Assembly: GCF_004766055.1 (NCBI RefSeq)
Contig: NZ_SPQR01000003.1
Span: 248,001-312,000, forward strand
DNA from: Desulfosporosinus sp. Sb-LF
GTDB taxonomy: Bacteria; Bacillota; Desulfitobacteriia; Desulfitobacteriales; Desulfitobacteriaceae
DNA length: 64,000 nt
Direction: 5' to 3'
The notes beneath the pieces were generated by a model. The model saw nothing but the letters and a program-made list of their open reading frames with translations. It searched no databases and was not told where the DNA came from. Made by a program: the position numbers and the translations under genes. Shown here in pieces: positions 1-64,000 of this stretch. Position 1 is the stretch's first letter; each line of letters opens with the position of its first letter.

Positions 1-453
1 TGGAGCTTGTGCTGCCTTTAACATCTTCTCCATGTCTAAATCTAAACCGTTCGAGAGCGGAACTTGTACGACCGTTGTATCTGTTAGGCGAGCGGCGATC
101 TGATACATGACGAACGTTGGAGTATGGATAATCAACGATTTTCCCAAACCGCCGAACGTGAGTAAGACCAGCTGGATCAGTTCATCCGATCCATTGCCTA
201 TCAAAATTCCTTCTGGAGATGTTTTCGTATAAGTAGCAATAGCCTTCTTAAGATCCTTGCCCATCCCATCTGGATATCGATTAAACGCCAGTTCCTCAGA
301 AAACAGCGCTTCATACATTCCCTTTGGCCAAGGAAAAGGATTTTCATTGGCATCCAGTTTAACACACTGGGGTACAACCTTCGCCTCATAAGGAGCGAGC
401 TTACGAACTTCAGGTCGAACGAACCTCTCAGGATTATTTGACATTCTTTCCAT
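1..453 (-). CDS. hisC: Histidinol-phosphate aminotransferase, N-terminal part (runs off the window)
   Basis: Reading from 453 down to base 1 gives 151 open codons with no stop, so the 3' end lies outside the window. The product is the N-terminal part of a PLP-dependent class I/II aminotransferase of the HisC type. Visible landmarks are LDANENPFPWP near residue 31, NRYPDG, and GNGSDELIQL, the phosphate-binding loop region of HisC. HisC converts imidazole-acetol phosphate to histidinol phosphate in the cytoplasm. The ATG at 453 has AGGG four bases upstream; an ATG at 444 is also possible. It lies 180 bp downstream of hisD and, with hisG-hisD, fits a histidine operon. Confidence 0.9.
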   Translation of the reverse strand, partial: MERMSNNPERFVRPEVRKLAPYEAKVVPQCVKLDANENPFPWPKGMYEALFSEELAFNRYPDGMGKDLKKAIATYTKTSPEGILIGNGSDELIQLVLLTFGGLGKSLIIHTPTFVMYQIAARLTDTTVVQVPLSNGLDLDMEKMLKAAQAP

Positions 454-633
454 CGTTCCCTGGTTTCTATGTCGTACGATTAAACCAGGTTTTCACATCC
501 TTTCACATTTACAACTAATCGGAATTGCTCTTATCCTAATTCACCTGACGTTTATCATTCTTTATATAATCACTCATTCTATATAAGATCACCTGCTGTT
601 ATAAATGTAATCCGATCAACTAATTGATAACGA

Positions 634-1911
634 CTACTTAAACCGAACTTCTACAGCCCTCGCATGAGCTTCCAGCCCTTCACTACGGGCAAGTAAAGCG
701 ATCTGCTTGGCATCTCGTTTTAGAGCTGCTTCCGAATACCCGATTACACTAACTTTTTTCATGAACGTATCGACATTAAGCGGTGAATAAAACCGCGCCG
801 TCCCACCGGTTGGCAAAACGTGATTCGGCCCAGCAAAGTAATCCCCGACTGGTTCGGGTGAATACCGTCCCAGAAAAACCGCACCAACATTTCGAACTTT
901 TCCTAACCAAGAGTAGGGATCCTGAACAACCAGCTCGAAATGTTCTGGAGCAATTTTGTTCGCCAAGTCCATCCCTTCCTGGAGATCCGCCACCAAAATC
1001 GCCGCACCATACGTTTCCCAGGAAGCTCTGGCAATTTCGGCACGGGGTAATTCTTCGAGCTGCCGCTCCACTTCAGAGATAGTCTCTTCAAGAAGTCGAC
1101 GAGAGGGAGAGACTAAAATAGCCGAAGCCAAACGATCATGCTCAGCTTGAGAAAGCAAATCCGCAGCTAATTCTTCTGGACTTCCACTCTCATCTACTAA
1201 GATCAAGATCTCACTTGGCCCAGCAAGCATATCTATATCCACCGTTCCAAAAACCTGTTTTTTGGCTAAAGTCACATAAATATTCCCTGGTCCGGTGATT
1301 TTGTCCACGGGGGAAATCATCTCCGTCCCATAGGCCAACGCAGCTATTGCCTGAGCCCCTCCAACCTTGTACACTTCGGTCACACCTGCCTCGGCTGCCG
1401 CCACCAAAACCTCTGGAAGAAGCGTGCCGTCCGCCCTCGGCGGGCTGACCATCACAATTTCGTCAACCCCTGCCACAACCGCGGGTAAAGCGTTCATCAA
1501 AACAGACGATGGATAGGAAGCCGTTCCTCCAGGAACATAAATTCCCACACGTTTGAGCGGAAGTAAGAGTTGCCCAAGCATACTCCCGTCCAAATTAGGT
1601 TCCAACCAAGAAGTTCGCTTCTGCTTCTCGTGAAAGCTGAAAATATTTCTTTTAGCAGTCCGTAAAGCCTCCAAGAAATCCTCACCCACGTCTCGATAGG
1701 CTCCTTGAATTTCTTCCTCGGTGACCCTCAATCCGCTCTGACGCAGGTTAACATGATCAAATTCCTCGGTCATCTGAAAGATCCCCTCATCCCCATCCTC
1801 CTGGATCCGTTTGAGAATCTCAGCAACACGCCGCTCTAATGTTTCATCGTCTCCATACGATTTCCGTGTGAGGCGATTTAAATCAATCGTCTTTAAGTCC
1901 TCTACCTTCAC
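634..1911 (-). CDS. hisD: Histidinol dehydrogenase
   Basis: This is a 425-residue protein of normal HisD length. HisD catalyses the last two steps of histidine synthesis, oxidising L-histidinol to L-histidine with NAD and zinc. The central stretch shows family landmarks: PGGTASYPSSVLMNALPA (residues ~130-147), KVGGAQAIAALAYGTE, VDKITGPGN, and the C-terminal GPNHVLPTGGTARFYSPL. The conserved HisD zinc and catalytic residues (for example His in EHDRLASA and in APEHFELV) are present. It lies 119 bp downstream of hisG and upstream of hisC on the same strand, so hisG-hisD-hisC is probably one transcript from the promoter near 2,810-2,838. Confidence 0.96.
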   Translation of the reverse strand: MKVEDLKTIDLNRLTRKSYGDDETLERRVAEILKRIQEDGDEGIFQMTEEFDHVNLRQSGLRVTEEEIQGAYRDVGEDFLEALRTAKRNIFSFHEKQKRTSWLEPNLDGSMLGQLLLPLKRVGIYVPGGTASYPSSVLMNALPAVVAGVDEIVMVSPPRADGTLLPEVLVAAAEAGVTEVYKVGGAQAIAALAYGTEMISPVDKITGPGNIYVTLAKKQVFGTVDIDMLAGPSEILILVDESGSPEELAADLLSQAEHDRLASAILVSPSRRLLEETISEVERQLEELPRAEIARASWETYGAAILVADLQEGMDLANKIAPEHFELVVQDPYSWLGKVRNVGAVFLGRYSPEPVGDYFAGPNHVLPTGGTARFYSPLNVDTFMKKVSVIGYSEAALKRDAKQIALLARSEGLEAHARAVEVRFK

Positions 1912-2030
1912 GACATTCTCCCCTCGCTCTGCTCTTAAATAAGTCTCTGGTCAGCCCTTATCAAACTTTTGAATTATAATCTTTAAAACAACGACGATAC
2001 CCCATAAAACTACGCTCTAAATCTTAGATT

Positions 2031-2708
2031 TTAAACAGATAAATTCTCTTTAAATTCTTCCCTCAAACTCTCGACTAAATCCCGAATTCGCTCATATTTC
2101 ATGCGGTAGGCCACACGGTTAGCGATCAAGCGCGTGGTCGCTTCCAAAATCGGCGCGACCTCAACTAAATGATTTTCCCTGAGTGTTTTTCCAGTGGAAA
2201 CAATATCGACAATCATTTCTGCCAGATCGACGCACGGAGCAAGCTCCATATTACCGTGAAGTTTAATTGGATTTACCTGCATGCCTAACCCGCTGAAAAA
2301 GGTTTCCGTTACACGAGGAAACTTCGTGGCTACCCGTTGATGGTTCAATCCGTTTAAATCATACTCTCCACTCGGTAGCTTGGGAGGTACACTCGCTTCA
2401 GGCATAGCAACCACAAAGCGACAATAGCCGAATTTGAGATCGAGTAATTCGGCCACATCCTTATTTTCTTCCAGCAAGGTGTCCTTACCAACAAACCCAA
2501 GATCTGCTGCTCCATACTCAACGTACGTCGGGATATCCGTAGGACGGCATATAATCAGTTTAACCTTACTATCTGGAAGATCGAAGAAGAGCTTTCTCGA
2601 ATCTTCATCCACATGACTACATTCAATTCCAATACGGCTCAACAATTGGATAGAGTCAATCAACAACTTTCCTTTGGGCAACGCAATCGTTAAAAAATCC
2701 CGTTCCAT
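2031..2708 (-). CDS. hisG: ATP phosphoribosyltransferase, short form catalytic subunit
   Basis: At 225 residues this is the short HisG, which lacks the C-terminal ACT-like regulatory domain and needs HisZ for activity and histidine feedback. HisZ is encoded in this window at 5,059-6,210. HisG catalyses the first step of histidine synthesis, ATP + PRPP to phosphoribosyl-ATP. Landmarks are IALPKGKLL at the N-terminus, [13 protein letters not shown] (~residues 68-80) and the PRPP-binding stretch [18 protein letters not shown] (~163-180). The ATG at 2,708 has a GGGG-containing ribosome site upstream. A strong promoter with an overlapping palindrome lies about 90-130 bp upstream. Confidence 0.96.
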
Positions 2709-2794
2709 GAGGCATCCCCTTTCTATATCCCATAAAACTAAAGCTTATAATAAATTAGTTGCTTCAGTTATTCTATCGCTTTACTTAGTTAAAG

Positions 2795-2838
2795 TGCTAA
2801 TATATTAGTATTATAACAACGTACGTCTGCCCTGGCAA
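2795..2838 (-). promoter_or_regulatory. hisG promoter with overlapping palindromic operator
   Basis: On the minus strand TTGCCA (2838-2833) and TATAAT (2815-2810) are separated by 17 bp, a near-ideal sigma-A promoter. Directly on the -10/+1 side lies the inverted repeat TACTAATATATTAGCA (2810-2795), placed where a repressor would block initiation. The TAATANATTA core recurs in the palindrome on the promoter of the TrpR-like regulator next to hisZ. The regulator-site pairing is inferred. Confidence 0.7.
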
Positions 2839-3026
2839 CCCCTATTTTTAATTAATCATCAATCACTATGATTCTACGCCCATCTCCCACTGGAATCGGT
2901 CATCTTTCTTTAGCACTACTGGAATCAACAATTGCAAGTCTAAAAATTAAAAACCTATCCTTCCTGATTGGGACGGACAGGCTCTCCAGATAAGTACATT
3001 AATTTTACCATACATTTAGCCAATAC

Positions 3027-3062
3027 AAAAAAGAGACAGGCCCAATAATTCGGCTTGTCTCT
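3027..3062 (-). terminator. Intrinsic terminator after the hsdM remnant
   Basis: The stem is AGAGACAAGCC / GGCCTGTCTCT (10 of 11 pairs Watson-Crick) with a nine-base loop. On the minus strand it is followed by a run of T, just downstream of the truncated hsdM reading frame. Confidence 0.85.
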
Positions 3063-3080
3063 TCTCGTTATGTACTTTGA

Positions 3081-3563
3081 TCAAAAATCCAAGTTATCAT
3101 CCGACAACTTTAAACTTTCAAAATCCTGTATCAACCCAACTAGATCAGCATTCGATATATACTTATTTCCATTTTCAGTAGTCTTATTAAAGTCGATGGT
3201 TCTTAGTACCCCTAGGCAACCCCGATTAATATCGTCAATCTCCGCAAAGGCCTTCATTAGGTATGATCCCAAGTCTTCCTCTTCTTGTTTGACTCTATCC
3301 CAGCGGGCCATTTTAGGTACAAAGAATCGATAAAACTCTCTCTTTTCTAATTCCTCTTCTATTTGACTCTGAGATAAACCCTTGGTCGTGAGCTTATTAC
3401 GCCTAGCCTCACGTTCGAGCTTAAACCTGTCATTTAAACGCTTTAAATAAAGAATTGAAATAACATATTCCTTAAATTCCGCAGCTTCCCTGTTACCACG
3501 CAAAGAATCACAGGTTTCATCAAGGAAACTCTCAAGCTGAGCTAGGGATAGTTTTTCACTCAT
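3081..3563 (-). pseudogene. hsdM: Truncated type I restriction-modification methyltransferase (HsdM N-terminal domain only)
   Basis: The 160-residue product matches only the N-terminal helical HsdM domain of type I DNA methyltransferases: FLDETCDSLRGNREAAEFKEY, then ILYLKRLNDRF, and a later stretch like NRGCLGVLRTIDFNK. The frame ends at LSDDNLDF, exactly where intact HsdM proteins continue into the SAM-binding methyltransferase domain. No NPPY motif, HsdS or HsdR is nearby. A good terminator follows at once, so the remnant may still be transcribed. It sits between hisG and pfkA and is best read as a relic of a lost restriction system. An alternative is a free-standing HsdM_N-like protein kept for another role. 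Confidence 0.8.
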
Positions 3564-3638
3564 TGTTCATTCTCCTTAATTTCACATAGATTGTTCCCTG
3601 TTTACTTCGTCGAAGGTTGCCCCAATTCCTTCCAAGAA

Positions 3639-4718
3639 TCAATCTCCCATTTCAATTCCAAGAGTGCGTGCTGCTAACAGTAAGGGATCTGTTAAAGGCA
3701 CTTGTTTAAGCTTATCGACCGCTTCATGTATGGGTACCCGCACTATATCCCTACCCCGAAGAGCTACCATAACTCCAAATTCCTCCTCAAGTGCAGCATC
3801 CACCGCAGCTGTACCATAACGAGTAGAAAGCACCCGATCGTACGCATTAGGGGAACCTCCACGTTGAAGATGTCCGAGCACCGTCACTCGTGTTTCCATG
3901 CCATAGTGTTCTTCAAGATCGTTAGCTAATTTAGTACCAATACCTCCTAATTTGAGGGGGTCGCATCGCTCAGAAACCACACGTTCAACCACCATCTCGC
4001 CACCCAAAGGCTTAGCGCCTTCAGCTACAACAATAATACTAAATTTCTTTCCTTGCTTTGCCCGTTGCTGGATAGATAAAGCGACCCGATTTATATTATA
4101 AGATATTTCCGGAATCAAGATAGCATCTGCACCACCAGCGACACCTGCATACAAAGCTATCCATCCGGCATAGCGCCCCATTACCTCTAGAATCATGACC
4201 CTATGATGGGATTCTGCGGTTGTATGTAAACGATCCAAGGCTTCCTGAGCTGTATCTACCGCTGTTTGAAAACCGAAGGTTTGATCAGTAGCCATCAAAT
4301 CATTATCGATCGTTTTCGGAATTCCGATTACAGAAAGCCCCTTGTTCACGAACTCAAGGGCGATTTTCAAACTCCCGTCCCCGCCAATTGCTAACAAGGC
4401 ATCCACACCGCGCTCTTTTAAATTTCGTATAACATCATCAGAACGGTCGATTGTTTGAGTGACTCCATTGAGTTTCGTCACATAAGCAAACGGATTATCA
4501 CGATTCGTTGTTCCCAGAATCGTCCCACCCCGAGGTAAAATACCCGAAACATCCCTCAAACCAAGAGACAAGAAATCCCCTTCTACCGCACCACGAAAAC
4601 CATCTCGAATTCCGAGCACCTCAATACCATATTGGTGCGCACTTTTTGCAACCGCTCGAATCACCGCATTAAGCCCAGGGCAATCCCCACCACCCGTAAG
4701 AACCGCAAGTTTACGCAT
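3639..4718 (-). CDS. pfkA: 6-phosphofructokinase (mixed-signature, group III type)
   Basis: The 359-residue product phosphorylates fructose 6-phosphate to the 1,6-bisphosphate in glycolysis. N-terminal GGGDCPGLNAVIR and the catalytic PKTIDNDL loop are clear. The phosphate-donor pocket reads GGDGS, with Gly at the position equivalent to E. coli Gly104, as in ATP-dependent enzymes. The following loop is PKTIDND with Lys at the position equivalent to Gly124, as in PPi-dependent enzymes. This combination is known from group III PFKs such as actinomycete ATP enzymes, so ATP is the more likely donor but PPi use is not excluded. The gene stands alone inside the histidine region, separated from hisZ by 340 bp. 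Confidence 0.92.
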   Translation of the reverse strand: MRKLAVLTGGGDCPGLNAVIRAVAKSAHQYGIEVLGIRDGFRGAVEGDFLSLGLRDVSGILPRGGTILGTTNRDNPFAYVTKLNGVTQTIDRSDDVIRNLKERGVDALLAIGGDGSLKIALEFVNKGLSVIGIPKTIDNDLMATDQTFGFQTAVDTAQEALDRLHTTAESHHRVMILEVMGRYAGWIALYAGVAGGADAILIPEISYNINRVALSIQQRAKQGKKFSIIVVAEGAKPLGGEMVVERVVSERCDPLKLGGIGTKLANDLEEHYGMETRVTVLGHLQRGGSPNAYDRVLSTRYGTAAVDAALEEEFGVMVALRGRDIVRVPIHEAVDKLKQVPLTDPLLLAARTLGIEMGD

Positions 4719-5058
4719 TTTTCCACTCCTTTTCTCGTATTAGTAGAAAATGAAAACCTTATATCTATTCCATTAAATTACTTTATCAACCTCCACTCTA
4801 GAGAAATCTTCAATTATCTAACGTTCCTAGAATCGCTCACCTAGATCGTCTATCCAATGCTAACATAGGAAGTTTCGAATATAAAACATGTTCAAAGCGC
4901 CGAAAGACAAAGACATCTCCAAACGTGGCAGGAAGCAACAGAACCGTCCACGCTTCCTCGTCGTTTTGGCCCTTCCCACATGTGTTCTCCAGCGCTTTTC
5001 CAAGCGACTTTGCGTTATAAACGCAAATATCGTCATATCCCCTCGTCTTAATCCCCGT
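4719..5058. other. 340-bp gap between pfkA and hisZ
   Basis: No convincing gene is present. It holds the pfkA upstream region and one perfect inverted repeat, TTTGCGTT / AACGCAAA, at 5009-5027 with a 3-bp centre. No T-run follows it on either strand, so it is not a typical terminator. Short open frames on both strands across 4,860-5,136 have no recognisable content. Confidence 0.5.
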
Positions 5059-6210
5059 CTACCCGACATAATCACACTGACCAATATTCTTCCGCGATGC
5101 TATTTTCTGGGCTTCATCGTTTCCGATTGTTCCTAAGGCCATTTCAACCCGTTTTCCCTCAGCCCTTAAGGCCTGACAGCGGCGAATGATCTGCTCATCA
5201 TTAGAACCATAGACCAAGACATCAGCCCCCTTCACGGCTGGAAGTGGGAAAAGTTCTAAAAGATTTCCAAGGTGTATTGCGAACCCGGTTGCCGGCTGCG
5301 GAACGCCAAAATCGGCGTATAATGCATCATAGCGCCCTCCCTCGACCACTGGGAAACCCATTCCATGAACATACCCTTCAAAAACCGCCCCAGTATAATA
5401 GGAAAAACCACGCAGAATTCCTAAATCAAGAGACACATTCTCTTGAACTCCAAACTCTTTCAAATGCCCATAAATCCGTCTTAAACGTTCGACTGCTTCC
5501 CGAATAGCAGGTCTCTCACTCCACTCGAGAACTTCGTCTAGGATTTCTTCTCCTCCGTGAAAATGGGGTAAACGAAGCAATAGCTCCTGAACTCGTTCAT
5601 TTAACCCGCTTTGCCTTACCCAACTTTCCACACCAACCATGTCTTTACGAGCCAACGCATCTTCCAGCTCGGCTCGTATCCCCTCATCGACCCCTGCTTC
5701 CAGCATGAGTCCCGAAAAGATCCCCATATGACCGAGATTAAATTGATAGTTTTTCAAACCCAAACCTGCAATCGCCTCTACAGCGAGAGCGATCACCTCT
5801 GCATCAGCTAGTTCTTGGTCGGAACCGACGAGTTCTACGCCGACTTGGCGAAACTCCCGATGTCTAACTGAGGTATTTCGATAGACATCAGCACCATAGC
5901 ATAGACGTATTGGAAAATCTCCGCCTCGCATTCGGGTGCTGACAAGTCTCGCGATCGGGATGGTCAGCTCTGGGCGCAACGCTAAAATACGCCCTTCACG
6001 GTCAAAGAACTTATATAACGAATCCACTTGCTCAACATCAGGTTGGACACAGGCAGTAAATTCAAGGGTAGGAGTCAACACCTTCTGATAAGACCACTGC
6101 CGAAAAAGCGTAAGAATTTCTTCTTCTAAACGTTCTTGCACAGCGATTTCCTCAGGTAGTAAATCACGCATGCCCTCAGGAATACGTTGTCCTAAATTCG
6201 TTCTTAGCAC
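5059..6210 (-). CDS. hisZ: ATP phosphoribosyltransferase regulatory subunit
   Basis: The 383-residue product is a catalytically inactive class II histidyl-tRNA-synthetase-like protein that activates short HisG and carries the histidine-sensing role. Landmarks are the N-terminal GMRDLLPEE, FFDREGRILALRPELTIPIARLVSTR (motif 2-like, ~residues 68-93), and RYDALYADFG late in the fold. The full HisRS anticodon-binding domain is reduced to a short C-terminal segment ending in CDYVG, as in other HisZ. It starts 20 bp after the stop of the TrpR-like gene, which suggests co-transcription. It is separated from hisG by pfkA and the hsdM relic. Confidence 0.94.
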   Translation of the reverse strand: MLRTNLGQRIPEGMRDLLPEEIAVQERLEEEILTLFRQWSYQKVLTPTLEFTACVQPDVEQVDSLYKFFDREGRILALRPELTIPIARLVSTRMRGGDFPIRLCYGADVYRNTSVRHREFRQVGVELVGSDQELADAEVIALAVEAIAGLGLKNYQFNLGHMGIFSGLMLEAGVDEGIRAELEDALARKDMVGVESWVRQSGLNERVQELLLRLPHFHGGEEILDEVLEWSERPAIREAVERLRRIYGHLKEFGVQENVSLDLGILRGFSYYTGAVFEGYVHGMGFPVVEGGRYDALYADFGVPQPATGFAIHLGNLLELFPLPAVKGADVLVYGSNDEQIIRRCQALRAEGKRVEMALGTIGNDEAQKIASRKNIGQCDYVG

Positions 6211-6230
6211 AATAATTACCTTCTCTCTTG

Positions 6231-6542
6231 TCAGTTTTCTTCAATTCTTTGTTCTTGTAAACGTCGTAAAATTAATTGATATCCGTCGGCTCCAAAATTC
6301 AAACAACGCTTCACACGGCTAATCGTAGCTGTACTTACTCCTGTTACTTCCCCAATCGCCGTATAAGTCTCATTCCTTTGGAGCATCTTGGCAACTTCTA
6401 GCCGCTGGGCCAAAGCCTTTATTTCTGCGACCGTTGCTATATCTTCAAAGAACCGATAACACTCTTCTTTGCTTTTAAGCAATAAAACGGCTTCGCATAA
6501 GGCATCCGTTAACGGATTCTGTAGACGCTCATCGCTAGACAT
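6231..6542 (-). CDS. TrpR-like (YerC/YecD family) transcriptional regulator, candidate histidine repressor
   Basis: This is a 103-residue helix-turn-helix protein of the TrpR/YerC-YecD superfamily. The HTH reads NETYTAIGEVTGVSTATISR (~residues 58-77), preceded by LAQRLEVAKML, both typical of this family. I chose the ATG at 6,542 because AGGAGGG lies seven bases upstream; an in-frame ATG at 6,566 also has an AGGAAG site. It is co-directional with and 20 bp from hisZ. TrpR-like regulators of histidine genes (HisR) are reported in Firmicutes, so control of hisG/hisZ is the natural inference. Confidence 0.85.
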   Translation of the reverse strand: MSSDERLQNPLTDALCEAVLLLKSKEECYRFFEDIATVAEIKALAQRLEVAKMLQRNETYTAIGEVTGVSTATISRVKRCLNFGADGYQLILRRLQEQRIEEN

Positions 6543-6575
6543 GGGATTACCCTCCTCTGACAGCATTGCTTTCTT

Positions 6576-6609
6576 CCTTTAATCTATTAAAGGACAGCTC
6601 CATTGTCAA
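6576..6609 (-). promoter_or_regulatory. Promoter of the TrpR-like regulator/hisZ with palindrome on the -10
   Basis: On the minus strand TTGACA (6609-6604) and TAGATT (6586-6581) are 17 bp apart. The -10 lies inside the palindrome CCTTTAATAGATTAAAGG (6576-6593), whose TAATANATTA core matches the hisG operator. This suggests autoregulation. Confidence 0.65.
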
Positions 6610-6634
6610 GCTTTTTCAATGTATAATTTTCCTC

Positions 6635-6664
6635 TTGCAAAACTCTAACTCCCTGTGCTAGAAT
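6635..6664 (+). promoter_or_regulatory. Promoter of the met operon
   Basis: TTGCAA (6635-6640) and TAGAAT (6659-6664) are 18 bp apart, with an extended TG one base before the -10. It lies 50 bp upstream of the SAM riboswitch. Confidence 0.7.
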
Positions 6665-6713
6665 ACAAATATCGATTAGCAATTGGCTTAACACATTTAA
6701 AACTTTATAGAAC

Positions 6714-6811
6714 TCTTATTCAGAGAGGTGGAGGGACTGGCCCGATGAAACCCGGCAACCGGCATTAAGCACGGTGCTAAATCCTGCAGAGAAAAATCTG
6801 AGAGATAAGAG
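6714..6811 (+). ncRNA. SAM-I (S-box) riboswitch
   Basis: The sequence carries the S-box landmarks in order: CTTATTCAGAGAGGTGGAGG, GACTGGCCC, GATGAAACCCGGCAACC, a variable hairpin, and the closing GAGAGATAAGAG that pairs with the 5' CTTATT to form P1. SAM binding stabilises P1 and lets the adjoining terminator form, shutting off metNIQ when methionine/SAM is plentiful. Confidence 0.96.
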
Positions 6812-6826
6812 GAAAACCGAATGGTC

Positions 6827-6858
6827 ACTCCGCGGGTTTTCTTCGCGGAGTTTTTTGT
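6827..6858 (+). terminator. S-box riboswitch terminator
   Basis: The stem ACTCCGCG (6827-6834) / CGCGGAGT (6844-6851) is followed by TTTTTTG. It lies directly after the SAM aptamer and 43 bp before metN, so it is the expression platform. Confidence 0.93.
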
Positions 6859-6900
6859 TGTGTTTAGAACGTTGCGACCTAAGACAAAGGAGGACCGTCC

Positions 6901-7926
6901 TTGATCCAGATTAAACAACTCATGAAAACTTACTCATCCCGTGCAGGAACGGTTATCGCCCTTGACAATGTTTCCCTACACATACCACAAGGTGCCATCT
7001 ACGGCATTATTGGACTAAGTGGTGCCGGAAAGAGTACACTTGTGCGCTGCTTGAACCTACTTGAAAAACCCACGAGCGGTCAAATCGTCGTTGCTGGCCA
7101 AGACCTGACTAAACTTTCCGGTAAGTCACTCCGTCAAGCTCGTCAGAATATTGGGATGATATTCCAACACTTTTATCTCCTTCAATCAAGGACTGTAGCA
7201 GAAAATATTGCCTTTCCTTTGGAAATAGCCAAACTACCCAAGAAGGAAATCACAGCGCGTGTCGAGGAATTACTCCGCCTTGTCGGCCTCGAAGAGAAAG
7301 CTACTGCTTATCCTGCTCAATTAAGTGGTGGACAGAAACAGCGGGTGGGCATTGCCCGGGCGCTTGCCACAAAGCCTAAAGTCCTCTTGTGCGATGAAGC
7401 GACATCTGCTCTTGACCCACAGACCACCCTTTCTATTCTAAACCTTCTTCGCGATATTAACCAAAAGCTAAGCTTGACCATTGTTATGATCACTCATGAA
7501 ATGAAAGTGGTCAAAGAAATATGTAGTGACGTTGCAGTAATTCATGCAGCTCAAATCGTTGAATACGGCCCGGTCGAGTCTGTCTTCATACAACCTCAGT
7601 CTGATATCGCTCGAGAATTTATTGCAACCGTTTTCCCAAATGAACTTCCGGCAGACCTTCTAAGAGACTTTTCAACCCACCAAGACTCTGAAATCATCCG
7701 GATTCAATTCCTCGGGTCACGAGCCTCAGATCCGATTATCACCGATTTACTGCGAACCTGCGACGTAAGAGCGAATATTCTTTATGGAAGTATTGACCAT
7801 TTGAGATCCACACTTTTTGGCACCCTAACCTTAGAACTACAAGGAAACCCCGAACAGCTTGGACAAGCACATCAATACTTAGCATCTCGCGAATTAAAAG
7901 TGGAGGTGATCCAACGTGCCCTTTGA
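6901..7926 (+). CDS. metN: Methionine ABC transporter, ATP-binding subunit
   Basis: The 341-residue ATPase powers high-affinity methionine uptake with MetI and MetQ. It has Walker A GLSGAGKST (~residues 38-46), signature LSGGQKQRVGIARAL, and Walker B VLLCDEATSALD. A C-terminal NIL/ACT-like domain from ~residue 260 is typical of MetN and senses cytoplasmic methionine. The start is TTG at 6,901, eight bases after AAGGAGG. The gene overlaps metI by 11 bp. Control by the upstream SAM-I riboswitch supports methionine as substrate. Confidence 0.96.
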   Translation: MIQIKQLMKTYSSRAGTVIALDNVSLHIPQGAIYGIIGLSGAGKSTLVRCLNLLEKPTSGQIVVAGQDLTKLSGKSLRQARQNIGMIFQHFYLLQSRTVAENIAFPLEIAKLPKKEITARVEELLRLVGLEEKATAYPAQLSGGQKQRVGIARALATKPKVLLCDEATSALDPQTTLSILNLLRDINQKLSLTIVMITHEMKVVKEICSDVAVIHAAQIVEYGPVESVFIQPQSDIAREFIATVFPNELPADLLRDFSTHQDSEIIRIQFLGSRASDPIITDLLRTCDVRANILYGSIDHLRSTLFGTLTLELQGNPEQLGQAHQYLASRELKVEVIQRAL

Positions 7927-8605
7927 TCCAGCTATGCTTCTCCAAGCCTCTTTTTGGAGTGATTTATCCCAACTCGTTTCTCCTGCGGTCGCTGAAACCC
8001 TCTACATGGTCATTGTTTCAACGATACTCGCCTACATTATAGGACTCCCTTTAGGTGTCATCTTGGTTGTTACCTCTACCGGCCATATAGCACCCAACCC
8101 TTGGGTAGAACGGATCTTAGGAACCGCTATTAATATATTACGTTCCGCTCCATTCATCATCTTGTTAGTGGCCTTCATCCCATTGACTCGATCTCTCGTC
8201 GGCACGTCTATTGGCACCACTGCAGCCATTGTCCCTCTCGTCATCTCAGCGGCCCCTTTCGTGGCACGTGTAGTAGAAAGTTCCCTCAAAGAAGTCCCCT
8301 ATGGCGTGATCGAGGCTGCCTTATCCATGGGAGCATCACCCCTACAAATTATCCAAAAGGTCCTTCTCCCTGAAGCAAAAGCTTCCTTGATCTTAGGCAT
8401 TACCATCACGACGATTAGTGTCATCGGTTATACTGCCATGGCTGGTGCCGTTGGTGGGGGAGGGTTAGGAGACCTTGCCATTCAATACGGCTACAACCGT
8501 TTCCGGACCGATATTATGATTGTGACCGTCATCATTCTGGTCGTGATCGTTCAGAGCTTACAATCTCTGGGTAATGCGCTCGCACGTAAGCTTTCTCATT
8601 ATTAA
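7916..8605 (+). CDS. metI: Methionine ABC transporter, permease subunit
   Basis: The 229-residue membrane protein has about five hydrophobic segments. The permease EAA loop reads EAALSMGASPLQIIQKVLLPEA (given here in part), the contact site for the MetN ATPase. Three further MetI-type features are seen: glycine-rich GAVGGGGLGDLAI near the C-terminus, LRSAPFIILL in the middle, and a small size. The start is GTG at 7,916 inside the end of metN, indicating translational coupling. Confidence 0.95.
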   Translation: MPFDPAMLLQASFWSDLSQLVSPAVAETLYMVIVSTILAYIIGLPLGVILVVTSTGHIAPNPWVERILGTAINILRSAPFIILLVAFIPLTRSLVGTSIGTTAAIVPLVISAAPFVARVVESSLKEVPYGVIEAALSMGASPLQIIQKVLLPEAKASLILGITITTISVIGYTAMAGAVGGGGLGDLAIQYGYNRFRTDIMIVTVIILVVIVQSLQSLGNALARKLSHY

Positions 8606-8674
8606 ATGATTAATATAGATATTAAATAGTACCTAAACGCTAAAAAGAAACTAAACAATTAGGAGGAGAAAAAC

Positions 8675-9526
8675 ATGTTCAAATTCAAAACCCATCGTTA
8701 TTTCGCATTATCACTCGTCATCTTGGCTTCTCTCTCTCTCGGCCTTACCGGATGCGGCAGTACGTCAAACACCTCAAAAGCTACATCAGATACAACTGCT
8801 AAAACCGTCCTTAAAGTGGGCGCTACCCCAGTTCCTCATGCGGAAATTTTAGAATACATTAAACCAGCCTTGGCTAAAGAAGGCATTGACCTAAAAATCG
8901 TGAGCTACACCGATTATGTTCGTCCTAACTTAGACTTGGATACAGGAGATATCGATGCCAACTTCTTCCAGCATACACCTTACCTTGATTCTTTCAACAA
9001 AGATCATAACCTAAAGCTTGCCTCGATTGCCAAAGTCCACATCGAGCCAATGGGTGTCTACTCTAAGAAAATCACTAAACTAGACGACTTAAAAACTGGA
9101 GATACTCTTGCTGTTCCCAATGATCCTTCCAATAACGGTCGTGCCTTAGCCTTACTAGCCAAAGCCGGTCTCATCCAATTGAAAGACGGAGTAGGGATCA
9201 AAGGAACCGTTAATGATATCACAGGAAACCCTAAGCAACTCAAAATCACCCCGATCGATGCCCCTCAGCTTCCTCGCGTAATCCAAGATCCCAAAATTGC
9301 AGGTGCAGTGATCAACACAAACTACGCTCTGGAAGGTGGACTCAATCCACTCAAGGATTCCCTCTTTACTGAAGACAAAGACTCACCTTATGCAAATATA
9401 TTAGTCGTCAAAGACAGCAAAATAAATGACCCAGCTTTACAAAAGTTAGCGAAAGCCTTAACCTCTCCTGAGGTTAAGAAATTCATTGAAGACAAATACA
9501 AAGGGTCAATCGTTGCTGCATTCTAG
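8675..9526 (+). CDS. metQ: Methionine-binding lipoprotein
   Basis: The 283-residue protein of the NlpA/MetQ family captures methionine outside the cell. It has a lipoprotein signal peptide ending in the lipobox LTGC (Cys ~27) and the family motifs VGATPVPHAEILE, DYVRPNLDLDTGDIDANFFQH and VINTNYALEGGL (each given in part). The start ATG follows AGGAGGAG by 8 bases. The gene lies 69 bp after metI and is closed by a strong terminator. Confidence 0.96.
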   Translation: MFKFKTHRYFALSLVILASLSLGLTGCGSTSNTSKATSDTTAKTVLKVGATPVPHAEILEYIKPALAKEGIDLKIVSYTDYVRPNLDLDTGDIDANFFQHTPYLDSFNKDHNLKLASIAKVHIEPMGVYSKKITKLDDLKTGDTLAVPNDPSNNGRALALLAKAGLIQLKDGVGIKGTVNDITGNPKQLKITPIDAPQLPRVIQDPKIAGAVINTNYALEGGLNPLKDSLFTEDKDSPYANILVVKDSKINDPALQKLAKALTSPEVKKFIEDKYKGSIVAAF

Positions 9527-9568
9527 AAAAACGTAGGTTGACTTACATTTTAATCACCTCGTAACTTT

Positions 9569-9606
9569 AAAGAGGACGAAATCCGCTCAAGGATTTCGTC
9601 CTCTTT
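9569..9606 (+). terminator. Terminator of the metNIQ operon
   Basis: The perfect 16-bp stem AAAGAGGACGAAATCC / GGATTTCGTCCTCTTT has a 6-base loop and a pyrimidine-rich tail. It could also serve the minus-strand kinase gene that ends at 9,663. Confidence 0.9.
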
Positions 9607-9662
9607 CTATCTCTCTTCTCTATGCTAAAACAAGTGTATCTGTAAAATCACTTTAAGACACA

Positions 9663-11627
9663 TTATAAGCATAGTCCCGGAGTATATGGTTTCGAATTGC
9701 TAATCTCAGAGTTCTCACCATTATCCCCTGCAAACTCGACGGTAACCGTTGTCCCTGTAGGACTTGATTCGAAACTCATTACAGCATTCTGGCGAAGGGC
9801 AATACTCTGACATATTGCGATTCCTAACCCAGTCCCACGTTCTTTCGTTGTTAAAAAAGGAGTCCCTAATTTTTTGAGTATCGCGGGATCAACCCCCCCT
9901 CCTTGGTCACAAATTCTAAGTATGATATGGTTTCCTACTTCATGGGCTTGAATCGTAAGTGTCGTACCACCCTGCATAGCTTCGAGTCCATTTTTTGCTA
10001 AGTTCAGAAGTAGTTGTCGTATTTCGTTGGCATTTCCTTGAATGTTTGTGACCGGTTCCAGCTCTAGATTTAATCGTTTGTCTTGATTAATCGCATCCGC
10101 AGATAACAAGGGGGATAAATTCCTGACGATCTCCGTGATATTTATTAACCCGAAATCGGTAGATTTTTCTCTAGCCAAACTTAAAAAATCAGAGATAATT
10201 ACATTCGCCCGATCTAGTTCTTGAATCATCAATTCATAAAATTTGTGATTATTCTTGGTAGTGTCCTTGGAGCCGAGCAATTGTAGAAAACCGCGAACTG
10301 TCGTGAGTGGATTCCTTACCTCATGGGCAATACCTGCTGCCATTTCTCCCACCATATTAAGTCTTTCCATGCGAGCTAATTCACGATCAGCGTTCTTTCT
10401 GTCTGTAATGTCAATAAGCACTTTGAAGATCAACTTTGAGCCATCGACATCAGTGTAGGGCTGTGCATATACCTCATACACACGATTATCGAACATTACC
10501 TCTTTCCATAAAGATGTAGTATTCCTAAAAGTCATGGGGGTTTCGCAATCTATGCACGGGTAGAGCAACCCTCCGATGACTTCATAGCAAGATCGTCCTT
10601 CCCAGGAGCCAAACTTAGTCTGAAAATTCCTGTTAGCATAACGTATTTTATAATTTTCTTCTTGTACATAGATGAGACCGGGAAAGCCATCAAATAACGA
10701 ATATAAGCGAAGATGCTCTTCTTCCACCGCCTTTTCGATTTCTTTTCTTTCATCTATATCGCGGAAAAAAATTGAGATTCCATTCTCTGTTGGATAAATA
10801 CTGATTTCAAGCCAGAATCCCATGAATGGTTCATTTGATTCGAATCGTGTAGGTTGCCCGTCATTCATTACTTTCAGACAAGAGTTTGTTATCAGCTTAT
10901 TGCCTTGATCATAAATATCCCAGAAATTAGTCCCTACTAAATTACCATTAAAGCCATTAGCTTCGTTTGCTTTAACCATAGCCTTATTAGCATGTGTTAT
11001 AATCCATTGGCGATTTACGGCTAAAAAACCATCACTAATACTTTCCAGTGTATTCGACAGTTCTTGATTAACTATGGCTAACTCATTTTCAGCAGTTTCT
11101 CTTTGGATGATCTCATCTCGGAGTTGCTCATTCGTTCTTAGCAGTTCTGCAGTCCGTAATTCGACCAATTCCTCTAAACTTTCTCGATACCGACGCAATT
11201 CATTTTCTTTCTGCTCACTTTCAGTAATATCCCAAATGGAAACAACCCGTAAGCATCGATCACTTACGGTTAATTCATAGTTATCAATGTGAACTGGAAA
11301 ACAGCTTCCATCTTTTCTAACATGAATAGAATTATACTCATAATGACCCTTGTCATGAACCTTATGATATATTCTCTGAATATCATCATGATGCCCCGAA
11401 GCACACAATAAACCATACATTGATCTGCCTAGTAACTCTTCAGCACAATATCCATGCATATCCGTGTAACGCGGATTCACTTTTAGCAATTCCCCACTTA
11501 TGGCATCGGAAACCGCTATGCCCCAAGGGTTCTCAGTAAAGATGCGATCCCAAATTTCTTTATCTTCTTGAAAATTGACTAAAGCAAGTTCTTGGCCAAA
11601 ATCAACGATTACTTCTTCATTGGACAT
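9663..11627 (-). CDS. Soluble three-PAS sensor histidine kinase
   Basis: The product (~654 residues from the ATG at 11,627) has no membrane segment. Domains in order: PAS (~30-140), a coiled linker (~145-180), PAS (~185-300), PAS (~310-420), HisKA and HATPase_c. The H-box is AGIAHEVRNPLTTVRGF, the N-box LLLNLAKNGLEAM, the G1 box CDQGGGVDP and the G2 box GTGLGIAICQS. This arrangement resembles sporulation KinA/KinE-type phosphorelay kinases. The third PAS contains YPCIDC, possible redox or metal ligands. I prefer the ATG at 11,627 over a TTG at 11,648 because AAGTGG lies eight bases upstream. No response regulator is adjacent, so it is an orphan, perhaps feeding Spo0F/Spo0A. Confidence 0.88.
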   Translation of the reverse strand: MSNEEVIVDFGQELALVNFQEDKEIWDRIFTENPWGIAVSDAISGELLKVNPRYTDMHGYCAEELLGRSMYGLLCASGHHDDIQRIYHKVHDKGHYEYNSIHVRKDGSCFPVHIDNYELTVSDRCLRVVSIWDITESEQKENELRRYRESLEELVELRTAELLRTNEQLRDEIIQRETAENELAIVNQELSNTLESISDGFLAVNRQWIITHANKAMVKANEANGFNGNLVGTNFWDIYDQGNKLITNSCLKVMNDGQPTRFESNEPFMGFWLEISIYPTENGISIFFRDIDERKEIEKAVEEEHLRLYSLFDGFPGLIYVQEENYKIRYANRNFQTKFGSWEGRSCYEVIGGLLYPCIDCETPMTFRNTTSLWKEVMFDNRVYEVYAQPYTDVDGSKLIFKVLIDITDRKNADRELARMERLNMVGEMAAGIAHEVRNPLTTVRGFLQLLGSKDTTKNNHKFYELMIQELDRANVIISDFLSLAREKSTDFGLINITEIVRNLSPLLSADAINQDKRLNLELEPVTNIQGNANEIRQLLLNLAKNGLEAMQGGTTLTIQAHEVGNHIILRICDQGGGVDPAILKKLGTPFLTTKERGTGLGIAICQSIALRQNAVMSFESSPTGTTVTVEFAGDNGENSEISNSKPYTPGLCL

Positions 11628-11775
11628 TTTCGATACCACTTTTCTCAATAAAATTGCGCCGTACTGAACACCCTATAATTCTTCCAAAGTATGCTAAGAT
11701 GTTCATTTCTATGACACGGCAGCTCTTCTTTTCCTATAATTTTATAAATATCGGAAGAGAAATAGTATTTCGAGT

Positions 11776-12234
11776 TTAATAACCCGATTTTTTACCCATC
11801 ATCGTATTAATATTTAACTTAAAAAGAGTGACTCCTGACAAACCCGCATCTACAAATGAAATTCTCTCGTCCGCATAGTGTTGCATGATGATTTTCATGC
11901 CCTTACGCTTATCCTCTAACTCTTCGATGAATTCAACTTCACCGAAACCAATGACACTCTGATAACGCATCGTCCAGTTGCATCCCTGGTCACCCGGAAC
12001 AACCTGTGTATCAATCTCCACTTCAAAGCAAGCCTGAGGATTTTCTCGAAGGATTGATAGTTTCAAACCTTCTGATGCTGAGTGAAAATACAAGACCTCA
12101 GCTTCGTAACCGAAGCACATTGGAATGATATAAGGCATAGTTTGATAGGATACGGCTAATCGACACACTTGAGCTTTCTTCATTATCTCGTCCAATAGTT
12201 TCTGTTCAGTGATCTCCTTATCGTTTCTACGCAT
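11776..12234 (-). CDS. Pyridoxamine 5'-phosphate oxidase-like (NimA-type) flavin-binding protein
   Basis: The 152-residue protein belongs to the split-barrel FMN-binding family that includes NimA-type nitroreductases. Landmarks are CRLAVSYQTMPYIIPMCFGY at ~residues 23-42, LYFHSASEGLKL and the MRYQSVIGFGEVEFIEE strand pair. Members reduce small molecules or bind flavin or haem; the substrate here cannot be told. The start ATG is at 12,234. It is a single gene with no clear operon partner. Confidence 0.8.
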   Translation of the reverse strand: MRRNDKEITEQKLLDEIMKKAQVCRLAVSYQTMPYIIPMCFGYEAEVLYFHSASEGLKLSILRENPQACFEVEIDTQVVPGDQGCNWTMRYQSVIGFGEVEFIEELEDKRKGMKIIMQHYADERISFVDAGLSGVTLFKLNINTMMGKKSGY

Positions 12235-12493
12235 GTTTTTGCCTCATTTCAATTGTTTCTTAATAATCAATAACAATGCCCACTTCTTTGGGCCGGTTGA
12301 CCTATTGAATTTTGTAACAAACCAAACTAGATGCCCCAAACACCTGCTACCTATCAAGAAACTGCTAATGAAAGGTGAAAACGCATGTATAAATTGGTAT
12401 AAATGATTAATATTATACAAAGGTCCCTAGAATTCCTGCAGAAGATCAAGGAAAGAGTATTGTATACTGAATCCGCAAAAAACTTAGGTTGTT

Positions 12494-13270
12494 TTAATGC
12501 AGAAAAACTGTTTGGGCTATTGCAAGTTCCTGATCCATATTATCTCCAAGTATAACATGTCTGCACACTGATCTTGTCGATCCTGAGTCCTCGATCAAAC
12601 ATTTCGAGCGAATGGTCGATCCATAAGTTGTTTCCTTTTTGTATATAATCTTTAGGGAGATAAGCTGATTCTGCTGATAGATGTTTTCAGGAATGACTTC
12701 GAGCATCCACTGAAGATAATTAGCATTATTGACATGCCCATTAGTATCAATATCGCTGCGTCTAACTAAAAAGATCTGTTCTTCTTCACTCACACCTCCG
12801 CCTTTTGAAATAGCTTGTAGCTGATCAAAGGGGTCTTCAATCGCTCGTACTGGGTCCAATCCGTAAGCATCTCGGAATTCGAGGCCAATTCTTAAGGGTC
12901 TCTTTGTCTCTGTATTCATAAATATCCATAAAGACGTCGCTCTGCCAATAACCTCCTCCCTATAGTTCTTAATCAAGAATTCCCTCGTTGCATAAAACCG
13001 TTCGAAGTTAGACGGCCAAGTCTCAATGATGACCATTTCGCCGTATGTAGGGTACTGATCGATCTGGAGATGCCAACGGTTTAAAATCCAAGCTCGTTGT
13101 TCGGATCTTAAACGCCCAACCCCATACCCAACTGACTCAGAATGAGAGATTGCTGCATCTTCTAAATAATATAATATGGTCAGAGGCGTGGCCTTCTCCT
13201 GAGGGTTGACTTCGTGATAATGGACTTCAAATTCCATTCTAAATCTCGGGTTCAGCATAGTTTTACCCAC
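12494..13270 (-). CDS. Acyl-ACP thioesterase (FatA/FatB-like)
   Basis: The 258-residue product has two hot-dog folds, as in PF01643 acyl-ACP thioesterases that release fatty acids from acyl carrier protein. Landmarks are VHYHEVNPQEKATP, AWILNRWHLQI (~residues 63-73) and the second-fold motif RRSDIDTNGHVNNANYLQW (~172-190), whose Asp, Asn and His are the expected catalytic-region residues. It lies 9 bp after the ABC exporter gene, so the pair is probably co-transcribed. This hints at lipid or fatty-acid export or turnover, which is inference. Confidence 0.88.
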   Translation of the reverse strand: MGKTMLNPRFRMEFEVHYHEVNPQEKATPLTILYYLEDAAISHSESVGYGVGRLRSEQRAWILNRWHLQIDQYPTYGEMVIIETWPSNFERFYATREFLIKNYREEVIGRATSLWIFMNTETKRPLRIGLEFRDAYGLDPVRAIEDPFDQLQAISKGGGVSEEEQIFLVRRSDIDTNGHVNNANYLQWMLEVIPENIYQQNQLISLKIIYKKETTYGSTIRSKCLIEDSGSTRSVCRHVILGDNMDQELAIAQTVFLH

Positions 13271-13279
13271 CTACTCGTT

Positions 13280-15085
13280 TCATTCAGATTTTATCTGTGC
13301 CTTGAATTGTGTATCGTAAATTTTCCTATAGAGACCCTCTTTTTTTAATAATTGCGCATGGTTTCCACTCTCTGCAATCGTCCCATTGTCAATCACAAGA
13401 ATCTGATCAGATGCAAGAACCGTTGATAAGCGATGTGCAATTACAAAACTTGTTCTATCCTTCAACAAAGGCACCATTGCCTTTTGAATATACAACTCAG
13501 AGACCGAATCTAATGAAGAGGTAGCCTCATCAAGAATGATAATTCTAGGGTCTTTCAAGATCACCCTTGCAATAGAAACTCTTTGTTTTTCTCCCCCTGA
13601 TAACTTTATCCCTCTATTCCCTACCAATGTTTTATAGTGATCCGGCAACGTCATAATAAAATCATGAATATAGGCCAACTTACAAGCCGTTATTATCTCT
13701 CCTTCCGTGGCATCTTCTTTTCCATATCTCAAATTTTCTTCTATTGTGTCATTAAAGAGATATGGCTCTTGCATCACGATCCCTATCTGCTGTCGAAGCG
13801 ACTCCAAGGTTACATCCTTGATATCTCGACCATCTATTTTAATACGGCCGTTAACGACTTCATATAATCTTGGAATTAAATTTGTGATGGTAGTTTTTCC
13901 TGCACCGCTGGATCCAACCAGTGCCACCATAGTGCCTGGATTTACCGAAAAATTGATATCTTCTAGAACTTTAACCGCACTGTTATAAGAGAAATAAACC
14001 TTTTCAAAGTCAACCTTACCTTTTATTGACTCTAAACTGGTAGCGCCTGGCTTATTTTCTATCTCCTGTTTCAGATCGAAATACTCAAAGATTCTTTGAA
14101 ACAAGGCCAACGACCTAATAACATCAATATGAATATTAGACAGTTGTGAAACTGGCAAATAGAGCCTTCCCAATAGCGCCACAAAAGCTATTATGCTCCC
14201 TATCGTTATCTCACCCTTAATAAATAAATACCCTCCATAAAAGTAAATAAGCATCGGTCCAATGGATATAAACGTGGTTATCGTCATCCTAAACCATCTA
14301 CCCACAACCGATTCCCTTATTTGAAGGTTTATAACCTCTTCGTTCGTCTTTGCAAATTTCTCGTATTCATCCTTCTCCTTAGTAAACACTTTTGTAAGTA
14401 TGGTTCCGCTGATGCTAAGTGTCTCCTGGACAATCTGGTTAAGCTCACTCATCTTCCCTTGACTCTTAGTGGCAATTTTCCATTTTACTTTACCTACTTT
14501 CCTAGTAGGGATTATAAAGGTTGGTAGTATAATCATACCTACAACTGCAAGCTTCCAGTTCATCGTTACTAGTACAATGGCTGTGGAAATAAGAACAATG
14601 AAACTACTTAAAGCATTCACAACAGTGGAGTTAAAGATATCTTGAATGCCATCAATATCACTCGTTATTCTGGTAATAATCTCCCCAGGCTTTGCAGAGG
14701 AATAAAAGTTTAAAGACATCTGCTGCAAATGGGAATACATTTGATTCTTCATATTCAATATTATATGTTTGGAAATCCAAATACTTAAATAGGACTGAGC
14801 TACTTGTAAAAGTCCAAGGAGTATCGTGATCCCTATGGAAACAACAATTAAAAGGCTTAAAAGCTTAAGATCCTTCTGTGGTAATGCCTTATCTAAAATA
14901 TTTCTAATGAGCATCGGTGGTACAAGCCCCAGTATAGAAGCTACGATTATTGAGCCAATGACAAGAAGCATTTGCATCCAGTAGGGAAAAAAGTAGCTCA
15001 ATATTCGACCTAGCATCTTTTTCGTAACCTGAGGCATCTCTATTTTTTCATCTGCAAATCTCATTCTGCCGATTCCTTGTTTCAT
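13280..15085 (-). CDS. ABC exporter, fused membrane and ATPase domains
   Basis: The 601-residue half-transporter of the MsbA/BmrA type has an N-terminal six-helix membrane domain (~residues 35-330) and a C-terminal ATPase. Walker A is GSSGAGKTT, the Q-loop MQEPYLF, the signature LSGGEKQRVSIARVI, Walker B RIIILDEATSSLD, and the H-loop IAHRLS. It would act as a homodimer exporting a lipid or drug-like substrate. It precedes the acyl-ACP thioesterase by 9 bp, the only contextual hint of substrate. Confidence 0.93.
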   Translation of the reverse strand: MKQGIGRMRFADEKIEMPQVTKKMLGRILSYFFPYWMQMLLVIGSIIVASILGLVPPMLIRNILDKALPQKDLKLLSLLIVVSIGITILLGLLQVAQSYLSIWISKHIILNMKNQMYSHLQQMSLNFYSSAKPGEIITRITSDIDGIQDIFNSTVVNALSSFIVLISTAIVLVTMNWKLAVVGMIILPTFIIPTRKVGKVKWKIATKSQGKMSELNQIVQETLSISGTILTKVFTKEKDEYEKFAKTNEEVINLQIRESVVGRWFRMTITTFISIGPMLIYFYGGYLFIKGEITIGSIIAFVALLGRLYLPVSQLSNIHIDVIRSLALFQRIFEYFDLKQEIENKPGATSLESIKGKVDFEKVYFSYNSAVKVLEDINFSVNPGTMVALVGSSGAGKTTITNLIPRLYEVVNGRIKIDGRDIKDVTLESLRQQIGIVMQEPYLFNDTIEENLRYGKEDATEGEIITACKLAYIHDFIMTLPDHYKTLVGNRGIKLSGGEKQRVSIARVILKDPRIIILDEATSSLDSVSELYIQKAMVPLLKDRTSFVIAHRLSTVLASDQILVIDNGTIAESGNHAQLLKKEGLYRKIYDTQFKAQIKSE

Positions 15086-15417
15086 GTTACCAACTCCTAT
15101 AGTTTTGACACCGAAAACCTACAATGATTATAACATAGTTGTTTCCATTAGAAATTATAAGACCAGCTACAAGTAATGGCGACAACAAAACAGACCATAA
15201 AATCGACTTTACTAGCCAACTTTATGGTCTATTCTTGCGGTTTTCGAGTCCCTACCACATTGAAATCCTGACAATTGTTTAAGTAGCTAGTTATGATATT
15301 CCAAGCTGGCGTATGGACTCAAGAATTAGCGCTCCACGAACTTTCTCACTATAATTAAGCAAAAAAAGAAACCCCAATCACATGAGAGATTTCTCAAAAG
15401 GCTTTGACCCCGAATTA
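15086..15417. other. 332-bp gap between the Fur-family gene and the ABC exporter
   Basis: No gene is seen. It contains the exporter promoter region and two candidate terminators for the Fur-family gene: a GACCATAAA / TTTATGGTC hairpin (15193-15229) with a T-rich minus-strand tail, and a weaker hairpin ending in seven T on the minus strand near 15,360-15,400. Confidence 0.55.
15193..15229 (-). terminator. Probable terminator downstream of the Fur-family gene
   Basis: The 9-bp perfect stem GACCATAAA / TTTATGGTC has a 19-base loop and is followed on the minus strand by TGTTTTGTTG. Confidence 0.55.
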
Positions 15418-15855
15418 TTATACCTTTTTACAATTATGACAATAGCCATATATTTCTAACTTATGGCCGGTAACGTCGAAATCAATTTTCTTTTTCAAAC
15501 TCAGCTGAAGTTCTCCTATAGGGCACTCTTCAATAGAAATCTCTTTGTGACAACCCACACAGAAAAGATGGTGTTTATGCTCGTTGTGATTAAGTTCATA
15601 CCGTGCTTTACCATCATCCATTCTGTTTGATTTAATGACCAGATTTTTAGAAGCAAATGTATCAAGAGTCCTATATACTGTCGAAAGATTAATAGACTCC
15701 GTCTTTTCCTGTAACGAAATAAATAGCTGTTCCGCTGTCAGTGGAGATTCTGACTGTTCGAGTAATTCTAGAATGGCATTCCTATGTTTAGTACTTTTAA
15801 CCCCCTCTTTTTTTAAAACTTCCTTATATCTAGTGTTTTCTTCCAAAACGATCAT
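15418..15855 (-). CDS. zur: Fur-family metalloregulator, probably Zur
   Basis: The 145-residue protein has the Fur fold: N-terminal winged helix with STVYRTLDTFASKNLV (~residues 57-72), then the metal-binding dimerisation domain. Structural-zinc cysteines appear as CVGC (~98-101) and CHNC near the C-terminus, and histidines as HNEHKHH. It is divergent from a znuACB zinc-uptake operon across a 245-bp region, which is why Zur is preferred over Fur or PerR. Zur-zinc would repress the transporter. The specificity is inferred from context only. Confidence 0.82.
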   Translation of the reverse strand: MIVLEENTRYKEVLKKEGVKSTKHRNAILELLEQSESPLTAEQLFISLQEKTESINLSTVYRTLDTFASKNLVIKSNRMDDGKARYELNHNEHKHHLFCVGCHKEISIEECPIGELQLSLKKKIDFDVTGHKLEIYGYCHNCKKV

Positions 15856-16011
15856 CCTTTAATTCTTAATTATAGTTTAATCTATGTTCATTTTAATACT
15901 TTTAAATATTTTAGCAATCTTTAGGACAATAAAACTTGTCTCGGCTTTACTTCAACATCCAACTTCAATTGTATAGGATTTTATTCAACGATATAAAGAG
16001 TTTAGAGATGG

Positions 16012-16039
16012 TTTACAATTGTCAATAATAGAGTATAAT
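16012..16039 (+). promoter_or_regulatory. Promoter of the zinc transporter operon
   Basis: TTTACA (16012-16017) and TATAAT (16034-16039) are 16 bp apart, 62 bp before the znuA ATG. Confidence 0.65.
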
Positions 16040-16052
16040 TTTAAGAGGGTCT

Positions 16053-16077
16053 GCAAATGCAAAGCACTTGCATCTGC
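16053..16077 (+). promoter_or_regulatory. Candidate Zur operator
   Basis: The inverted repeat GCAAATGCAA / TTGCATCTGC has 9 of 10 positions paired about a 5-bp centre, with a perfect ATGCAA...TTGCAT core. It lies just downstream of the -10 and upstream of znuA. It could alternatively form an RNA hairpin in the leader. Confidence 0.5.
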
Positions 16078-16100
16078 CAAAGAGGAAAAGGGGTAATTCA

Positions 16101-17039
16101 ATGTATTCAAAATCGATTAAGTATCTTTGTCTTATTTTATTGAGCTTGTTAGTGTTAAGTGGGTGTGGGGCTAACAACGAGTCTAAGGCTACTGTTAGTC
16201 AAGCCGCAGGTTCTAGCTCAGTTACAAACAGTACCGAAAAGTCGATAACAATCGCTGCTTCATTCTACCCGATGTATATCTTCGCTTTAAACGTTGCAAA
16301 AGACATGCCTAATGTCAACGTTATCGATATGACTAAGCCCACGGCAGGATGCCTTCACGATTATGCGGCAACTCCTGCAGACATGAAGAATCTTGAGGGA
16401 GCAAAAGTCCTCATAACCAACGGAGCAGGAATGGAATCCTTTATGGATAAAATTACAGGCCAAATGCCAAATCTAAAAATCGTTGATTCCAGTAAAGGGA
16501 TACCGTTAATTAAAGGGGCAGGCGATGTAGGAGATAATCCTCATGTCTGGGTGAGTATTTCTAATGCCATTGTACAGGTGAAAAATATTGGGGATCAACT
16601 CTCTTCACTAGATCCCACTAATGCCCCTAAATATAAGGAAAACACCAATGAGTACGTTAAAAAATTGGAAGTAGAAAGAGATAAAATGCATCAAGTATTA
16701 GATGGTGTAAAAAACCGTGATATTGTTACGTTTCATGAGGCATTTCCTTATTTCGCAAAAGAATTTAATTTGAACATTGCAGGGGTCATTGAACGCGAAC
16801 CAGGTTCGGAACCCAGTGCCAAGGAATTGGCAGCAACAATAGATCGGGTAAAAAGTCTGAAGGTAAACGCCCTCTTTGCAGAACCACAATATTCTTCGAA
16901 AGCGGCAGATACTATTGCTAAAGAGACTGGTGCCAAAATTTACACGCTTGACCCAGTAGTAACTGGACCTATGGAAGCAGATGCTTATCTCAATATAATG
17001 GATAGCAATCTTAAAACGTTGCAAGAGGCTCTAAAATGA
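16101..17039 (+). CDS. znuA: Zinc-binding lipoprotein of the ZnuA/AdcA family
   Basis: From the ATG at 16,101 (AAGGGG eight bases upstream) the product is ~312 residues with a lipobox LSGC. It belongs to the cluster 9 metal-binding proteins: ASFYPMYIFALNVAKDM, CLHDYAATPADMKNLEGA, NPHVWVS, and FHEAFPYFAKEFNL supply the expected metal-ligand histidines. The family loop rich in His between domains is absent. It captures Zn (or Mn) outside the cell for ZnuCB. The upstream in-frame extension to 16,068 lacks a ribosome site and is not used. It overlaps znuC by 4 bp. Confidence 0.92.
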   Translation: MYSKSIKYLCLILLSLLVLSGCGANNESKATVSQAAGSSSVTNSTEKSITIAASFYPMYIFALNVAKDMPNVNVIDMTKPTAGCLHDYAATPADMKNLEGAKVLITNGAGMESFMDKITGQMPNLKIVDSSKGIPLIKGAGDVGDNPHVWVSISNAIVQVKNIGDQLSSLDPTNAPKYKENTNEYVKKLEVERDKMHQVLDGVKNRDIVTFHEAFPYFAKEFNLNIAGVIEREPGSEPSAKELAATIDRVKSLKVNALFAEPQYSSKAADTIAKETGAKIYTLDPVVTGPMEADAYLNIMDSNLKTLQEALK

Positions 17040-17863
17040 ACATGATACAACCTAAATGTACTCATAGTTGTCAAGGAACATCCTGTAAGTGTGGGCTATG
17101 TTGTACGAAAGTTACAAATTTTGGTGTCTCTCGTGGTGGAACAGAAATATTACGAAATGTCAATCTCCACATTCACTGCGGAGATTTGACGGCGATTATC
17201 GGTCCTAACGGTGCTGGAAAAAGCACGCTCCTTAAGGCTATCTTAGGTGAGGTCCCTCATACTGGAGAACTTCAATTTCTTGATGCCAAGAACGAAGGAA
17301 CAACTAAACCGACTATGGGTTATGTCCCACAGAAGCTTGATCTCGATTCAAGCTCCCCAACAAGTGTCCTTGATTTATTTGCAGCAGCCCACGCAAGGAT
17401 GCCGATCTGGTTTTCTTATCCTAAAAGAATGCGTGAACGTGTAAGGGAAACTCTAGCCCGAACTCAGTCAGAGCAGTTAATCGATAAACGCTTAGGTACC
17501 TTATCCGGAGGGGAGTTGCAAAGGGTTTTACTAGCTCTCGCCCTTGATCCAATTCCTCATCTCTTACTTCTGGATGAACCCGTGTCAGGCATTGACCAAA
17601 GGGGTTTAGAGTTATTTTATAAAACACTGTCTATTCTTCGAAAAAATTACGACTTATCGATTATCTTGGTTTCCCATGACCTAAATTTGGTAGCGGAGTA
17701 CGCCGATCGTGTGGCCTTTATCAACAATAAAACGATAGAATGCGGGGGAACCCCAGAAGAAGTATTCAGTAACGAAAAGGTAATCCAAACGTTTGGTTTA
17801 GATTGGTCAAAACGCATTCTAAGAAACGAGAAGGACAGGGTGGATAATGCATTTATGGTATAG
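17036..17863 (+). CDS. znuC: Zinc ABC transporter ATPase with cysteine-rich N-terminal extension
   Basis: The 275-residue ATPase has Walker A GPNGAGKST, signature LSGGELQRVLLALAL, Walker B LLLLDEPVSGID and H-loop VSHDLNL. An unusual feature is the first ~23 residues, which carry CTHSCQGTSCKCGLCC, six cysteines ahead of the normal ABC fold. This looks like a metal-binding tail. The start ATG at 17,036 overlaps the znuA stop, so translation is coupled. It overlaps znuB by 17 bp. Confidence 0.92.
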   Translation: MNMIQPKCTHSCQGTSCKCGLCCTKVTNFGVSRGGTEILRNVNLHIHCGDLTAIIGPNGAGKSTLLKAILGEVPHTGELQFLDAKNEGTTKPTMGYVPQKLDLDSSSPTSVLDLFAAAHARMPIWFSYPKRMRERVRETLARTQSEQLIDKRLGTLSGGELQRVLLALALDPIPHLLLLDEPVSGIDQRGLELFYKTLSILRKNYDLSIILVSHDLNLVAEYADRVAFINNKTIECGGTPEEVFSNEKVIQTFGLDWSKRILRNEKDRVDNAFMV

Positions 17864-18686
17864 TTTGGTGGAGTTGTTGCTGCCTTTCGGCTGGTTACAG
17901 CATGCGTTTATGAAGAATGCACTCCTGGGGGTTTTGTTGGTAACGCCCATTTTCGGATTGCTGGGTACAATGATCGTCAATAACAAAATGGCCTTCTTTT
18001 CTGATTCATTAGGCCACTCTGCCTTAACAGGAATTGCGATTGGAGTTATACTGGGCATAAAAAATCCTATCTGGTCTATGCTCTTCTTTTCAGTATTGAT
18101 TACAATAGCCATTCTAGTTGTCAAAGAAGCAAATACGGCTTCGACTGATACTATCATTGGGGTGTTTTCTTCTACCGCAGTAGCCCTTGGCATAGTAATA
18201 TTGTCTCGAAACGGCGGTTTTAGCAAATACTCAGTTTATCTTATTGGTGATCTGTTGAGTATTAACCCCACCGATTTGTTGACACTAAGCATTGTCTTTG
18301 TCCTAGTGATTGCCTTATGGAGCGTAATTTTCAATCGACTTCTCATGGCAAGTATGAATCCTTCCCTGGCACGTAGCCGAGGAATTAATGTTCGACTCTA
18401 TGAGTATTTATTTACCATGATGATGGCTGTTATCGTGACAATTTCTATTCAATGGGTCGGAATACTTATTATCAGTTCACTGCTCATATTACCGGCCGCT
18501 TCTTCACGGAACATCGCAAAGAATATGAGGCAATACCATATCTACTCGGTGTTAATCGCTCTGATTTCGGGCGTGTCAGGATTGATTTTATCCTATTTAT
18601 GGGGAACCGCTACAGGGGCAACCATAGTGCTAATCTCATCAGCCTTTTTTGCCGTAACGTTTATTGTCAAGTTGAGACTTGGCTGA
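17847..18686 (+). CDS. znuB: Zinc ABC transporter permease
   Basis: The 279-residue membrane protein has about eight hydrophobic segments and belongs to the ABC-3 permease family. Landmarks are DSLGHSALTGIAIG (~residues 51-64), SRGINVRLYEYLF and WVGILIISSLLILPAA. It forms the channel used by ZnuA and ZnuC. The operon is closed by a strong terminator at 18,724. Confidence 0.94.
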   Translation: MHLWYSLVELLLPFGWLQHAFMKNALLGVLLVTPIFGLLGTMIVNNKMAFFSDSLGHSALTGIAIGVILGIKNPIWSMLFFSVLITIAILVVKEANTASTDTIIGVFSSTAVALGIVILSRNGGFSKYSVYLIGDLLSINPTDLLTLSIVFVLVIALWSVIFNRLLMASMNPSLARSRGINVRLYEYLFTMMMAVIVTISIQWVGILIISSLLILPAASSRNIAKNMRQYHIYSVLIALISGVSGLILSYLWGTATGATIVLISSAFFAVTFIVKLRLG

Positions 18687-18723
18687 AGACTATCGACGCC
18701 CCTTCGTTATCTAGGTATAGTTT

Positions 18724-18764
18724 AGCGCTCACTTTATTTAACTTAAAGTGAGCGCTTTTTTCTT
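18724..18764 (+). terminator. Terminator of the zinc transporter operon
   Basis: The perfect 13-bp stem AGCGCTCACTTTA / TAAAGTGAGCGCT with a 7-base loop is followed by TTTTTTCTT. Confidence 0.94.
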
Positions 18765-19214
18765 GTCCACAATATTTGGTTAAGGAATGATTCCACGAGA
18801 ATAATCTTCCTCCAACTTTTCGTTTGATTTTTAATCTATCCTTCTATTTGTACTGTATTTAATATCAATTACCCGGATGGAAAGGGTATTTTAAGCAATT
18901 CATGTATTACTTCAATTTCTACTCAACGATGACGATTACCGAAGTCCTATGTGAGAGATATACAAATATTCTTAAATATCTTCACTGGACGTGGTATGTT
19001 ACTTGGACAACTCTTCTTATAACGTTTTATCTTTCTCGACAGTATTACCTTTGGTTCTTTAAGTTAAAAGGTAATACACTAAGCTCTTAATTTAGGCCAT
19101 ACTTTTCTGTTTATTTATTTTGAAAAGCTAATTCCAAAGGATAGAACCCTAGAGATGACATAAACTATGCTACAGTATGCTTTTATCTATATCAACTACG
19201 GAGGAGGACCTTCG
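18765..19214. other. 450-bp gap after znuB
   Basis: Apart from the upstream region of the gene at 19,215 with its strong GGAGGAGG ribosome site, I see nothing definite. A 62-codon frame at 18,902-19,090 has no ribosome site and an aromatic-rich composition typical of spurious AT-rich frames. Confidence 0.4.
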
Positions 19215-19919
19215 ATGAATTTCACAGATAATCGAAAATCTACGTCCGTGGCAGTGCACCCCGAACTACGGCGTACCTTACTGGCGAACCCGACTCATGA
19301 ATCCCTAAGAACGATTATCGAGTGCCAAATCTTTGATCACCCCTGTCCGCCTCTCATGGACGACATCCTGTGCCTATTACCCACTTGGGAACAACAGGCC
19401 TGTCAAGGGAATGAGATTTTAGCGACCCTGATTCAATACATGACACAGCACTCCCTAAGTTATATGAAAAATGAGGAAATGATTCAAGCCAACCTCCTGC
19501 GCATTCGAATTTTGGCTTCTACACCAGGAATTTTTTCCTTTCCACCGTTTGAAATTCAAGAACACCTCGTTCGATTCCTGCAATCATCTGAAGTTTTGGC
19601 TGACCTTCCTGCATTAGAGGTAGTATTCTTTTCCATGGATGAAATCTCTCCCCTTGCTTCTGATTTAAAACGTCTCCGCCTGACTCCCCACAGTCGTCGC
19701 TACATTCAAAACCTATTCCATCCTGAACGTCGCGAAGCTATCCTATCCGTTCTAGCTCATATTGCGAAGGTTTACCCCTTAATTTCTACTTGCCGTAAAG
19801 CCTATGCGCTCATGCTTTCCCTCGATAATCCTGACATCTGGGGAACACATCCCTTTTGCCTCCGCCTCATCGCCAATCGCTTCTGGGACTATGAATTAGT
19901 GGATGGAATGCAAATGTAA
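19215..19919 (+). CDS. Unrecognised 234-residue protein
   Basis: I do not recognise the family. The ATG at 19,215 was chosen because GGAGGAGG lies seven bases upstream; the frame opens earlier, at 19,167, without such a site. The protein appears soluble and mainly helical, with no signal peptide or membrane segment. Short cysteine-containing stretches include ECQIFDHPCPP (~residues 36-46) and LPTWEQQACQG. Repeating leucine-rich helices (for example LLRIRILASTPGIF, LVRFLQSSEVLADLP) suggest a HEAT/ARM-like or all-helical fold. It is a single gene facing the yhaM-like gene, with no operon context to suggest a role. Confidence 0.7.
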   Translation: MNFTDNRKSTSVAVHPELRRTLLANPTHESLRTIIECQIFDHPCPPLMDDILCLLPTWEQQACQGNEILATLIQYMTQHSLSYMKNEEMIQANLLRIRILASTPGIFSFPPFEIQEHLVRFLQSSEVLADLPALEVVFFSMDEISPLASDLKRLRLTPHSRRYIQNLFHPERREAILSVLAHIAKVYPLISTCRKAYALMLSLDNPDIWGTHPFCLRLIANRFWDYELVDGMQM

Positions 19920-20047
19920 TTGTACGTTAGCTTAATGAGCACGTTAGCGGAATTGCGTCAATGAGCGCAGACGGTTTTGCGTTTTATCAAACATCGTCAA
20001 GCGAGTAGCAATACAGCGTGTGCGAACATGCTAAGACACTGACTCCT

Positions 20048-20977
20048 CTACTTCAAATAAATGCAGCGCTCCATACTTGGGATATACGGGGACCATTCAT
20101 CATCCGGATGGTTCACTTTCGCTTGTTCAAACTGGTAAAGCTCGGCATCCATAACATCAGCATAGTGGAGCACCAAAGCTTCCATTAGCTTCGGTCGTTT
20201 AGGAGATTGCCATTCATATTTTCCATGATGACTAGTAATAATATGAACCAACTTGGATCGTAACTCACGCGGAAAATCCGGGATTTTCGCGATCTCTTCA
20301 GTTAAAAGCTCGATGCCTAAGATTATGTGTCCCAGGAGCCGCCCTTCCGTTGTAACCTTAATCCCTCTGTCATAAGAATACTCCCCGATCTTTCCAATAT
20401 CATGCAAAAGCGCCCCAGTCAGAACTAAATCGCGATTTATTGACGGGTAATGCCCGGCAATTCCATCCACAATCTCAGCTACTCTAACACTGTGCTCCCA
20501 AAGCCCACGAAGATAGGCTTGATGGATTTTCATGGCAGCAGGGGCTTGCCTATAGGCCGTTCCCCATTCCGGGTGGGCTAAAAACTGTTCTAGCAAGGCT
20601 TTCAGTTCAGGCTGGGTAATCTTATCCAGAATACTCTTTAAGCGATTTTCTAACTCTTCAGCTGTGACAAGAGAACTCGGCAAAAGGGCGGCTAAATCCA
20701 CACTTGCCTTGGCAATCATCCGAATAGTTTCAATCGTGAGATCGATAGTTCCACGGTATTCGGAAGCGACCCCTGTAACGTAAAAGACATCCTGGTCTTT
20801 TAGCCACATTAGAACTTGTGGTTTATAATCCCATATTTTCCCTTGAATCGTTCCTGAGCGGTCTTGGCATATCAATGAGAGGTATGCTCCCGGCTTTTGC
20901 CTAAAAGGGACTTCTTTCCACTCGTTGACCAGTAGGGTTCCCTCAAACCGTTCTCCAGCCTTACAATCCTTCAGCAT
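20048..20977 (-). CDS. yhaM: YhaM-like 3'-5' exoribonuclease (OB fold + HD domain)
   Basis: The ~309-residue product from ATG 20,977 (AAAGGATG six bases upstream) matches YhaM in length and layout. An N-terminal OB-fold nucleic-acid-binding domain (~residues 1-95, with GTIQGKIWDYKP) is followed by an HD phosphohydrolase domain: LWEHSVRVAEIVDGI, LLHDIGKIGEYSYD, then GHIILG and SHHGKYEWQSP supplying further metal ligands. YhaM-type enzymes degrade RNA and DNA 3' to 5' with divalent metal. It is alone, downstream of a strong hairpin that separates it from cheW. Confidence 0.88.
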   Translation of the reverse strand: MLKDCKAGERFEGTLLVNEWKEVPFRQKPGAYLSLICQDRSGTIQGKIWDYKPQVLMWLKDQDVFYVTGVASEYRGTIDLTIETIRMIAKASVDLAALLPSSLVTAEELENRLKSILDKITQPELKALLEQFLAHPEWGTAYRQAPAAMKIHQAYLRGLWEHSVRVAEIVDGIAGHYPSINRDLVLTGALLHDIGKIGEYSYDRGIKVTTEGRLLGHIILGIELLTEEIAKIPDFPRELRSKLVHIITSHHGKYEWQSPKRPKLMEALVLHYADVMDAELYQFEQAKVNHPDDEWSPYIPSMERCIYLK

Positions 20978-21037
20978 TAAATTCATCCTTTCATCTACTG
21001 CTCTTATAATAACCATTATAACAAATTGCGCTAAGAC

Positions 21038-21074
21038 ACTGAAACCCCACGCGTTATATGCGTGGGGTTTCAGT
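21038..21074 (-). terminator. Strong hairpin after cheW
   Basis: The perfect 15-bp stem ACTGAAACCCCACGC / GCGTGGGGTTTCAGT has a 7-base loop. It lies between the cheW stop and the yhaM start. No clean T-run follows on either strand, so it may stabilise RNA or terminate inefficiently. Confidence 0.6.
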
Positions 21075-21092
21075 CATCGCTTGATAGTCTCC

Positions 21093-21548
21093 TTAATTAT
21101 TAACAGCATCCTGTAGATTAGCATACTCTTTAGCAAATATTTTTTCCGGGTCTAGAATAATAATCATCCGATCTTCAAGCTTTCCGATACCGGTAATGTA
21201 ATTAGTACTGGCACTGAGAAAATCAGGCACCGACTGTACCTGTTCATCATTCAACTTAATAATATCTGTAACCTCATCTACAATACAGCCAGTCGCTGAT
21301 TCGTTAACATTTAACATGATAAACTTACTTTCGCTAGAGATTTCCTTTTCGATTAAATCAAACTTAGTCCTTAAGTTGAAAATATAGCTTATGTTCCCAC
21401 GTAAGTTTATCATACCTTCTATCGATTTATCTGTACCCGGCAATGTCTCTACTTTAAATTTTCTTGCCCGTAAAATGCCATTAACAGCTGAAACATCAAT
21501 ACCATATTCCTTATTGTCTAATTCAAATACAACTAATTGAATGCTCAC
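21093..21548 (-). CDS. CheW-domain chemotaxis adaptor
   Basis: The 151-residue single CheW domain couples receptors to CheA. Landmarks are LVVFELDNKEYGIDVSAVNG at the N-terminus, GMINLRGNISYIFNLR (~residues 45-60) and CIVDEVTDIIKL. It lies 31 bp downstream of the PocR-type receptor gene and is almost certainly its partner. No cheA is in this window, so it must signal to a distant kinase or act as a paralogue specialised for the soluble receptor. Confidence 0.92.
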   Translation of the reverse strand: MSIQLVVFELDNKEYGIDVSAVNGILRARKFKVETLPGTDKSIEGMINLRGNISYIFNLRTKFDLIEKEISSESKFIMLNVNESATGCIVDEVTDIIKLNDEQVQSVPDFLSASTNYITGIGKLEDRMIIILDPEKIFAKEYANLQDAVNN

Positions 21549-21579
21549 AAATGCCGCCTCCCTTCTATAAAATTCCTAC

Positions 21580-22641
21580 TTACTGGGCATTCGTAAGATC
21601 ATTTAATTGTTCCGTAAGACTTGCAATTTCCATCACGCTTGCTGTTACTTGTTCAATAGCGGCGGCTTGCTGTTCGATTGTAGACGTTGTTTCATTTCCC
21701 ATAGTTACCGTTTTGTCGACGGACTCCTTTATACTTGTCGTTAGTTCTTTAATTTTACCTACCGTTTCTTTCGAATCAGCTGAAAGTTTCCTGATTTCTT
21801 GAGCTACAACACCAAATCCTAGTCCAGCCTCACCCGCTCTAGCTGCTTCAATCGCTGCATTCAAACCTAATAATCGAGTTTCATCAGCAATATCTTTAAT
21901 AAAATCCATTACCGCATCAATTTTGCCGGTTACCGCATTGACATTTTTAATCTCATGATTTAAATTTGTTTGATTGTTACTAATATCACTAGCAGAAGCC
22001 GCCAATTGTTCCATAGTTGCAGATATTTGTCCCAATCCATCGTTAAGTGTATTACTCACTGTTTTCAGCTTTTGCTGTTGATAAGCGGTGTTAGACATAT
22101 TATTTGCAACAATAAACAGCACATTAGCCGCAGCTTCAATACTTTCCCGCGACAATTTTCGAATTTCTTGGACTGCATCGACATATCCATCCTCATCAAC
22201 ACCGATTTCGTTGGCAATTTTACGATACTTTGCATCGTTAGGAACATCCGTTAATACTTGTCCTCCTAAAATAGTACCAATCTGACGCCCTTCTAGCATA
22301 ATTGGTGCTGCAAAATCTATCAGTCCTGCATGGCATTCGTAGATTACTGGTTTGCCTGTCCGGGCAGCTTCTTCTCCGCCTTTGCGGTGCGATTCAGCAC
22401 AACGTTGGTCACCACATTCTGTAGAATGTGTATAATCCATACAAAATCGGGTGTAACTACTTGGTTTTGTTATAGGGGTACCGTCAGGATCAACAGTTAC
22501 ACTCGCCAAGCCAACTCCTTTAGCAAAATCATCTTGGAACCGCTGCAAAAAATCAATGTCAATAACATCTTTGAGCTTTACTGTACTTAAATCCAAATTA
22601 CCACCTACATTTTTTCCATTTGCCTTTTGAGATTGACTCAT
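21580..22641 (-). CDS. Soluble chemoreceptor with PocR sensory domain
   Basis: The 353-residue protein has no membrane segment. Residues ~18-165 form a PocR ligand-binding domain, showing [20 protein letters not shown] and [14 protein letters not shown] with conserved cysteines, and GTILGGQVL. Residues ~200-353 form a methyl-accepting signalling domain containing [19 protein letters not shown] and [10 protein letters not shown] at the receptor tip. PocR domains are named from the propanediol-utilisation regulator and often sense small organic molecules. The receptor would report a cytoplasmic metabolite through the adjacent CheW. Confidence 0.9.
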
Positions 22642-22984
22642 TAGCCATTCCTCCTATTTTACTCGAATTAAACTCTATAACCAGGGAATATTAAGCTGAG
22701 TGGTTGTATTCGACATAAAAGGAATTTCTCCTTCTGTATTCATTATATTTCGACATTTTTGATAAGAAAGAACTTCGAATATGAAATCACTCACTTCTTA
22801 TAATTCTCCAACGTTTCAAAAAACCGCTCGAGAACGCTGCATAACCCCATTCCAGCCATTCAAGAATTAACAGTCCATTGTTCTTAAACTTTAAAGCTTA
22901 GCCTTGGTAGTAGTAATCACTTGAAACTAAAATTAAAAATGTTAGAATTAACGATATTGACATCCATTAAGGAGATGACTAGCC
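22642..22984. other. 343-bp divergent intergenic region with a plus-strand promoter
   Basis: No gene is seen. TTGAAA (22921-22926) and TAGAAT (22943-22948), 16 bp apart, form a plausible promoter for the CC-motif gene at 22,985. The rest would hold the promoter of the minus-strand receptor-cheW pair. Confidence 0.5.
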
Positions 22985-23296
22985 GTGGAAAACCTTATAT
23001 CGAGCATTAAATTTAACTTTACACAAAAAGCTAAAGAATTCCTCCAAAAGGCTAATAAAAGCGCGCTCCATATTGAAACCATGGTCGTTACACAATGCTG
23101 CATTCCGCTCTCTATTCCTCCTACCGTACGCAAGGGAATTCCGCACAAACCCGAAAATTTCCACGTTTTTAATGTTGACGGAATCACGGTGTACTATGAC
23201 CGGAATTTGATCCTAAAGCCAGAAGTAACGATAGATGTTCGAGGGCTAGGGTTTGCTAAAGGACTCATAGTTTCAGATTGGGTTATTAAATACTAA
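22985..23296 (+). CDS. Small HesB/IscA-like protein with a CC motif
   Basis: The 103-residue protein starts at GTG 22,985, ten bases after AAGGAG. It has a paired cysteine in VTQCCIPLSIPPTVRKG (~residues 35-51) and a C-terminal VTIDVRGLGFAKGLIVSDW. It resembles a HesB-like family in anaerobes where the second Cys of the CC pair is selenocysteine in some relatives (the 'CC/Se motif' group), but here both are TGC codons. A redox or metal-handling role is likely but unproven. The stop codon lies inside the terminator stem. Confidence 0.6.
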   Translation: MENLISSIKFNFTQKAKEFLQKANKSALHIETMVVTQCCIPLSIPPTVRKGIPHKPENFHVFNVDGITVYYDRNLILKPEVTIDVRGLGFAKGLIVSDWVIKY

Positions 23297-23327
23297 AGTC
23301 GGCCCTTAGGCCGACTTTAGTATTTTT
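23293..23327 (+). terminator. Terminator of the CC-motif gene
   Basis: The perfect 12-bp stem CTAAAGTCGGCC / GGCCGACTTTAG with a CTTA loop is followed by TATTTTT. It begins at the stop codon of the gene. Confidence 0.93.
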
Positions 23328-23355
23328 CCGCATTAGAAGCATAGTTTGAACTTTA

Positions 23356-23910
23356 TTATTCTAAGACCTGGAGGCTCATCTTATAATCGTAGATCAACCT
23401 ATTAAATTCCTCCGGCGAACCAAATTCGCGGATTAACGTCTGCGCTCGTTGCAGCAAACGTTTATGTACTTCTTCCCTACTGATGAGAAATCCAATCATC
23501 TTCTTCATGTTTGGGTCACTTGTCAATTCCAGATGTTGTCTATACAGATGACTGGCTCGGGTTTCGGCCTCTACATCCACCTGTAGTATGTCAATAGGGT
23601 CAGCACTTTGATTAATATAGTTGACAACCCACGGAGCACCTTGGGAATTGGCATAGGTCAGCGGCGGTCCCCCTAATTTGATAATTGCAACTGAAATTAG
23701 TTCCATATGCCCTAATTCTTCTGCAGCAATTAACCCTAGTAGCTCCCGAACATACCGATTTGTAAAATTAGCGTAATGGTTTAAGTACTGTAGTGATGAT
23801 GATAATTCACCATTTCTCCCTGCGTAATGCTCAAACAACACCTTGGCAAACACTGGATCTGGCCCTTTAACATGGACTGGATAAAATAATCGCTTTCGAT
23901 AATTATACAT
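23356..23910 (-). CDS. cotJC: CotJC-like manganese catalase-family protein
   Basis: The 184-residue ferritin-like protein is close to spore-coat CotJC in length. Di-metal ligands appear as a Glu in GELSSSLQYL, then EELGHME (~residues 66-72), EAETRASHLYR and SREEVHKRL. The family includes manganese catalases that dismute hydrogen peroxide; CotJC is a coat component in Bacillus. No cotJA/cotJB is adjacent, so it is an orphan. Its position just after the purine operon terminator looks incidental. Confidence 0.88.
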   Translation of the reverse strand: MYNYRKRLFYPVHVKGPDPVFAKVLFEHYAGRNGELSSSLQYLNHYANFTNRYVRELLGLIAAEELGHMELISVAIIKLGGPPLTYANSQGAPWVVNYINQSADPIDILQVDVEAETRASHLYRQHLELTSDPNMKKMIGFLISREEVHKRLLQRAQTLIREFGSPEEFNRLIYDYKMSLQVLE

Positions 23911-23935
23911 TTTTCACCCCTCCCTCAAGAATTAA

Positions 23936-23968
23936 GAATCCTGTCTTCATTATATGAAGGCAGGATTC
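23936..23968 (-). terminator. Terminator of the purine operon
   Basis: The stem GAATCCTGCCTTC / GAAGACAGGATTC (one mismatch) with a 7-base loop is followed on the minus strand by TTAATTCTT. It is 25 bp after the purD stop. Confidence 0.85.
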
Positions 23969-23992
23969 AAGGGGTCACAAAGGGAGGCTTTT

Positions 23993-25258
23993 CTATTGGA
24001 GGCCTTTTTCTCCGATATCTCGACGAAAATGAGCCTTAGGAAAATCGATTTGATCCACGAGAGTATAGGCTTTTTTCCGAGCCTGTTGAAGGGTTTTCCC
24101 GTCAGCGGTTATTCCCAATACCCGGCCGCCAGTGCTCCGAAGTCGCCCCTCGCTGATTCCCGTTCCCGCATGAAATATGACGGTACCGGAATCCGTCACT
24201 TCAGGCAAGCGAATTGGAATTTCCTTAGCATAGGCTAAAGGATAACCTGGGGCAGCCATCACAACACAGACTGCAACCTCTTCTTTCCACTCCAGTTCGA
24301 CCTCAGACAAACGACCCTCAGTACATGCCCAAAGAATTGGCAAAAGATCCGATTTTAGTCGTTTCATCACCACTTGTGTCTCAGGATCACCAAACCGGAC
24401 ATTGTATTCCAGTAATTTTGGCCCCTGCTGTGTTAACATCAGACCCAAGAAAAGCACTCCTTGAAAGGGAGTCCCCCGTTCTCGCATGACCTGCAAAGTT
24501 GGTGACACAAGGTCTTCCATCACTTTTGATTCCAGCTCAGCCGTCCAGATCGGAGGGGGACTATAAGTACCCATCCCCCCTGTGTTAAGGCCAAGGTCGC
24601 CCTCCAAGGCACGCTTATGATCCTGAACTGGAACCATAGGCACCGCCGTTGTTCCATCTGAGAAACAAAGCAAGCTGACCTCTTGACCTTCCAGGAATTC
24701 TTCAATGACCAATTTTTTGCCTGCTGAACCAAATCCGCCGTCCATGATCTCATCCACAGCTTGGAGTGCGGTTTCCATATCCAGTGCCACAATGACCCCC
24801 TTGCCCGCAGCTAGGCCATCCGCCTTCAAAACGCAAGGCGCACCAAGGGTTCCAAGATAGTTTTTGGCCTGATCCGGATCATCAAAGACCTGCCACTTCG
24901 CGGTCGGGATCTTTGCGCTTTCCATAATGGCTTTAGCAAAGGATTTACTTCCCTCCAGCCGAGCTGCAATCTGAGTTGGTCCGAAAATTCGCAGACCCGC
25001 CTTTTGAAAAGCATCCACAATTCCTAAACTCAAGGGGTCTTCCGGCCCAACTAGGGTCAAATCAATTTTCTCCTTCTGTGCAAAATTCACTAACCCAGCG
25101 ATATCCTGAGCGGGTATAGGAACATTCCATAACTCGGTTCCTGCATTCCCCGGCGCAACAAAGAGACGTTCAAGTTCCGAGCTTTGCGCCAGTTTCCAAG
25201 CTAGAGCATGTTCCCGCCCCCCATTGCCGACGATTAACACTCGTTTTCTGTTACCCAC
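23993..25258 (-). CDS. purD: Phosphoribosylamine-glycine ligase (GAR synthetase)
   Basis: The 421-residue ATP-grasp ligase joins phosphoribosylamine and glycine in purine synthesis. Landmarks are VLIVGNGGREHALAWKL at the N-terminus, VGPEDPLSLGIVDAF, KADGLAAGKGV (~residues 144-154), NTGGMGTYSPPP and the metal-binding EYNVRFGDPETQ. It is the last gene of the purE-B-C-F-M-N-H-D run, 20 bp after purH. Confidence 0.97.
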   Translation of the reverse strand: MGNRKRVLIVGNGGREHALAWKLAQSSELERLFVAPGNAGTELWNVPIPAQDIAGLVNFAQKEKIDLTLVGPEDPLSLGIVDAFQKAGLRIFGPTQIAARLEGSKSFAKAIMESAKIPTAKWQVFDDPDQAKNYLGTLGAPCVLKADGLAAGKGVIVALDMETALQAVDEIMDGGFGSAGKKLVIEEFLEGQEVSLLCFSDGTTAVPMVPVQDHKRALEGDLGLNTGGMGTYSPPPIWTAELESKVMEDLVSPTLQVMRERGTPFQGVLFLGLMLTQQGPKLLEYNVRFGDPETQVVMKRLKSDLLPILWACTEGRLSEVELEWKEEVAVCVVMAAPGYPLAYAKEIPIRLPEVTDSGTVIFHAGTGISEGRLRSTGGRVLGITADGKTLQQARKKAYTLVDQIDFPKAHFRRDIGEKGLQ

Positions 25259-25278
25259 TGCCCTCGTCTCCCCTATTG

Positions 25279-26823
25279 TTAATGTTGGAAATGCCGCCGA
25301 TGCGTAAAGACCATGATCATATTCAAGCGATTGGCCGCCTCAATAACTGCTGCATCCTTCACAGATCCCCCTGGCTGAACAATCGCTCGAATCCCAGCCT
25401 TGGCCGCTGCTTCTATCGAATCAGGGAACGGAAAGAAAGCATCGGAAGCCAAATAAGCCCCTCGAGCACGATCTCCAGCTTGTTCAAGAGCAATCTTAAC
25501 AGACCCGACTCGGTTCATTTGCCCGGCCCCAACGCCGAGTGTTTGTTTATGATCTGTTACCACTATAGCATTTGATTTTACATGCTTCACAACTCGCCAA
25601 GCAAAATCAAGGGCAATCAGATCCTCTTCCGTCGGTTTTTGATCTGTCACAACATCCCATTCTCCAACTGACGTTGTCCCTCGATCCACCTCTTGAACGA
25701 GATATCCTCCGTTGATACTTTTGAAGGCCCAACCAGAGTAATAATTTCCATTGTCTCCCCTTCCAACCACAAAGAGTCGGAGATTGACTTTTTCACTGAG
25801 AATTTCCTGAGCTTCACGGCTAAATTCCGGCGCGATAATAACTTCGTAGAATGACCCTTTAATAGCTTCTGCACACACCCCGTCGACCACCCGATTAAAG
25901 GCGATGATTCCGCCAAAAGCCGAGACTGGATCGGCAGCCAAAGCACTCTGATAAGCCTCAAGGGGGGTGTTACCTAAAGCGACTCCACATGGGTTACTAT
26001 GTTTGATAATCGTCGCTGCGCACGATTCGAACTCACGCACTATCTTCCACGCCGCATCCATATCCATCCAATTATTGTACGAAAGTTCTTTCCCTTGAAG
26101 TTGTTTCCCGTTCGCTAAAGTCCCCATACCAGCTTCTGAATTAATATAAAACGCTGCCTTTTGCTGGGGATTTTCCCCATAACGCAACTCCTGAACTTTT
26201 TGAGCTGTTAAACGAATCGTTTCCGGAAAACTATCGGGCGTTTCCAACTGCCGTTCTAAGTACCCTGCAATAAGACGATCATACTCCGCTGTGTGAGAGA
26301 AGGCTTCGGCAGCCAGTCGCTTGCGCATGCCCGCTGAAACGGTTCCTGCCTCGCGTAGCACCTTCACCACATCACCATAGGATGCGGGATTAACCACTAC
26401 AGTAACCCGTCCATGGTTTTTAGCTGCGGCGCGAACCATCGTCGGCCCGCCCACATCGATATTTTCAATCGCCTCTTCAAAACTCACCCCAGGCTTGGAA
26501 ATCGTTTCTCGAAATGGATAGAGATTGACCACAACCAAGTCGATAAAACCAATCCCGTTTTGCTCCATTTGTTCCCGATGCTCCACACTATCTCGTGCCA
26601 GAATTCCTCCGTGGATTAAAGGGTGGAGAGTCTTAACACGGCCATCTAAGACTTCTGGAAATCCCGTGACCTCACTCACATATTTCACAGGAATATTGGC
26701 TTCATCGAGAGCTTTGAACGTCCCCCCGGTCGAAATTAATTCAAAATCTAATGCCACTAGTTCACGGGCAAAATCAACGACACCCGTCTTATCCGAAACA
26801 CTTATGATAGCTCTTCGCTTCAC
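25279..26823 (-). CDS. purH: Bifunctional AICAR transformylase / IMP cyclohydrolase
   Basis: The 514-residue protein carries both final steps to IMP. The N-terminal MGS-like cyclohydrolase domain (~residues 1-195) shows ISVSDKTGVVDFAREL and STGGTFKALDEA. The C-terminal transformylase domain contains LRYGENPQQKAAFY, IKHSNPCGVALG (catalytic Lys-His region, ~266-277) and DAFFPFPDSIEAAAKAGI. It starts 14 bp after purN. Confidence 0.97.
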   Translation of the reverse strand: MKRRAIISVSDKTGVVDFARELVALDFELISTGGTFKALDEANIPVKYVSEVTGFPEVLDGRVKTLHPLIHGGILARDSVEHREQMEQNGIGFIDLVVVNLYPFRETISKPGVSFEEAIENIDVGGPTMVRAAAKNHGRVTVVVNPASYGDVVKVLREAGTVSAGMRKRLAAEAFSHTAEYDRLIAGYLERQLETPDSFPETIRLTAQKVQELRYGENPQQKAAFYINSEAGMGTLANGKQLQGKELSYNNWMDMDAAWKIVREFESCAATIIKHSNPCGVALGNTPLEAYQSALAADPVSAFGGIIAFNRVVDGVCAEAIKGSFYEVIIAPEFSREAQEILSEKVNLRLFVVGRGDNGNYYSGWAFKSINGGYLVQEVDRGTTSVGEWDVVTDQKPTEEDLIALDFAWRVVKHVKSNAIVVTDHKQTLGVGAGQMNRVGSVKIALEQAGDRARGAYLASDAFFPFPDSIEAAAKAGIRAIVQPGGSVKDAAVIEAANRLNMIMVFTHRRHFQH

Positions 26824-26837
26824 GCTAACTCCTCCTG

Positions 26838-27437
26838 CTACAAAATCTGAACGCTACGCCCGGTCCTCTTCACCTTTCCTAGCACCAGCAAACGAACGGC
26901 CTCCGGGTAGAGACGATGTTCCACCGCCAAAATCCTCTGTGCTAAGCTTTCTTCAGTGTCCCCCGACATTACAGGCACTGCTTCCTGTAGGATAATCGGT
27001 CCACTATCTAAGCCTTCATCCACTAAATGCACCGTACATCCGCTTACCTTGACTCCATATTCAAGTGCCTGGCGCTGGGCATGGAGACCTGGAAAGGCCG
27101 GAAGCAACGAAGGATGGATATTCATGACCGGAAAATTGGCCTGCCGAATAAACTCTGAACCTAAGATCCTCATATACCCCGCGAGGAGTAAAAGCTCCAC
27201 CCGGTTTTCCCGCATCCAAATAAGAAGGTCCTCCTCTTGAGCTTGACGACGGGGATAATCGCTAACTTGAAAAACACGAGTAGAGATTCCTGCCTCCTTT
27301 GCTCTCTCAAGAGCAACCGTCTCTAATTGATCTGAGCCCACAGCAACAATTTCAATAGGAAGGTTACCATTTCTGCAGGCTTCAATCAAAGCTTGAAGAT
27401 TGCTTCCTCTACCCGAGGCCAGAATTGCCGTCCTCAA
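26838..27437 (-). CDS. purN: Phosphoribosylglycinamide formyltransferase
   Basis: The 199-residue GAR transformylase uses 10-formyltetrahydrofolate. Landmarks are [16 protein letters not shown] near the N-terminus, LLAGYMRIL, the catalytic [20 protein letters not shown] (~residues 104-123) and [16 protein letters not shown]. It overlaps the purM stop by 4 bp, consistent with coupled translation. Confidence 0.97.
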
Positions 27438-28447
27438 TAAGTCACCCCTTCTCCTGAAACGACACTTCCTATGACAAAGCTACTCTCTCCCAAATCCGAG
27501 AGTCTTTGGCGCATTATACCCTCATCTTCCGGCCGAACAATGAGGACAAAACCAATGCCCATATTGAAGGTCCGGTACATTTCCGACCATTCTACATCTC
27601 CTAAGCGTTGAAGCAAGGAGAAAATCGGAGGACGTTCCCAAGCTGAGATATCAATCCGAACTCCCAGACCCTTTGGCAAGACCCGGGGGATATTTTCCGT
27701 TAAGCCCCCCCCTGTAATATGGGCCATACCCAGAATCTCTCCCTCTAAAAGAAGCGGTAAAATTGACTTAACATATATCTTTGTCGGACGAAGCAAGGCC
27801 TCTCCGAGCGGCTCGCCCAACTCTGGAAACACTTCCTCCAAGGAATGTTGTTCAAATACTTTTCTCGCCAAGGAATACCCGTTGCTATGTAATCCGGTGG
27901 AGGGCAAACCAATCAGCACATCCCCCGCTTGAATCTTCGATCCATCGATCAATTGATCTCGATTCACAACACCTACTGAAAACCCTGCAATATCATATTC
28001 ATCCTCGGCATAGAAACCGGGCATTTCGGCAGTTTCTCCCCCGATCAATGCACAGCCAGCCATCTCACATCCTTGCGCCACCCCACCGATGACCTCGGCA
28101 ACTCGCCCTGGTTCTACTTTCCCAACAGCAAGATAATCGAGAAAAAACAAAGGTTCTGCCCCTTGAACCAAGATATCATTGACACACATCGCCACCGCAT
28201 CTTGTCCAATGCTATCATGCCGATTCATTTGAAAGGCGAGGCGTAGCTTAGTTCCCACGCCATCCGTGCCAGATACAAGGACTGGGTCTGGATACTTCTG
28301 CAGATCTAATTTAAACAGTCCACCAAACCCTCCAAGCCCTCCGAGAACTCCCAGCCGATGTGTCCGGGCAACCGCTGGCTTGATACGTTCCACGACTTCA
28401 TTCCCTGCTTGAATGTCGACACCCGCGTCTCGGTATGAATATCCCAA
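27434..28447 (-). CDS. purM: Phosphoribosylformylglycinamidine cyclo-ligase (AIR synthetase)
   Basis: The 337-residue enzyme closes the imidazole ring to give AIR. Landmarks are [28 protein letters not shown] (~residues 60-74), [12 protein letters not shown] and [19 protein letters not shown] is the branch point here: it goes to IMP through PurE and onward, or to 5-hydroxybenzimidazole through the BzaA/BzaB homologues encoded at 40-43 kb. Confidence 0.97.
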
Positions 28448-28492
28448 GGTTTATTCCTCCTTACTTTTCAGAAACTTATCTGGGAGCCCGAC

Positions 28493-29920
28493 TCATTTTA
28501 GCTTACCGCAAAAATGCTGTGGTTCAAAGTTGTTTTTTCCTCGATTCAAACTCGAAACCGGAATAGGATATGCTCCATTAAAACAAGCTAAGCAAACATC
28601 ATTAGTGCCTAAGGCCCGTAGCAAGCCTTCTTCAGAGATATAGTGCAATGAATCGGCTCCCACGAACGCCCGTATTCCCTCGACATCAAATTGATTAGCA
28701 ATGAGTTTTTCCCGTTCAGCCGTATCAATCCCATAGAAACATGGATATGCAACTGGAGGAGAACTGATTAAGAAATGGACTTCTTTAGCCCCAGCATTTT
28801 TGACCATCTCCACCAGCTTGGAACTTGTGGTTCCACGGACAATCGAATCATCAATCATAACGACGCGTTTATCTTTCAAAACGCTCGTATTGGCATTAAG
28901 TTTCAGTCGAACCCCCACTTCTCTCATTGCTTGAGTTGGTTGGATAAAGGTTCGGCCAACATAACGGTTTTTAATAAGTCCTTCGCCAAAAGGAATCCCA
29001 AGTGCCGTAGCATAACCAAGGGCTGAAGCAGTCCCAGAGTCCGGGACTGCAATCACCAGATCAGCATCAATCGGGCATTCACTGGCCAGTTCAATTCCCA
29101 TCTGACGCCTACTCTCGGAGACGTTTAACTGATCGATTGTGCTATCCGGTCGAGCAAAGTAAATGTATTCGAAAGCACAAAATGCATGCTCAATTTTCGC
29201 AAGCCCTGGGCGCGTGTGTAATCCCTCTTCGTCGATTACGACAATTTCGCCAGGTTCGACATCTCTCACAAACTCCGCACCTATGGTATCCAGAGCGCAA
29301 CTTTCTGAAGCTAGGCAATACCGACCACCGATTAATCCAATACATAACGGACGGAACCCATGGGGATCTCGGATTCCAAACAACTTATCCTCAGCCAAGA
29401 TAACCAAGGCATACGCACCCCTTAGATCCATCATAGTCTTAACCAGCGCATCTTCCAGGGAATCTCGGCGATACCGAGCGACTAGATTAATGATCACTTC
29501 GCTATCAATGGTCGTCTGAAAAACTGCCCCATTTTTGCCCAGTTCTTCCCTTATTTCCAAGGCGTTCGTCAAATTCCCATTATGTGCTAAGGCCATCATG
29601 CCTTTTTGATAGTGAACAACCAAGGGTTGGGCATTCGCGAGGAGACTTGACCCCGTGGTTGAGTAACGAACATGCCCAATTGCCATTTTTCCCTTCAAGC
29701 CTTTTACATCTTGGTCAGAAAACACCTCTGACACCAAACCCATTCCTTTATGCAAGGAAATACTATGTCCGTCCGAAACCGCGATTCCAGCACTTTCCTG
29801 CCCTCTATGTTGTAGAGCATAAAGTCCGTAGTAAGTTAAACGGGCTACCTCCTGATTAGGAGCATAAATCCCAAAGACACCACATTCTTCTTTTGGTTTG
29901 TCCTCTCCAAATCCAACCAT
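28493..29920 (-). CDS. purF: Amidophosphoribosyltransferase
   Basis: From the ATG at 29,920 (AAAGGGGACC upstream) the product is 475 residues. It makes phosphoribosylamine from PRPP and glutamine. The propeptide ends before the catalytic Cys in EECGVFGIYAP, the Ntn-glutaminase domain follows ([21 protein letters not shown]), and the PRPP loop is VVMIDDSIVRGTTSSKLV. The C-terminal CFNGAYPIPVSSL end matters for recognising the purF fossil in the bza operon. The family often has a C-terminal iron-sulphur cluster, with ligands that may include C236-type residues and CLAC near the end. Confidence 0.96.
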   Translation of the reverse strand: MVGFGEDKPKEECGVFGIYAPNQEVARLTYYGLYALQHRGQESAGIAVSDGHSISLHKGMGLVSEVFSDQDVKGLKGKMAIGHVRYSTTGSSLLANAQPLVVHYQKGMMALAHNGNLTNALEIREELGKNGAVFQTTIDSEVIINLVARYRRDSLEDALVKTMMDLRGAYALVILAEDKLFGIRDPHGFRPLCIGLIGGRYCLASESCALDTIGAEFVRDVEPGEIVVIDEEGLHTRPGLAKIEHAFCAFEYIYFARPDSTIDQLNVSESRRQMGIELASECPIDADLVIAVPDSGTASALGYATALGIPFGEGLIKNRYVGRTFIQPTQAMREVGVRLKLNANTSVLKDKRVVMIDDSIVRGTTSSKLVEMVKNAGAKEVHFLISSPPVAYPCFYGIDTAEREKLIANQFDVEGIRAFVGADSLHYISEEGLLRALGTNDVCLACFNGAYPIPVSSLNRGKNNFEPQHFCGKLK

Positions 29921-29980
29921 TTTTGGTCCCCTTTCGCCCAAGCATCTTGACAATCTTTAATTGTGATTAAAACCGTAGCT

Positions 29981-30700
29981 TTAAGAATGGGCAAGGGCCT
30001 CTTTTACCCGTCGAAAAACTTCTTGGTACGCTTCTTCGACCCGTCCGAGATCCCTCCGGAAACGATCCTTATCCAGCTTCTCCCGAGTTTCTATGTCCCA
30101 ATAGCGGCAAGTATCTGGGGAAATTTCATCACCGAGATAGACTTTTCCATCGACAATACCGAATTCTAGTTTGAAGTCAATTAAATCGATTCCCGCTTTG
30201 ACTAAGATCTTCTTCAAGAGTTCATTAATTTTCAAGCCTAATGCTTGGACTTCTTGAACAACGACAGCACTAGCCCATCCCATGGCTGAAACATGGGATT
30301 CATTCACTAGCGGATCACCCAAAGCATCATCTTTATAATACAATTCCACAACCGGTTGAGAAAGTACATAACCCTCTTCTACGCCAAGACGCTTAGATAA
30401 ACTTCCCGCCACAATATTACGCACAACAACTTCAAGAGGAATCATTTCTAAACGGCGCACGAGCATATCCCGGTTGCTGATCAGGCGAACGTAATGTGTC
30501 GGGATACCTGACTTTTCTAGTTCTTCAAAAAAGAGTGCTGATAACAGGTTATTAACCTCTCCCTTATCAGCGATTTGTCCCTTTTTCTCTCCGTTAAAAG
30601 CGGTAGCATCATCCTTATAAGCTACCCAAAAATACTCGCTTTGATCTGTATCATATACTTTTTTTGCTTTTCCCTCATACCGTAATGCTAACTTTTCCAT
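29981..30700 (-). CDS. purC: Phosphoribosylaminoimidazole-succinocarboxamide synthase
   Basis: The ~239-residue SAICAR synthetase joins CAIR and aspartate with ATP. Landmarks are EGKAKKVYDTDQ at the N-terminus, PLEVVVRNIVAGSL, LIDFKLEFG and DEISPDTCRYWD (~residues 193-204). The ATG at 30,700 has AAAGGGG seven bases upstream; the upstream in-frame extension to 30,763 is rejected. It sits between purB and purF. Confidence 0.97.
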   Translation of the reverse strand: MEKLALRYEGKAKKVYDTDQSEYFWVAYKDDATAFNGEKKGQIADKGEVNNLLSALFFEELEKSGIPTHYVRLISNRDMLVRRLEMIPLEVVVRNIVAGSLSKRLGVEEGYVLSQPVVELYYKDDALGDPLVNESHVSAMGWASAVVVQEVQALGLKINELLKKILVKAGIDLIDFKLEFGIVDGKVYLGDEISPDTCRYWDIETREKLDKDRFRRDLGRVEEAYQEVFRRVKEALAHS

Positions 30701-30779
30701 GTTCTTACCCCTTTCAATATTGACGATACTTTGATTTATTATTATTGCTTTGTGAACGTACAATTTTATTTCCGTTTAC

Positions 30780-32075
30780 CTAAACAAGGCCCAAACGTTG
30801 AAAAATATCTTCTACATGCTTAGTGTGATACGCATAATCAAACAGGTTGCTAATCTCTTTTTCATCTAAGTATTCTCGAATACTAGAATCTTTACTGATT
30901 AGGCTTTGAAATTGTTCTTTGGTATTCCAGGCTTCCATGGCATTACGTTGAACCTGGGCGTAAGCTGTTTCCCGGCTGATACCCTTTTCGACTAGAGCAA
31001 GCATTACGCGTTGAGAAAAAATCAGTCCGAACCCTTTATCAATATTCGCTTGCATCTGCTCAGGAAAGACCTGCAGCCTGTCCAGAAGCTGTGTCATCTT
31101 ATGAAGCATGTAGTCTAAAGCGATGGTGCTATCTGGCAAGATCATACGTTCAGCTGAAGAATGAGAAATGTCCCGTTCGTGCCATAAGGCCACATTTTCC
31201 AAAGCAACTTGGGCATTCGCCCGAACCACTCTGGCCATACCACAGATACGTTCTGGTGTAATGGGATTTTTCTTATGAGGCATTGCCGAGGATCCTTTTT
31301 GCCCCTTTCCGAAGGCTTCTTCCACTTCATGTACATCGGTTCGCTGTAAGTTGCGAAGTTCTGTGGCCATTTTATCTAGGGAACTAGCGATTCCTGCAAG
31401 GGTCGTCATATAGCAAGCATGCCGATCACGTTGAAGGATTTGAGTCGATATCAGGGCAGGCTCTAAGTCAAGGACTTGGCAAACATGTGCTTCAACCTGA
31501 GGATCTACGTTAGCAAACGTCCCAACTGCACCAGAAATCTTGCCCACTCGTATCTCCTCACGGGCAAAGGCTAAACGTCTCTTTTGACGCCTTATTTCAT
31601 CGTACCATAACGCAAATTTCAGTCCTAACGTAATAGGTTCAGCGTGAATTCCGTGTGTTCGGCCCATCATAAGGGTCTCCCTATGTTCTAACGCTCTACG
31701 GCTCAGGACTGCTTCCAGCCCTTCCATTTTAGCCATCAGAATATCGGATGCTTCCACCAGTTGGAGGGACAAGGCTGTGTCCAGTACATCTGAAGAAGTC
31801 AGACCTAAATGAATGTACTTTGCTTCATCTCCCACATTTTCTGCAACATTCGTCAAGAAAGCCAACACGTCGTGCTGGGTCACTTCTTCAAGGTCTTGTA
31901 CCCTCTCCCATGAAAAGGCAGCCTTTTCCCGAATGACCTCAACAGCCTCCTGCGGAATCTTTCCTAGTTTGGCCCACCCTTCGCAAGCAGCAATTTCAAT
32001 CTTCAACCACAGAGCGAGGCGATGCTCGTCCGTCCAAATTCCTCCCATTTCAGGAAGTGTATACCGTTCAATCAA
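30780..32075 (-). CDS. purB: Adenylosuccinate lyase
   Basis: The ~431-residue lyase acts twice in purine synthesis, on SAICAR and on adenylosuccinate. I chose the TTG at 32,075, giving the usual MIERYTLPEMGGIW N-terminus eight bases after GGGG. Landmarks are HDVLAFLTNV, LGLTSSDVLDTA, GRTHGIHAEP (~residues 138-147) and the catalytic loop QKGSSAMPHKKNP (~258-270). Confidence 0.96.
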   Translation of the reverse strand: MIERYTLPEMGGIWTDEHRLALWLKIEIAACEGWAKLGKIPQEAVEVIREKAAFSWERVQDLEEVTQHDVLAFLTNVAENVGDEAKYIHLGLTSSDVLDTALSLQLVEASDILMAKMEGLEAVLSRRALEHRETLMMGRTHGIHAEPITLGLKFALWYDEIRRQKRRLAFAREEIRVGKISGAVGTFANVDPQVEAHVCQVLDLEPALISTQILQRDRHACYMTTLAGIASSLDKMATELRNLQRTDVHEVEEAFGKGQKGSSAMPHKKNPITPERICGMARVVRANAQVALENVALWHERDISHSSAERMILPDSTIALDYMLHKMTQLLDRLQVFPEQMQANIDKGFGLIFSQRVMLALVEKGISRETAYAQVQRNAMEAWNTKEQFQSLISKDSSIREYLDEKEISNLFDYAYHTKHVEDIFQRLGLV

Positions 32076-32170
32076 CCTCAAGTCCCCTTTCTAACATTAG
32101 TTCCTAGTTCATAATTCGAGATCCTCAAATATTCATTCTTTACATTGTAAAATTTCTAAACAGTTTGGGT

Positions 32171-32671
32171 TTAATTCCCATTACTGAAGTGTTTCTGTAA
32201 TGCTTCATCCTTTTTCTCAATATCCATTAGCATTTGTGCTCGATAGGCTTTTATCTTAATACTAAGGGATTCATCTTGGATGGCAAGGATCTGTACCGCG
32301 AGCAACGCCGCATTGCGTGCTGCACCAATGCCTACCGTCGCAACCGGAATTCCCGGGGGCATTTGTACGATGGAGTAAAGAGCATCGATTCCTTCCAAAG
32401 CTCCGCTGCTCAGTGGAACCCCGATCACAGGTAATGTCGTGGCACCCGCTACAACCCCAGGTAAATGAGCTGCTAACCCTGCAGCTGCAATGATAAGTTT
32501 CCCACCTTGTGCTTCAAAACTTTTCACCCAATCCACAGTTCTTTCCAATGTTCTGTGTGCGGAAGAAATCTTAATTTCAAAATCGAGTTCAAACTGACGG
32601 AGAACCTTAACGGCCTCCTCCATGATTTTGTAATCTGAATCACTTCCCATAATAACTCCAATCTGACTCAT
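32171..32671 (-). CDS. purE: 5-(carboxyamino)imidazole ribonucleotide mutase
   Basis: The 166-residue first gene of the purine operon encodes PurE, which makes CAIR. Landmarks are GVIMGSDSDYKIM, SSAHRTLERT with the catalytic-position His at residue 39, AGLAAHLPGVVAG, and PVIGVPLSSGALEGIDAL. The SAHRT form is that of class I (N5-CAIR mutase) enzymes, which work with PurK; no purK is in the window. It is about 80% identical to the paralogue at 39,550-40,050, in which this His is Gln. It lies directly downstream of the tandem guanine/PRPP riboswitch. Confidence 0.96.
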   Translation of the reverse strand: MSQIGVIMGSDSDYKIMEEAVKVLRQFELDFEIKISSAHRTLERTVDWVKSFEAQGGKLIIAAAGLAAHLPGVVAGATTLPVIGVPLSSGALEGIDALYSIVQMPPGIPVATVGIGAARNAALLAVQILAIQDESLSIKIKAYRAQMLMDIEKKDEALQKHFSNGN

Positions 32672-32699
32672 TTAAATCCTCACCTCGCTCTCTTGATTT

Positions 32700-32842
32700 A
32701 CAAACAGAAACCCAGGAGGGCAAATTCCTCCCTTTAATTCAGAGTGAAACCTACCCGCCTGGGCTTTTATCCCTTCGGTGTAATTTGATTTTTCAATCAA
32801 ACCTGTACCACTCGGACAAATCATATGCCCTAGGTACACTTT
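32700..32842 (-). ncRNA. PRPP riboswitch (ykkC subtype 2b), second aptamer of a tandem
   Basis: On the minus strand, after the guanine aptamer, come the ykkC landmarks in order: CCTAGGG (32834-32828), GTCCGAG (32817-32811), a variable hairpin TTTGATT/AATCAAA, and CGAAGGGATAAAAGCCC (32777-32761) followed by AGGCGGG. These match the ykkC scaffold. Placement directly before purE points to the PRPP-sensing subtype rather than the guanidine or ppGpp subtypes. The 3' GCCCAGG segment of the aptamer is also one arm of the terminator, so ligand binding should permit read-through. Confidence 0.85.
32711..32764 (-). terminator. Expression-platform terminator of the guanine/PRPP tandem
   Basis: CCCAGGCGGG pairs with CCCTCCTGGG (one mismatch), and TTTCTGTTTG follows on the minus strand. 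The upstream arm overlaps the conserved 3' end of the PRPP aptamer. Confidence 0.75.
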
Positions 32843-32912
32843 CGCTCATAGTCAGGCCATTTACGGCAGCCTGGTAGAAACTTGCGGACCATATTTCCGC
32901 GGTTATATGAAC
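32843..32912 (-). ncRNA. Guanine riboswitch aptamer, first aptamer of a tandem
   Basis: On the minus strand the purine aptamer is clear: TATAACCGCGGAAATATGG, AAGTTTCTACC, GGCTGCCGTAAATGGCC and GACTATG closing P1. The discriminating position before TATG is C (32851), as in guanine/hypoxanthine aptamers; adenine aptamers have U. It lies 25 bp after the promoter of purE-B-C-F-M-N-H-D and immediately before the PRPP aptamer. Confidence 0.96.
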
Positions 32913-32936
32913 TCCCTATGAAATTCCAATAAGCTT

Positions 32937-32965
32937 ATTTTACAAGATGGTGTTATGAAGGTCAA
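32937..32965 (-). promoter_or_regulatory. Promoter of the purine operon
   Basis: On the minus strand TTGACC (32965-32960) and TAAAAT (32942-32937) are exactly 17 bp apart, just upstream of the guanine aptamer. Confidence 0.88.
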
Positions 32966-32970
32966 TAGAA

Positions 32971-33010
32971 AACCGAACGTTTATATATTAAATAATTAAA
33001 ACGTTCGGTT
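32971..33010 (-). terminator. Hairpin closing the citX-citG unit
   Basis: AACCGAACGTTT / AAACGTTCGGTT pair perfectly over 12 bp around a ~16-base AT-rich loop, with TTTTC following on the minus strand. It lies 23 bp after the citG stop. Confidence 0.75.
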
Positions 33011-33033
33011 AACCCCAATAATGTTTATCAATT

Positions 33034-33873
33034 TCAGAAATACGTATTTGCAAAATATCCATTAGTCTGTAGTAAATAAAGAAAGCAGGTTACTGAAAGC
33101 AAATCTGCACATCCCCCGGGGCTGATGTTTCGGGCAATGAATTCTCTATCCATCGCCTCTACAATATCCACTCCGTTTAAAATTCCACCCTGCTCAAGAA
33201 CTTTTTTGGCATACTCTTGCGCAAAAGAAAGTCCTTTTAGCCCAGTTCTTGACAATATGTTAGTATCTCGAGTTTGGGTGATAAGATGAAGCAGAGTTTG
33301 TACACAACAGTCATTAATCGATAGACCTTCCTCCATCAGAGTCTGAAAAATTGGAAGAGAACGCTTCATAACCGTAGGAAAACCTTTCTGAGCTTCTCCG
33401 CGCACTCCTGTAATTCCATATTGGGCAAAAAGTAGTTGCCCAGACGTCTGTTTATTCAACTTGCTCTCTTGCTTTGAAACTAAGTCCTGTTCTACCAATC
33501 CTTCGCAAAGTTCAGAGCAGATCTTTGAGATGTGGAATGGTGTTGTTCCGCCATGCTCCATTCCATAACCGGCAGCTGCAGTGACCAATCCCATCGAAAA
33601 AATTGCACCTTTGTGAGTATTCACCCCATGGGTTGCCAAGAGCATCGCTTTCTCAGCTTCAACTCCGTATTTCCGCAGCCTCAAAAATAACCCATCTAGC
33701 GTTTTACTTTGTCCTCCTGCCTGAGCACATCGGAACAGGTAAGGATGAATCGCTGTGGCACTGTTTATAAAAGTAAATAAATCCATATCAGTGTGAGCAC
33801 CACAATTAAAACGATCGACTAGGCCGGGCTTGGGTGAAGCAACGACTTCAATTAGTAGCGCTTTATGAGCCAA
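33034..33873 (-). CDS. citG: Triphosphoribosyl-dephospho-CoA synthase (CitG)
   Basis: The 279-residue CitG makes 2'-(5''-triphosphoribosyl)-3'-dephospho-CoA from ATP and dephospho-CoA, the prosthetic-group precursor of citrate lyase acyl carrier protein. Landmarks are EVVASPKPGLVDRFN (~residues 9-23), HTDMDLFTFINSA and GVNTHKGAIFSMG (~84-96). It lies 65 bp after citX. No citDEF or citC is in this window, so the target lyase must be encoded elsewhere. It is separated from the bza operon by a terminator. Confidence 0.92.
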   Translation of the reverse strand: MAHKALLIEVVASPKPGLVDRFNCGAHTDMDLFTFINSATAIHPYLFRCAQAGGQSKTLDGLFLRLRKYGVEAEKAMLLATHGVNTHKGAIFSMGLVTAAAGYGMEHGGTTPFHISKICSELCEGLVEQDLVSKQESKLNKQTSGQLLFAQYGITGVRGEAQKGFPTVMKRSLPIFQTLMEEGLSINDCCVQTLLHLITQTRDTNILSRTGLKGLSFAQEYAKKVLEQGGILNGVDIVEAMDREFIARNISPGGCADLLSVTCFLYLLQTNGYFANTYF

Positions 33874-33938
33874 ATTTGCAATATATTCATACCTAGAGTT
33901 ATTGATGCGGATACCTCTTTTCCATGTAATGCAATATC

Positions 33939-34451
33939 TTATAGAACTGTCCTAATCTGCGCATTAAAATACTCATTTGCTTTATCCTCGATTTGACTCA
34001 CCAAAGCTTTTATAGAATGGGCTTGCGAACGTCCACAGATTCTTGCATCCTCATTACACAGCAAGCACCGGCGGCTTGGTAGTTGCAGCTGTTTTCGGGA
34101 AACAATGTAGCCATCAGCATCCAAAACATCCATATCAAACAGCCTTCCTAATGGATGGTGTTCTTCAAGAGCAACAGTATATTTTTTTAGCATAAAAGCA
34201 TCCATGCGCACAGCAATAATTGCCTCACTGCCTGTTGGCAAGGCTCTTTTTTCGTAATCGATAACCGTTATAGCCTCTAAAAGAGCAGCAAGACCCTCCT
34301 CATGTACTCTATTATACAATGTGGTCTGTTTTACCTGTCCTGGAATATTTAAAGTGAAGGATACCAAAGGAGCGTGGTACTTCTCCAGCCATTCCTGTTG
34401 GCAAAGTGCACGTTTTTCACGGCTTAGTAAAATCTGTTCCTTTGTTACCAT
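33939..34451 (-). CDS. citX: Apo-citrate lyase phosphoribosyl-dephospho-CoA transferase (CitX)
   Basis: The 170-residue CitX transfers the CitG product to a serine of the citrate lyase acyl carrier protein. Family landmarks are LVSFTLNIPG (~residues 29-38), EEHHPLGRLFDMDVLD (~95-110) and SRRCLLCNEDARICGRSQAH near the C-terminus. It has its own upstream region with a palindrome at 34,536, and forms a two-gene unit with citG. Confidence 0.92.
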   Translation of the reverse strand: MVTKEQILLSREKRALCQQEWLEKYHAPLVSFTLNIPGQVKQTTLYNRVHEEGLAALLEAITVIDYEKRALPTGSEAIIAVRMDAFMLKKYTVALEEHHPLGRLFDMDVLDADGYIVSRKQLQLPSRRCLLCNEDARICGRSQAHSIKALVSQIEDKANEYFNAQIRTVL

Positions 34452-34703
34452 ATCCTCCTCCTACGGCCCTTCTTTTATTAAATACCAGCAATAATGTGCT
34501 AACCATTCCCGCCTTTCAATTGCATCACAAAAAATCGTTTATAATTATGAACGCAATGTCGTTTATATTATAACCATTGTTGATATTTCAAGCAAAAAGC
34601 AGAGTGAAGGAGGGAGTACCCAAATGAGCCGCACAACTCTATGGAAGAAACTAAAAGAACCGGAATAGTCGTATCTTCTGAAAACAAATACACTTCACTG
34701 AAG
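34452..34703. other. Intergenic region upstream of citX
   Basis: No gene is supported. It contains the palindrome at 34,536-34,553 and a weaker related repeat at 34,561-34,574. A plus-strand frame starting at 34,641 runs through the bza terminator into bzaE and is considered spurious. Confidence 0.45.
34536..34553. promoter_or_regulatory. Palindromic operator candidate upstream of citX
   Basis: CGTTTATAATTATGAACG is an 18-bp near-perfect palindrome (one mismatched pair). A partial second copy starting CGTTTATA lies 23 bp further upstream of citX (centre to centre). The form suits a dimeric regulator such as a GntR-type protein, but no regulator gene is adjacent. Confidence 0.5.
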
Positions 34704-34735
34704 AAAAAGAACGAGCCTTTACTGGTTCGTTCTTT
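34704..34735 (-). terminator. Terminator of the bza operon
   Basis: AAAGAACGA / TCGTTCTTT, extended by three further pairs including one wobble, has a 6-base loop and ends in TTTTTC on the minus strand. It separates the bza operon from citX-citG. Confidence 0.88.
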
Positions 34736-34869
34736 TACCTTCGGGGTATCAAAATCAGAGATTTTGGTCTATATGATTCAATTCCATGAAGCTGTTAATC
34801 TTTTTATAAGTTTGACCTTCAATGATTTCCAGAATTCGTTTATTGGATTCTTTAATCAAATTGCACTAA

Positions 34870-36366
34870 TTATGACAAAATCTCACTTATCTCTTTTTCT
34901 CCTGTCTTAACTAGTGTCTCTACCTGTTCATCCGTAAACTTTCCCCCGGTCTCCAATGTCTTTAAAGTATTCTCAAATAGGTTGACCAATGAGCCATTTA
35001 TCTTTGCATATCGTTCCTGGGCATTCTCAGGTTCCATAACCTTCTCACCCCAAATCCCGGCCATGCAGTCGAAGAGGAAGTTAGTAATTCTCCTCATGAT
35101 CATAGCTAAGATTGCTACTTTAGGATCAGTAAGACACAGAAGACTTTCATAAGTTGATGCTTGAACCTCCAGACGCCCGGCACGCTGTAGATCTCGGTGA
35201 GCCTTAGTTCCTTTTAAAACAATCAGGTGGTGGTAGAGCATGTTAGCAGTAATCGCAAGATTCTTCATTAAGTCATTTCGCTTCAGAAATTCAAAGTTGA
35301 CCCGGATATCCTCCAAGGATGAATCAGGCTCAAACATGATGAACCCAATATTTGGTTCGATCCCGTATTTGCGGAGAATTCTGATAGCCCTCTCGTTCTG
35401 GGCAACCGTCGTCATCTTATTTATCCGCTTCAGTGAACGGTCGCTACCGCTCTCCAGTCCTATGAGAATATGGCGCAGGCCTGCTTCTACCAATGCACTT
35501 ACTGTTTCATCATGGATATCGTTAACACGAGCCTCGATGCCAAACCGAATGTTTCTGGATTTAAGGAGGGTGGCCAAGCGCAAGACTCGTTGCTGGCCTT
35601 TTTCACCCGGACCGAAAAAGTTAGGATCGGTAAAATAGAAATTCTCTATTTTATGTTTCGCAATTAAATCATCGATTTCCGCAATAATATTTTCCGGAGC
35701 TCGCCCACGCCACTGAGATCCCTGTCCATAAAAAGGGTTGATGTAGCAGAAAGTACACCCCCCATAGCAGCCCCTACTCCCCTGCAAGTTTACTTCTGGC
35801 AGGCGGAAGAGGGCTTCCGTTCGTACGGGAAAAGGGAGAGCGTTAAGGTCACCCACCAGTTCTCGCCGCTGGGAAACAATCGTGCCCAAGACGTCCCTCT
35901 GAGCAAGACCGGGAAATTTCTCAAGACTATCCTGTCCAGAGATTGCTTCTACCACCTTGGCAAAGGTCAGTTCCGGTTCGCCTAGGATCACAGAATCAAT
36001 ATCCTGACACTGCTTTAAGATGTCTTCGAAGTCAGTTGTCGGATAATATCCATAAGCCGTGATATAAGAGGATAGTTGCTCAACTTTAACCTTGTGGAGA
36101 AAATCATACAAAACCTTGTCTATCTGCCAATGGTAAACCATATGAACCCCTATCAGGTCCGGTTGCATAGCCTTTACCCTGCGCTCAATTTCCTGGTAGT
36201 CGAGCCCATCCAAGAATCCTTCAATGATTTCGACCTCATGCTCTTCACTTATGAGCATACCTGCAATATAGCCGGAATGAAGACAAGAGGAAAGGGGAGT
36301 ATTGGCGATGTCATTACATCGTTCCGGGCAGACGTTTCGTGGGTGCTCTAATAATAGTATCTTCAT
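34870..36366 (-). CDS. bzaE: B12-binding-domain radical SAM protein, BzaE-like
   Basis: From the ATG at 36,366 (perfect GGAAGGAGG upstream, overlapping the bzaD stop as ATGA) the product is 498 residues. An N-terminal cobalamin-binding Rossmann-like domain (~1-150) is followed by a radical SAM core with CYGGCTFC (Cys 200, 204, 207). GLESGSDRSLKRINKMT is typical of this subclass. In Eubacterium limosum BzaD and BzaE are the last two methylation-type enzymes that convert 5-methoxybenzimidazole to 5,6-dimethylbenzimidazole. The E assignment here rests on gene order, so D and E could be swapped in function. It is the last gene of the operon. Confidence 0.8.
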   Translation of the reverse strand: MKILLLEHPRNVCPERCNDIANTPLSSCLHSGYIAGMLISEEHEVEIIEGFLDGLDYQEIERRVKAMQPDLIGVHMVYHWQIDKVLYDFLHKVKVEQLSSYITAYGYYPTTDFEDILKQCQDIDSVILGEPELTFAKVVEAISGQDSLEKFPGLAQRDVLGTIVSQRRELVGDLNALPFPVRTEALFRLPEVNLQGSRGCYGGCTFCYINPFYGQGSQWRGRAPENIIAEIDDLIAKHKIENFYFTDPNFFGPGEKGQQRVLRLATLLKSRNIRFGIEARVNDIHDETVSALVEAGLRHILIGLESGSDRSLKRINKMTTVAQNERAIRILRKYGIEPNIGFIMFEPDSSLEDIRVNFEFLKRNDLMKNLAITANMLYHHLIVLKGTKAHRDLQRAGRLEVQASTYESLLCLTDPKVAILAMIMRRITNFLFDCMAGIWGEKVMEPENAQERYAKINGSLVNLFENTLKTLETGGKFTDEQVETLVKTGEKEISEILS

Positions 36367-37697
36367 TTTACCTCCTTCCTCACTTCCTGCCACATCAATA
36401 CATTTCTGCACTGCTGAAGTGTTTCCAACTTGTATCTGAAGGTATTAAACGGTTCCGGGTTGTAGTAGGTGGGATAGAGCAGATCCGTCTCTGCGTCGAT
36501 GACCCCTTGCGCCCTGGCCATCCCTTCGATCGCTGTGCCTGGTAGAATGCGAATATTATTCAAAATGATAGTTCCAAGATTCTTTTTCTTGCTGTGCAAT
36601 TCATAAAGCTGTTCGACAAACTGAATACCTTTTTCGCAGGTCTTTTCCGTTTCCCCAGGCACATTGACCATAAAATGATAGACACTAACCACGTCCGTTT
36701 GTGCCACAAGACTTGCTGCTTTTAAAATCTGTGTTTCACTAAGATTTTTGCCTAAGATATCCAGTGATTCCTGGCACAGACCGTCGGGGGAGAATGAAAA
36801 ACATTCACACCCGGCCCGTTCAAACAAAGCGACATTCTTTTTATTAAGCTGGTCTTCCCGCATGAAACCGTCCCATCGAATCTTAAGCTTTCTGCGCAGT
36901 ATCTCTTCACAGATTCCCTCAAGGTGACCACGAGGAACGTTGAGTACAGGATCGGTAAAATGAAAACTCTCAATACCATAGTCTTTGTGCAAGATTTCCA
37001 TCTCATCTACAACGGCCGCGGTCGGGCGGCAGCGCAATCGCTTCCCTTGAAGTTGAGGATAGACACAATAAGCACATTTGAGCGCACAGCCCCGTTTGGC
37101 TTCAATTCCGATCGTGGGAACGTAGTTGTTGAGCCATTTATAAAGCGCAGGGTTCAGTAATAGCCTATTAGCAGTGACATAATCCGCCATGTCAAAATTA
37201 GTTGCAGGGGGTGAAATTCGAACCTTCAAGCCCTTTCGTCGGCAGAGTCCGGGCATTGGGGGCGGATTGTCTATAGAGCGGAGAAGAGCCGGGAAGGTTA
37301 CTTCTGCTTCTCCTACAATCCCATAATCAAGTTCCGGCAAATCTAGCATCAGCCGTTCTGGAAAAAGGGAAAAGCCGGTGCCACCCACAATCAACCAAGC
37401 TTGGGGCAGAACAGCGGCGATCATTCGAACCGTGACAATAAATGGAGAAATAAGCGAGCTGGTTTTATTACCCAGAGGATCAATATTACGTAAGGATAAA
37501 CCAATGGCCTCAGGTTGGAATGACAAAAGTTTATTCTTCAGCGCTCCGTAAGGGTCTCTTTCCAGATTCATGTCCAAAATACTTACCTCATGACCATAGC
37601 CATGAAGGTGGCTGGCCAGGAGGACAATCCCGATAGGATAGACTCTTTCCTGAGAAATGTCTTCTACGGAAGGGGTTTGGATCATTAGAACACGCAC
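36363..37697 (-). CDS. bzaD: B12-binding-domain radical SAM protein, BzaD-like
   Basis: The 444-residue protein has a N-terminal B12-binding-like domain (~1-145; IGIVLLASHLHGYGHEV, LIVGGTGFSL) and a radical SAM core with CALKCAYC (Cys 204, 208, 211), then HFMVNVPGETEKTCEKG. BzaD homologues methylate the benzimidazole ring using a radical mechanism. It lies 6 bp after bzaC and overlaps bzaE by 4 bp. Its own product, a cobamide ligand, would feed the cofactor it is predicted to bind. Confidence 0.82.
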   Translation of the reverse strand: MRVLMIQTPSVEDISQERVYPIGIVLLASHLHGYGHEVSILDMNLERDPYGALKNKLLSFQPEAIGLSLRNIDPLGNKTSSLISPFIVTVRMIAAVLPQAWLIVGGTGFSLFPERLMLDLPELDYGIVGEAEVTFPALLRSIDNPPPMPGLCRRKGLKVRISPPATNFDMADYVTANRLLLNPALYKWLNNYVPTIGIEAKRGCALKCAYCVYPQLQGKRLRCRPTAAVVDEMEILHKDYGIESFHFTDPVLNVPRGHLEGICEEILRRKLKIRWDGFMREDQLNKKNVALFERAGCECFSFSPDGLCQESLDILGKNLSETQILKAASLVAQTDVVSVYHFMVNVPGETEKTCEKGIQFVEQLYELHSKKKNLGTIILNNIRILPGTAIEGMARAQGVIDAETDLLYPTYYNPEPFNTFRYKLETLQQCRNVLMWQEVRKEVK

Positions 37698-37703
37698 GAT
37701 AAT

Positions 37704-39269
37704 TCACTCCAATAGCAACAGGGCAAAATATCTGACAAATTCGCCCTTGTCGCGCAAAATTCGAAGGTTTAGTCCCGCCCGGCGGACAGTTTCATAGACA
37801 TCGATACCTGCTCCCTCCATTGAAGGCCTGGCATCCCGTGTATTGCGACATGTCCCGTCAGTAGTGTTAGCAACGCAGGTAGCACAAAGAACGCATGGAC
37901 CTGCCCAATAAGCGAACGCTTTATGAAAGCCCGCTAAAAAGGCTTCTCTTTCGGCATTCAAAACCTGGGTCTGGAACATTTTGCCCGGGGGCTCCCCCTC
38001 CAGAAGCAGCGCGTGTGAAAAATCTTGCAGAGCGTCCCTGGTTTTTTGGGGAGAAGGACTATTTGGTGGGCAATGGCCTTGTCCGTACCGATCACATCCA
38101 TACTGACAGCGGAGATCCGTCCAGTCAGCGACATGGATAGTTTCCGTGGCAATTGGAAGAACTTGTCCAAATCCCATGGCCTTGATCTTAGCAATCAGGC
38201 GTGTTCCGGCATCGAGGCGAAGACTTGCCAGTTTCTTTTCGTCCTTCACTGCGAAGATTAGAGCAGTGTCGGTAGCTAAAGGGATGAGCTCGGTCGTGTA
38301 CAGTTTTGACATAGCTAATTGTTCTCGAACCCATGTTCCAGAAAAAATCCTGCCATTGTAAGTATTGATAAACATATTTAGATCAAGCAGAGCAGCCTTG
38401 GCAGAGCAGTGCTCTGGAAAGAAATCATGGATTACCAGGATTCCTCCTGGCTTGAGACAATTTGCAGCTCGGTCCAAGATTAGAGAAATCTCTTCTTCTG
38501 AATAGGCATGGATAATATTTGAGAGAATGACAAGGTCAAACCCTTCCTTAGCTATGGACCAAGGTTCCAAAATATTGCTTGGTATGTAGTAAACCCGTTT
38601 TCCAAACCCCTTCTTGTCCATCAACTCCTGTGTATAGCTGAGGACTTCTTGAATGTCCACTAAAGTTGCCGATAGTGAAGGAAAACTCCCCAGAAAACCG
38701 CCGGCAATCGCCCCAGAGCCTGTCCCTATATCAAGCATTTCTCCCTTCAGCTCAAGCCCCTCGAAGAAGGGCAGAATCTCTTCCACCTTAGTTTTGGCTA
38801 TATTATCCATAGCGTTGATATACTTTCGGATCCGCTGGGCAAACTGCTCTGGGCCCTCTTCTTCGACTGGAAAATTCACTCTGCCGCCTGCCTTAAGACA
38901 CTCGGTAAGGTCCTGCCACCCTAGCCTAAGACCTTTGCGCCAGAGGATCGAATCTCCTTGGTAATCACTCTTGCCTGCCACTAGATAGTCGCTGGCAAGT
39001 TTTGTATTATAATAACGTTTACCGCCATCACAAACCACTAGGCCTATAGCACAAAGAGCCTGAAGAAAACGCCCCAAACCAGAAGGAGGCATATCCAGTG
39101 CTCCGGCCATTTCAGCAGTCGTCATGCCTTCAGGTTCAAGCTGAGTAAAAACGTTCAGTTCTACAGCCGTAAACAGCACCTCAGAAAACCAGTATCCTGT
39201 TGACAAGTCTTCAAGGTACTGAGGGCCTGCATACTGTGGATTATATTGAAAAATGGGTGTTAATCCCAT
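37704..39269 (-). CDS. bzaC: BzaC-like O-methyltransferase fused to a DUF2284 metal-binding domain
   Basis: From the ATG at 39,269 (GGGGAGGG nine bases upstream) the product is 521 residues. Residues ~20-95 are the winged-helix dimerisation domain of small-molecule O-methyltransferases (LSTGYWFSEVLFTAVELNVF; TTAEMAGALDM). Residues ~170-330 are the SAM-dependent methyltransferase core with LDIGTGSGAI at ~179-188. Residues ~345-521 are a DUF2284-like domain with two cysteine clusters, CQYGCDRYGQGHCPPNSPSP and GPCVLCATCVANTTDGTC. BzaC methylates 5-hydroxybenzimidazole to 5-methoxybenzimidazole. The fused cysteine-rich domain is unusual and may bind an iron-sulphur cluster or corrinoid-related metal. 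Confidence 0.85.
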   Translation of the reverse strand: MGLTPIFQYNPQYAGPQYLEDLSTGYWFSEVLFTAVELNVFTQLEPEGMTTAEMAGALDMPPSGLGRFLQALCAIGLVVCDGGKRYYNTKLASDYLVAGKSDYQGDSILWRKGLRLGWQDLTECLKAGGRVNFPVEEEGPEQFAQRIRKYINAMDNIAKTKVEEILPFFEGLELKGEMLDIGTGSGAIAGGFLGSFPSLSATLVDIQEVLSYTQELMDKKGFGKRVYYIPSNILEPWSIAKEGFDLVILSNIIHAYSEEEISLILDRAANCLKPGGILVIHDFFPEHCSAKAALLDLNMFINTYNGRIFSGTWVREQLAMSKLYTTELIPLATDTALIFAVKDEKKLASLRLDAGTRLIAKIKAMGFGQVLPIATETIHVADWTDLRCQYGCDRYGQGHCPPNSPSPQKTRDALQDFSHALLLEGEPPGKMFQTQVLNAEREAFLAGFHKAFAYWAGPCVLCATCVANTTDGTCRNTRDARPSMEGAGIDVYETVRRAGLNLRILRDKGEFVRYFALLLLE

Positions 39270-39299
39270 CTCCGAATTCCCTCCCCGCAGGATTTCCAA

Positions 39300-39341
39300 T
39301 TGGGTTCAATGATGCAACGTTTTGAAATCGTTTGAACCCAA
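39300..39341 (-). repeat. Inverted repeat between the purF fossil and bzaC
   Basis: TTGGGTTCA / TGAACCCAA (9 bp, perfect) encloses 24 bases that include a smaller AACG/CGTT pair. No T-run follows, so it may be an RNA-processing or stability element within the operon. Confidence 0.55.
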
Positions 39342-39349
39342 AATTAGTT

Positions 39350-39511
39350 CTATACCTGAATAGGATACGTTCCGATTCCAGCACTTTCCTGTCCTCGGTG
39401 CTGCAGAGCGTAAAGCCCGTAGTAAGTTAAACGGGCAACCTCCTGAGTAGGGGCATAAATCCCAAAGACACTGCATTCCTCTTTCGGTTTGTCCTCTCCA
39501 AATTCGAACAC
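39350..39511 (-). pseudogene. purF: purF fossil: N-terminus joined to C-terminal residues
   Basis: Reading from a GTG at 39,511 gives 53 codons. Codons 4-46 match the PurF N-terminus ([18 protein letters not shown], then [18 protein letters not shown] and QESAGI). The reading then jumps to GTYPIQV and a stop, matching the GAYPIPV near the PurF C-terminus; the DNA at the joint (GGAACGTATCCTATTCAGGT) matches the purF 3' end at 17 of 20 bases. So ~400 central codons were deleted from a full purF copy. A good ribosome site (AGGGGGG) remains, so a 53-residue peptide with the former catalytic Cys may still be made. Confidence 0.9.
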
Positions 39512-39549
39512 GTTCGCCCCCCTCTCCTCTCAGTTCAGTGCTTAATCCC

Positions 39550-40050
39550 TCAATTACCTTCACTTATGCGCTTCTGTAACGCTTCATCCTTCGCCTCGAT
39601 ATCCTTCAGCATCTGAACTCGATAGTCTTTAACCTTAATACTTAAAGCACTATCTTGACACGTCAGAATCTGTACCGCAAGTAACGCTGCATTCCGCGCA
39701 GCACCTATGCCTACGGTCGCAACTGGAATTCCCGGGGGCATTTGTACGATGGAGTAAAGAGCGTCGATTCCTTCCATAGCACCACTGTTCATCGGAACAC
39801 CTATGACAGGCAAAATCGTTGCACCCGCTACAACCCCTGGCAAATGAGCAGCTAAACCTGCTGCCGCGATAATAAGTTTTCCACCTTGAGCTTCAAAACC
39901 TTTCACCCAATCGACAGTTCGTTTCAATGCCCTTTGGGCGGAAGAAATAATAACTTCAAAAGGAACTTCAAATTGACGAAGAACTTCTAGGGCTTCTTCC
40001 ATGACTTTATAATCTGAATCACTTCCCATAATGACCCCAATCTGGTTCAC
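39550..40050 (-). CDS. PurE paralogue lacking the catalytic histidine, in the bza operon
   Basis: The 166-residue protein is about 80% identical to the operon PurE and keeps GVIMGSDSDYKVM, AGLAAHLPGVVAG and the PVIGVPMNSGAMEGIDAL loop, so substrate binding and octamer formation look intact. The active-site motif SSAHRT is replaced by SSAQRA: residue 39, equivalent to the catalytic His45 of E. coli PurE, is Gln. Carboxy-group transfer should be lost or much reduced. AIR is the substrate of the BzaA/BzaB homologues encoded just upstream, so an AIR-binding or delivery role is plausible (inference). In E. limosum this operon position holds cobT. Confidence 0.88.
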   Translation of the reverse strand: MNQIGVIMGSDSDYKVMEEALEVLRQFEVPFEVIISSAQRALKRTVDWVKGFEAQGGKLIIAAAGLAAHLPGVVAGATILPVIGVPMNSGAMEGIDALYSIVQMPPGIPVATVGIGAARNAALLAVQILTCQDSALSIKVKDYRVQMLKDIEAKDEALQKRISEGN

Positions 40051-40198
40051 TTGCCTCGCCCCCTTGTTTATGATGCCCTCTTTCCGCTAATAATCCATGT
40101 CCTTAATGTCATCGAAAAGCACCAGCTCAGCCTGGAAGATCTCAGTACATCCTGACCTAGCTAGCGCGTTATTATTTTAGTTTAAAGGTTGCTTTGAG

Positions 40199-41497
40199 TT
40201 AGCAGATTCCACCCGTTTTTCCAAGGTGTTCCCCAACTAATTTCATAGCACAGAAACCACCACACATAGAACAGGCTTCAGCACCCTCTTCGTTACGCTC
40301 TCCACGGATCCGCCGAGCTGTTGGAGGATCAATGGACAGTTCAATTTGCTTTTCCCAATCTAATGCTTTACGAGCATGGGCCATGGCTAAGTCCCATTCC
40401 CGTGCACCCTTAACACCATTAACTATATCTGCTGCATGAGTGGCAATGCGCGTAGCAATTACCCCTGCGTGTACATCTTCAGCGGTTGGTAAGCGTAGAT
40501 GTTCGGCAGGTGTAACATAGCAAATGAAGTTTGCACCTGATATAGCAGCAGTTGTTGCTCCGATGGCTGCTGTAATATGGTCATAGCCCGGCGCAATATC
40601 CGTGACTAAATTGCCAAGAATATAGTACGGCACGTGGTGGCAAAGTTGTTTTTGGAGCAAGATCGTTGCTGGGATTTGGTCCAATGGAACGTGACCTGGT
40701 CCCTCTACCATAACTTGTACTCCAGCTTCCAGGGCTCGTTGCACCAATTCTCCAGCCACAATCAATCCTTGGACTTGGGCGCGGTCTAGTGAATCTTCGA
40801 TACAACCAGGTCGGATAGCATCTCCAACACTAAGCGTTACATCGTATTTCTTACAAATTTCAAGAACTCGATCAAATTGAGCATAGAGAGGATTCTCTTG
40901 CTCGTGGTGGAACATCCAGCCTGTTATAAAGGCCCCTCCACGACTCACGATATCAGTAATTCGTCCTTGATTTTTTAATCTTTCAATAATAGACATGTTT
41001 AAAGCAGCATGAATTGCCATAAAATCGATGCCACGCTTTGCCTGACGTTCAATCATTTCGAACATATCCTCAGCCGTCATACCTACAACACTTCCGTGTT
41101 TGTCAATACTTTCCATTCCACCTTGGTAGCTTGGAACAGAGCCGACAGGTAGAGTGAAGTTTTCGATCACCTGATGGTGGAAAGCATCAACATCTCCGCC
41201 AATACTTAATTCCATAATCGTATCCGCGCCAGCCGCAACGGCAACCTTTATTTTATGGAGCTCATCTGAAAAGTCCACACAGTCCGGTGACGTCCCAATA
41301 TTGGCATTTACTTTGGTACGAAGTCCTTCCCCTACCGCAATCGCGTTACAGTTCTTGTGTTGTTTGTTCTTTATGATCACGACCCGGCCTTGCGCTACCT
41401 TCTCGCATAACGCTTCCGCTGTAAGCCCTTCTACTTTTGCTAATCTTTCTACCTCAGGCGTAATAATTCCTTGTCTTGCTTTGATAAGTTGTGTCAT
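40199..41497 (-). CDS. bzaB: ThiC-family radical SAM enzyme, BzaB-like
   Basis: The 432-residue ThiC paralogue acts, with BzaA, on AIR to give 5-hydroxybenzimidazole (known for BzaA/BzaB of E. limosum and the single BzaF). Landmarks are VNANIGTSPDC, MELSIGGDVDAFHH, SVGDAIRPGCIEDSLDRAQV, VMVEGPGHVPLDQIP and TDIAPGYDHITAAIGA. The C-terminal cluster motif is CSMCGGFC, Cx2Cx3C, one residue shorter than the Cx2Cx4C of E. coli ThiC. Two tandem thiC-like genes under a cobalamin riboswitch, without other thi genes, argue for Bza function rather than thiamin synthesis. It lies 117 bp after bzaA. Confidence 0.87.
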   Translation of the reverse strand: MTQLIKARQGIITPEVERLAKVEGLTAEALCEKVAQGRVVIIKNKQHKNCNAIAVGEGLRTKVNANIGTSPDCVDFSDELHKIKVAVAAGADTIMELSIGGDVDAFHHQVIENFTLPVGSVPSYQGGMESIDKHGSVVGMTAEDMFEMIERQAKRGIDFMAIHAALNMSIIERLKNQGRITDIVSRGGAFITGWMFHHEQENPLYAQFDRVLEICKKYDVTLSVGDAIRPGCIEDSLDRAQVQGLIVAGELVQRALEAGVQVMVEGPGHVPLDQIPATILLQKQLCHHVPYYILGNLVTDIAPGYDHITAAIGATTAAISGANFICYVTPAEHLRLPTAEDVHAGVIATRIATHAADIVNGVKGAREWDLAMAHARKALDWEKQIELSIDPPTARRIRGERNEEGAEACSMCGGFCAMKLVGEHLGKTGGIC

Positions 41498-41614
41498 TTT
41501 AATCTCTCCATTCTAAATTAAAATTTTTTCTTTTTTTACAATGGTACTACTGGTTACGCTTAACTTAGCTGAACTTATCATATCAGTTATCTGACCTTTG
41601 GCCTCGGCCTTCTG

Positions 41615-42934
41615 TCAGCACTCCCACGGCAGTTCTTGAAAGAACTCGCCAGCCACAGCCATGGCGCAACCCTTTTCACATTTTTTGCAGAAAGATTTCT
41701 CGCTCGAGTGGAAATCCGTTAGCCTTTCTTGATCTAAGGCTAACGTTTTTTGGGCCTCTACATTCTGCTCCCGTCGTGCTTGACTCATTTGAAGGTCCCA
41801 TTTTTCTGCTCCTGGGTACCCTTTTGCAAGATCAGCTACATGAGCAGCAATACGCGAAGCTACTACTCCCCGGTAAACATCCTGCGCGTTGGGATAAGCT
41901 ATGTGTTCAGCAGGTGTGACGTAGCAAAGAATATCTGCACCAGCAGCACCTGCCATGGCTCCTCCAATAGCAGCTGTAATTTCGTCATATCCTGGGGCTA
42001 CATCTGTCGATACCGGACCAAAGACAAAATACGGAGCACCTTGACATACTTGTTTTTCTAATTTAACAGTTGTAGCAATTTGATTTGGTGGAGTATGACC
42101 GGGTCCCTTAATCATGATTTGAACCCCTGCTTGTCTGCTACGCTTTACCAACTCGCCTAAAACGACGAGTTCTTCAGCCTGCGAACGACATAATGAATCT
42201 GCACCTGCACCCGGTCGCATGGCATCTGCTAAACTTAAGGTAACTTCGTACTTTTTGGCAATTTCCAGGATGCGGTCGAACATAGTATACAAAAAGTTTT
42301 CCTTATTATGATAGAGCATCCAGCCCATCAATAAGGACCCGCCTCGGCTCACCAGATTAAGGACTCGCTGATCTTCCTTCGCCGTTTTAAAGAGTCCGTA
42401 GTGAAGGGCGCTATGGAGAGCCATAAAATCCACGCCATCGGCAGCTTGGCGTTCCATAACCTTGAAAAAGTCTTCTGGCTCAAGCGCTAAGGCTGAACCC
42501 CTGGTATTTACAGCTTCAGCAAAAGCCTGGTAAACGGGTAGTGTACCCAAGGGCAACGGTACTCTTTTTATAATTGTCCGCCTTGCCTCGTCCATATTGC
42601 CGGCCGTACTCAGATCCATGACAGCATTTGTTCCTGCCCTGATTGCCTCATCCACTTTAAAAAGTTCATCAGCAAGACTATCCTCGTCTGCGGCTAGGCC
42701 AATACTGGCACTAACCTTGGTACTTAGGCCCAACCCGAACCCTTGGGGTTTTTGTGGCTTGTGATGAGTGTTATAGGGAATAACAATCCGTCCGGTAGCA
42801 ACTCTTTCCATCAGGAGCTGGACATTCATCTGTTCATTTTGAGCTACCAAGGTAAACAACGGGATTTCCTGACCCTTTTGGGCCATTTCCATTAATGTCA
42901 ACACCATAACTCTCCCTTCTCTGTTTAGAGTCAT
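41615..42934 (-). CDS. bzaA: ThiC-family radical SAM enzyme, BzaA-like
   Basis: The 439-residue protein is the first gene after the cobalamin riboswitch and is more diverged from ThiC than bzaB. It keeps VSASIGLAAD, MDLSTAGNMDEARR, SLADAMRPGAGADSL, IMIKGPGHTPPNQI and TDVAPGYDEITAAIGG. Its cluster motif is CKKCEKGC (Cx2Cx3C). The ORF opens with MTLNREGRV; an internal ATG ten codons on (MVLTLMEMAQ) is an alternative start. With BzaB it should form 5-hydroxybenzimidazole from AIR. Confidence 0.87.
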   Translation of the reverse strand: MTLNREGRVMVLTLMEMAQKGQEIPLFTLVAQNEQMNVQLLMERVATGRIVIPYNTHHKPQKPQGFGLGLSTKVSASIGLAADEDSLADELFKVDEAIRAGTNAVMDLSTAGNMDEARRTIIKRVPLPLGTLPVYQAFAEAVNTRGSALALEPEDFFKVMERQAADGVDFMALHSALHYGLFKTAKEDQRVLNLVSRGGSLLMGWMLYHNKENFLYTMFDRILEIAKKYEVTLSLADAMRPGAGADSLCRSQAEELVVLGELVKRSRQAGVQIMIKGPGHTPPNQIATTVKLEKQVCQGAPYFVFGPVSTDVAPGYDEITAAIGGAMAGAAGADILCYVTPAEHIAYPNAQDVYRGVVASRIAAHVADLAKGYPGAEKWDLQMSQARREQNVEAQKTLALDQERLTDFHSSEKSFCKKCEKGCAMAVAGEFFQELPWEC

Positions 42935-42962
42935 TACCTTGACAAAAACATTCGGCAGTGGT

Positions 42963-43008
42963 AAAAAAATAAAAAAAGTCTCTAATCACACAGTGACTAG
43001 AGACTTTT
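42963..43008 (-). terminator. Cobalamin riboswitch terminator
   Basis: AAAAGTCTCTAGTCAC / GTGATTAGAGACTTTT pair with one mismatch around a 3-base loop, followed by a long T-rich tail on the minus strand. It lies between the aptamer and bzaA and is the expression platform. Confidence 0.92.
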
Positions 43009-43063
43009 CCATAATCTCATCCACACTACTCTTGGTTCTTCGACAAGGTAGGCTTGGGCAAAC

Positions 43064-43214
43064 TACAGGCAGGTCTCCTGGCTTACGGATCAATGTCTGA
43101 AGCACCTTCCAGGAACTACCCCGTGGCTATACTTCTTACTCCCCGTTTACAGTGGCGGGACCGCGCCGGACTTACACCGACTTCCCTATTCTCCTCTTAA
43201 GTGAGGCACCTGTA
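43064..43214 (-). ncRNA. Cobalamin (B12) riboswitch
   Basis: On the minus strand the canonical landmarks occur in order: GGTGCC, GGGAAGTCGGTG, GTCCGGCGCGGTCCCGCCAC, TGTAAACGGGGAG, and the B12 box AGCCAGGAGACCTGCC. It precedes bzaA, so the operon is repressed when cobamide is sufficient, which supports lower-ligand synthesis rather than thiamin synthesis for the ThiC paralogues. Confidence 0.97.
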
Positions 43215-43234
43215 ATTTTAAGTTTTCTAAGCGT

Positions 43235-43263
43235 AGTATAACCAATAAACTTGTGTTTGACAA
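43235..43263 (-). promoter_or_regulatory. Promoter of the bza operon
   Basis: On the minus strand TTGTCA (43263-43258) and TATACT (43240-43235) are 17 bp apart, directly upstream of the cobalamin aptamer. Confidence 0.88.
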
Positions 43264-43361
43264 GAGTTTTCTTAAAATTCAGACCGATACTGTTACCGAA
43301 ATTATTTATCCACTTCCACAAACTAAGACTTTCTCTTTTTCCTTGGCAGAAACAAATGCCG

Positions 43362-43405
43362 AAAAATAAGAAGGGTAGCCTCAAATTTACGCTATCCTTC
43401 TTATT
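43362..43405 (-). terminator. Terminator overlapping the end of the exonuclease gene
   Basis: The stem AATAAGAAGGATAGC / GCTACCCTTCTTATT has one mismatch and is followed by TTTTCGG. Its upstream arm lies in the last codons of the gene ending at 43,401. Confidence 0.85.
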
Positions 43406-44261
43406 CGATATTCGGCAATTCTGGTGTTATCTTTTCGTCTGATCCTAATTCATCTGTTTTATAAATAGCATTTTTCGAAAAAATACTATACTCACCATCT
43501 TTATGTGTAATTCTTGAAACATGTCTTATATGAATCTTACATTCAGCACAATAACCAAACGCAAAATACTTTTTCAATTTAGTGACTTCCGTATCTTTCG
43601 GCACGAATCTGCCACAGCCTGGACACCTTATATCAGCTTTATCTAGTAAAGTTTTCAGATCTTCTAACTTCTCTTCATTTTCTTTCTGAATTCTTTCCCA
43701 ATTTATGATTGGATTAGAAGAAGAATCATAAACCTTCTTGAAGATCTTCGCAGTATAAGATGCATCGCTCAAGGCATCGTGAAAGGGAGAACTTATTTCA
43801 ATTTCAAGGCCTTCTACCGCGCCTTCTAGACTTGGTTGTTGAGTTAGACTCTCATAATTCATATAAATTTGTTGAATATTAATAAATTTGTCAAAAGAAA
43901 TAGAGTTGAAACCAAAAAAAAGACAATTATCTCTTAACGCCAGAATATCATCATGCCCCCAAGAGCATAATACCGCTTCATTTCCAATCCAAGTATTGAA
44001 ACTCTCAATCGCTTTTGGGAAAAGTGTTCCGCGAGCAACCTGACTCGTGTTAATATTTGTTTTTCTTTTTACAAAGGGGTTAATTCTCTTATAAATTACC
44101 GGCTTAATCAGCAAATCAAACTCAGCAATGGTCTCTAATTTTTCATTTAATTTGACTGCACCGATTTGAATAATTTCATTTTTTAGATCAGGGTTAGCCG
44201 ATTCGCCTTCTCTAAATGGAAAAAACATATTAAATTCTAGATCAAATACAATATAATTCAT
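43401..44261 (-). CDS. DEDDh-family exonuclease with C-terminal zinc ribbon
   Basis: The 286-residue protein has an RNase T/DnaQ-like exonuclease domain (~residues 1-180). ExoI is FDLEFN (Asp and Glu), ExoII lies around CSWGHDDILALRDN, and ExoIII is FHDALSDASYTAKI with the His-x4-Asp of DEDDh enzymes. A C-terminal segment has CPGCGRF and YCAECKIHI, a probable zinc ribbon. It resembles KapD-like 3'-5' exonucleases. It is a single gene upstream of nothing co-directional, closed by a terminator. Confidence 0.86.
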   Translation of the reverse strand: MNYIVFDLEFNMFFPFREGESANPDLKNEIIQIGAVKLNEKLETIAEFDLLIKPVIYKRINPFVKRKTNINTSQVARGTLFPKAIESFNTWIGNEAVLCSWGHDDILALRDNCLFFGFNSISFDKFINIQQIYMNYESLTQQPSLEGAVEGLEIEISSPFHDALSDASYTAKIFKKVYDSSSNPIINWERIQKENEEKLEDLKTLLDKADIRCPGCGRFVPKDTEVTKLKKYFAFGYCAECKIHIRHVSRITHKDGEYSIFSKNAIYKTDELGSDEKITPELPNIE

Positions 44262-44343
44262 ATTGCCCTCCCATGTTATTCTCCTATTATAATCCCTCCT
44301 TCGAATAAACGCACAAAGAATTTTATCGTTTCGCCCTTCGAGT

Positions 44344-44514
44344 TTACCAAAAGCTTAGCTGCTGATAAGAAGAAATCCTTTGGTATTGGTTGAGTAAATG
44401 ATCTAACTGCTGGCTCACTTTCACAACTTCACTGTCAACAAGGTCATGAGTTGACCCGAATTTATTGAGTTTCTTCCGCAATTCCTCTATTCTTTTCAAA
44501 AGTTTCTTTTCCAC
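44344..44514 (-). CDS. Spo0E-like aspartyl-phosphate phosphatase
   Basis: Starting at GTG 44,514 (GGGAGGA six bases upstream), the 56-residue protein matches the Spo0E family in length and pattern: two helices, with IEELRKKLNKFG and then SQQLDHLLNQYQRI, containing the family S-x2-LD-x2-LN-x-Y signature. Spo0E proteins dephosphorylate Spo0A~P and restrain sporulation. It lies 151 bp after the large PAS/PP2C gene, at the end of the first signalling cassette, so it may be co-transcribed with it. Confidence 0.85.
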   Translation of the reverse strand: MEKKLLKRIEELRKKLNKFGSTHDLVDSEVVKVSQQLDHLLNQYQRISSYQQLSFW

Positions 44515-44665
44515 ATAGATTCCTCCCGAAATGTCATTCTCAAGGAGAATCTTATTGCTTTTTTGGTGAAATGGCAAGAAAATAATATCCATTAATAGGT
44601 AATCATTTGTCGTAATATGGAAATACAAGTAGCACGAGGCATAAGAAAACCTACTTTTCTCTCTT

Positions 44666-47600
44666 TTATATAATCTTCATCAAAAGTACCTCATTTCCCT
44701 TAGCGTTATAGATCACTTTGTCACAAAATGATCTCATCAAGAAAATTCCACGTCCACCTTCAGCCTCTAGCAGACCATCAAACTCACTTACATAATTGCT
44801 CGCCACTCGTTTTGCAGTAACTTCTCCCGCGTTAAAACCTGGACCATCATCCTTAACCCTTATGATTAGTCTGCTACCTATTCGCCTTGTTTTAACACGA
44901 ACCCGCCCACAAGAACCAAAACTATTGTTCATCGCTTCGTTGACAGCAACCTCCAGCATCGGTGCGTGGATTGGTGAGTTCCTTTCCAGAAATTCACTAA
45001 TAATCACCTGAGCACGTTCGAGTTCCACTTCGCCTTTAATATCTAACACATTTATTTCCTCTAGATCCTGGCGGATTTCAATACAAACAGCGGAGAAGTC
45101 ATCGTTCCTTTCGGGACATTTTGCTAGTTCCTCAAACCAACGCATATATCCTGTTAACCCTTCCTGCTTACTTATTCCGTTTAACTCGATCAGATCTGAT
45201 ACTCCATCGCTCATCATGCAATAGATTTCTCCAGCTTTGACGGGTATTATGTACGTTTCAATTTCTGGTACATTCACAATACCAAGATAGCAACCCGATA
45301 AGGGAACCAAAGTACACTCATCCGGCTTAGCGGCCAAGAATAACGTTATTCCAGCGCAGATAAGTTTTAGCACACCAGCTAGTAGATCGAACTCAAAATA
45401 TAATAGGGCTACAAAAGAATCCTCATACAGATATTGCATGATTCTCTGATTAATAGTCTGAATGTCACCCTCCTTAATTACCTCACCCGTTAGTAGAACA
45501 TTATCTAGCATCATTTTGAATGTAGCGGTTTGCATAGCTGTAGCCACGCCATGTCCACATACATCTATAATGTAACCACATAGTTTCTTTTGTTCTTCAA
45601 ACCACTTGTAGTTAAAGAAATCCCCACTAACTGTACTATGTGGCACAAAAATCGAATTGACACTCACCTTGGCTCCAGCAAAAGGGTGTGGTAAAGAATC
45701 CTGCTGCACTCGTGCAGCTAATAAAAGTTCCATCTGAGTTTGCCGTTCTCGCTCTCGGAGCTTATCTTCGACCCTCTTTCGATCCGTAATATCAACGATA
45801 CTCGTCGCTTTCAGGGGGCTATTGTTATCTTCACCCTGTGCAGGGTAGCTTTGCAGCCAGAGCCAGCGCGTTTCCCCATCTGATCTCGAAATTCTAAACT
45901 CCTCGTTTGTAGCTTCGTTCATATTTCGGAAACTCTGAGGAAAAGAATCCCGCATCCTCTTACGATCTGCCGTATGAATCAACTCGACAAGTGAATGTGG
46001 ATTATCCAGCAGACTTTGACAGGTCATCCCAATAATTCTTTCATAAGCAGGACTGACGTAAACAATTCTCTCTTTATCTGTAATGAGGAAGATCTCATTG
46101 ACTGTTTCAGCAAACTGCCTGAATTTCTCTTCGCTCGCTCGCAGCTTTGCATTTAATTGTTTGCTTTCTGTAATATCCATCATAACCGCCAGGGTAGCCT
46201 CTTCACGTGCAAAAATTATATCTGTACCCTTCAAAAGCACATTAATGATTTCACCAGACTTTTTAATAAGCTCTATTTCATAAGGGATACCAGTCGTTTC
46301 TTTAGCTCTATCTAACAGAGCTGAGGAAACGATTATGAAAGAATCTTCAGTCATAAAACCTTTAATATGGCGCCCAATACATTCATCTTCCTTGTATCCC
46401 AAAACTTTTACGCCCGCATCATTCACAAATTTAACAATACCTTTATTATGAATAACTACAATCTGGGGGGCATTATTTACAATTGCTGCATATCTTTCAT
46501 TGCTTTGCCTAAGCTCAATCTCCATATTTGTCATTTCTGTAATATCTTCAAAGCACTCCATTTTTTCAACAATTTCGCTGAATTCATCTTTTACAACGGC
46601 AATACTCTTTAAAACATGCCTGATTTGGCCGTCTTTAGTTACAACGTTACATTTCTCATTTATTAACGGCGAGTCGATGGCATTTCCACACAACCCGCAA
46701 CTATCCCTACATAATCCATGCAAGACCATTGAGCATTCTTTACCCACTACCTCTGCTGCAGCATAACCGGTTATCTCCTCGGCAATCTTATTCCAGCTAT
46801 TGATCTTTCCGTCCTTGGCGACTGAAAGGACAGCATTAGGAACAGTTCTGAAAAGCAACTCCGCGTATTCCATCTGTTCCCTTAGTTGTTTTTCGAGCCA
46901 TTTCCTTTCAGTAATATCTCTGGAAACCCCAATAAGTCCGGCTACGTTTCCCTGTTCATCCAGAAAAGGCGTTTTTATTGTTTCGGCGTCTATTACACTA
47001 CCATTAGTCAGAACAATTTTTTCTTCATTCTTCAGCGTTATACCGGCCAGAAAAGCTTCTTGATCTTTTTGACGATAAAATTTAGCCAGTTCAATATCCT
47101 TTATAAGATCTAAATCTGTTTTACCTATAACTTCATCCTCATTTACACCTAAAACATTTTCCGCATTTGCTTTATTACACCCTAAAAACGCACTGTTCAT
47201 ATCTTTATAAAAAATATAATCCGGAATGGTATCAAGCATTGTTTTGAGAAATCTCTTTTGGTTAGCAAGCTCCATTTCTAGTTGCTTCCGAACTGTAATA
47301 TTATTCGCAACTCCTAAGGTTCCAGCAACTTCGCCATCATCCCTAAAAAACGGCGCAACAAAGGTTTCTAACCACTTGCCACCCACTTCATTAGAATTCA
47401 GTGGATTCAATAATCTCTTTTTTGACGTTATTAACTCTTCTTCTATCTTTTTATGTTCCAGCGCAATTTTATAAGGAAAAATATTAAAATCAGTCTTGCC
47501 GACAATTTCCGTATTACTAATTTTGTAAAAATCCTCGAAAACTCTATTTACAATAATATACTTGCCGTTTTTGTCTTTAAACCAAATTAAAAACGGCATA

Positions 47601-48394
47601 CTTTCAATTATTAACTGGATGTTCTTTAAATCCTGTTCCATCCTTTCTTGCTTTCTTCTTTCTGTTATATCACTAGTCGCTGTTAACAAATATTTATTAT
47701 TTGAAATTTCAATTATTTCAGCTAACAATAATTTATTATAAATATTCCCCGTTTTATCTCTAATCCTTACTTCACTATTTATAACACACCCATGTTCAAT
47801 TACTTTTGTTATAACATTATCTCTAAATTTCGGATCAAGAAAAATATTTAAATCCTTAGCACTTTTGCCTAACATATACTCTCGCTCATAACCAAGAGTC
47901 TGGACAAGGACATCATTAATGTCAACATATTCTCCTGTATCCACCCTACTGAGAGCCGTCATGGATAACTTACATCGTAAAGCTTTGGCTAATTGATCTT
48001 CTGCCTTTTTAACCGCAGAAACGTCTTTGCTTATACCATATAATACATCGGTTCCTTCCCACTTTCCCCTGAACACACGGGTTTCCACAGGTATATGCCT
48101 TCCTGATTTAGTACAAAGCGGTATTGAACATTTGGATATATCCCCAACCAACATGCCTGTTACCATTTCCAGTAATTCTTCACGTCTTACCGAAGGATGA
48201 ATCATCTTAATATTCAGGCTTATTATTTCTTCTAAGGTATATTCCAATTTTTCTAAGGCAGCTTTGTTAGCCCGTATGATTCTACCTGTTTCATCTAAAA
48301 TGAAAAGATAATCCTCTATTTTATTAAACAGCAAATCAAAGCTGTCCCTATATTGATTATACTGTATAGTGTGATCATTTTTTTCAATAATCAT
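44666..48394 (-). CDS. Seven-PAS, PP2C (RsbU/SpoIIE-type) phosphatase and GHKL kinase fusion, cassette 1
   Basis: The 1242-residue soluble protein has about seven PAS domains (~10-885), a PP2C/SpoIIE-type phosphatase (~915-1105; VSGDFFNYKW, IIDVCGHGVATAMQTA, MMSDGVSDLIEL) and a C-terminal HATPase_c of the anti-sigma kinase type (~1110-1242; EVAVNEAMNNSFG, DDGPGFNAG, GGRGIFLMRSF). It thus combines the RsbU-like phosphatase and RsbW-like kinase of a partner-switching system in one chain; its expected substrate is the STAS protein encoded just upstream. The fifth PAS has a Cys cluster, CSMVLHGLCRDSCGLC, a possible redox or metal sensor. Confidence 0.88.
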   Translation of the reverse strand: MIIEKNDHTIQYNQYRDSFDLLFNKIEDYLFILDETGRIIRANKAALEKLEYTLEEIISLNIKMIHPSVRREELLEMVTGMLVGDISKCSIPLCTKSGRHIPVETRVFRGKWEGTDVLYGISKDVSAVKKAEDQLAKALRCKLSMTALSRVDTGEYVDINDVLVQTLGYEREYMLGKSAKDLNIFLDPKFRDNVITKVIEHGCVINSEVRIRDKTGNIYNKLLLAEIIEISNNKYLLTATSDITERRKQERMEQDLKNIQLIIESMPFLIWFKDKNGKYIIVNRVFEDFYKISNTEIVGKTDFNIFPYKIALEHKKIEEELITSKKRLLNPLNSNEVGGKWLETFVAPFFRDDGEVAGTLGVANNITVRKQLEMELANQKRFLKTMLDTIPDYIFYKDMNSAFLGCNKANAENVLGVNEDEVIGKTDLDLIKDIELAKFYRQKDQEAFLAGITLKNEEKIVLTNGSVIDAETIKTPFLDEQGNVAGLIGVSRDITERKWLEKQLREQMEYAELLFRTVPNAVLSVAKDGKINSWNKIAEEITGYAAAEVVGKECSMVLHGLCRDSCGLCGNAIDSPLINEKCNVVTKDGQIRHVLKSIAVVKDEFSEIVEKMECFEDITEMTNMEIELRQSNERYAAIVNNAPQIVVIHNKGIVKFVNDAGVKVLGYKEDECIGRHIKGFMTEDSFIIVSSALLDRAKETTGIPYEIELIKKSGEIINVLLKGTDIIFAREEATLAVMMDITESKQLNAKLRASEEKFRQFAETVNEIFLITDKERIVYVSPAYERIIGMTCQSLLDNPHSLVELIHTADRKRMRDSFPQSFRNMNEATNEEFRISRSDGETRWLWLQSYPAQGEDNNSPLKATSIVDITDRKRVEDKLRERERQTQMELLLAARVQQDSLPHPFAGAKVSVNSIFVPHSTVSGDFFNYKWFEEQKKLCGYIIDVCGHGVATAMQTATFKMMLDNVLLTGEVIKEGDIQTINQRIMQYLYEDSFVALLYFEFDLLAGVLKLICAGITLFLAAKPDECTLVPLSGCYLGIVNVPEIETYIIPVKAGEIYCMMSDGVSDLIELNGISKQEGLTGYMRWFEELAKCPERNDDFSAVCIEIRQDLEEINVLDIKGEVELERAQVIISEFLERNSPIHAPMLEVAVNEAMNNSFGSCGRVRVKTRRIGSRLIIRVKDDGPGFNAGEVTAKRVASNYVSEFDGLLEAEGGRGIFLMRSFCDKVIYNAKGNEVLLMKII

Positions 48395-48534
48395 AACGAG
48401 TTACCTCCTGTATCTTTTACCATGCATGGCCGCCCCTTCTGTCCCACAATCTATTAACAAACCTGCCGACATTTCAATTTAGAAGTACTTGGATGATCAC
48501 TTAGATAATTAACGGATTGCTCTTAATACAAATT

Positions 48535-48574
48535 AGGCTCTAGATCAACAGACTATCAATCTCGCCTAGAGCCT
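48535..48574 (-). repeat. Inverted repeat between STAS and phosphatase genes, cassette 1
   Basis: AGGCTCTAG / CTAGAGCCT (perfect 9 bp) encloses ~22 bases. A diverged copy lies at the same place in cassette 2 (53,575-53,614), including the shared loop sequence ATTGATA. This suggests a conserved processing or attenuation element. Confidence 0.6.
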
Positions 48575-48637
48575 CATGGAGGGTATCCCATTTCAATTCT
48601 TTTTCGCATATATTCTATGGTCTTCGAATTGATTTAA

Positions 48638-48940
48638 TTATTCAATGGTGAAAACTCTATCGAGCCGTGTACGTTTGATCAGATCCATTGGTAACCCCCG
48701 AGCACCAGTCAGCACAAACCTGCCGTTTTTCTCCTTAGTACGTTTATTGATAGTCACTAACGTTCCCAATCCCGAACTATCAATATAGGTAAGTCCGGAG
48801 AGATCCATCATAAGATCCGTAATTCCTTGGTCAATTATTTCTAAGAGATCATCCCTTAGTAAGGAAGCATCACTAACATATATTTTGCCATTTATAAATA
48901 CAGTCGCATGGTTTTCGCTGATTTTAATCGAATGTTTCAT
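48638..48940 (-). CDS. STAS-domain anti-sigma-factor antagonist, cassette 1
   Basis: The 100-residue SpoIIAA/RsbV-like STAS protein has the phosphorylatable serine motif YIDSSGLGTLVTI (~residues 51-63). Phosphorylation by the GHKL kinase domain and dephosphorylation by the PP2C domain of the downstream protein would switch its partner binding. The start follows AAGGAG and is 11 bp after the chemoreceptor stop. The C-terminus RTRLDRVFTIE is identical to that of the cassette 2 STAS protein. Confidence 0.92.
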   Translation of the reverse strand: MKHSIKISENHATVFINGKIYVSDASLLRDDLLEIIDQGITDLMMDLSGLTYIDSSGLGTLVTINKRTKEKNGRFVLTGARGLPMDLIKRTRLDRVFTIE

Positions 48941-48951
48941 AATCTATCTCC

Positions 48952-50649
48952 TTAATCATCAACTTTAAACCTAGTAATAAGATTGTGCAGGTTTTGAGCC
49001 ATAGCACTTGTCTGCTCGGAACTCGCCGCTACGGTCTCAATTGTTGCTGTGGTCTCCTCAATTGCTGATGAAACCTCTTGTGCGTCCCGGCTTGTTGCCT
49101 CTATATCTTCGGCTACAACCTCGATTAGTTGCACAATTTTATCGGATGAGGCGACCTCATCGTTAGTTACCTTAGCAATCCCGTCTATATCACTTACTGT
49201 TTCCGCTACAGCTGACAAAATGTTTTCCAGCGATTTCCCCGCTTTATTGACCTCCTCTACCCCTACTTCAACCTCAGACAAGCTATGCTTCATTGCTACA
49301 ACCGCACTATCAGTGTTTTCGGTGATCTTAGAAATAAGCTGTGAAATATTGCTGGCCTCGGCATTAGATTGTTCCGCCAGTTTTCTGACCTCCTCTGCAA
49401 CAACCGCGAAGCCTCTGCCTGATTCACCGGCCCGAGCAGCTTCAATAGCAGCATTAAGTGCCAACAGATTAGTCTGATTGGCAATGCCCGTTATGGTTTC
49501 ATTAATCATACCAATTTGTTGAGAGTATTCATTCAAAAGTGCGATTACTTTTTCTGCTTCTCTGGTCTTGTTGTAAATAGTATTCATGCTTTGCATAACT
49601 ACGTTGACAGTGGCCTTTCCCTCCTCGGCCGCGTTTATAGAGCTTTCAGATTTAATGCCGGCTGATACAGCCTTATCCTTCGCGATCTGAATAAGGGCTG
49701 AAAGTTCGATCAGAACCTGTGAAGTTTCCGTGCTTGAGTTGGAGGCATCTTCCATTGACTGTGCAACCATCTGAGTTTTGCTAGAAATAATTACCGTCGC
49801 CGCTGATACTTCTGTCGAAGAGGCCGCCATTTCCTGTGATGCTGCGGTTAGCTCGAGAGAGCTGTTTTTCACTGCCTTAACAATCTCCAGCTGCGAAGCA
49901 ATCATGGTATTAAACGACTCGCAAAGTTGCCCTATTTCATCCTTAGTCTGCACAACCGCTTTTACTAGCAGATTTCCTCCACTCGCCTCAGCCATTAACC
50001 CTTGTAACACCTTTATCGGGGCTGTAATCTTGCGGGCGGCAAACAGTCCAATTAAAATTCCCAAAATAGCTACCAGAACTGCTGCTATTAAGGCTACCAT
50101 TTTAGCCTGTTTCGTGGCATTATACGTATCGTTCATAGCTTGATCAATCACATTTTTTCGGTAAGTTTTGGCTTCAACAACCTTAGCACTCATTTGACTA
50201 GACAGGGGCGCTAATTCGTTAACCACAATCTCCATGGCTGCATCTTTTTTGCCTTCCTTAAACAAAGGGGTGACTTTTTTCTCAGTGATCTCAGAGTATT
50301 TATCATTCAGTTCTTTAATATTAACGGATAGAATACGCGCGTCTTCCGTACGCGCCTCTGTAATGAGCTCAGCTTCAAGCTTTGAATTCAAATCAGCAAG
50401 TCTTTTGTATTCGTTAAGATACTCTTCTTTTCCATAGAGCAAATAAGCTCTGACATTAGAGGCCTCCGCCGTAGCATTATACGCAATATCATTGGTTTTC
50501 TGCAGGCGCGGAATTTCATATCCCTGAAGATTATCGACTGACACCTCTGCATTAGAACACCCATAAATGGTATAAGCAAATCCACCGGTCGCCACTAAAA
50601 TTACTAACAAAAAGTAGGCTATCATTTTTTTTGCTAATGTCATTTTCAT
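48952..50649 (-). CDS. Transmembrane methyl-accepting chemotaxis protein, cassette 1
   Basis: The 565-residue receptor has an N-terminal membrane segment (~7-29), an extracellular four-helix-bundle-like sensor (~30-183), a second membrane segment (~185-205), HAMP (~206-260), and a signalling domain with [20 protein letters not shown] and [14 protein letters not shown] at the tip. It is co-oriented with and 11 bp from the STAS gene. A receptor genetically tied to STAS and PP2C/GHKL proteins suggests input to, or output from, a partner switch. No cheA is near. Confidence 0.92.
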
Positions 50650-50658
50650 TTGCTTCCT

Positions 50659-50692
50659 GATTCTACATAGGTAGAAACCAGATTTCCCTCCT
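50659..50692 (-). promoter_or_regulatory. Leader with distal Shine-Dalgarno and hairpin before the cassette 1 receptor
   Basis: AAAGGAGGG lies 37 bases before the start codon at 50,649. A TTCTAC/GTAGAA hairpin (50,661-50,676) sits between them, followed by a weaker AGGAAG. The cassette 2 receptor has the same layout, so folding may bring the strong site near the start codon, or a lost upstream peptide used it. Confidence 0.5.
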
Positions 50693-51006
50693 TTTGATTT
50701 CTAAATTGACTCTCGGTTTTCGCGCACCACAATCGTACGTAAAGGGATGCTTCTTCCCATTAAATGGAAGGGTCTTCATCATCGTCACGGACAAGCCTTT
50801 GTCACGACGCCTCAGATAACCAATTGACGAGTGTCTTCGTTCCTCGCTTAACAAAACACATTTATAAAGAGCTTGCGTTGCTATTCGACAATAATTAACC
50901 AAATCCCTTTATTTAATTGAATTCCGACATTAAACAATGTTTTTAGCCTTAGATAAGATAATTAGGAAACAGTCTGGTTCTGTTATTTTGTGGTTAATAA
51001 ACAAGG

Positions 51007-51052
51007 ACGGCGATTTAGAAGTCCCTAATATAGGATTTCTAAATCGCCGTTT
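51007..51052 (-). terminator. Terminator of cassette 2
   Basis: ACGGCGATTTAGAAATCC / GGACTTCTAAATCGCCGT pair with one mismatch around an 8-base loop. The minus-strand tail CCTTGTTTATT follows. It is 140 bp after the phosphatase stop. Confidence 0.8.
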
Positions 51053-51191
51053 AAACACACAACTAAAAAGTTCTTACTCATCCAGCATTTCCAGGTCCGT
51101 ATTCCCACTTAAACGTTTCCAGGGGACTTCCTTTCTGCTGGTTCTTCCTAAGGGCCTTAAGACTTAATTTCTACATACATACTTTTTGGGA

Positions 51192-53522
51192 TTAAATAAT
51201 CTTCATCAAGAGTACCTCATTTCCCTTGGCGTTATAGATCACTTTGTCACAAAATGATCTCATCAAGAAAATACCACGTCCACCTTCAGCCTCCAGCAGA
51301 CCATCAAACTCACTTTCATAATTGCCCGCCACTCGTTTTGCAGTAACTTCTCCCGCGTTAAAGCCTGGACCATCGTCCTTAACCCTTATGATTAGTCTGC
51401 TACCCATTCGCCTTGTTTTAACACGAACCCGCCCGCAAGTACCAAAACCGTTGTTCATCGCTTCGTTGACAGCAACCTCCAGCATGGGCGCATGCATTGG
51501 TACATTCCGTTCCAGAAACTCACTGATAATCACCTGGGCACGTTGGAGTTCCTCTTCATCTTTTATATCTAAAACATCTGTTTCCTTGCGATCCTGGAGG
51601 ATTTCAATACAAACAGCGGAAAAGTCATCGTTCCTTTCGGGACATTTTGCTAGTTCCTCAAACCAACGCATATATCCTGTTAACCCTTCCTGCTTACTTA
51701 TTCCGTTTAACTCGATCAGATCTGATACCCCATCGCTCATCATGCAATAGATTTCTCCAGCTTTGACGGGTATTATGTACGTTTCAATTTCTGGTACATT
51801 CACAATACCAAGATAGCAACCCGATAAGGGAACCAAAGTACACTCATCCGGCTTAGCGGCCAAGAATAACGTTATTCCAGCGCAGATAAGTTTTAGCACA
51901 CCAGCTAGTAGATCGAACTCAAAATATAATAGGGCTACAAAAGAATCCTCATACAGATATTGCATGATTCTCTGATTAATAGTCTGAATGTCACCCTCCT
52001 TAATTTCCTCACCCGTTAGTAGAACATTATCTAGCATCATTTTGAATGTAGCGGTTTGCATAGCTGTAGCCACGCCATGTCCACACACATCTATGATGTA
52101 ACCACATAGCATCTTTTGTTCTTCAAACCACTTGTAGTTGAAGAAATCCCCACTAACCGTACTATGGGGCACAAAAATCGAACTAACACGCACCTTATCT
52201 CCAGAAATAGGGTGGGGTAAAGAATCCTGCTGCACTCGTGCAGCTAATAAAAGTTCCATCTGAGTTTGCCGTTCTCGCTCTCGGAGCTTATCTTCGACCC
52301 TCTTTCGGTCTGTGATATCAACGATACTCGTCGCTTTCAGCGGGCTATTGTTATCTTCAGCCAATATCGGAAAGCTTCGAAGCCAGAGCCACCGCATCTC
52401 CCCATCGTGTCTAATAATTCTAAACTCCACGTTCGTTACCTCGTTCATACTCTCAAAGCCCTGAAAAAGAGAGGCTCGAATCCTCTCACGGTCAGCCGGA
52501 TGAATCAACTCAACCAATGAAGATTGATCATCTATCAGACTCTGACAGGTCATCCCACTAATTCTTTCATAGGCAGGACTGACATAAACGATTCTCTCTT
52601 TATCCGTGATGAGAAAGATCTCATTGATGGTTTCAGCAAGCTGTCTGAATTTCTCTTCGCTCGCTCTCAGCTCTGCTTCCATTTCAATCATTCCTGTAAT
52701 ATCTTCGAAACACTCCATCCTTTCGCTAATTTCCCCAAATTCATCTTTTAATACGGCAATACTCTTTAAAACATGCCCGCTTTGACCCTCTTTCGTTACA
52801 ATCTTGCACATCTGATTTATTAAGGGCGAGTCACTGGCGTTGCGGCACAGTTCGCAACCCTCAATACCTACTCCATGTAGTATCATGGAGCACTCTTTAC
52901 CCACAACTTCAGATTCTGTATAACCCGTGATTTCCTCAGCGATTTTGTTCCATCGAATGATCTTTCTATTCTTATCCACTGAAAGGACAGCACTTGGAAC
53001 CGTTCTAAAAAGCAACTCAGCGTATTTCATCTGTCCCCATAGTTGTTTTTCCAGTCTTTTCCGCTCTGTAATATCCCTAGATATCGCAATAAGTCCCGTA
53101 ACTTTTCCCTTTTCATCTACTATGGGGGTCTTTACAGTTTCAGTGTCCATAACACTGCCATTTATCAAGTGAAATTTTTCTTCATACTTCAGAGATTTAC
53201 CCGTCACAAATATCTCCTGGTCTTTCTGCCGACATAATTTAGCTCGCTCGCGGTCTTCCGTGAAGTCTAAAACTTTTTTCTCACAAACCTCGTCCTCGTT
53301 CATCCCTAAAACCTTTTCAGCATATCCTTTGTTACATCCTAGAAATTCACTGTTGATATCTTTATAGACTATGAGGTCAGGTATAGTATCTAGCATTTTT
53401 TTCAAAAATCTTTTTTGGTTAGCAAGCTCCAGTTCTAATCTTTCCCATTCTACAATATCACTCGCAACTTTTGGCTTTTCGACAACTCCCGTTCCAGCGT
53501 GTTCAGGTTTTTCATGAATCAT
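51192..53522 (-). CDS. Three-PAS, PP2C phosphatase and GHKL kinase fusion, cassette 2
   Basis: The 776-residue paralogue of the cassette 1 protein has three PAS domains (~25-150, 160-275, 285-410) that correspond to PAS 4, 5 and 7 of the larger protein. The PP2C domain (~435-650; VSGDFFNYKW, DVCGHGVATAMQTA) and HATPase_c (~650-776; DDGPGFNAG, GGRGIFLMRSF) follow. A DNA tract of ~450 bp within the phosphatase domain differs from cassette 1 at only a few bases. The second PAS keeps most of the Cys cluster (CSMILHGVGIEGCELC) but has lost one Cys. The likely substrate is the STAS protein at 53,688. Confidence 0.88.
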   Translation of the reverse strand: MIHEKPEHAGTGVVEKPKVASDIVEWERLELELANQKRFLKKMLDTIPDLIVYKDINSEFLGCNKGYAEKVLGMNEDEVCEKKVLDFTEDRERAKLCRQKDQEIFVTGKSLKYEEKFHLINGSVMDTETVKTPIVDEKGKVTGLIAISRDITERKRLEKQLWGQMKYAELLFRTVPSAVLSVDKNRKIIRWNKIAEEITGYTESEVVGKECSMILHGVGIEGCELCRNASDSPLINQMCKIVTKEGQSGHVLKSIAVLKDEFGEISERMECFEDITGMIEMEAELRASEEKFRQLAETINEIFLITDKERIVYVSPAYERISGMTCQSLIDDQSSLVELIHPADRERIRASLFQGFESMNEVTNVEFRIIRHDGEMRWLWLRSFPILAEDNNSPLKATSIVDITDRKRVEDKLRERERQTQMELLLAARVQQDSLPHPISGDKVRVSSIFVPHSTVSGDFFNYKWFEEQKMLCGYIIDVCGHGVATAMQTATFKMMLDNVLLTGEEIKEGDIQTINQRIMQYLYEDSFVALLYFEFDLLAGVLKLICAGITLFLAAKPDECTLVPLSGCYLGIVNVPEIETYIIPVKAGEIYCMMSDGVSDLIELNGISKQEGLTGYMRWFEELAKCPERNDDFSAVCIEILQDRKETDVLDIKDEEELQRAQVIISEFLERNVPMHAPMLEVAVNEAMNNGFGTCGRVRVKTRRMGSRLIIRVKDDGPGFNAGEVTAKRVAGNYESEFDGLLEAEGGRGIFLMRSFCDKVIYNAKGNEVLLMKII

Positions 53523-53574
53523 AATGGTTTACCCCCTTTATCGATTAATGAAGTACAATACCTCAAATACAAGT

Positions 53575-53614
53575 AGCCCTAGGCCCACAGATTATCAATC
53601 TTTTAGCCTAGAGC
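53575..53614 (-). repeat. Diverged copy of the inter-gene repeat, cassette 2
   Basis: GCCTAGAGCCT (53,604-53,614) and a partly complementary AGCCCTAGGC (53,575-53,584) flank a loop containing ATTATCAATCTTTT, aligned with the perfect repeat of cassette 1 at 48,535-48,574. Confidence 0.5.
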
Positions 53615-53687
53615 CTCATCAAGGAAATTCATCTTATGAATCCCTTATCGTACCGAATATTATTGTTCCACCCCACCGAGAGTCAAC

Positions 53688-53990
53688 TTATTCAATGGTG
53701 AACACCCTATCAAGTCGTGTGCGTTTGATTAGATCATAGGGCAGCCCTTGAGCACCCGAAAGCACGAGCCTACCGTTTTTCTCCTTAGTGCGTTTATGAA
53801 TCGTCACCATCGTCCCCAATCCTGAACTGTCTATGTAGATGAGCCCAGAAAGATTCATTCTTATATCGGTAACCCCTTGTTCTATAAGCTCAATTAACTC
53901 ATCTCTAAGCAGTGAAGCATCGTGAACGTATATTTTATCCTTTAATAGAACCGTAGCATGATTGCCATTGACTGTAATCGAATGTTTCAT
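53688..53990 (-). CDS. STAS-domain anti-sigma-factor antagonist, cassette 2
   Basis: The 100-residue STAS protein starts at ATG 53,990, after GGAGGAGAGG, and is the same length as its paralogue. The phosphorylation motif is YIDSSGLGTMVTI. It lies 23 bp after the receptor stop; an in-frame TTG at 54,017 would overlap the receptor but is less likely. It would be controlled by the PP2C/GHKL protein encoded downstream. Confidence 0.92.
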   Translation of the reverse strand: MKHSITVNGNHATVLLKDKIYVHDASLLRDELIELIEQGVTDIRMNLSGLIYIDSSGLGTMVTIHKRTKEKNGRLVLSGAQGLPYDLIKRTRLDRVFTIE

Positions 53991-54013
53991 GATATGTTCC
54001 TCTCCTCCTTTAC

Positions 54014-55705
54014 TCAATCAATTTTGAATCTTGCAATTAGACTATGCAAGCTTTGGGCCATAGAACTGGCCTGTTCGGAACTTGCCGCTACAGTTTCGAT
54101 GGTTGCTGTAGTTTCCTCAACAGCTGCAGATACCTCTTGAGCGTCATGACTTGTGCCTTCAATTTCATCAGCAACAACCTCGATTAGCTGTACTATCTTA
54201 TCTGACGAGGCTACCTCATCGTTAGTAACCTTGGCAATTCCGTCAATATCGCTGACAGTTTCCGTTACAGCTAATAAAATGTTCTCCAGGGATTCCCCCG
54301 CTTTATTGACCTCTTCCACGCCTACTTCAACCTCGGCCAAACTTTCCTTCATAGCGACAACCGCACTATCGGTGTTTTCAGTAATCTTGGAAATAAGCTG
54401 TGAAATATTTCTGGCCTCGGCATTAGATTGTTCTGCCAATTTTCGAACTTCCTCCGCAACAACGGCAAAGCCTCTGCCTGACTCACCAGCCCGAGCTGCC
54501 TCGATAGCTGCATTAAGTGCCAGTAGATTAGTTTGTTGTGCAATGCCTGTGATTGTTTCATTAATCATCCCAATTTTTTGAGAGTATTCATTGAGGAGCG
54601 TGATCACTTTTTCCGCTTCCCTTGTCTTCTCATGGATCGTATTCATATTCTGCATTACCACGTTCACAGTAGCTTTTCCCGCTTTAGCAGCGTTGATGGA
54701 AATTTCCGATTTAGTACTGGCTGAAATAGCCTTATCTTTTGCTATTTGAATCAGAGCTGAAAGTTCGATGAGAACTTGTGACGTTTCCATACTTGAATTG
54801 GAGGCGTCTTCCATTGATTGAGCTACCTTTTGTATATTTTTAGAGACACTAGTTGTTGCTACCGCTACTTCCGTCGAAGAAGCAGCCATTTCCTCTGAAG
54901 CGGCTGAGAGTTCGACCGAGCTGGTCTTGACCGCTTTTACAATTTCTAATTGGGCAGCAATCATAGAATTAAACGATTCGCAAAGCTGACCAATTTCGTC
55001 CTTTGTTTTAACAGCTGCTTTTAACAGTAGATTTCCATTACTAGCCTCAGCCATCAAACCTTGCAACACCTTGATAGGCGCTGTAATTCTGTGGGCTGCA
55101 AAAAGTCCGATAACAATCCCCAAAATTGCTACTAAGACTGCTGCCAGAACGGACGCTTCCTTCGCTAGTTTCGTGGCGTTATTCGTATTATTCATTGCCA
55201 GGGCAATCGTATTGATTCGATAGCTCTTCGCCTCATCAATCTTTGCAAGCAAAGTACTGGCTTGCGGTGCTAATTCATTCATTGCAACTTCCACGGCTGC
55301 TTGTTTGTTGCCAGCCTTCAACAAAGGCATAAACTTGGTATTAACAATTTCAGTGTATTTTTGATCCAGCACTTTAGTATCCGTGGATAATTTACGCGAA
55401 GCTTCCGTTACTGCATCCCTGATGAGCTCATCTTCAAGCTTCACGTTCAACTCAGCTAATCGCTTATATTCATTCAGATATTGTTCCTTTCCATAGAGCA
55501 AATAAGCCCTAAGGTTGGAAGACTCTGCAACAGCATTATAAGCAATATCATTATTTACCTGCATTCTTGGAACCTTACCTTTAAGATCGTTGACATACAC
55601 TTCCGCCTGAGTGCCCTCATGGATGGTGTAACCAAATCCCACTGACGCCACTAGAATTACTAAAATGAAGTAGGCTACCATTTTCTTTGCTAAAGTCATT
55701 TTCAT
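54014..55705 (-). CDS. Transmembrane methyl-accepting chemotaxis protein, cassette 2
   Basis: The 563-residue receptor parallels the cassette 1 receptor along its whole length: N-terminal membrane segment, extracellular helical sensor (~30-180), second membrane segment (~185-205), HAMP and signalling domain with [20 protein letters not shown] and [14 protein letters not shown]. The signalling halves are much more alike than the sensors. Upstream lies the decayed histidine kinase at 55,937-56,721. Confidence 0.92.
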
Positions 55706-55715
55706 TCATTGCCTA

Positions 55716-55746
55716 ATTCTACACGAGTAGAATCAGATTCCCTCCT
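55716..55746 (-). promoter_or_regulatory. Leader with distal Shine-Dalgarno and hairpin before the cassette 2 receptor
   Basis: AAGGAGGG lies 35 bases before the start at 55,705, and a perfect 7-bp ATTCTAC/GTAGAAT hairpin (55,716-55,733) sits between, as in cassette 1. Confidence 0.5.
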
Positions 55747-55936
55747 TGTAATTCTAGTTAAGCGGTTCTTGGAAAGCATTAAGAAGTAAAAACCTTAAAG
55801 TTTATTCTTGCTTTACCTACACCACCATAATTAGGAATTATCTATGCTAATATATTAAACAAAATTATCTTAATTCCTTTAAATTTTTAAAATTTATGAA
55901 TCAATTCAAATACTTTACAACATATAGTATATCTTA

Positions 55937-56721
55937 TCAAACGAACTCATTTTCTAAAGTAGTTGGAGTACGATTGATCGGTAATTTAACGGCGAATGTT
56001 GTACCATCAGAACCTGTTTCGATGCTACTATGTGCGCACCATCATTCTTCAGTATGGATTGAGCAAATGTACTCAGTTGTTTTCTTAGTTTGCCAGTCAT
56101 AAACCAAGTTACCGCAAAAGGGACGAAGAAAATGACCGATAGTACTCCAGAAAAAACCAAAGAATATCTGAATACACTCTCATACACATCATCCGTTTTG
56201 ATATTAGCCCATACATGACCGATTAAATTATCACTCACACTAAATGGAATTGTCACAGAGATAACCTTTTTGCGATTCCACCAAACTGAGGTGTAGTCCT
56301 CTTCAATGAATTCGAGCTTACCACTTTTGTAGGAATTGAAATATGGATAATTCCTTGGGATACTTTGTAGCATCGAAGGTTCGAAATTGGGTGCCTTTGC
56401 CACCACTGAATCAAACCTTGCATCATAATATCCAATTCCGTAGTTCGGATATTGTGCAGAAATTTCATTAAATAAAGGTTGCAAAATTAGGTTTAGAGCT
56501 ATTACTTTTTCAGTGGAAGAGGCTTTTGTATCATCGGCTTGCAAAATAATATCTCTGTAAAAAGTTTTGAGATCGATATTTAGGCGCATCGCTTCTGACA
56601 TGACTTCAAGCCGTCGTTCGCTCAATTTATATTTTAAAGCCGTGTAGTAAAATCCGAAGGACATAATTATAGTCATTAGTATCAAAAGATAAGCAATGAC
56701 AAGGTATGTAGTTTTTAACAT
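55937..56721 (-). pseudogene. Decayed sensor histidine kinase (internal deletion and frameshift)
   Basis: The first ~215 codons encode a membrane segment (~5-27), an extracellular sensor domain and a second membrane segment (~185-207), the usual front of a sensor kinase. The frame then reads KLRKQLSTFAQSILKNDGAHIVAS. From here another frame gives ETGSDGTTFAVKLPINRT, the C-terminal strand of a HATPase_c domain, ending at a TGA (55,939-55,937). The phosphoacceptor domain and most of the ATPase are missing. A one-base frameshift at ~55,010 bases after the sensor (near 56,010) separates the two parts. The gene therefore cannot encode a working kinase. Confidence 0.85.
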
Positions 56722-57156
56722 ACCTAATCTACGAATCTTGTTTCTAAATAAGCAAAATAATCCCCCTCATAAAATTACAAGTTGAATACTTATTTCAACA
56801 TAAAGGAATTTATTCCTGCCTTATTTTCAGTTTATTTGAAAATATGTCCATTCAACCCTATCTTCCTCTTAATCTGTAATAATTTGTATATAAACTCCCA
56901 AACCTCTATCCTTCTTTTTCCTAAAACTGTTTTGGAACAATAGTATGTTCTAACACTTTAAAAATAGCAAATTTAATATTGCTAAGTGCCATGATAATAT
57001 TCTAATGTTAGGGAAAAATGTCTGACAAGCTAAAACATAGTAACAACGAAGCATGATCAGTCATAATAAGACTAAAGTACTTTTAATTATGGAAGGGTAT
57101 TCCATGTTTTGTGTTGAACTGTTAACTCACAAATTCTTTATTTGGAGGTTTGAGAT
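56722..57156. other. 435-bp divergent gap
   Basis: AT-rich region between the decayed kinase and the HicB-like gene. Promoters for both must lie here, but I see no distinctive hairpin, repeat or conserved RNA. Confidence 0.4.
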
Positions 57157-57660
57157 ATGAAAAACCGTACTTTAATTGCAAGCCCACTTGATGAGGAAGG
57201 ACTTTGGTTAGCAGAGATACCTGAAGTTAAAGGTTGTAAAACACAAGGAAAGGATCTCCTAGAGGTAATCCAAAGAGCAGAAGAGTTGAGAGAAGCACTT
57301 GATACAATTAACGGACTTCAATTTATGGAGGAGGAGCAAACAGAGGATGAGCAAGAGAAGAACGACTTCAATGTTCTAGGGTACTTTGTATCACATAAGA
57401 ATAAATCAAATGGATCTATTTGCTCTGATATCAGTGAAGTGTTAGGGATTATCGAGGAATTTGACAATGCAGTAGATAGAGGTAATAAGGCATTTAGAAG
57501 ACACTTAGGGATTATGATGACTCATTTATCTCTGGAGATTTCTACCCTTAGTATTGGCCCTTGGACTATACAGTGTAAATCTATGAAAAGACAACTGGAC
57601 ACCGCGCCCAAATGGGATGGATGGAAGGATAAATGGAATGGTGACGAGGAAACGGCCTAA
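57157..57660 (+). CDS. HicB-like domain protein
   Basis: The 167-residue protein begins with a HicB-like fold (~residues 1-50; LWLAEIPEVKGCKTQGK, then EELREAL), the antitoxin domain of HicAB systems. The rest, from ~residue 70, is unrecognised, with FNVLGYFVSHKNKSNG and a Trp-rich tail (KWDGWKDKWNGD). No hicA-like partner is adjacent, so a toxin-antitoxin role is not supported. The start follows TTGGAGG by 7-8 bases. A very long hairpin terminator follows. Confidence 0.65.
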   Translation: MKNRTLIASPLDEEGLWLAEIPEVKGCKTQGKDLLEVIQRAEELREALDTINGLQFMEEEQTEDEQEKNDFNVLGYFVSHKNKSNGSICSDISEVLGIIEEFDNAVDRGNKAFRRHLGIMMTHLSLEISTLSIGPWTIQCKSMKRQLDTAPKWDGWKDKWNGDEETA

Positions 57661-57716
57661 CTGCGCCATGTTCCTGAATCTGGATCATTTCCAAATTGAT
57701 TGCCCTATTGTCCCAA

Positions 57717-57774
57717 AATACGAATATACAAAAGCCCCAAGCCGTTAGGCTTGGGGCTTTTGTATATTCGTATT
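57717..57774. terminator. Bidirectional terminator with a 27-bp perfect stem
   Basis: AATACGAATATACAAAAGCC continuing to CCAAGCC is fully complementary to the right arm around a GTTA loop. It lies between convergent genes, with the GC-rich core flanked by A-run and T-run on both sides, so it can stop transcription both ways. Confidence 0.9.
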
Positions 57775-57790
57775 ACTTTCTATCCGGGTG

Positions 57791-58606
57791 TTAGAGCCAT
57801 TTCTTTCGTTTTAATACTATAACTATTATCGATACTAGGATGAGTATTAAAGCGTAGAGTACGTACATCCCATACTGATTATGAATTAATGGCATCCACT
57901 CGAAGTTCATTCCAAAGAAACTGGTCAATATGTTAATAGGTAATAATACCGTAGCTAAGATGGTTAGAAATTTCATTATGTCGTTTGATTTATTATCCAC
58001 AGATGCCTGATATGCTTCTCTGAGATTTTCCATTAGCTCTACTAGTTGCCTTGCGTTATCCAGTTCACGCTGCACATTCATCATAAGCTCGTTCCATAGC
58101 GGAGTATCTTGTTTAGTACGAATATATATAGACAAATGCTCATTGATTTGCCTCTTGAATTTTATAGCTTTTCTATGTAGTTTAATAATCCTCATCTGTT
58201 GAGACTTGTTTGGGTTTTCTAAAATTTCTTCTTCCAGTGCATCCATAGACGACTCTAAGGCTTCGATTTTGTTTTGGATTGTTTCCAAAGCTTCAAATCC
58301 AATGAGACACAATATATCGTGTACAGTTTGGATCAGTTTTCCTGATTTCCAGCTCTCTATCTTTCGGTCTAACTTGCTATTCTTGTGAAACAAAAACAAA
58401 TCATTGACCATTAAGATCTTAGCCTGGAAAAGATCATCTTTAAGGTTCACGAAGAATGTTAAATCATTTAACTGCTTTGAAAAGCTTTTGTTTGATCTAA
58501 TATCATTTAACTGCTTAAAGCTAATTTCATCTATTTTTTGTAAGGAATGCTCTAGGTAACTATTAACCTCTTTCCAGGAATCGAAATCTATCATTTTTAT
58601 TTCCAT
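57791..58606 (-). CDS. corA: CorA-family divalent metal ion channel
   Basis: The 271-residue protein ends in two membrane helices (~210-232 and ~245-266) joined by the signature FFGMNFEWMP, the GMN selectivity motif of CorA magnesium (or cobalt/nickel) channels. The N-terminal cytoplasmic funnel is shorter than in typical ~315-residue CorA. The gene sits between the HicB-like gene and a guaA remnant, with no operon partner. Confidence 0.92.
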   Translation of the reverse strand: MEIKMIDFDSWKEVNSYLEHSLQKIDEISFKQLNDIRSNKSFSKQLNDLTFFVNLKDDLFQAKILMVNDLFLFHKNSKLDRKIESWKSGKLIQTVHDILCLIGFEALETIQNKIEALESSMDALEEEILENPNKSQQMRIIKLHRKAIKFKRQINEHLSIYIRTKQDTPLWNELMMNVQRELDNARQLVELMENLREAYQASVDNKSNDIMKFLTILATVLLPINILTSFFGMNFEWMPLIHNQYGMYVLYALILILVSIIVIVLKRKKWL

Positions 58607-58623
58607 GGAAAAAATCTCCCATC

Positions 58624-58790
58624 TTAAACCACAACACGATTGACTCCTTGCACTTCGTTCACACTCCTGGAAGATATGCTTTCTAATAGGTCATACGAAA
58701 GTCTTGCCCAATCAGCCGTCAGAGCACTTCACTGGTGACTGCTCTGAGTTATAATGGAATACTCGCGCAGGTACGGCCATCTCCCAGTAA
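58624..58790 (-). pseudogene. guaA: guaA 3'-end remnant
   Basis: On the minus strand this stretch reads [17 protein letters not shown] and [13 protein letters not shown] before a stop, matching the GuaA C-terminus ([31 protein letters not shown]). Upstream it continues to resemble guaA DNA around 59,270-59,296 with indels. It is a partial duplication lying ~500 bp downstream of the intact gene. Confidence 0.88.
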
Positions 58791-58813
58791 GCCTTTATGC
58801 GAAGGCTTACTGG
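58784..58813. repeat. Perfect hairpin beside the guaA remnant
   Basis: CCAGTAAGCCTT / AAGGCTTACTGG pair over 12 bp with a 6-base loop. It marks the upstream border of the remnant and has no T-run. Confidence 0.6.
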
Positions 58814-58988
58814 TTAAGAAGTTTTCGTATTTGTAGGTTATGAAGTTATCGTTTACCTAAAAAGGATGATTCAACATTGTTTTCCTTTAAGCTATTGACT
58901 TGATCAATGGCTTTTTCTCTATTCAATCCATTTTTCGTCCTCATTTACCAACTCATAATCTAAATCAGTAGCCGATAAAGACAAAAAC

Positions 58989-59034
58989 AGGTGGTTACGA
59001 TGCCACCAAAAAATGGCTGAAATCATAACCACCT
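58989..59034 (-). terminator. Terminator of guaA
   Basis: AGGTGGTTA / TAACCACCT enclose a long loop, and TGTTTTTG follows on the minus strand. An alternative shorter stem GGTGG/CCACC uses the same tail. It is ~60 bp after the guaA stop. Confidence 0.7.
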
Positions 59035-59092
59035 ACCAAATACTCAAACACGCTTAAACCCTTATGAATCCTGCATTCTCAAGGATTCCTTC

Positions 59093-60625
59093 CTATTCCC
59101 ACTCAATCGTCCCAGGAGGTTTCGAGGTAATATCATAAACAACACGATTGACTCCCTGCACCTCGTTTACAATCCTCGAAGATATGCTTTGCAGGAGTTC
59201 ATAAGGAAGCTTTGCCCAATCAGCTGTCATAGCATCTTCACTCGTGACTGCTCTCAGGATAATGGGATACTCATAGGTACGACCATCCCCCATCACTCCG
59301 ACGCTCTTGATTGAGGGGAGAACAGCAAAACTTTGCCACAAATCACGGTACATTCCTGAACGACGAATTTCTTCTAAAATGATAGCATCCGCTTCCCGTA
59401 AAATGTCCAGTTTCTCACGAGTTACTTCTCCGAGAATACGGATCGCCAGACCTGGTCCTGGGAACGGTTGACGCCAGACGATCTCCTCACTCATCCCCAA
59501 TTCCATTCCTAGTTCACGCACTTCATCTTTGAAGAGCATCCGCAATGGCTCGATTAGTTCAAATTCTATATCCTCTGGCAAACCACCGACATTATGATGA
59601 CTCTTAATCGTTTCCGCTGTTTCCGTGCCACTCTCGACGATATCTGGATAAAGAGTCCCTTGTACTAAGAAATCAACCTTGCCAATCTTCAGCGCTTCTA
59701 CTTCAAAAACACGGATAAACTCATTGCCAATTGCCTTGCGTTTCGTTTCGGGATCAGATACCCCTGCAATTTTTTGCATAAAACGTTCATGCACATCGAC
59801 AAACACTAGATTAAGTTGGAACTGCTCTGTAAAAATTTTCTTGACCTGTTCAGCCTCATTTTTGCGCATAAATCCGTGGTCCACAAAAACACAGGTTAAC
59901 TGATCTCCTACTGCTCGATGTACCAAAGCCGCCGCTACGGAAGAATCAACTCCCCCGCTCAATGCACAGAGGATACGCCCAGTTCCGACTTTGGCTCGGA
60001 TTTCAGCAACTTGCAACTCAATAAAGGACTCCATGGTCCAGTCCCCAACACATTTACAAATATCGAAAAGAAACTTTTCTAACATTGCTTGTCCATCTGG
60101 AGTGTGTTTAACTTCTGGATGAAATTGAACACCATAAAAATGTCGCTCGACATTCATCATCGCTGCAACTGGAGTATGTGCCGTCTGAGCTGCTACCACA
60201 AAGCCCTCTGGAAGCGTCTTAACAGAGTCACCGTGGCTCATCCAACAAGGACGTTCTCCACCCAGGCCTTCCCATAAAGCTGTGGCAGTATTAACTGACA
60301 TCATCGCTTTCCCATATTCGCTAGCTTCTGGGTGTTCGATGCATCCCCCCAATTGTTCAGCCATCAGCTGCATACCATAGCATATTCCCAGTATAGGAAT
60401 CCCTAAATTATAAATTTCCGGGTCTACCTTGGGCGCGTTCGGTTGATTGACACTAGCCGGACCACCCGAGAAGATAATGCCCTTTGGTCGACGGAGCCTA
60501 ATTTCCTCGACCGAAGTCTTATAGGAAATCATTTCAGAATACACATGGGCCTCACGAACACGGCGAGCAATAAGTTGATTGTACTGTCCACCAAAATCCA
60601 ATACCAAAACGACTTCCTGTGTCAC
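59093..60625 (-). CDS. guaA: GMP synthase (glutamine-hydrolysing)
   Basis: The 510-residue enzyme converts XMP to GMP. The N-terminal class I glutamine amidotransferase domain (~1-190) has [15 protein letters not shown] with the catalytic Cys and [11 protein letters not shown] with His-x-Glu. The ATP pyrophosphatase domain has the P-loop [14 protein letters not shown] (~residues 219-232), and the dimerisation domain ends in PGTIEWE. It lies ~55 bp after hpt, so salvage (Hpt) and GMP synthesis are probably co-expressed. Confidence 0.97.
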
Positions 60626-60679
60626 TATTTATCATCACCATTTCCTATTATATTTAAAAATAAATCATCAAATTATTTC

Positions 60680-61222
60680 TTAGATAATCTCATAGGCTTC
60701 CTGTTTTAACACACCAACATAGGGCAGATTGCGATATTCTTCGTTGAAGTCCAAACCATACCCCACTACAAATTCATCGGGAATCGAAAATCCATTGTAG
60801 TCTGGAAAAACATCTGCTTGACGTCGAGCTGCTTTGTCTAATAAGGTAACCACCTTCACGCTCAAGGGATTTCGCGCTTTTAGGTTCTCCTTTAAGTATT
60901 TTAGCGTCAATCCTGTATCCACGATATCCTCAGCGATCAAAATATGCACATCTTCGACACTACGTTCTAAATCTTTGAGAATTCGCACCACGCCAGAAGA
61001 TTGCGTTGACGCCCCATAGCTAGATAGTGCCATAAAGTCATACGCCAAAGGCAATTTGATCTCTCGGATGAGGTCCGCCATAAAAGGAACTGCACCTTTC
61101 AGAATTCCGAGAACCAAAATTTTCTTTCCTTCGTAATCTCTAGTTATTTGAGCCCCTAGTTCAGCAACGCGTTTTGAAAGATCTTCTCGTGAGATTAAAA
61201 CCTTCTCAATATATTCTTCCAT
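60680..61222 (-). CDS. hpt: Hypoxanthine phosphoribosyltransferase
   Basis: The 180-residue salvage enzyme makes IMP/GMP from hypoxanthine/guanine and PRPP. The PRPP-binding motif is [16 protein letters not shown] (~residues 94-109), with [18 protein letters not shown] upstream and [19 protein letters not shown] downstream. It is co-oriented with guaA. Confidence 0.96.
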
Positions 61223-61403
61223 TCAGGACCCCTCCAGTATTCAAACATTCTAAAACTTATTACAAAACTATATCAGAGGCTCGTCCTTTGTGCAAACGCT
61301 TTTATAAATCAATTATGGTTTAAACATAAAATAGAATTTAAAGTTAAAAATAAAGAGGAAGGATATAACCCGTTACTGGGTATAATCCCACCTCGTTCCA
61401 CTT

Positions 61404-62066
61404 CTAAATATTAGGTGTTTGTATAGTAAGCTTCTTTCCAATATCCTTAAACTCAAGTGTCATCGTCATGGGGTCGGACTTAGCTTTATTTTTCGCTTCG
61501 ATCGTGGCTTTGACGAGCGTTTTATCGGACTTACGAATATAAAGCGTATACTGGAAATCGGTCCAAAATGCCTCCATCATTTGATTCTGAACACTAGGTT
61601 TTAAATGACATACCCATACCCTATCTCCATTGACTTTCTCCTGGCCGCTAAGCATCACCTCTCCAAGTTCTTTCATTTGTAGCGAAGACAAAGGGTTTAA
61701 CTCCGCCAGAAAGACTTCCTGAGCTGCTGGAGCATTGGCATACCGGATCCACTTCTTGCTGAAGGGGTCTTTGTTATAGGTTGAATCTCCGACTTGGATA
61801 ATCTCGACTTCGCTGCCGACCAGCTGCCCTAAGATTCGAGTGTTCCCACCATCCTTTTCTCCTAGAATCTGAGTGAGTACGCGATCTTTTCCCTCGACCC
61901 ATTGATGTTGGGTTAGACTGTAGCGAAAAGAGGTCGCTCCGTTCAATCGTTCTAAGCCTTGTGTCACCAAATTAGTGGGGTCTGGTTGCCAAAAATACCT
62001 TCCTAAGAGTCCCCCTATCAACACGATGCTGATTCCGATAAGTAACCATAATCCTCTTTTCTTCAT
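61404..62066 (-). CDS. Membrane-anchored extracytoplasmic protein of unknown function
   Basis: The 220-residue protein starts KKRGLWLLIGISIVLIGGLL, an uncleaved signal-anchor (no lipobox Cys). The rest is a beta-rich extracytoplasmic domain with alternating strands (RYSLTQHQWVEGKDRVLTQI; DRVWVCHLKPSV; YTLYIRKSDKTLVKATIE), reminiscent of LolA/LppX-like lipid-binding folds, but I cannot assign the family. It is a single gene between hpt and the ferritin-like gene. Confidence 0.65.
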   Translation of the reverse strand: MKKRGLWLLIGISIVLIGGLLGRYFWQPDPTNLVTQGLERLNGATSFRYSLTQHQWVEGKDRVLTQILGEKDGGNTRILGQLVGSEVEIIQVGDSTYNKDPFSKKWIRYANAPAAQEVFLAELNPLSSLQMKELGEVMLSGQEKVNGDRVWVCHLKPSVQNQMMEAFWTDFQYTLYIRKSDKTLVKATIEAKNKAKSDPMTMTLEFKDIGKKLTIQTPNI

Positions 62067-62271
62067 CTCATGCCCCCCTGGCGGAGTTCTTACCCTACTA
62101 ATATGTGTTATTAGCTTGCCCTATTCCACTTGGTGTACCAAATGTATTCTAAGTTAACACCAAACATCCAGCTACTGTCAGAAATAATGATACACATTTA
62201 CGCAGGATAAAAAGACCCGAGCCGATGAATGATAGACATAACCGTTTATTTCGGAATGTGAGGTTGAGTCA

Positions 62272-62739
62272 ATGGATGACAAATTAATTTTTCGCCTTAA
62301 AGAATTCTATACCTTAGAAACGTTTCAGGTAGCTTTTTACGAAACGCAGGTTTCAGCATCGACCGACGAATACTATAACAAGGCATTCGAAAAAATGGTC
62401 CAAATTGAAAGAGGCCACGCGGATTTTTTCGCCCAAGTTTTAGAAAAGGCACAAATCGAGGTCCCCACCTTTGTAGGATCGATATTTAAATTAGCTGGAA
62501 ATTTTGTCGGTGAAATGGTAGGCTCCACTGGCCCTGATAATACTTGCAAGCTAGGCGTAGCCCTGGAAAACAAGGCAATAGAAACGTATCGAACCTTTAT
62601 TATGGAGAGTAAAAGTAAGCATTACACTGAACTTCGGACGACACTCATGGAATATCTTCTTGATGAAGAATTTCATACACTATGGCTTAGTGACTACATG
62701 ACCCATCGTATACCGGCAGAGAGACAATCGAATCGTTGA
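62272..62739 (+). CDS. Ferritin-like di-iron protein
   Basis: The 155-residue four-helix-bundle protein has paired metal-ligand motifs: ETFQVAFYETQ, IERGHADFF (Glu-x2-His), ALENKAIETYRTFI and DEEFHTLWLSDY (Glu-x2-His). It resembles COQ7/demethoxyubiquinone hydroxylase-like and rubrerythrin-like ferritin superfamily members in anaerobes, often linked to oxidative stress. The ATG at 62,272 follows GTGAGG weakly. A strong hairpin terminator follows. Confidence 0.78.
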   Translation: MDDKLIFRLKEFYTLETFQVAFYETQVSASTDEYYNKAFEKMVQIERGHADFFAQVLEKAQIEVPTFVGSIFKLAGNFVGEMVGSTGPDNTCKLGVALENKAIETYRTFIMESKSKHYTELRTTLMEYLLDEEFHTLWLSDYMTHRIPAERQSNR

Positions 62740-62774
62740 TCGGATTATCTCGTCACATCCAAAATCGCCAAAAG

Positions 62775-62818
62775 AAAGAGGCTTTTCACAAGTTCAGCGA
62801 ACTATGAAAAGCCTCTTT
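62775..62818 (+). terminator. Terminator of the ferritin-like gene
   Basis: AAAGAGGCTTTTCA / TGAAAAGCCTCTTT pair over 14 bp, with an inner AGTTC/GAACT pair, giving a long nearly perfect hairpin 35 bp after the stop. Confidence 0.85.
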
Positions 62819-62892
62819 CTACATCTCATCTAAAACTAGATATTACCCATTATAAAACAAGTCCTCATAATATTTTTATTTACCATATTGTT

Positions 62893-62920
62893 ACATATAT
62901 TCCACACTATGCATAGTATA
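62893..62920 (+). promoter_or_regulatory. Mother-cell sigma (SigK/SigE-type) promoter candidate
   Basis: ACA (62893-62895), a 16-bp spacer and CATAGTATA (62912-62920) fit the SigK pattern AC-N16-CATAnnnTA. It lies 30 bp upstream of two YjcZ-like sporulation-type genes. Confidence 0.6.
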
Positions 62921-62950
62921 CACCATCTCTTAATAAAGGAGGAAATGCAA

Positions 62951-63067
62951 ATGGCATTCGGTGGTGTTGATGGAGTGGCTTGCGGAGCAGGTCATGGCTT
63001 AGGAGCTGGAATCGCAGCCGTAGTGGTAATTATTCTACTTCTTATCGCAATGGGAATTGTATTCTAA
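62951..63067 (+). CDS. YjcZ-like small sporulation-type protein 1
   Basis: The 38-residue peptide starts at ATG 62,951, eight bases after AGGAGG. A Gly-rich N-terminus (FGGVDGVACGAGHGLGAG) leads into a single hydrophobic helix (IAAVVVIILLLIAMGIVF). Length and layout match the YjcZ/SscA-type sporulation peptides of spore formers. It is paired with a similar gene 19 bp downstream, behind a mother-cell-type promoter. Confidence 0.78.
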   Translation: MAFGGVDGVACGAGHGLGAGIAAVVVIILLLIAMGIVF

Positions 63068-63086
63068 TTTGAAAGGAGGAAATTAA

Positions 63087-63236
63087 ATGTACGGAATGGG
63101 TTATGGTGGGGCATGTTGTCCTACCCCTGTCGCTCCAGTTGCCCCAGTCGCTGCTTATGGCGTTGGTCGTGGCGTAGGTGTTGGTATCATTGCAGTAGCG
63201 ATTCTGATTCTTATTGCTTTAGGGGTTATATTCTAA
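63087..63236 (+). CDS. YjcZ-like small sporulation-type protein 2
   Basis: The 49-residue peptide starts at ATG 63,087, after AAAGGAGG. The N-terminus is MYGMGYGGACCPTPV followed by a Pro-Val-Ala repeat (PVAPVAPVAA), then a hydrophobic helix (GVGIIAVAILILIALGVIF). The ending GVIF/GIVF is shared with the upstream gene, indicating duplication. Membrane or spore-coat association is expected from the family. Confidence 0.78.
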   Translation: MYGMGYGGACCPTPVAPVAPVAAYGVGRGVGVGIIAVAILILIALGVIF

Positions 63237-63250
63237 AGAACTATTATTAA

Positions 63251-63283
63251 AAAGGCTATCATCTGAAAAGGTGGTAGCCTTTA
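63251..63283 (+). terminator. Terminator of the YjcZ-like pair
   Basis: AAAGGCTATCATC / GGTGGTAGCCTTT pair (with G-U wobbles) 15 bp after the second stop, ending in TTTAAAC. Confidence 0.75.
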
Positions 63284-63795
63284 AACGTCACCAACTTACA
63301 CGAGGTTCCGTTACATTTTATAAAATAAAAAGTACCTTATTGGACAAACAAACTAACATATATTATATGTGTGAAGCAAGCCTAACGTCCTGCAGCTCTT
63401 TCTTCTGTTTTTGATCTTATAGGCTCTTGTCTTAGATCAATTTCATGCTAGACGAACAGACGAAGATGTATGATAGGTTTTCAGTGATCTAATAGGACAA
63501 GCGTTAGCCCTTGGTATGACAACCAGGGGCTTCAACTATACAGGATTTTCCTCTTACTTCATTTGTTATCATAAACCATATTACCATTCCATTTAAAAAA
63601 CCCCCGCGTCCAGAGGTCTTTTGCGCAATGTCCCATGGGCCTTGGCCATTCATTATTGCCCTATGAACATCCAACGGACATGCTAAATAGACTATCTCAA
63701 GAACCCTTTCATTCTTATGTGAGCCTACTATGGGGGCTGAATGTATGATTATAGGGACTCGGCCTAGGTATTTTGCACCTAGGCGTTTTTTTATT
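63284..63795. other. ~510-bp region without a recognised gene
   Basis: No protein-coding frame with a ribosome site is seen. It holds a 10-bp hairpin AGCCCTTGGT / ACCAGGGGCT (63,506-63,531, one wobble) and ends in a strong plus-strand terminator (63,762-63,797). A plus-strand non-coding transcript is possible but there is no promoter I would defend. Confidence 0.45.
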
Positions 63796-63797
63796 TT
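63762..63797 (+). terminator. Plus-strand terminator without an assigned gene
   Basis: GCCTAGGT / ACCTAGGC (perfect 8 bp, 7-base loop) followed by GTTTTTTTATTTT. No plus-strand gene lies between the YjcZ-like pair's own terminator and this one. Confidence 0.88.
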
Positions 63798-63999
63798 ACA
63801 TTGACCCTGGTATTCTCTTATTACCCCGCATCATATGACCAAACGTCTTAAACGCTTTGCTCTCTTGATAATGCTCAATTAGTAGTGTATCATCCTTACA
63901 TCTCTCTCCACCCTAATGGCTGCAGTTAGGACAGTTAGCCTTGTCTGTTGGATCTAACGTATTATAGTGACAATACTTAGGATTGTCCAAGGTAGTCAC
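63796..63999 (-). pseudogene. Zinc-ribbon-like small ORF interrupted by an in-frame TAG (runs to the window edge)
   Basis: From GTG 63,999 the minus strand reads TTLDNPKYCHYNTLDPTDK, ANCPNCSH, then TAG (63,915-63,913), and continues in the same frame as GGERCKDDTLLIEHYQES and KAFKTFGHMMRGNKRI to a TAA (63,798-63,796). The Cys pattern (YCHY, CPNC, ERC) and protein-like content on both sides suggest one small zinc-ribbon protein interrupted by an amber codon. A TGG-to-TAG change is the simplest explanation. The family is not recognised, and the true start may lie beyond the window. Confidence 0.55.
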
Positions 64000-64000
64000 T

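Follow-up and report, generated by a model that had tools for sequence, protein, structure and literature searches.

AIR stands at a fork between purines, thiamine and the lower ligands of anaerobically made B12, and how it is shared among these products is poorly known. In the anaerobic branch, the first benzimidazole is formed from AIR either by BzaA together with BzaB or by BzaF (PMC6461909). On the purine side, PurE is described as an octamer (PMC11451730) whose catalytic histidine is reported to be universal in both class I and class II enzymes (PMC9376930). Replacement of this histidine by glutamine inactivates E. coli PurE, whilst the equivalent A. aceti mutant retains traces of activity; in the human enzyme, the amide of Ala302 holds the new carboxylate and His303 takes the proton (PMC9376930). 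Where PurK is absent, class I-like PurEs are thought to use AIR and CO2 or to rely on N5-CAIR formed non-enzymatically, and in E. coli overexpression of PurE can substitute for PurK, which indicates that the amount of PurE can limit this step (PMC3261824).

The window analysed here, a stretch of 64,000 nucleotides from Desulfosporosinus sp. Sb-LF, carries a second PurE gene within a bza operon, hereafter purE-Q, whose product has glutamine in place of the catalytic histidine. The accessible parts of the literature on PurE and His45, on bza genes and on Desulfosporosinus and cobamides contained no description of a bza operon with a PurE paralogue, which is no proof of absence.

The bza operon and its PurE paralogue

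Along the minus strand, the order is cobalamin riboswitch, hairpin, bzaA, bzaB, purE-Q, bzaC, bzaD, a bzaE-like gene, citX, citG, purine riboswitch and the purine genes purE-B-C-F-M-N-H-D. The features, in window coordinates, are:

43235..43263, minus strand: promoter-like site before the riboswitch (TTGTCA-17-TATACT), a consensus match only
43051..43228, minus strand: cobalamin riboswitch upstream of bzaA (RF00174, 116.4 bits)
42972..43010, minus strand: strong terminator-like hairpin of 18 pairs with a T tract, in the interval from the cobalamin riboswitch to bzaA
41615..42934, minus strand: bzaA, ThiC-like, named by operon position (PF01964; TIGR04386 517.8 bits, below cut-off)
40199..41497, minus strand: bzaB (TIGR04386 732.4 bits, cut-off 700)
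39550..40050, minus strand: purE-Q, PurE paralogue with Gln for the catalytic His at residue 39 (open reading frame, AIRC and purE models)
39934..39936, minus strand: codon 39 of purE-Q, CAA (Gln), at the position of E. coli His45
39368..39529, minus strand: decayed piece of a second purF, covering PurF' residues 2-55 with 93% identity to the copy in genome G008 (tblastn, three-frame translation, TIGR01134 match at G000:C3:287371-287475)
37704..39299, minus strand: bzaC, O-methyltransferase domain and C-terminal DUF2284, named by operon position
36363..37697, minus strand: bzaD (TIGR04385 785.5 bits, cut-off 450)
34870..36411, minus strand: bzaE-like B12-binding radical SAM protein, named by operon position
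32829..32930, minus strand: purine riboswitch upstream of purE (RF00167, 83 bits)
32171..32671, minus strand: purine-operon purE with SSAHRT, the copy of parental type (open reading frame, family models)
28493..29956, minus strand: purine-operon purF, an open frame with its Cys1 codon beginning at 29884

BzaB and BzaD exceed the cut-offs of their curated models, a ThiC-like bzaA adjoins them and a cobalamin riboswitch is present, as expected of a lower-ligand bza operon. No curated model gave the names bzaA, bzaC and bzaE, which are based on operon position and domains, and purM, purN, purH and purD were named by reading of the translations. The BzaB and BzaD models, with the domains of the neighbouring bzaC, bear out the placing of the paralogue between bzaB and bzaC in the preliminary description, whose remark that this slot holds cobT elsewhere also fits: the stretch from bzaB to bzaC often carries cobT in other genera (e.g. 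L230, L234, L237, L242 and L251), and in the window genome cobT is located outside the slot. The closest named match of the window BzaB is that of D. lacus (93%).

The cobalamin riboswitch precedes bzaA in all seven loci scanned, those of the window and of six relatives, and a purine riboswitch precedes purE in each of the six scanned loci that contain this gene. Promoter-like sites are no commoner in the region than in shuffled sequence (19 against 19.1). A terminator scan gave 13 sites for this region, compared with a mean of 10.6 in shuffled sequence, and its weak sites are accordingly taken as noise; it saw no strong terminator on the minus strand between bzaA and the bzaE-like gene; on this basis, purE-Q is presumed to be co-transcribed with bzaA and bzaB. 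The citX and citG genes (citrate lyase prosthetic group, 33034-34451), on the stretch that separates the bza operon from the purine riboswitch, were not matched at any other locus scanned in the genus. A SAM riboswitch is present at 6713-6811 of the window. The DUF2284 domain of BzaC is apparently missing in G005 and G026, where the match ends near residue 362.

The purE-Q gene begins with GTG and encodes 166 amino acids, 138 of which (83%) are identical in the purine-operon PurE (80% identity at the DNA level), in agreement with the value of about 80% first given. The motif SSAHRT of the purine-operon protein reads SSAQRA in PurE-Q, with CAA at codon 39, and the replacement of the catalytic histidine noted at the outset is thereby confirmed. 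PurE-Q scores 186.3 bits against the curated purE model (NCBIfam TIGR01162, cut-off 149.6) and 193.5 bits against Pfam AIRC (PF00731, cut-off 30). As both models match, model-based annotation would call the protein a normal mutase, an annotation trap in which a curated model labels it an ordinary N5-CAIR mutase. An identity as LarB, of the pincer cofactor, was rejected (NF033503, 48.2 bits, below the cut-off of 175). The AlphaFold2 monomer is predicted to adopt a plain PurE fold (pLDDT 84.4, pTM 0.80), and the 50 PDB matches listed for this model are all PurE, with TM-scores over the query of 0.84-0.91.

Fixation, origin and selection of purE-Q

The genus set comprised 29 genomes, 14 of which have BzaD over the cut-off; the layout of one (G011) differs, leaving 13 Desulfosporosinus genomes with the layout bzaB-slot-bzaC-bzaD. 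In 11 of these 13, each representing one species, a full-length purE-Q lies directly after bzaB. Residue 39 is Gln in all 11 bza-operon copies, none of which has the catalytic His, and His in all 81 other PurEs read. This association is far beyond chance, and the agreement of 11 genomes rules out a sequencing error or a single-strain oddity as the source of Gln39. The 81 His-type PurEs consist of 28 purine-operon copies of the genus (the purE of G020 was dropped, its residue-39 stretch reading N), 33 more, of which 30 are from other genera of the order (42 of 44 genomes with a match) and three are extra PurEs of the genus, and 20 of the closest-ranked from a phylum sample (376 of 398 genomes with a PurE match). 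The nucleotide-binding motifs, described at first as kept, are indeed invariant in the 11 bza copies (GSDSD, S36-S37, R40 and AHLPG).

Though the layout is present, there is no trace of purE-Q in G015, whose bzaA lies beyond the stretch read, and remnants only in G012; these two genomes show that the gene can be lost. At locus L132 of G006, where bzaA-bzaB are kept and bzaC and bzaD are fragments, no purE-Q was found either. At this locus, bzaA and bzaB are probably the sole survivors. No bzaE was found after bzaD in G026, nor on the short contig of G005. A scan of the genome contigs for BzaB kept 80 loci, of which L004 (D. lacus) alone has a neighbouring BzaA or BzaD match; the remaining loci look like ThiC and were excluded.

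The 11 purE-Q copies form one clade (support 100/97) nested among the Desulfosporosinus purine PurEs, the fork that encloses it within the genus is supported at 99/99, and the clade still holds (98/92) when columns 30, 34 and 39 are removed. As judged from these trees, one within-genus duplication explains all 11 copies. Sites 30, 34 and 39 alone separate every bza copy from every purine copy. At the 39 sites that are invariant in 61 His-type PurEs, H39Q is the only change common to all 11 bza copies; A38 is replaced by Pro in four of them, and two further changes occur in a single copy each. Gln39 is encoded by CAA in six copies and by CAG in five, and the Ile that replaces Lys34 in all 11 uses three codons, so that the amino acids stay fixed although their codons change.

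Mean dN/dS of purE-Q is 0.090 (NG86) or 0.133 (YN00) over 55 pairs (first 152 codons, mean dS 0.87), compared with 0.056 (NG86) or 0.084 (YN00) for the purine purE of the same 11 genomes; by these estimates, selection on purE-Q is somewhat relaxed relative to the purine copies, yet strongly purifying. Variable positions over 160 codons number 134 at third, 51 at first and 28 at second positions. The preliminary description had allowed that the paralogue might be confined to this strain under relaxed selection; instead, Gln is fixed in 11 genomes, and the conserved substitution, conserved operon position and purifying selection that it had looked for are all found (dN/dS 0.09 by NG86, 0.13 by YN00). 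A drifting duplicate without function would account for a dN/dS above that of the purine copies by both methods, and for the absence of purE-Q from G015 and its decay in G012. It is nevertheless very improbable, as the gene is full-length in 11 species-level genomes and varies mostly at third codon positions, and the purF' that shares its slot does decay; a relaxed pseudogene is likewise disfavoured by dN/dS and the codon-position pattern.

Twenty-four further loci around bzaD (L230-L252 and L210) gave no PurE match, including the 18 in which bzaA/bzaB-type genes are present as well. This absence argues that BzaA and BzaB have no general need of a PurE-like carrier, and it weighs against the proposal, which we consider rather unlikely, that PurE-Q forms octamers of its own that bind AIR, protect it and pass it to BzaA/BzaB, or onto which BzaA/B dock at the point where AIR would normally reach PurE. 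Such a carrier would be in keeping with the intact nucleotide-site residues, with the position of purE-Q directly 3' of bzaB in 11 genomes and with the substitutions fixed at positions 34 and 30, which could form a new surface.

PurF in bza loci

The purF remnant of the window lies between purE-Q and bzaC. The slot between bzaB and bzaC holds an intact PurF' in G008, G009, G015 and G023 and remnants in G012 and G019; among the 11 purE-Q genomes, PurF' is intact in three (G008, G009 and G023) and a remnant in two (the window genome, G000, and G019), and the gap of the other six has none. The four intact PurF' form a clade inside the purine PurFs of the genus in a quick tree with some long branches. 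They all carry P, H, H and Q at T76, Y242, G310 and R350, which are invariant in 19 purine PurFs of the genus, and are altered at other residues invariant in the same 19; R73C is found in addition in G009. Residues 73 and 76 presumably fall in the glutamine pocket, and T76P and R73C there suggest that PurF' may be inactive. They also make it doubtful that PurF' is a plain feedback-free supplier of AIR, an idea first suggested by the position of other changes: in our own alignment reading (an offset of 11), G310 and R350 are three residues from R307 and S347, mutations of which free B. subtilis PurF from feedback (PMC4223553), and residue 389 matches the S400W site.

The dN/dS of PurF' is 0.11-0.18, compared with 0.03-0.05 for the purine purF copies. 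Given that PurF' has lost T76, Y242, G310 and R350 among others and yet retains this degree of constraint, and that PurE-Q and PurF' both derive from purine-operon genes of the genus, the two could be retired enzymes that serve as regulatory subunits of PurE and PurF. We hold this joint role to be quite improbable, as an intact PurF' accompanies PurE-Q in only three of 11 genomes, which argues that PurE-Q is independent of it. Separately, dS among the PurF' copies is far below that of the purine purF of the same genomes (L117, L118, L120 and L125), e.g. 0.27 against 1.54, and transfer of the bza operon between species is a possible explanation of these low values.

PurF also occurs with bza genes in other families. 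Among the 21 phylum-sample genomes with BzaD over the cut-off, the window's own included, it lies within or beside bza genes in G183, G105, G118, G157 and G223, each of which has a further PurF over the cut-off, although in G223 this is an almost identical copy, on a second contig that likewise bears bzaD. A separate clade of bza PurFs spans three families, with loci in other families (L238, L246, L247, L249 and L250) and in other Desulfosporosinus (L253, L254 and L255) where its members lie in or beside bza genes. The PurFs of G001, G011, G013 and G018 join this clade (SH-aLRT 95, quick tree); those of G001, G011 and G013 adjoin bzaA/bzaB-type genes, and the G018 contig ends just downstream of purF. 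The PurFs of these nine genomes keep T76, Y242, G310 and R350. It seems from these trees and neighbourhoods that purF joined bza genes at least twice, as would be expected if AIR has to be supplied or directed to the Bza enzymes; its occurrence in other lineages suggests that the feeding of AIR into B12 is a recurring need. The literature search found no paper with both bzaA and purF. At L256 in G002, a divergent PurF adjoins a lone ThiC-like gene; this PurF branches apart, was not counted as a bza PurF and perhaps supplies AIR for thiamine.

A proposed role for PurE-Q in the sharing of AIR

Human Ala302 and His303 correspond to positions 38 and 39 of PurE-Q. The PDB contains chains with the motif SAQR (2nsh and 2nsj, which we take to be E. 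coli PurE) and chains with SANR (2fw6 and others of that sequence, including 5clj). 5CLJ is described as containing AIR and CO2 (PMC9376930), which, together with the existence of these His-mutant chains, indicates that such proteins fold and can bind. Judged by its residues, PurE-Q is likely to bind AIR or CAIR with little or no carboxyl transfer, and A38P could weaken ligand binding in four copies. That PurE-Q has instead a changed catalysis, either a slow one or another reaction of AIR or CAIR such as a decarboxylation of CAIR that returns AIR, is improbable. The traces of activity in the A. aceti His-to-Gln mutant (PMC9376930) and the strong conservation of PurE-Q would favour it, but the same substitution leaves E. 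coli PurE inactive (PMC9376930) and A38P, in four of 11 copies, removes the amide NH that holds the carboxylate in the human enzyme.

The reading that we tentatively prefer is that PurE-Q acts as a PurE subunit incapable of carboxylation and thereby leaves AIR to BzaA/BzaB, probably by way of mixed octamers with PurE. PurE-Q would keep the nucleotide site for AIR and CAIR without the chemistry of carboxyl transfer. When cobalamin is short, the cobalamin riboswitch, if it acts in the direction assumed here, would permit synthesis of BzaA, BzaB and PurE-Q; PurE-Q may then join the PurE octamer, the subunits being 83% identical in the window, and cut the share of working active sites. AIR would be expected to rise and to be turned by BzaA/B into 5-hydroxybenzimidazole. 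Under purine shortage, more PurE would be made through the purine riboswitch, and PurE-Q would be diluted. A brake through mixed octamers is the simplest way for PurE-Q to help, because the subunits are nearly alike and PurE is octameric.

PurK was not found over the cut-off in 27 of the 29 genus genomes, the window genome among them (some of the genomes are incomplete, and of 14 control genomes 11 have a PurK match at this cut-off). The two genus genomes with PurK keep its gene beside a different PurE. The absence of PurK, the purF remnant, the intact purF in four relatives, the two riboswitches and the changes at K34 and A38 are points that the preliminary description missed. Lower-ligand demand is small beside purine demand, and a brake on purines looks costly; for this reason, the alternative in which PurE-Q delivers AIR to BzaA/B competes seriously with the brake. 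Against the AIR-sparing reading itself stand the absence or decay of purE-Q in G015, G012 and G006 and a dN/dS above that of the purine copies; moreover, with conserved residues lost from PurF' itself, the purE-Q/purF' pair is not simply one of 'push and block'. A wider scheme, which we regard as doubtful, would make a natural pseudoenzyme of PurE-Q and, in some relatives, of PurF' too: each would be built into the oligomers of its active counterpart, PurE or PurF, and the relative output of the cobalamin riboswitch (for PurE-Q) and the purine riboswitch (for PurE) would fix the oligomer composition and so apportion AIR between purines and the B12 lower ligand. The accessible literature on dominant-negative PurE and on pseudoenzyme precedents yielded nothing on PurE.

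PurE-Q points to a dedicated sharing of AIR between purines and B12; it reproduces at the AIR fork, in nature and under selection, a classic inactive mutant, and offers a direct handle on that sharing. In common with E. coli PurE (1qcz), a class I N5-CAIR mutase, PurE-Q has the sequence family, the fold and the nucleotide-site residues of the enzyme; it differs in having Gln for His (11 of 11 copies) and Pro for the preceding Ala (four), and in its location, a bza operon headed by a cobalamin riboswitch. In laboratory His mutants of PurE (SAQR in 2nsh and 2nsj; A. aceti H59N in 2fw6 and 5clh), the substitution is at this very residue, and in 2nsh it is likewise to Gln; these were engineered, whereas PurE-Q is natural, fixed and under selection. 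The fused PurE-PurE' of Methanobacteria resembles the window in having two PurE domains of unequal similarity and no PurK, and its second half is needed to complement loss of purE or purK (PMC3261824); in the window, however, the two PurE genes are separate and one of them lies inside a cofactor operon. Finally, the operon of the window is like the anaerobic benzimidazole operon bzaABCDE in gene order and in its cobalamin riboswitch, but the slot in which cobT often sits elsewhere holds purE-Q and, in relatives, also purF'.
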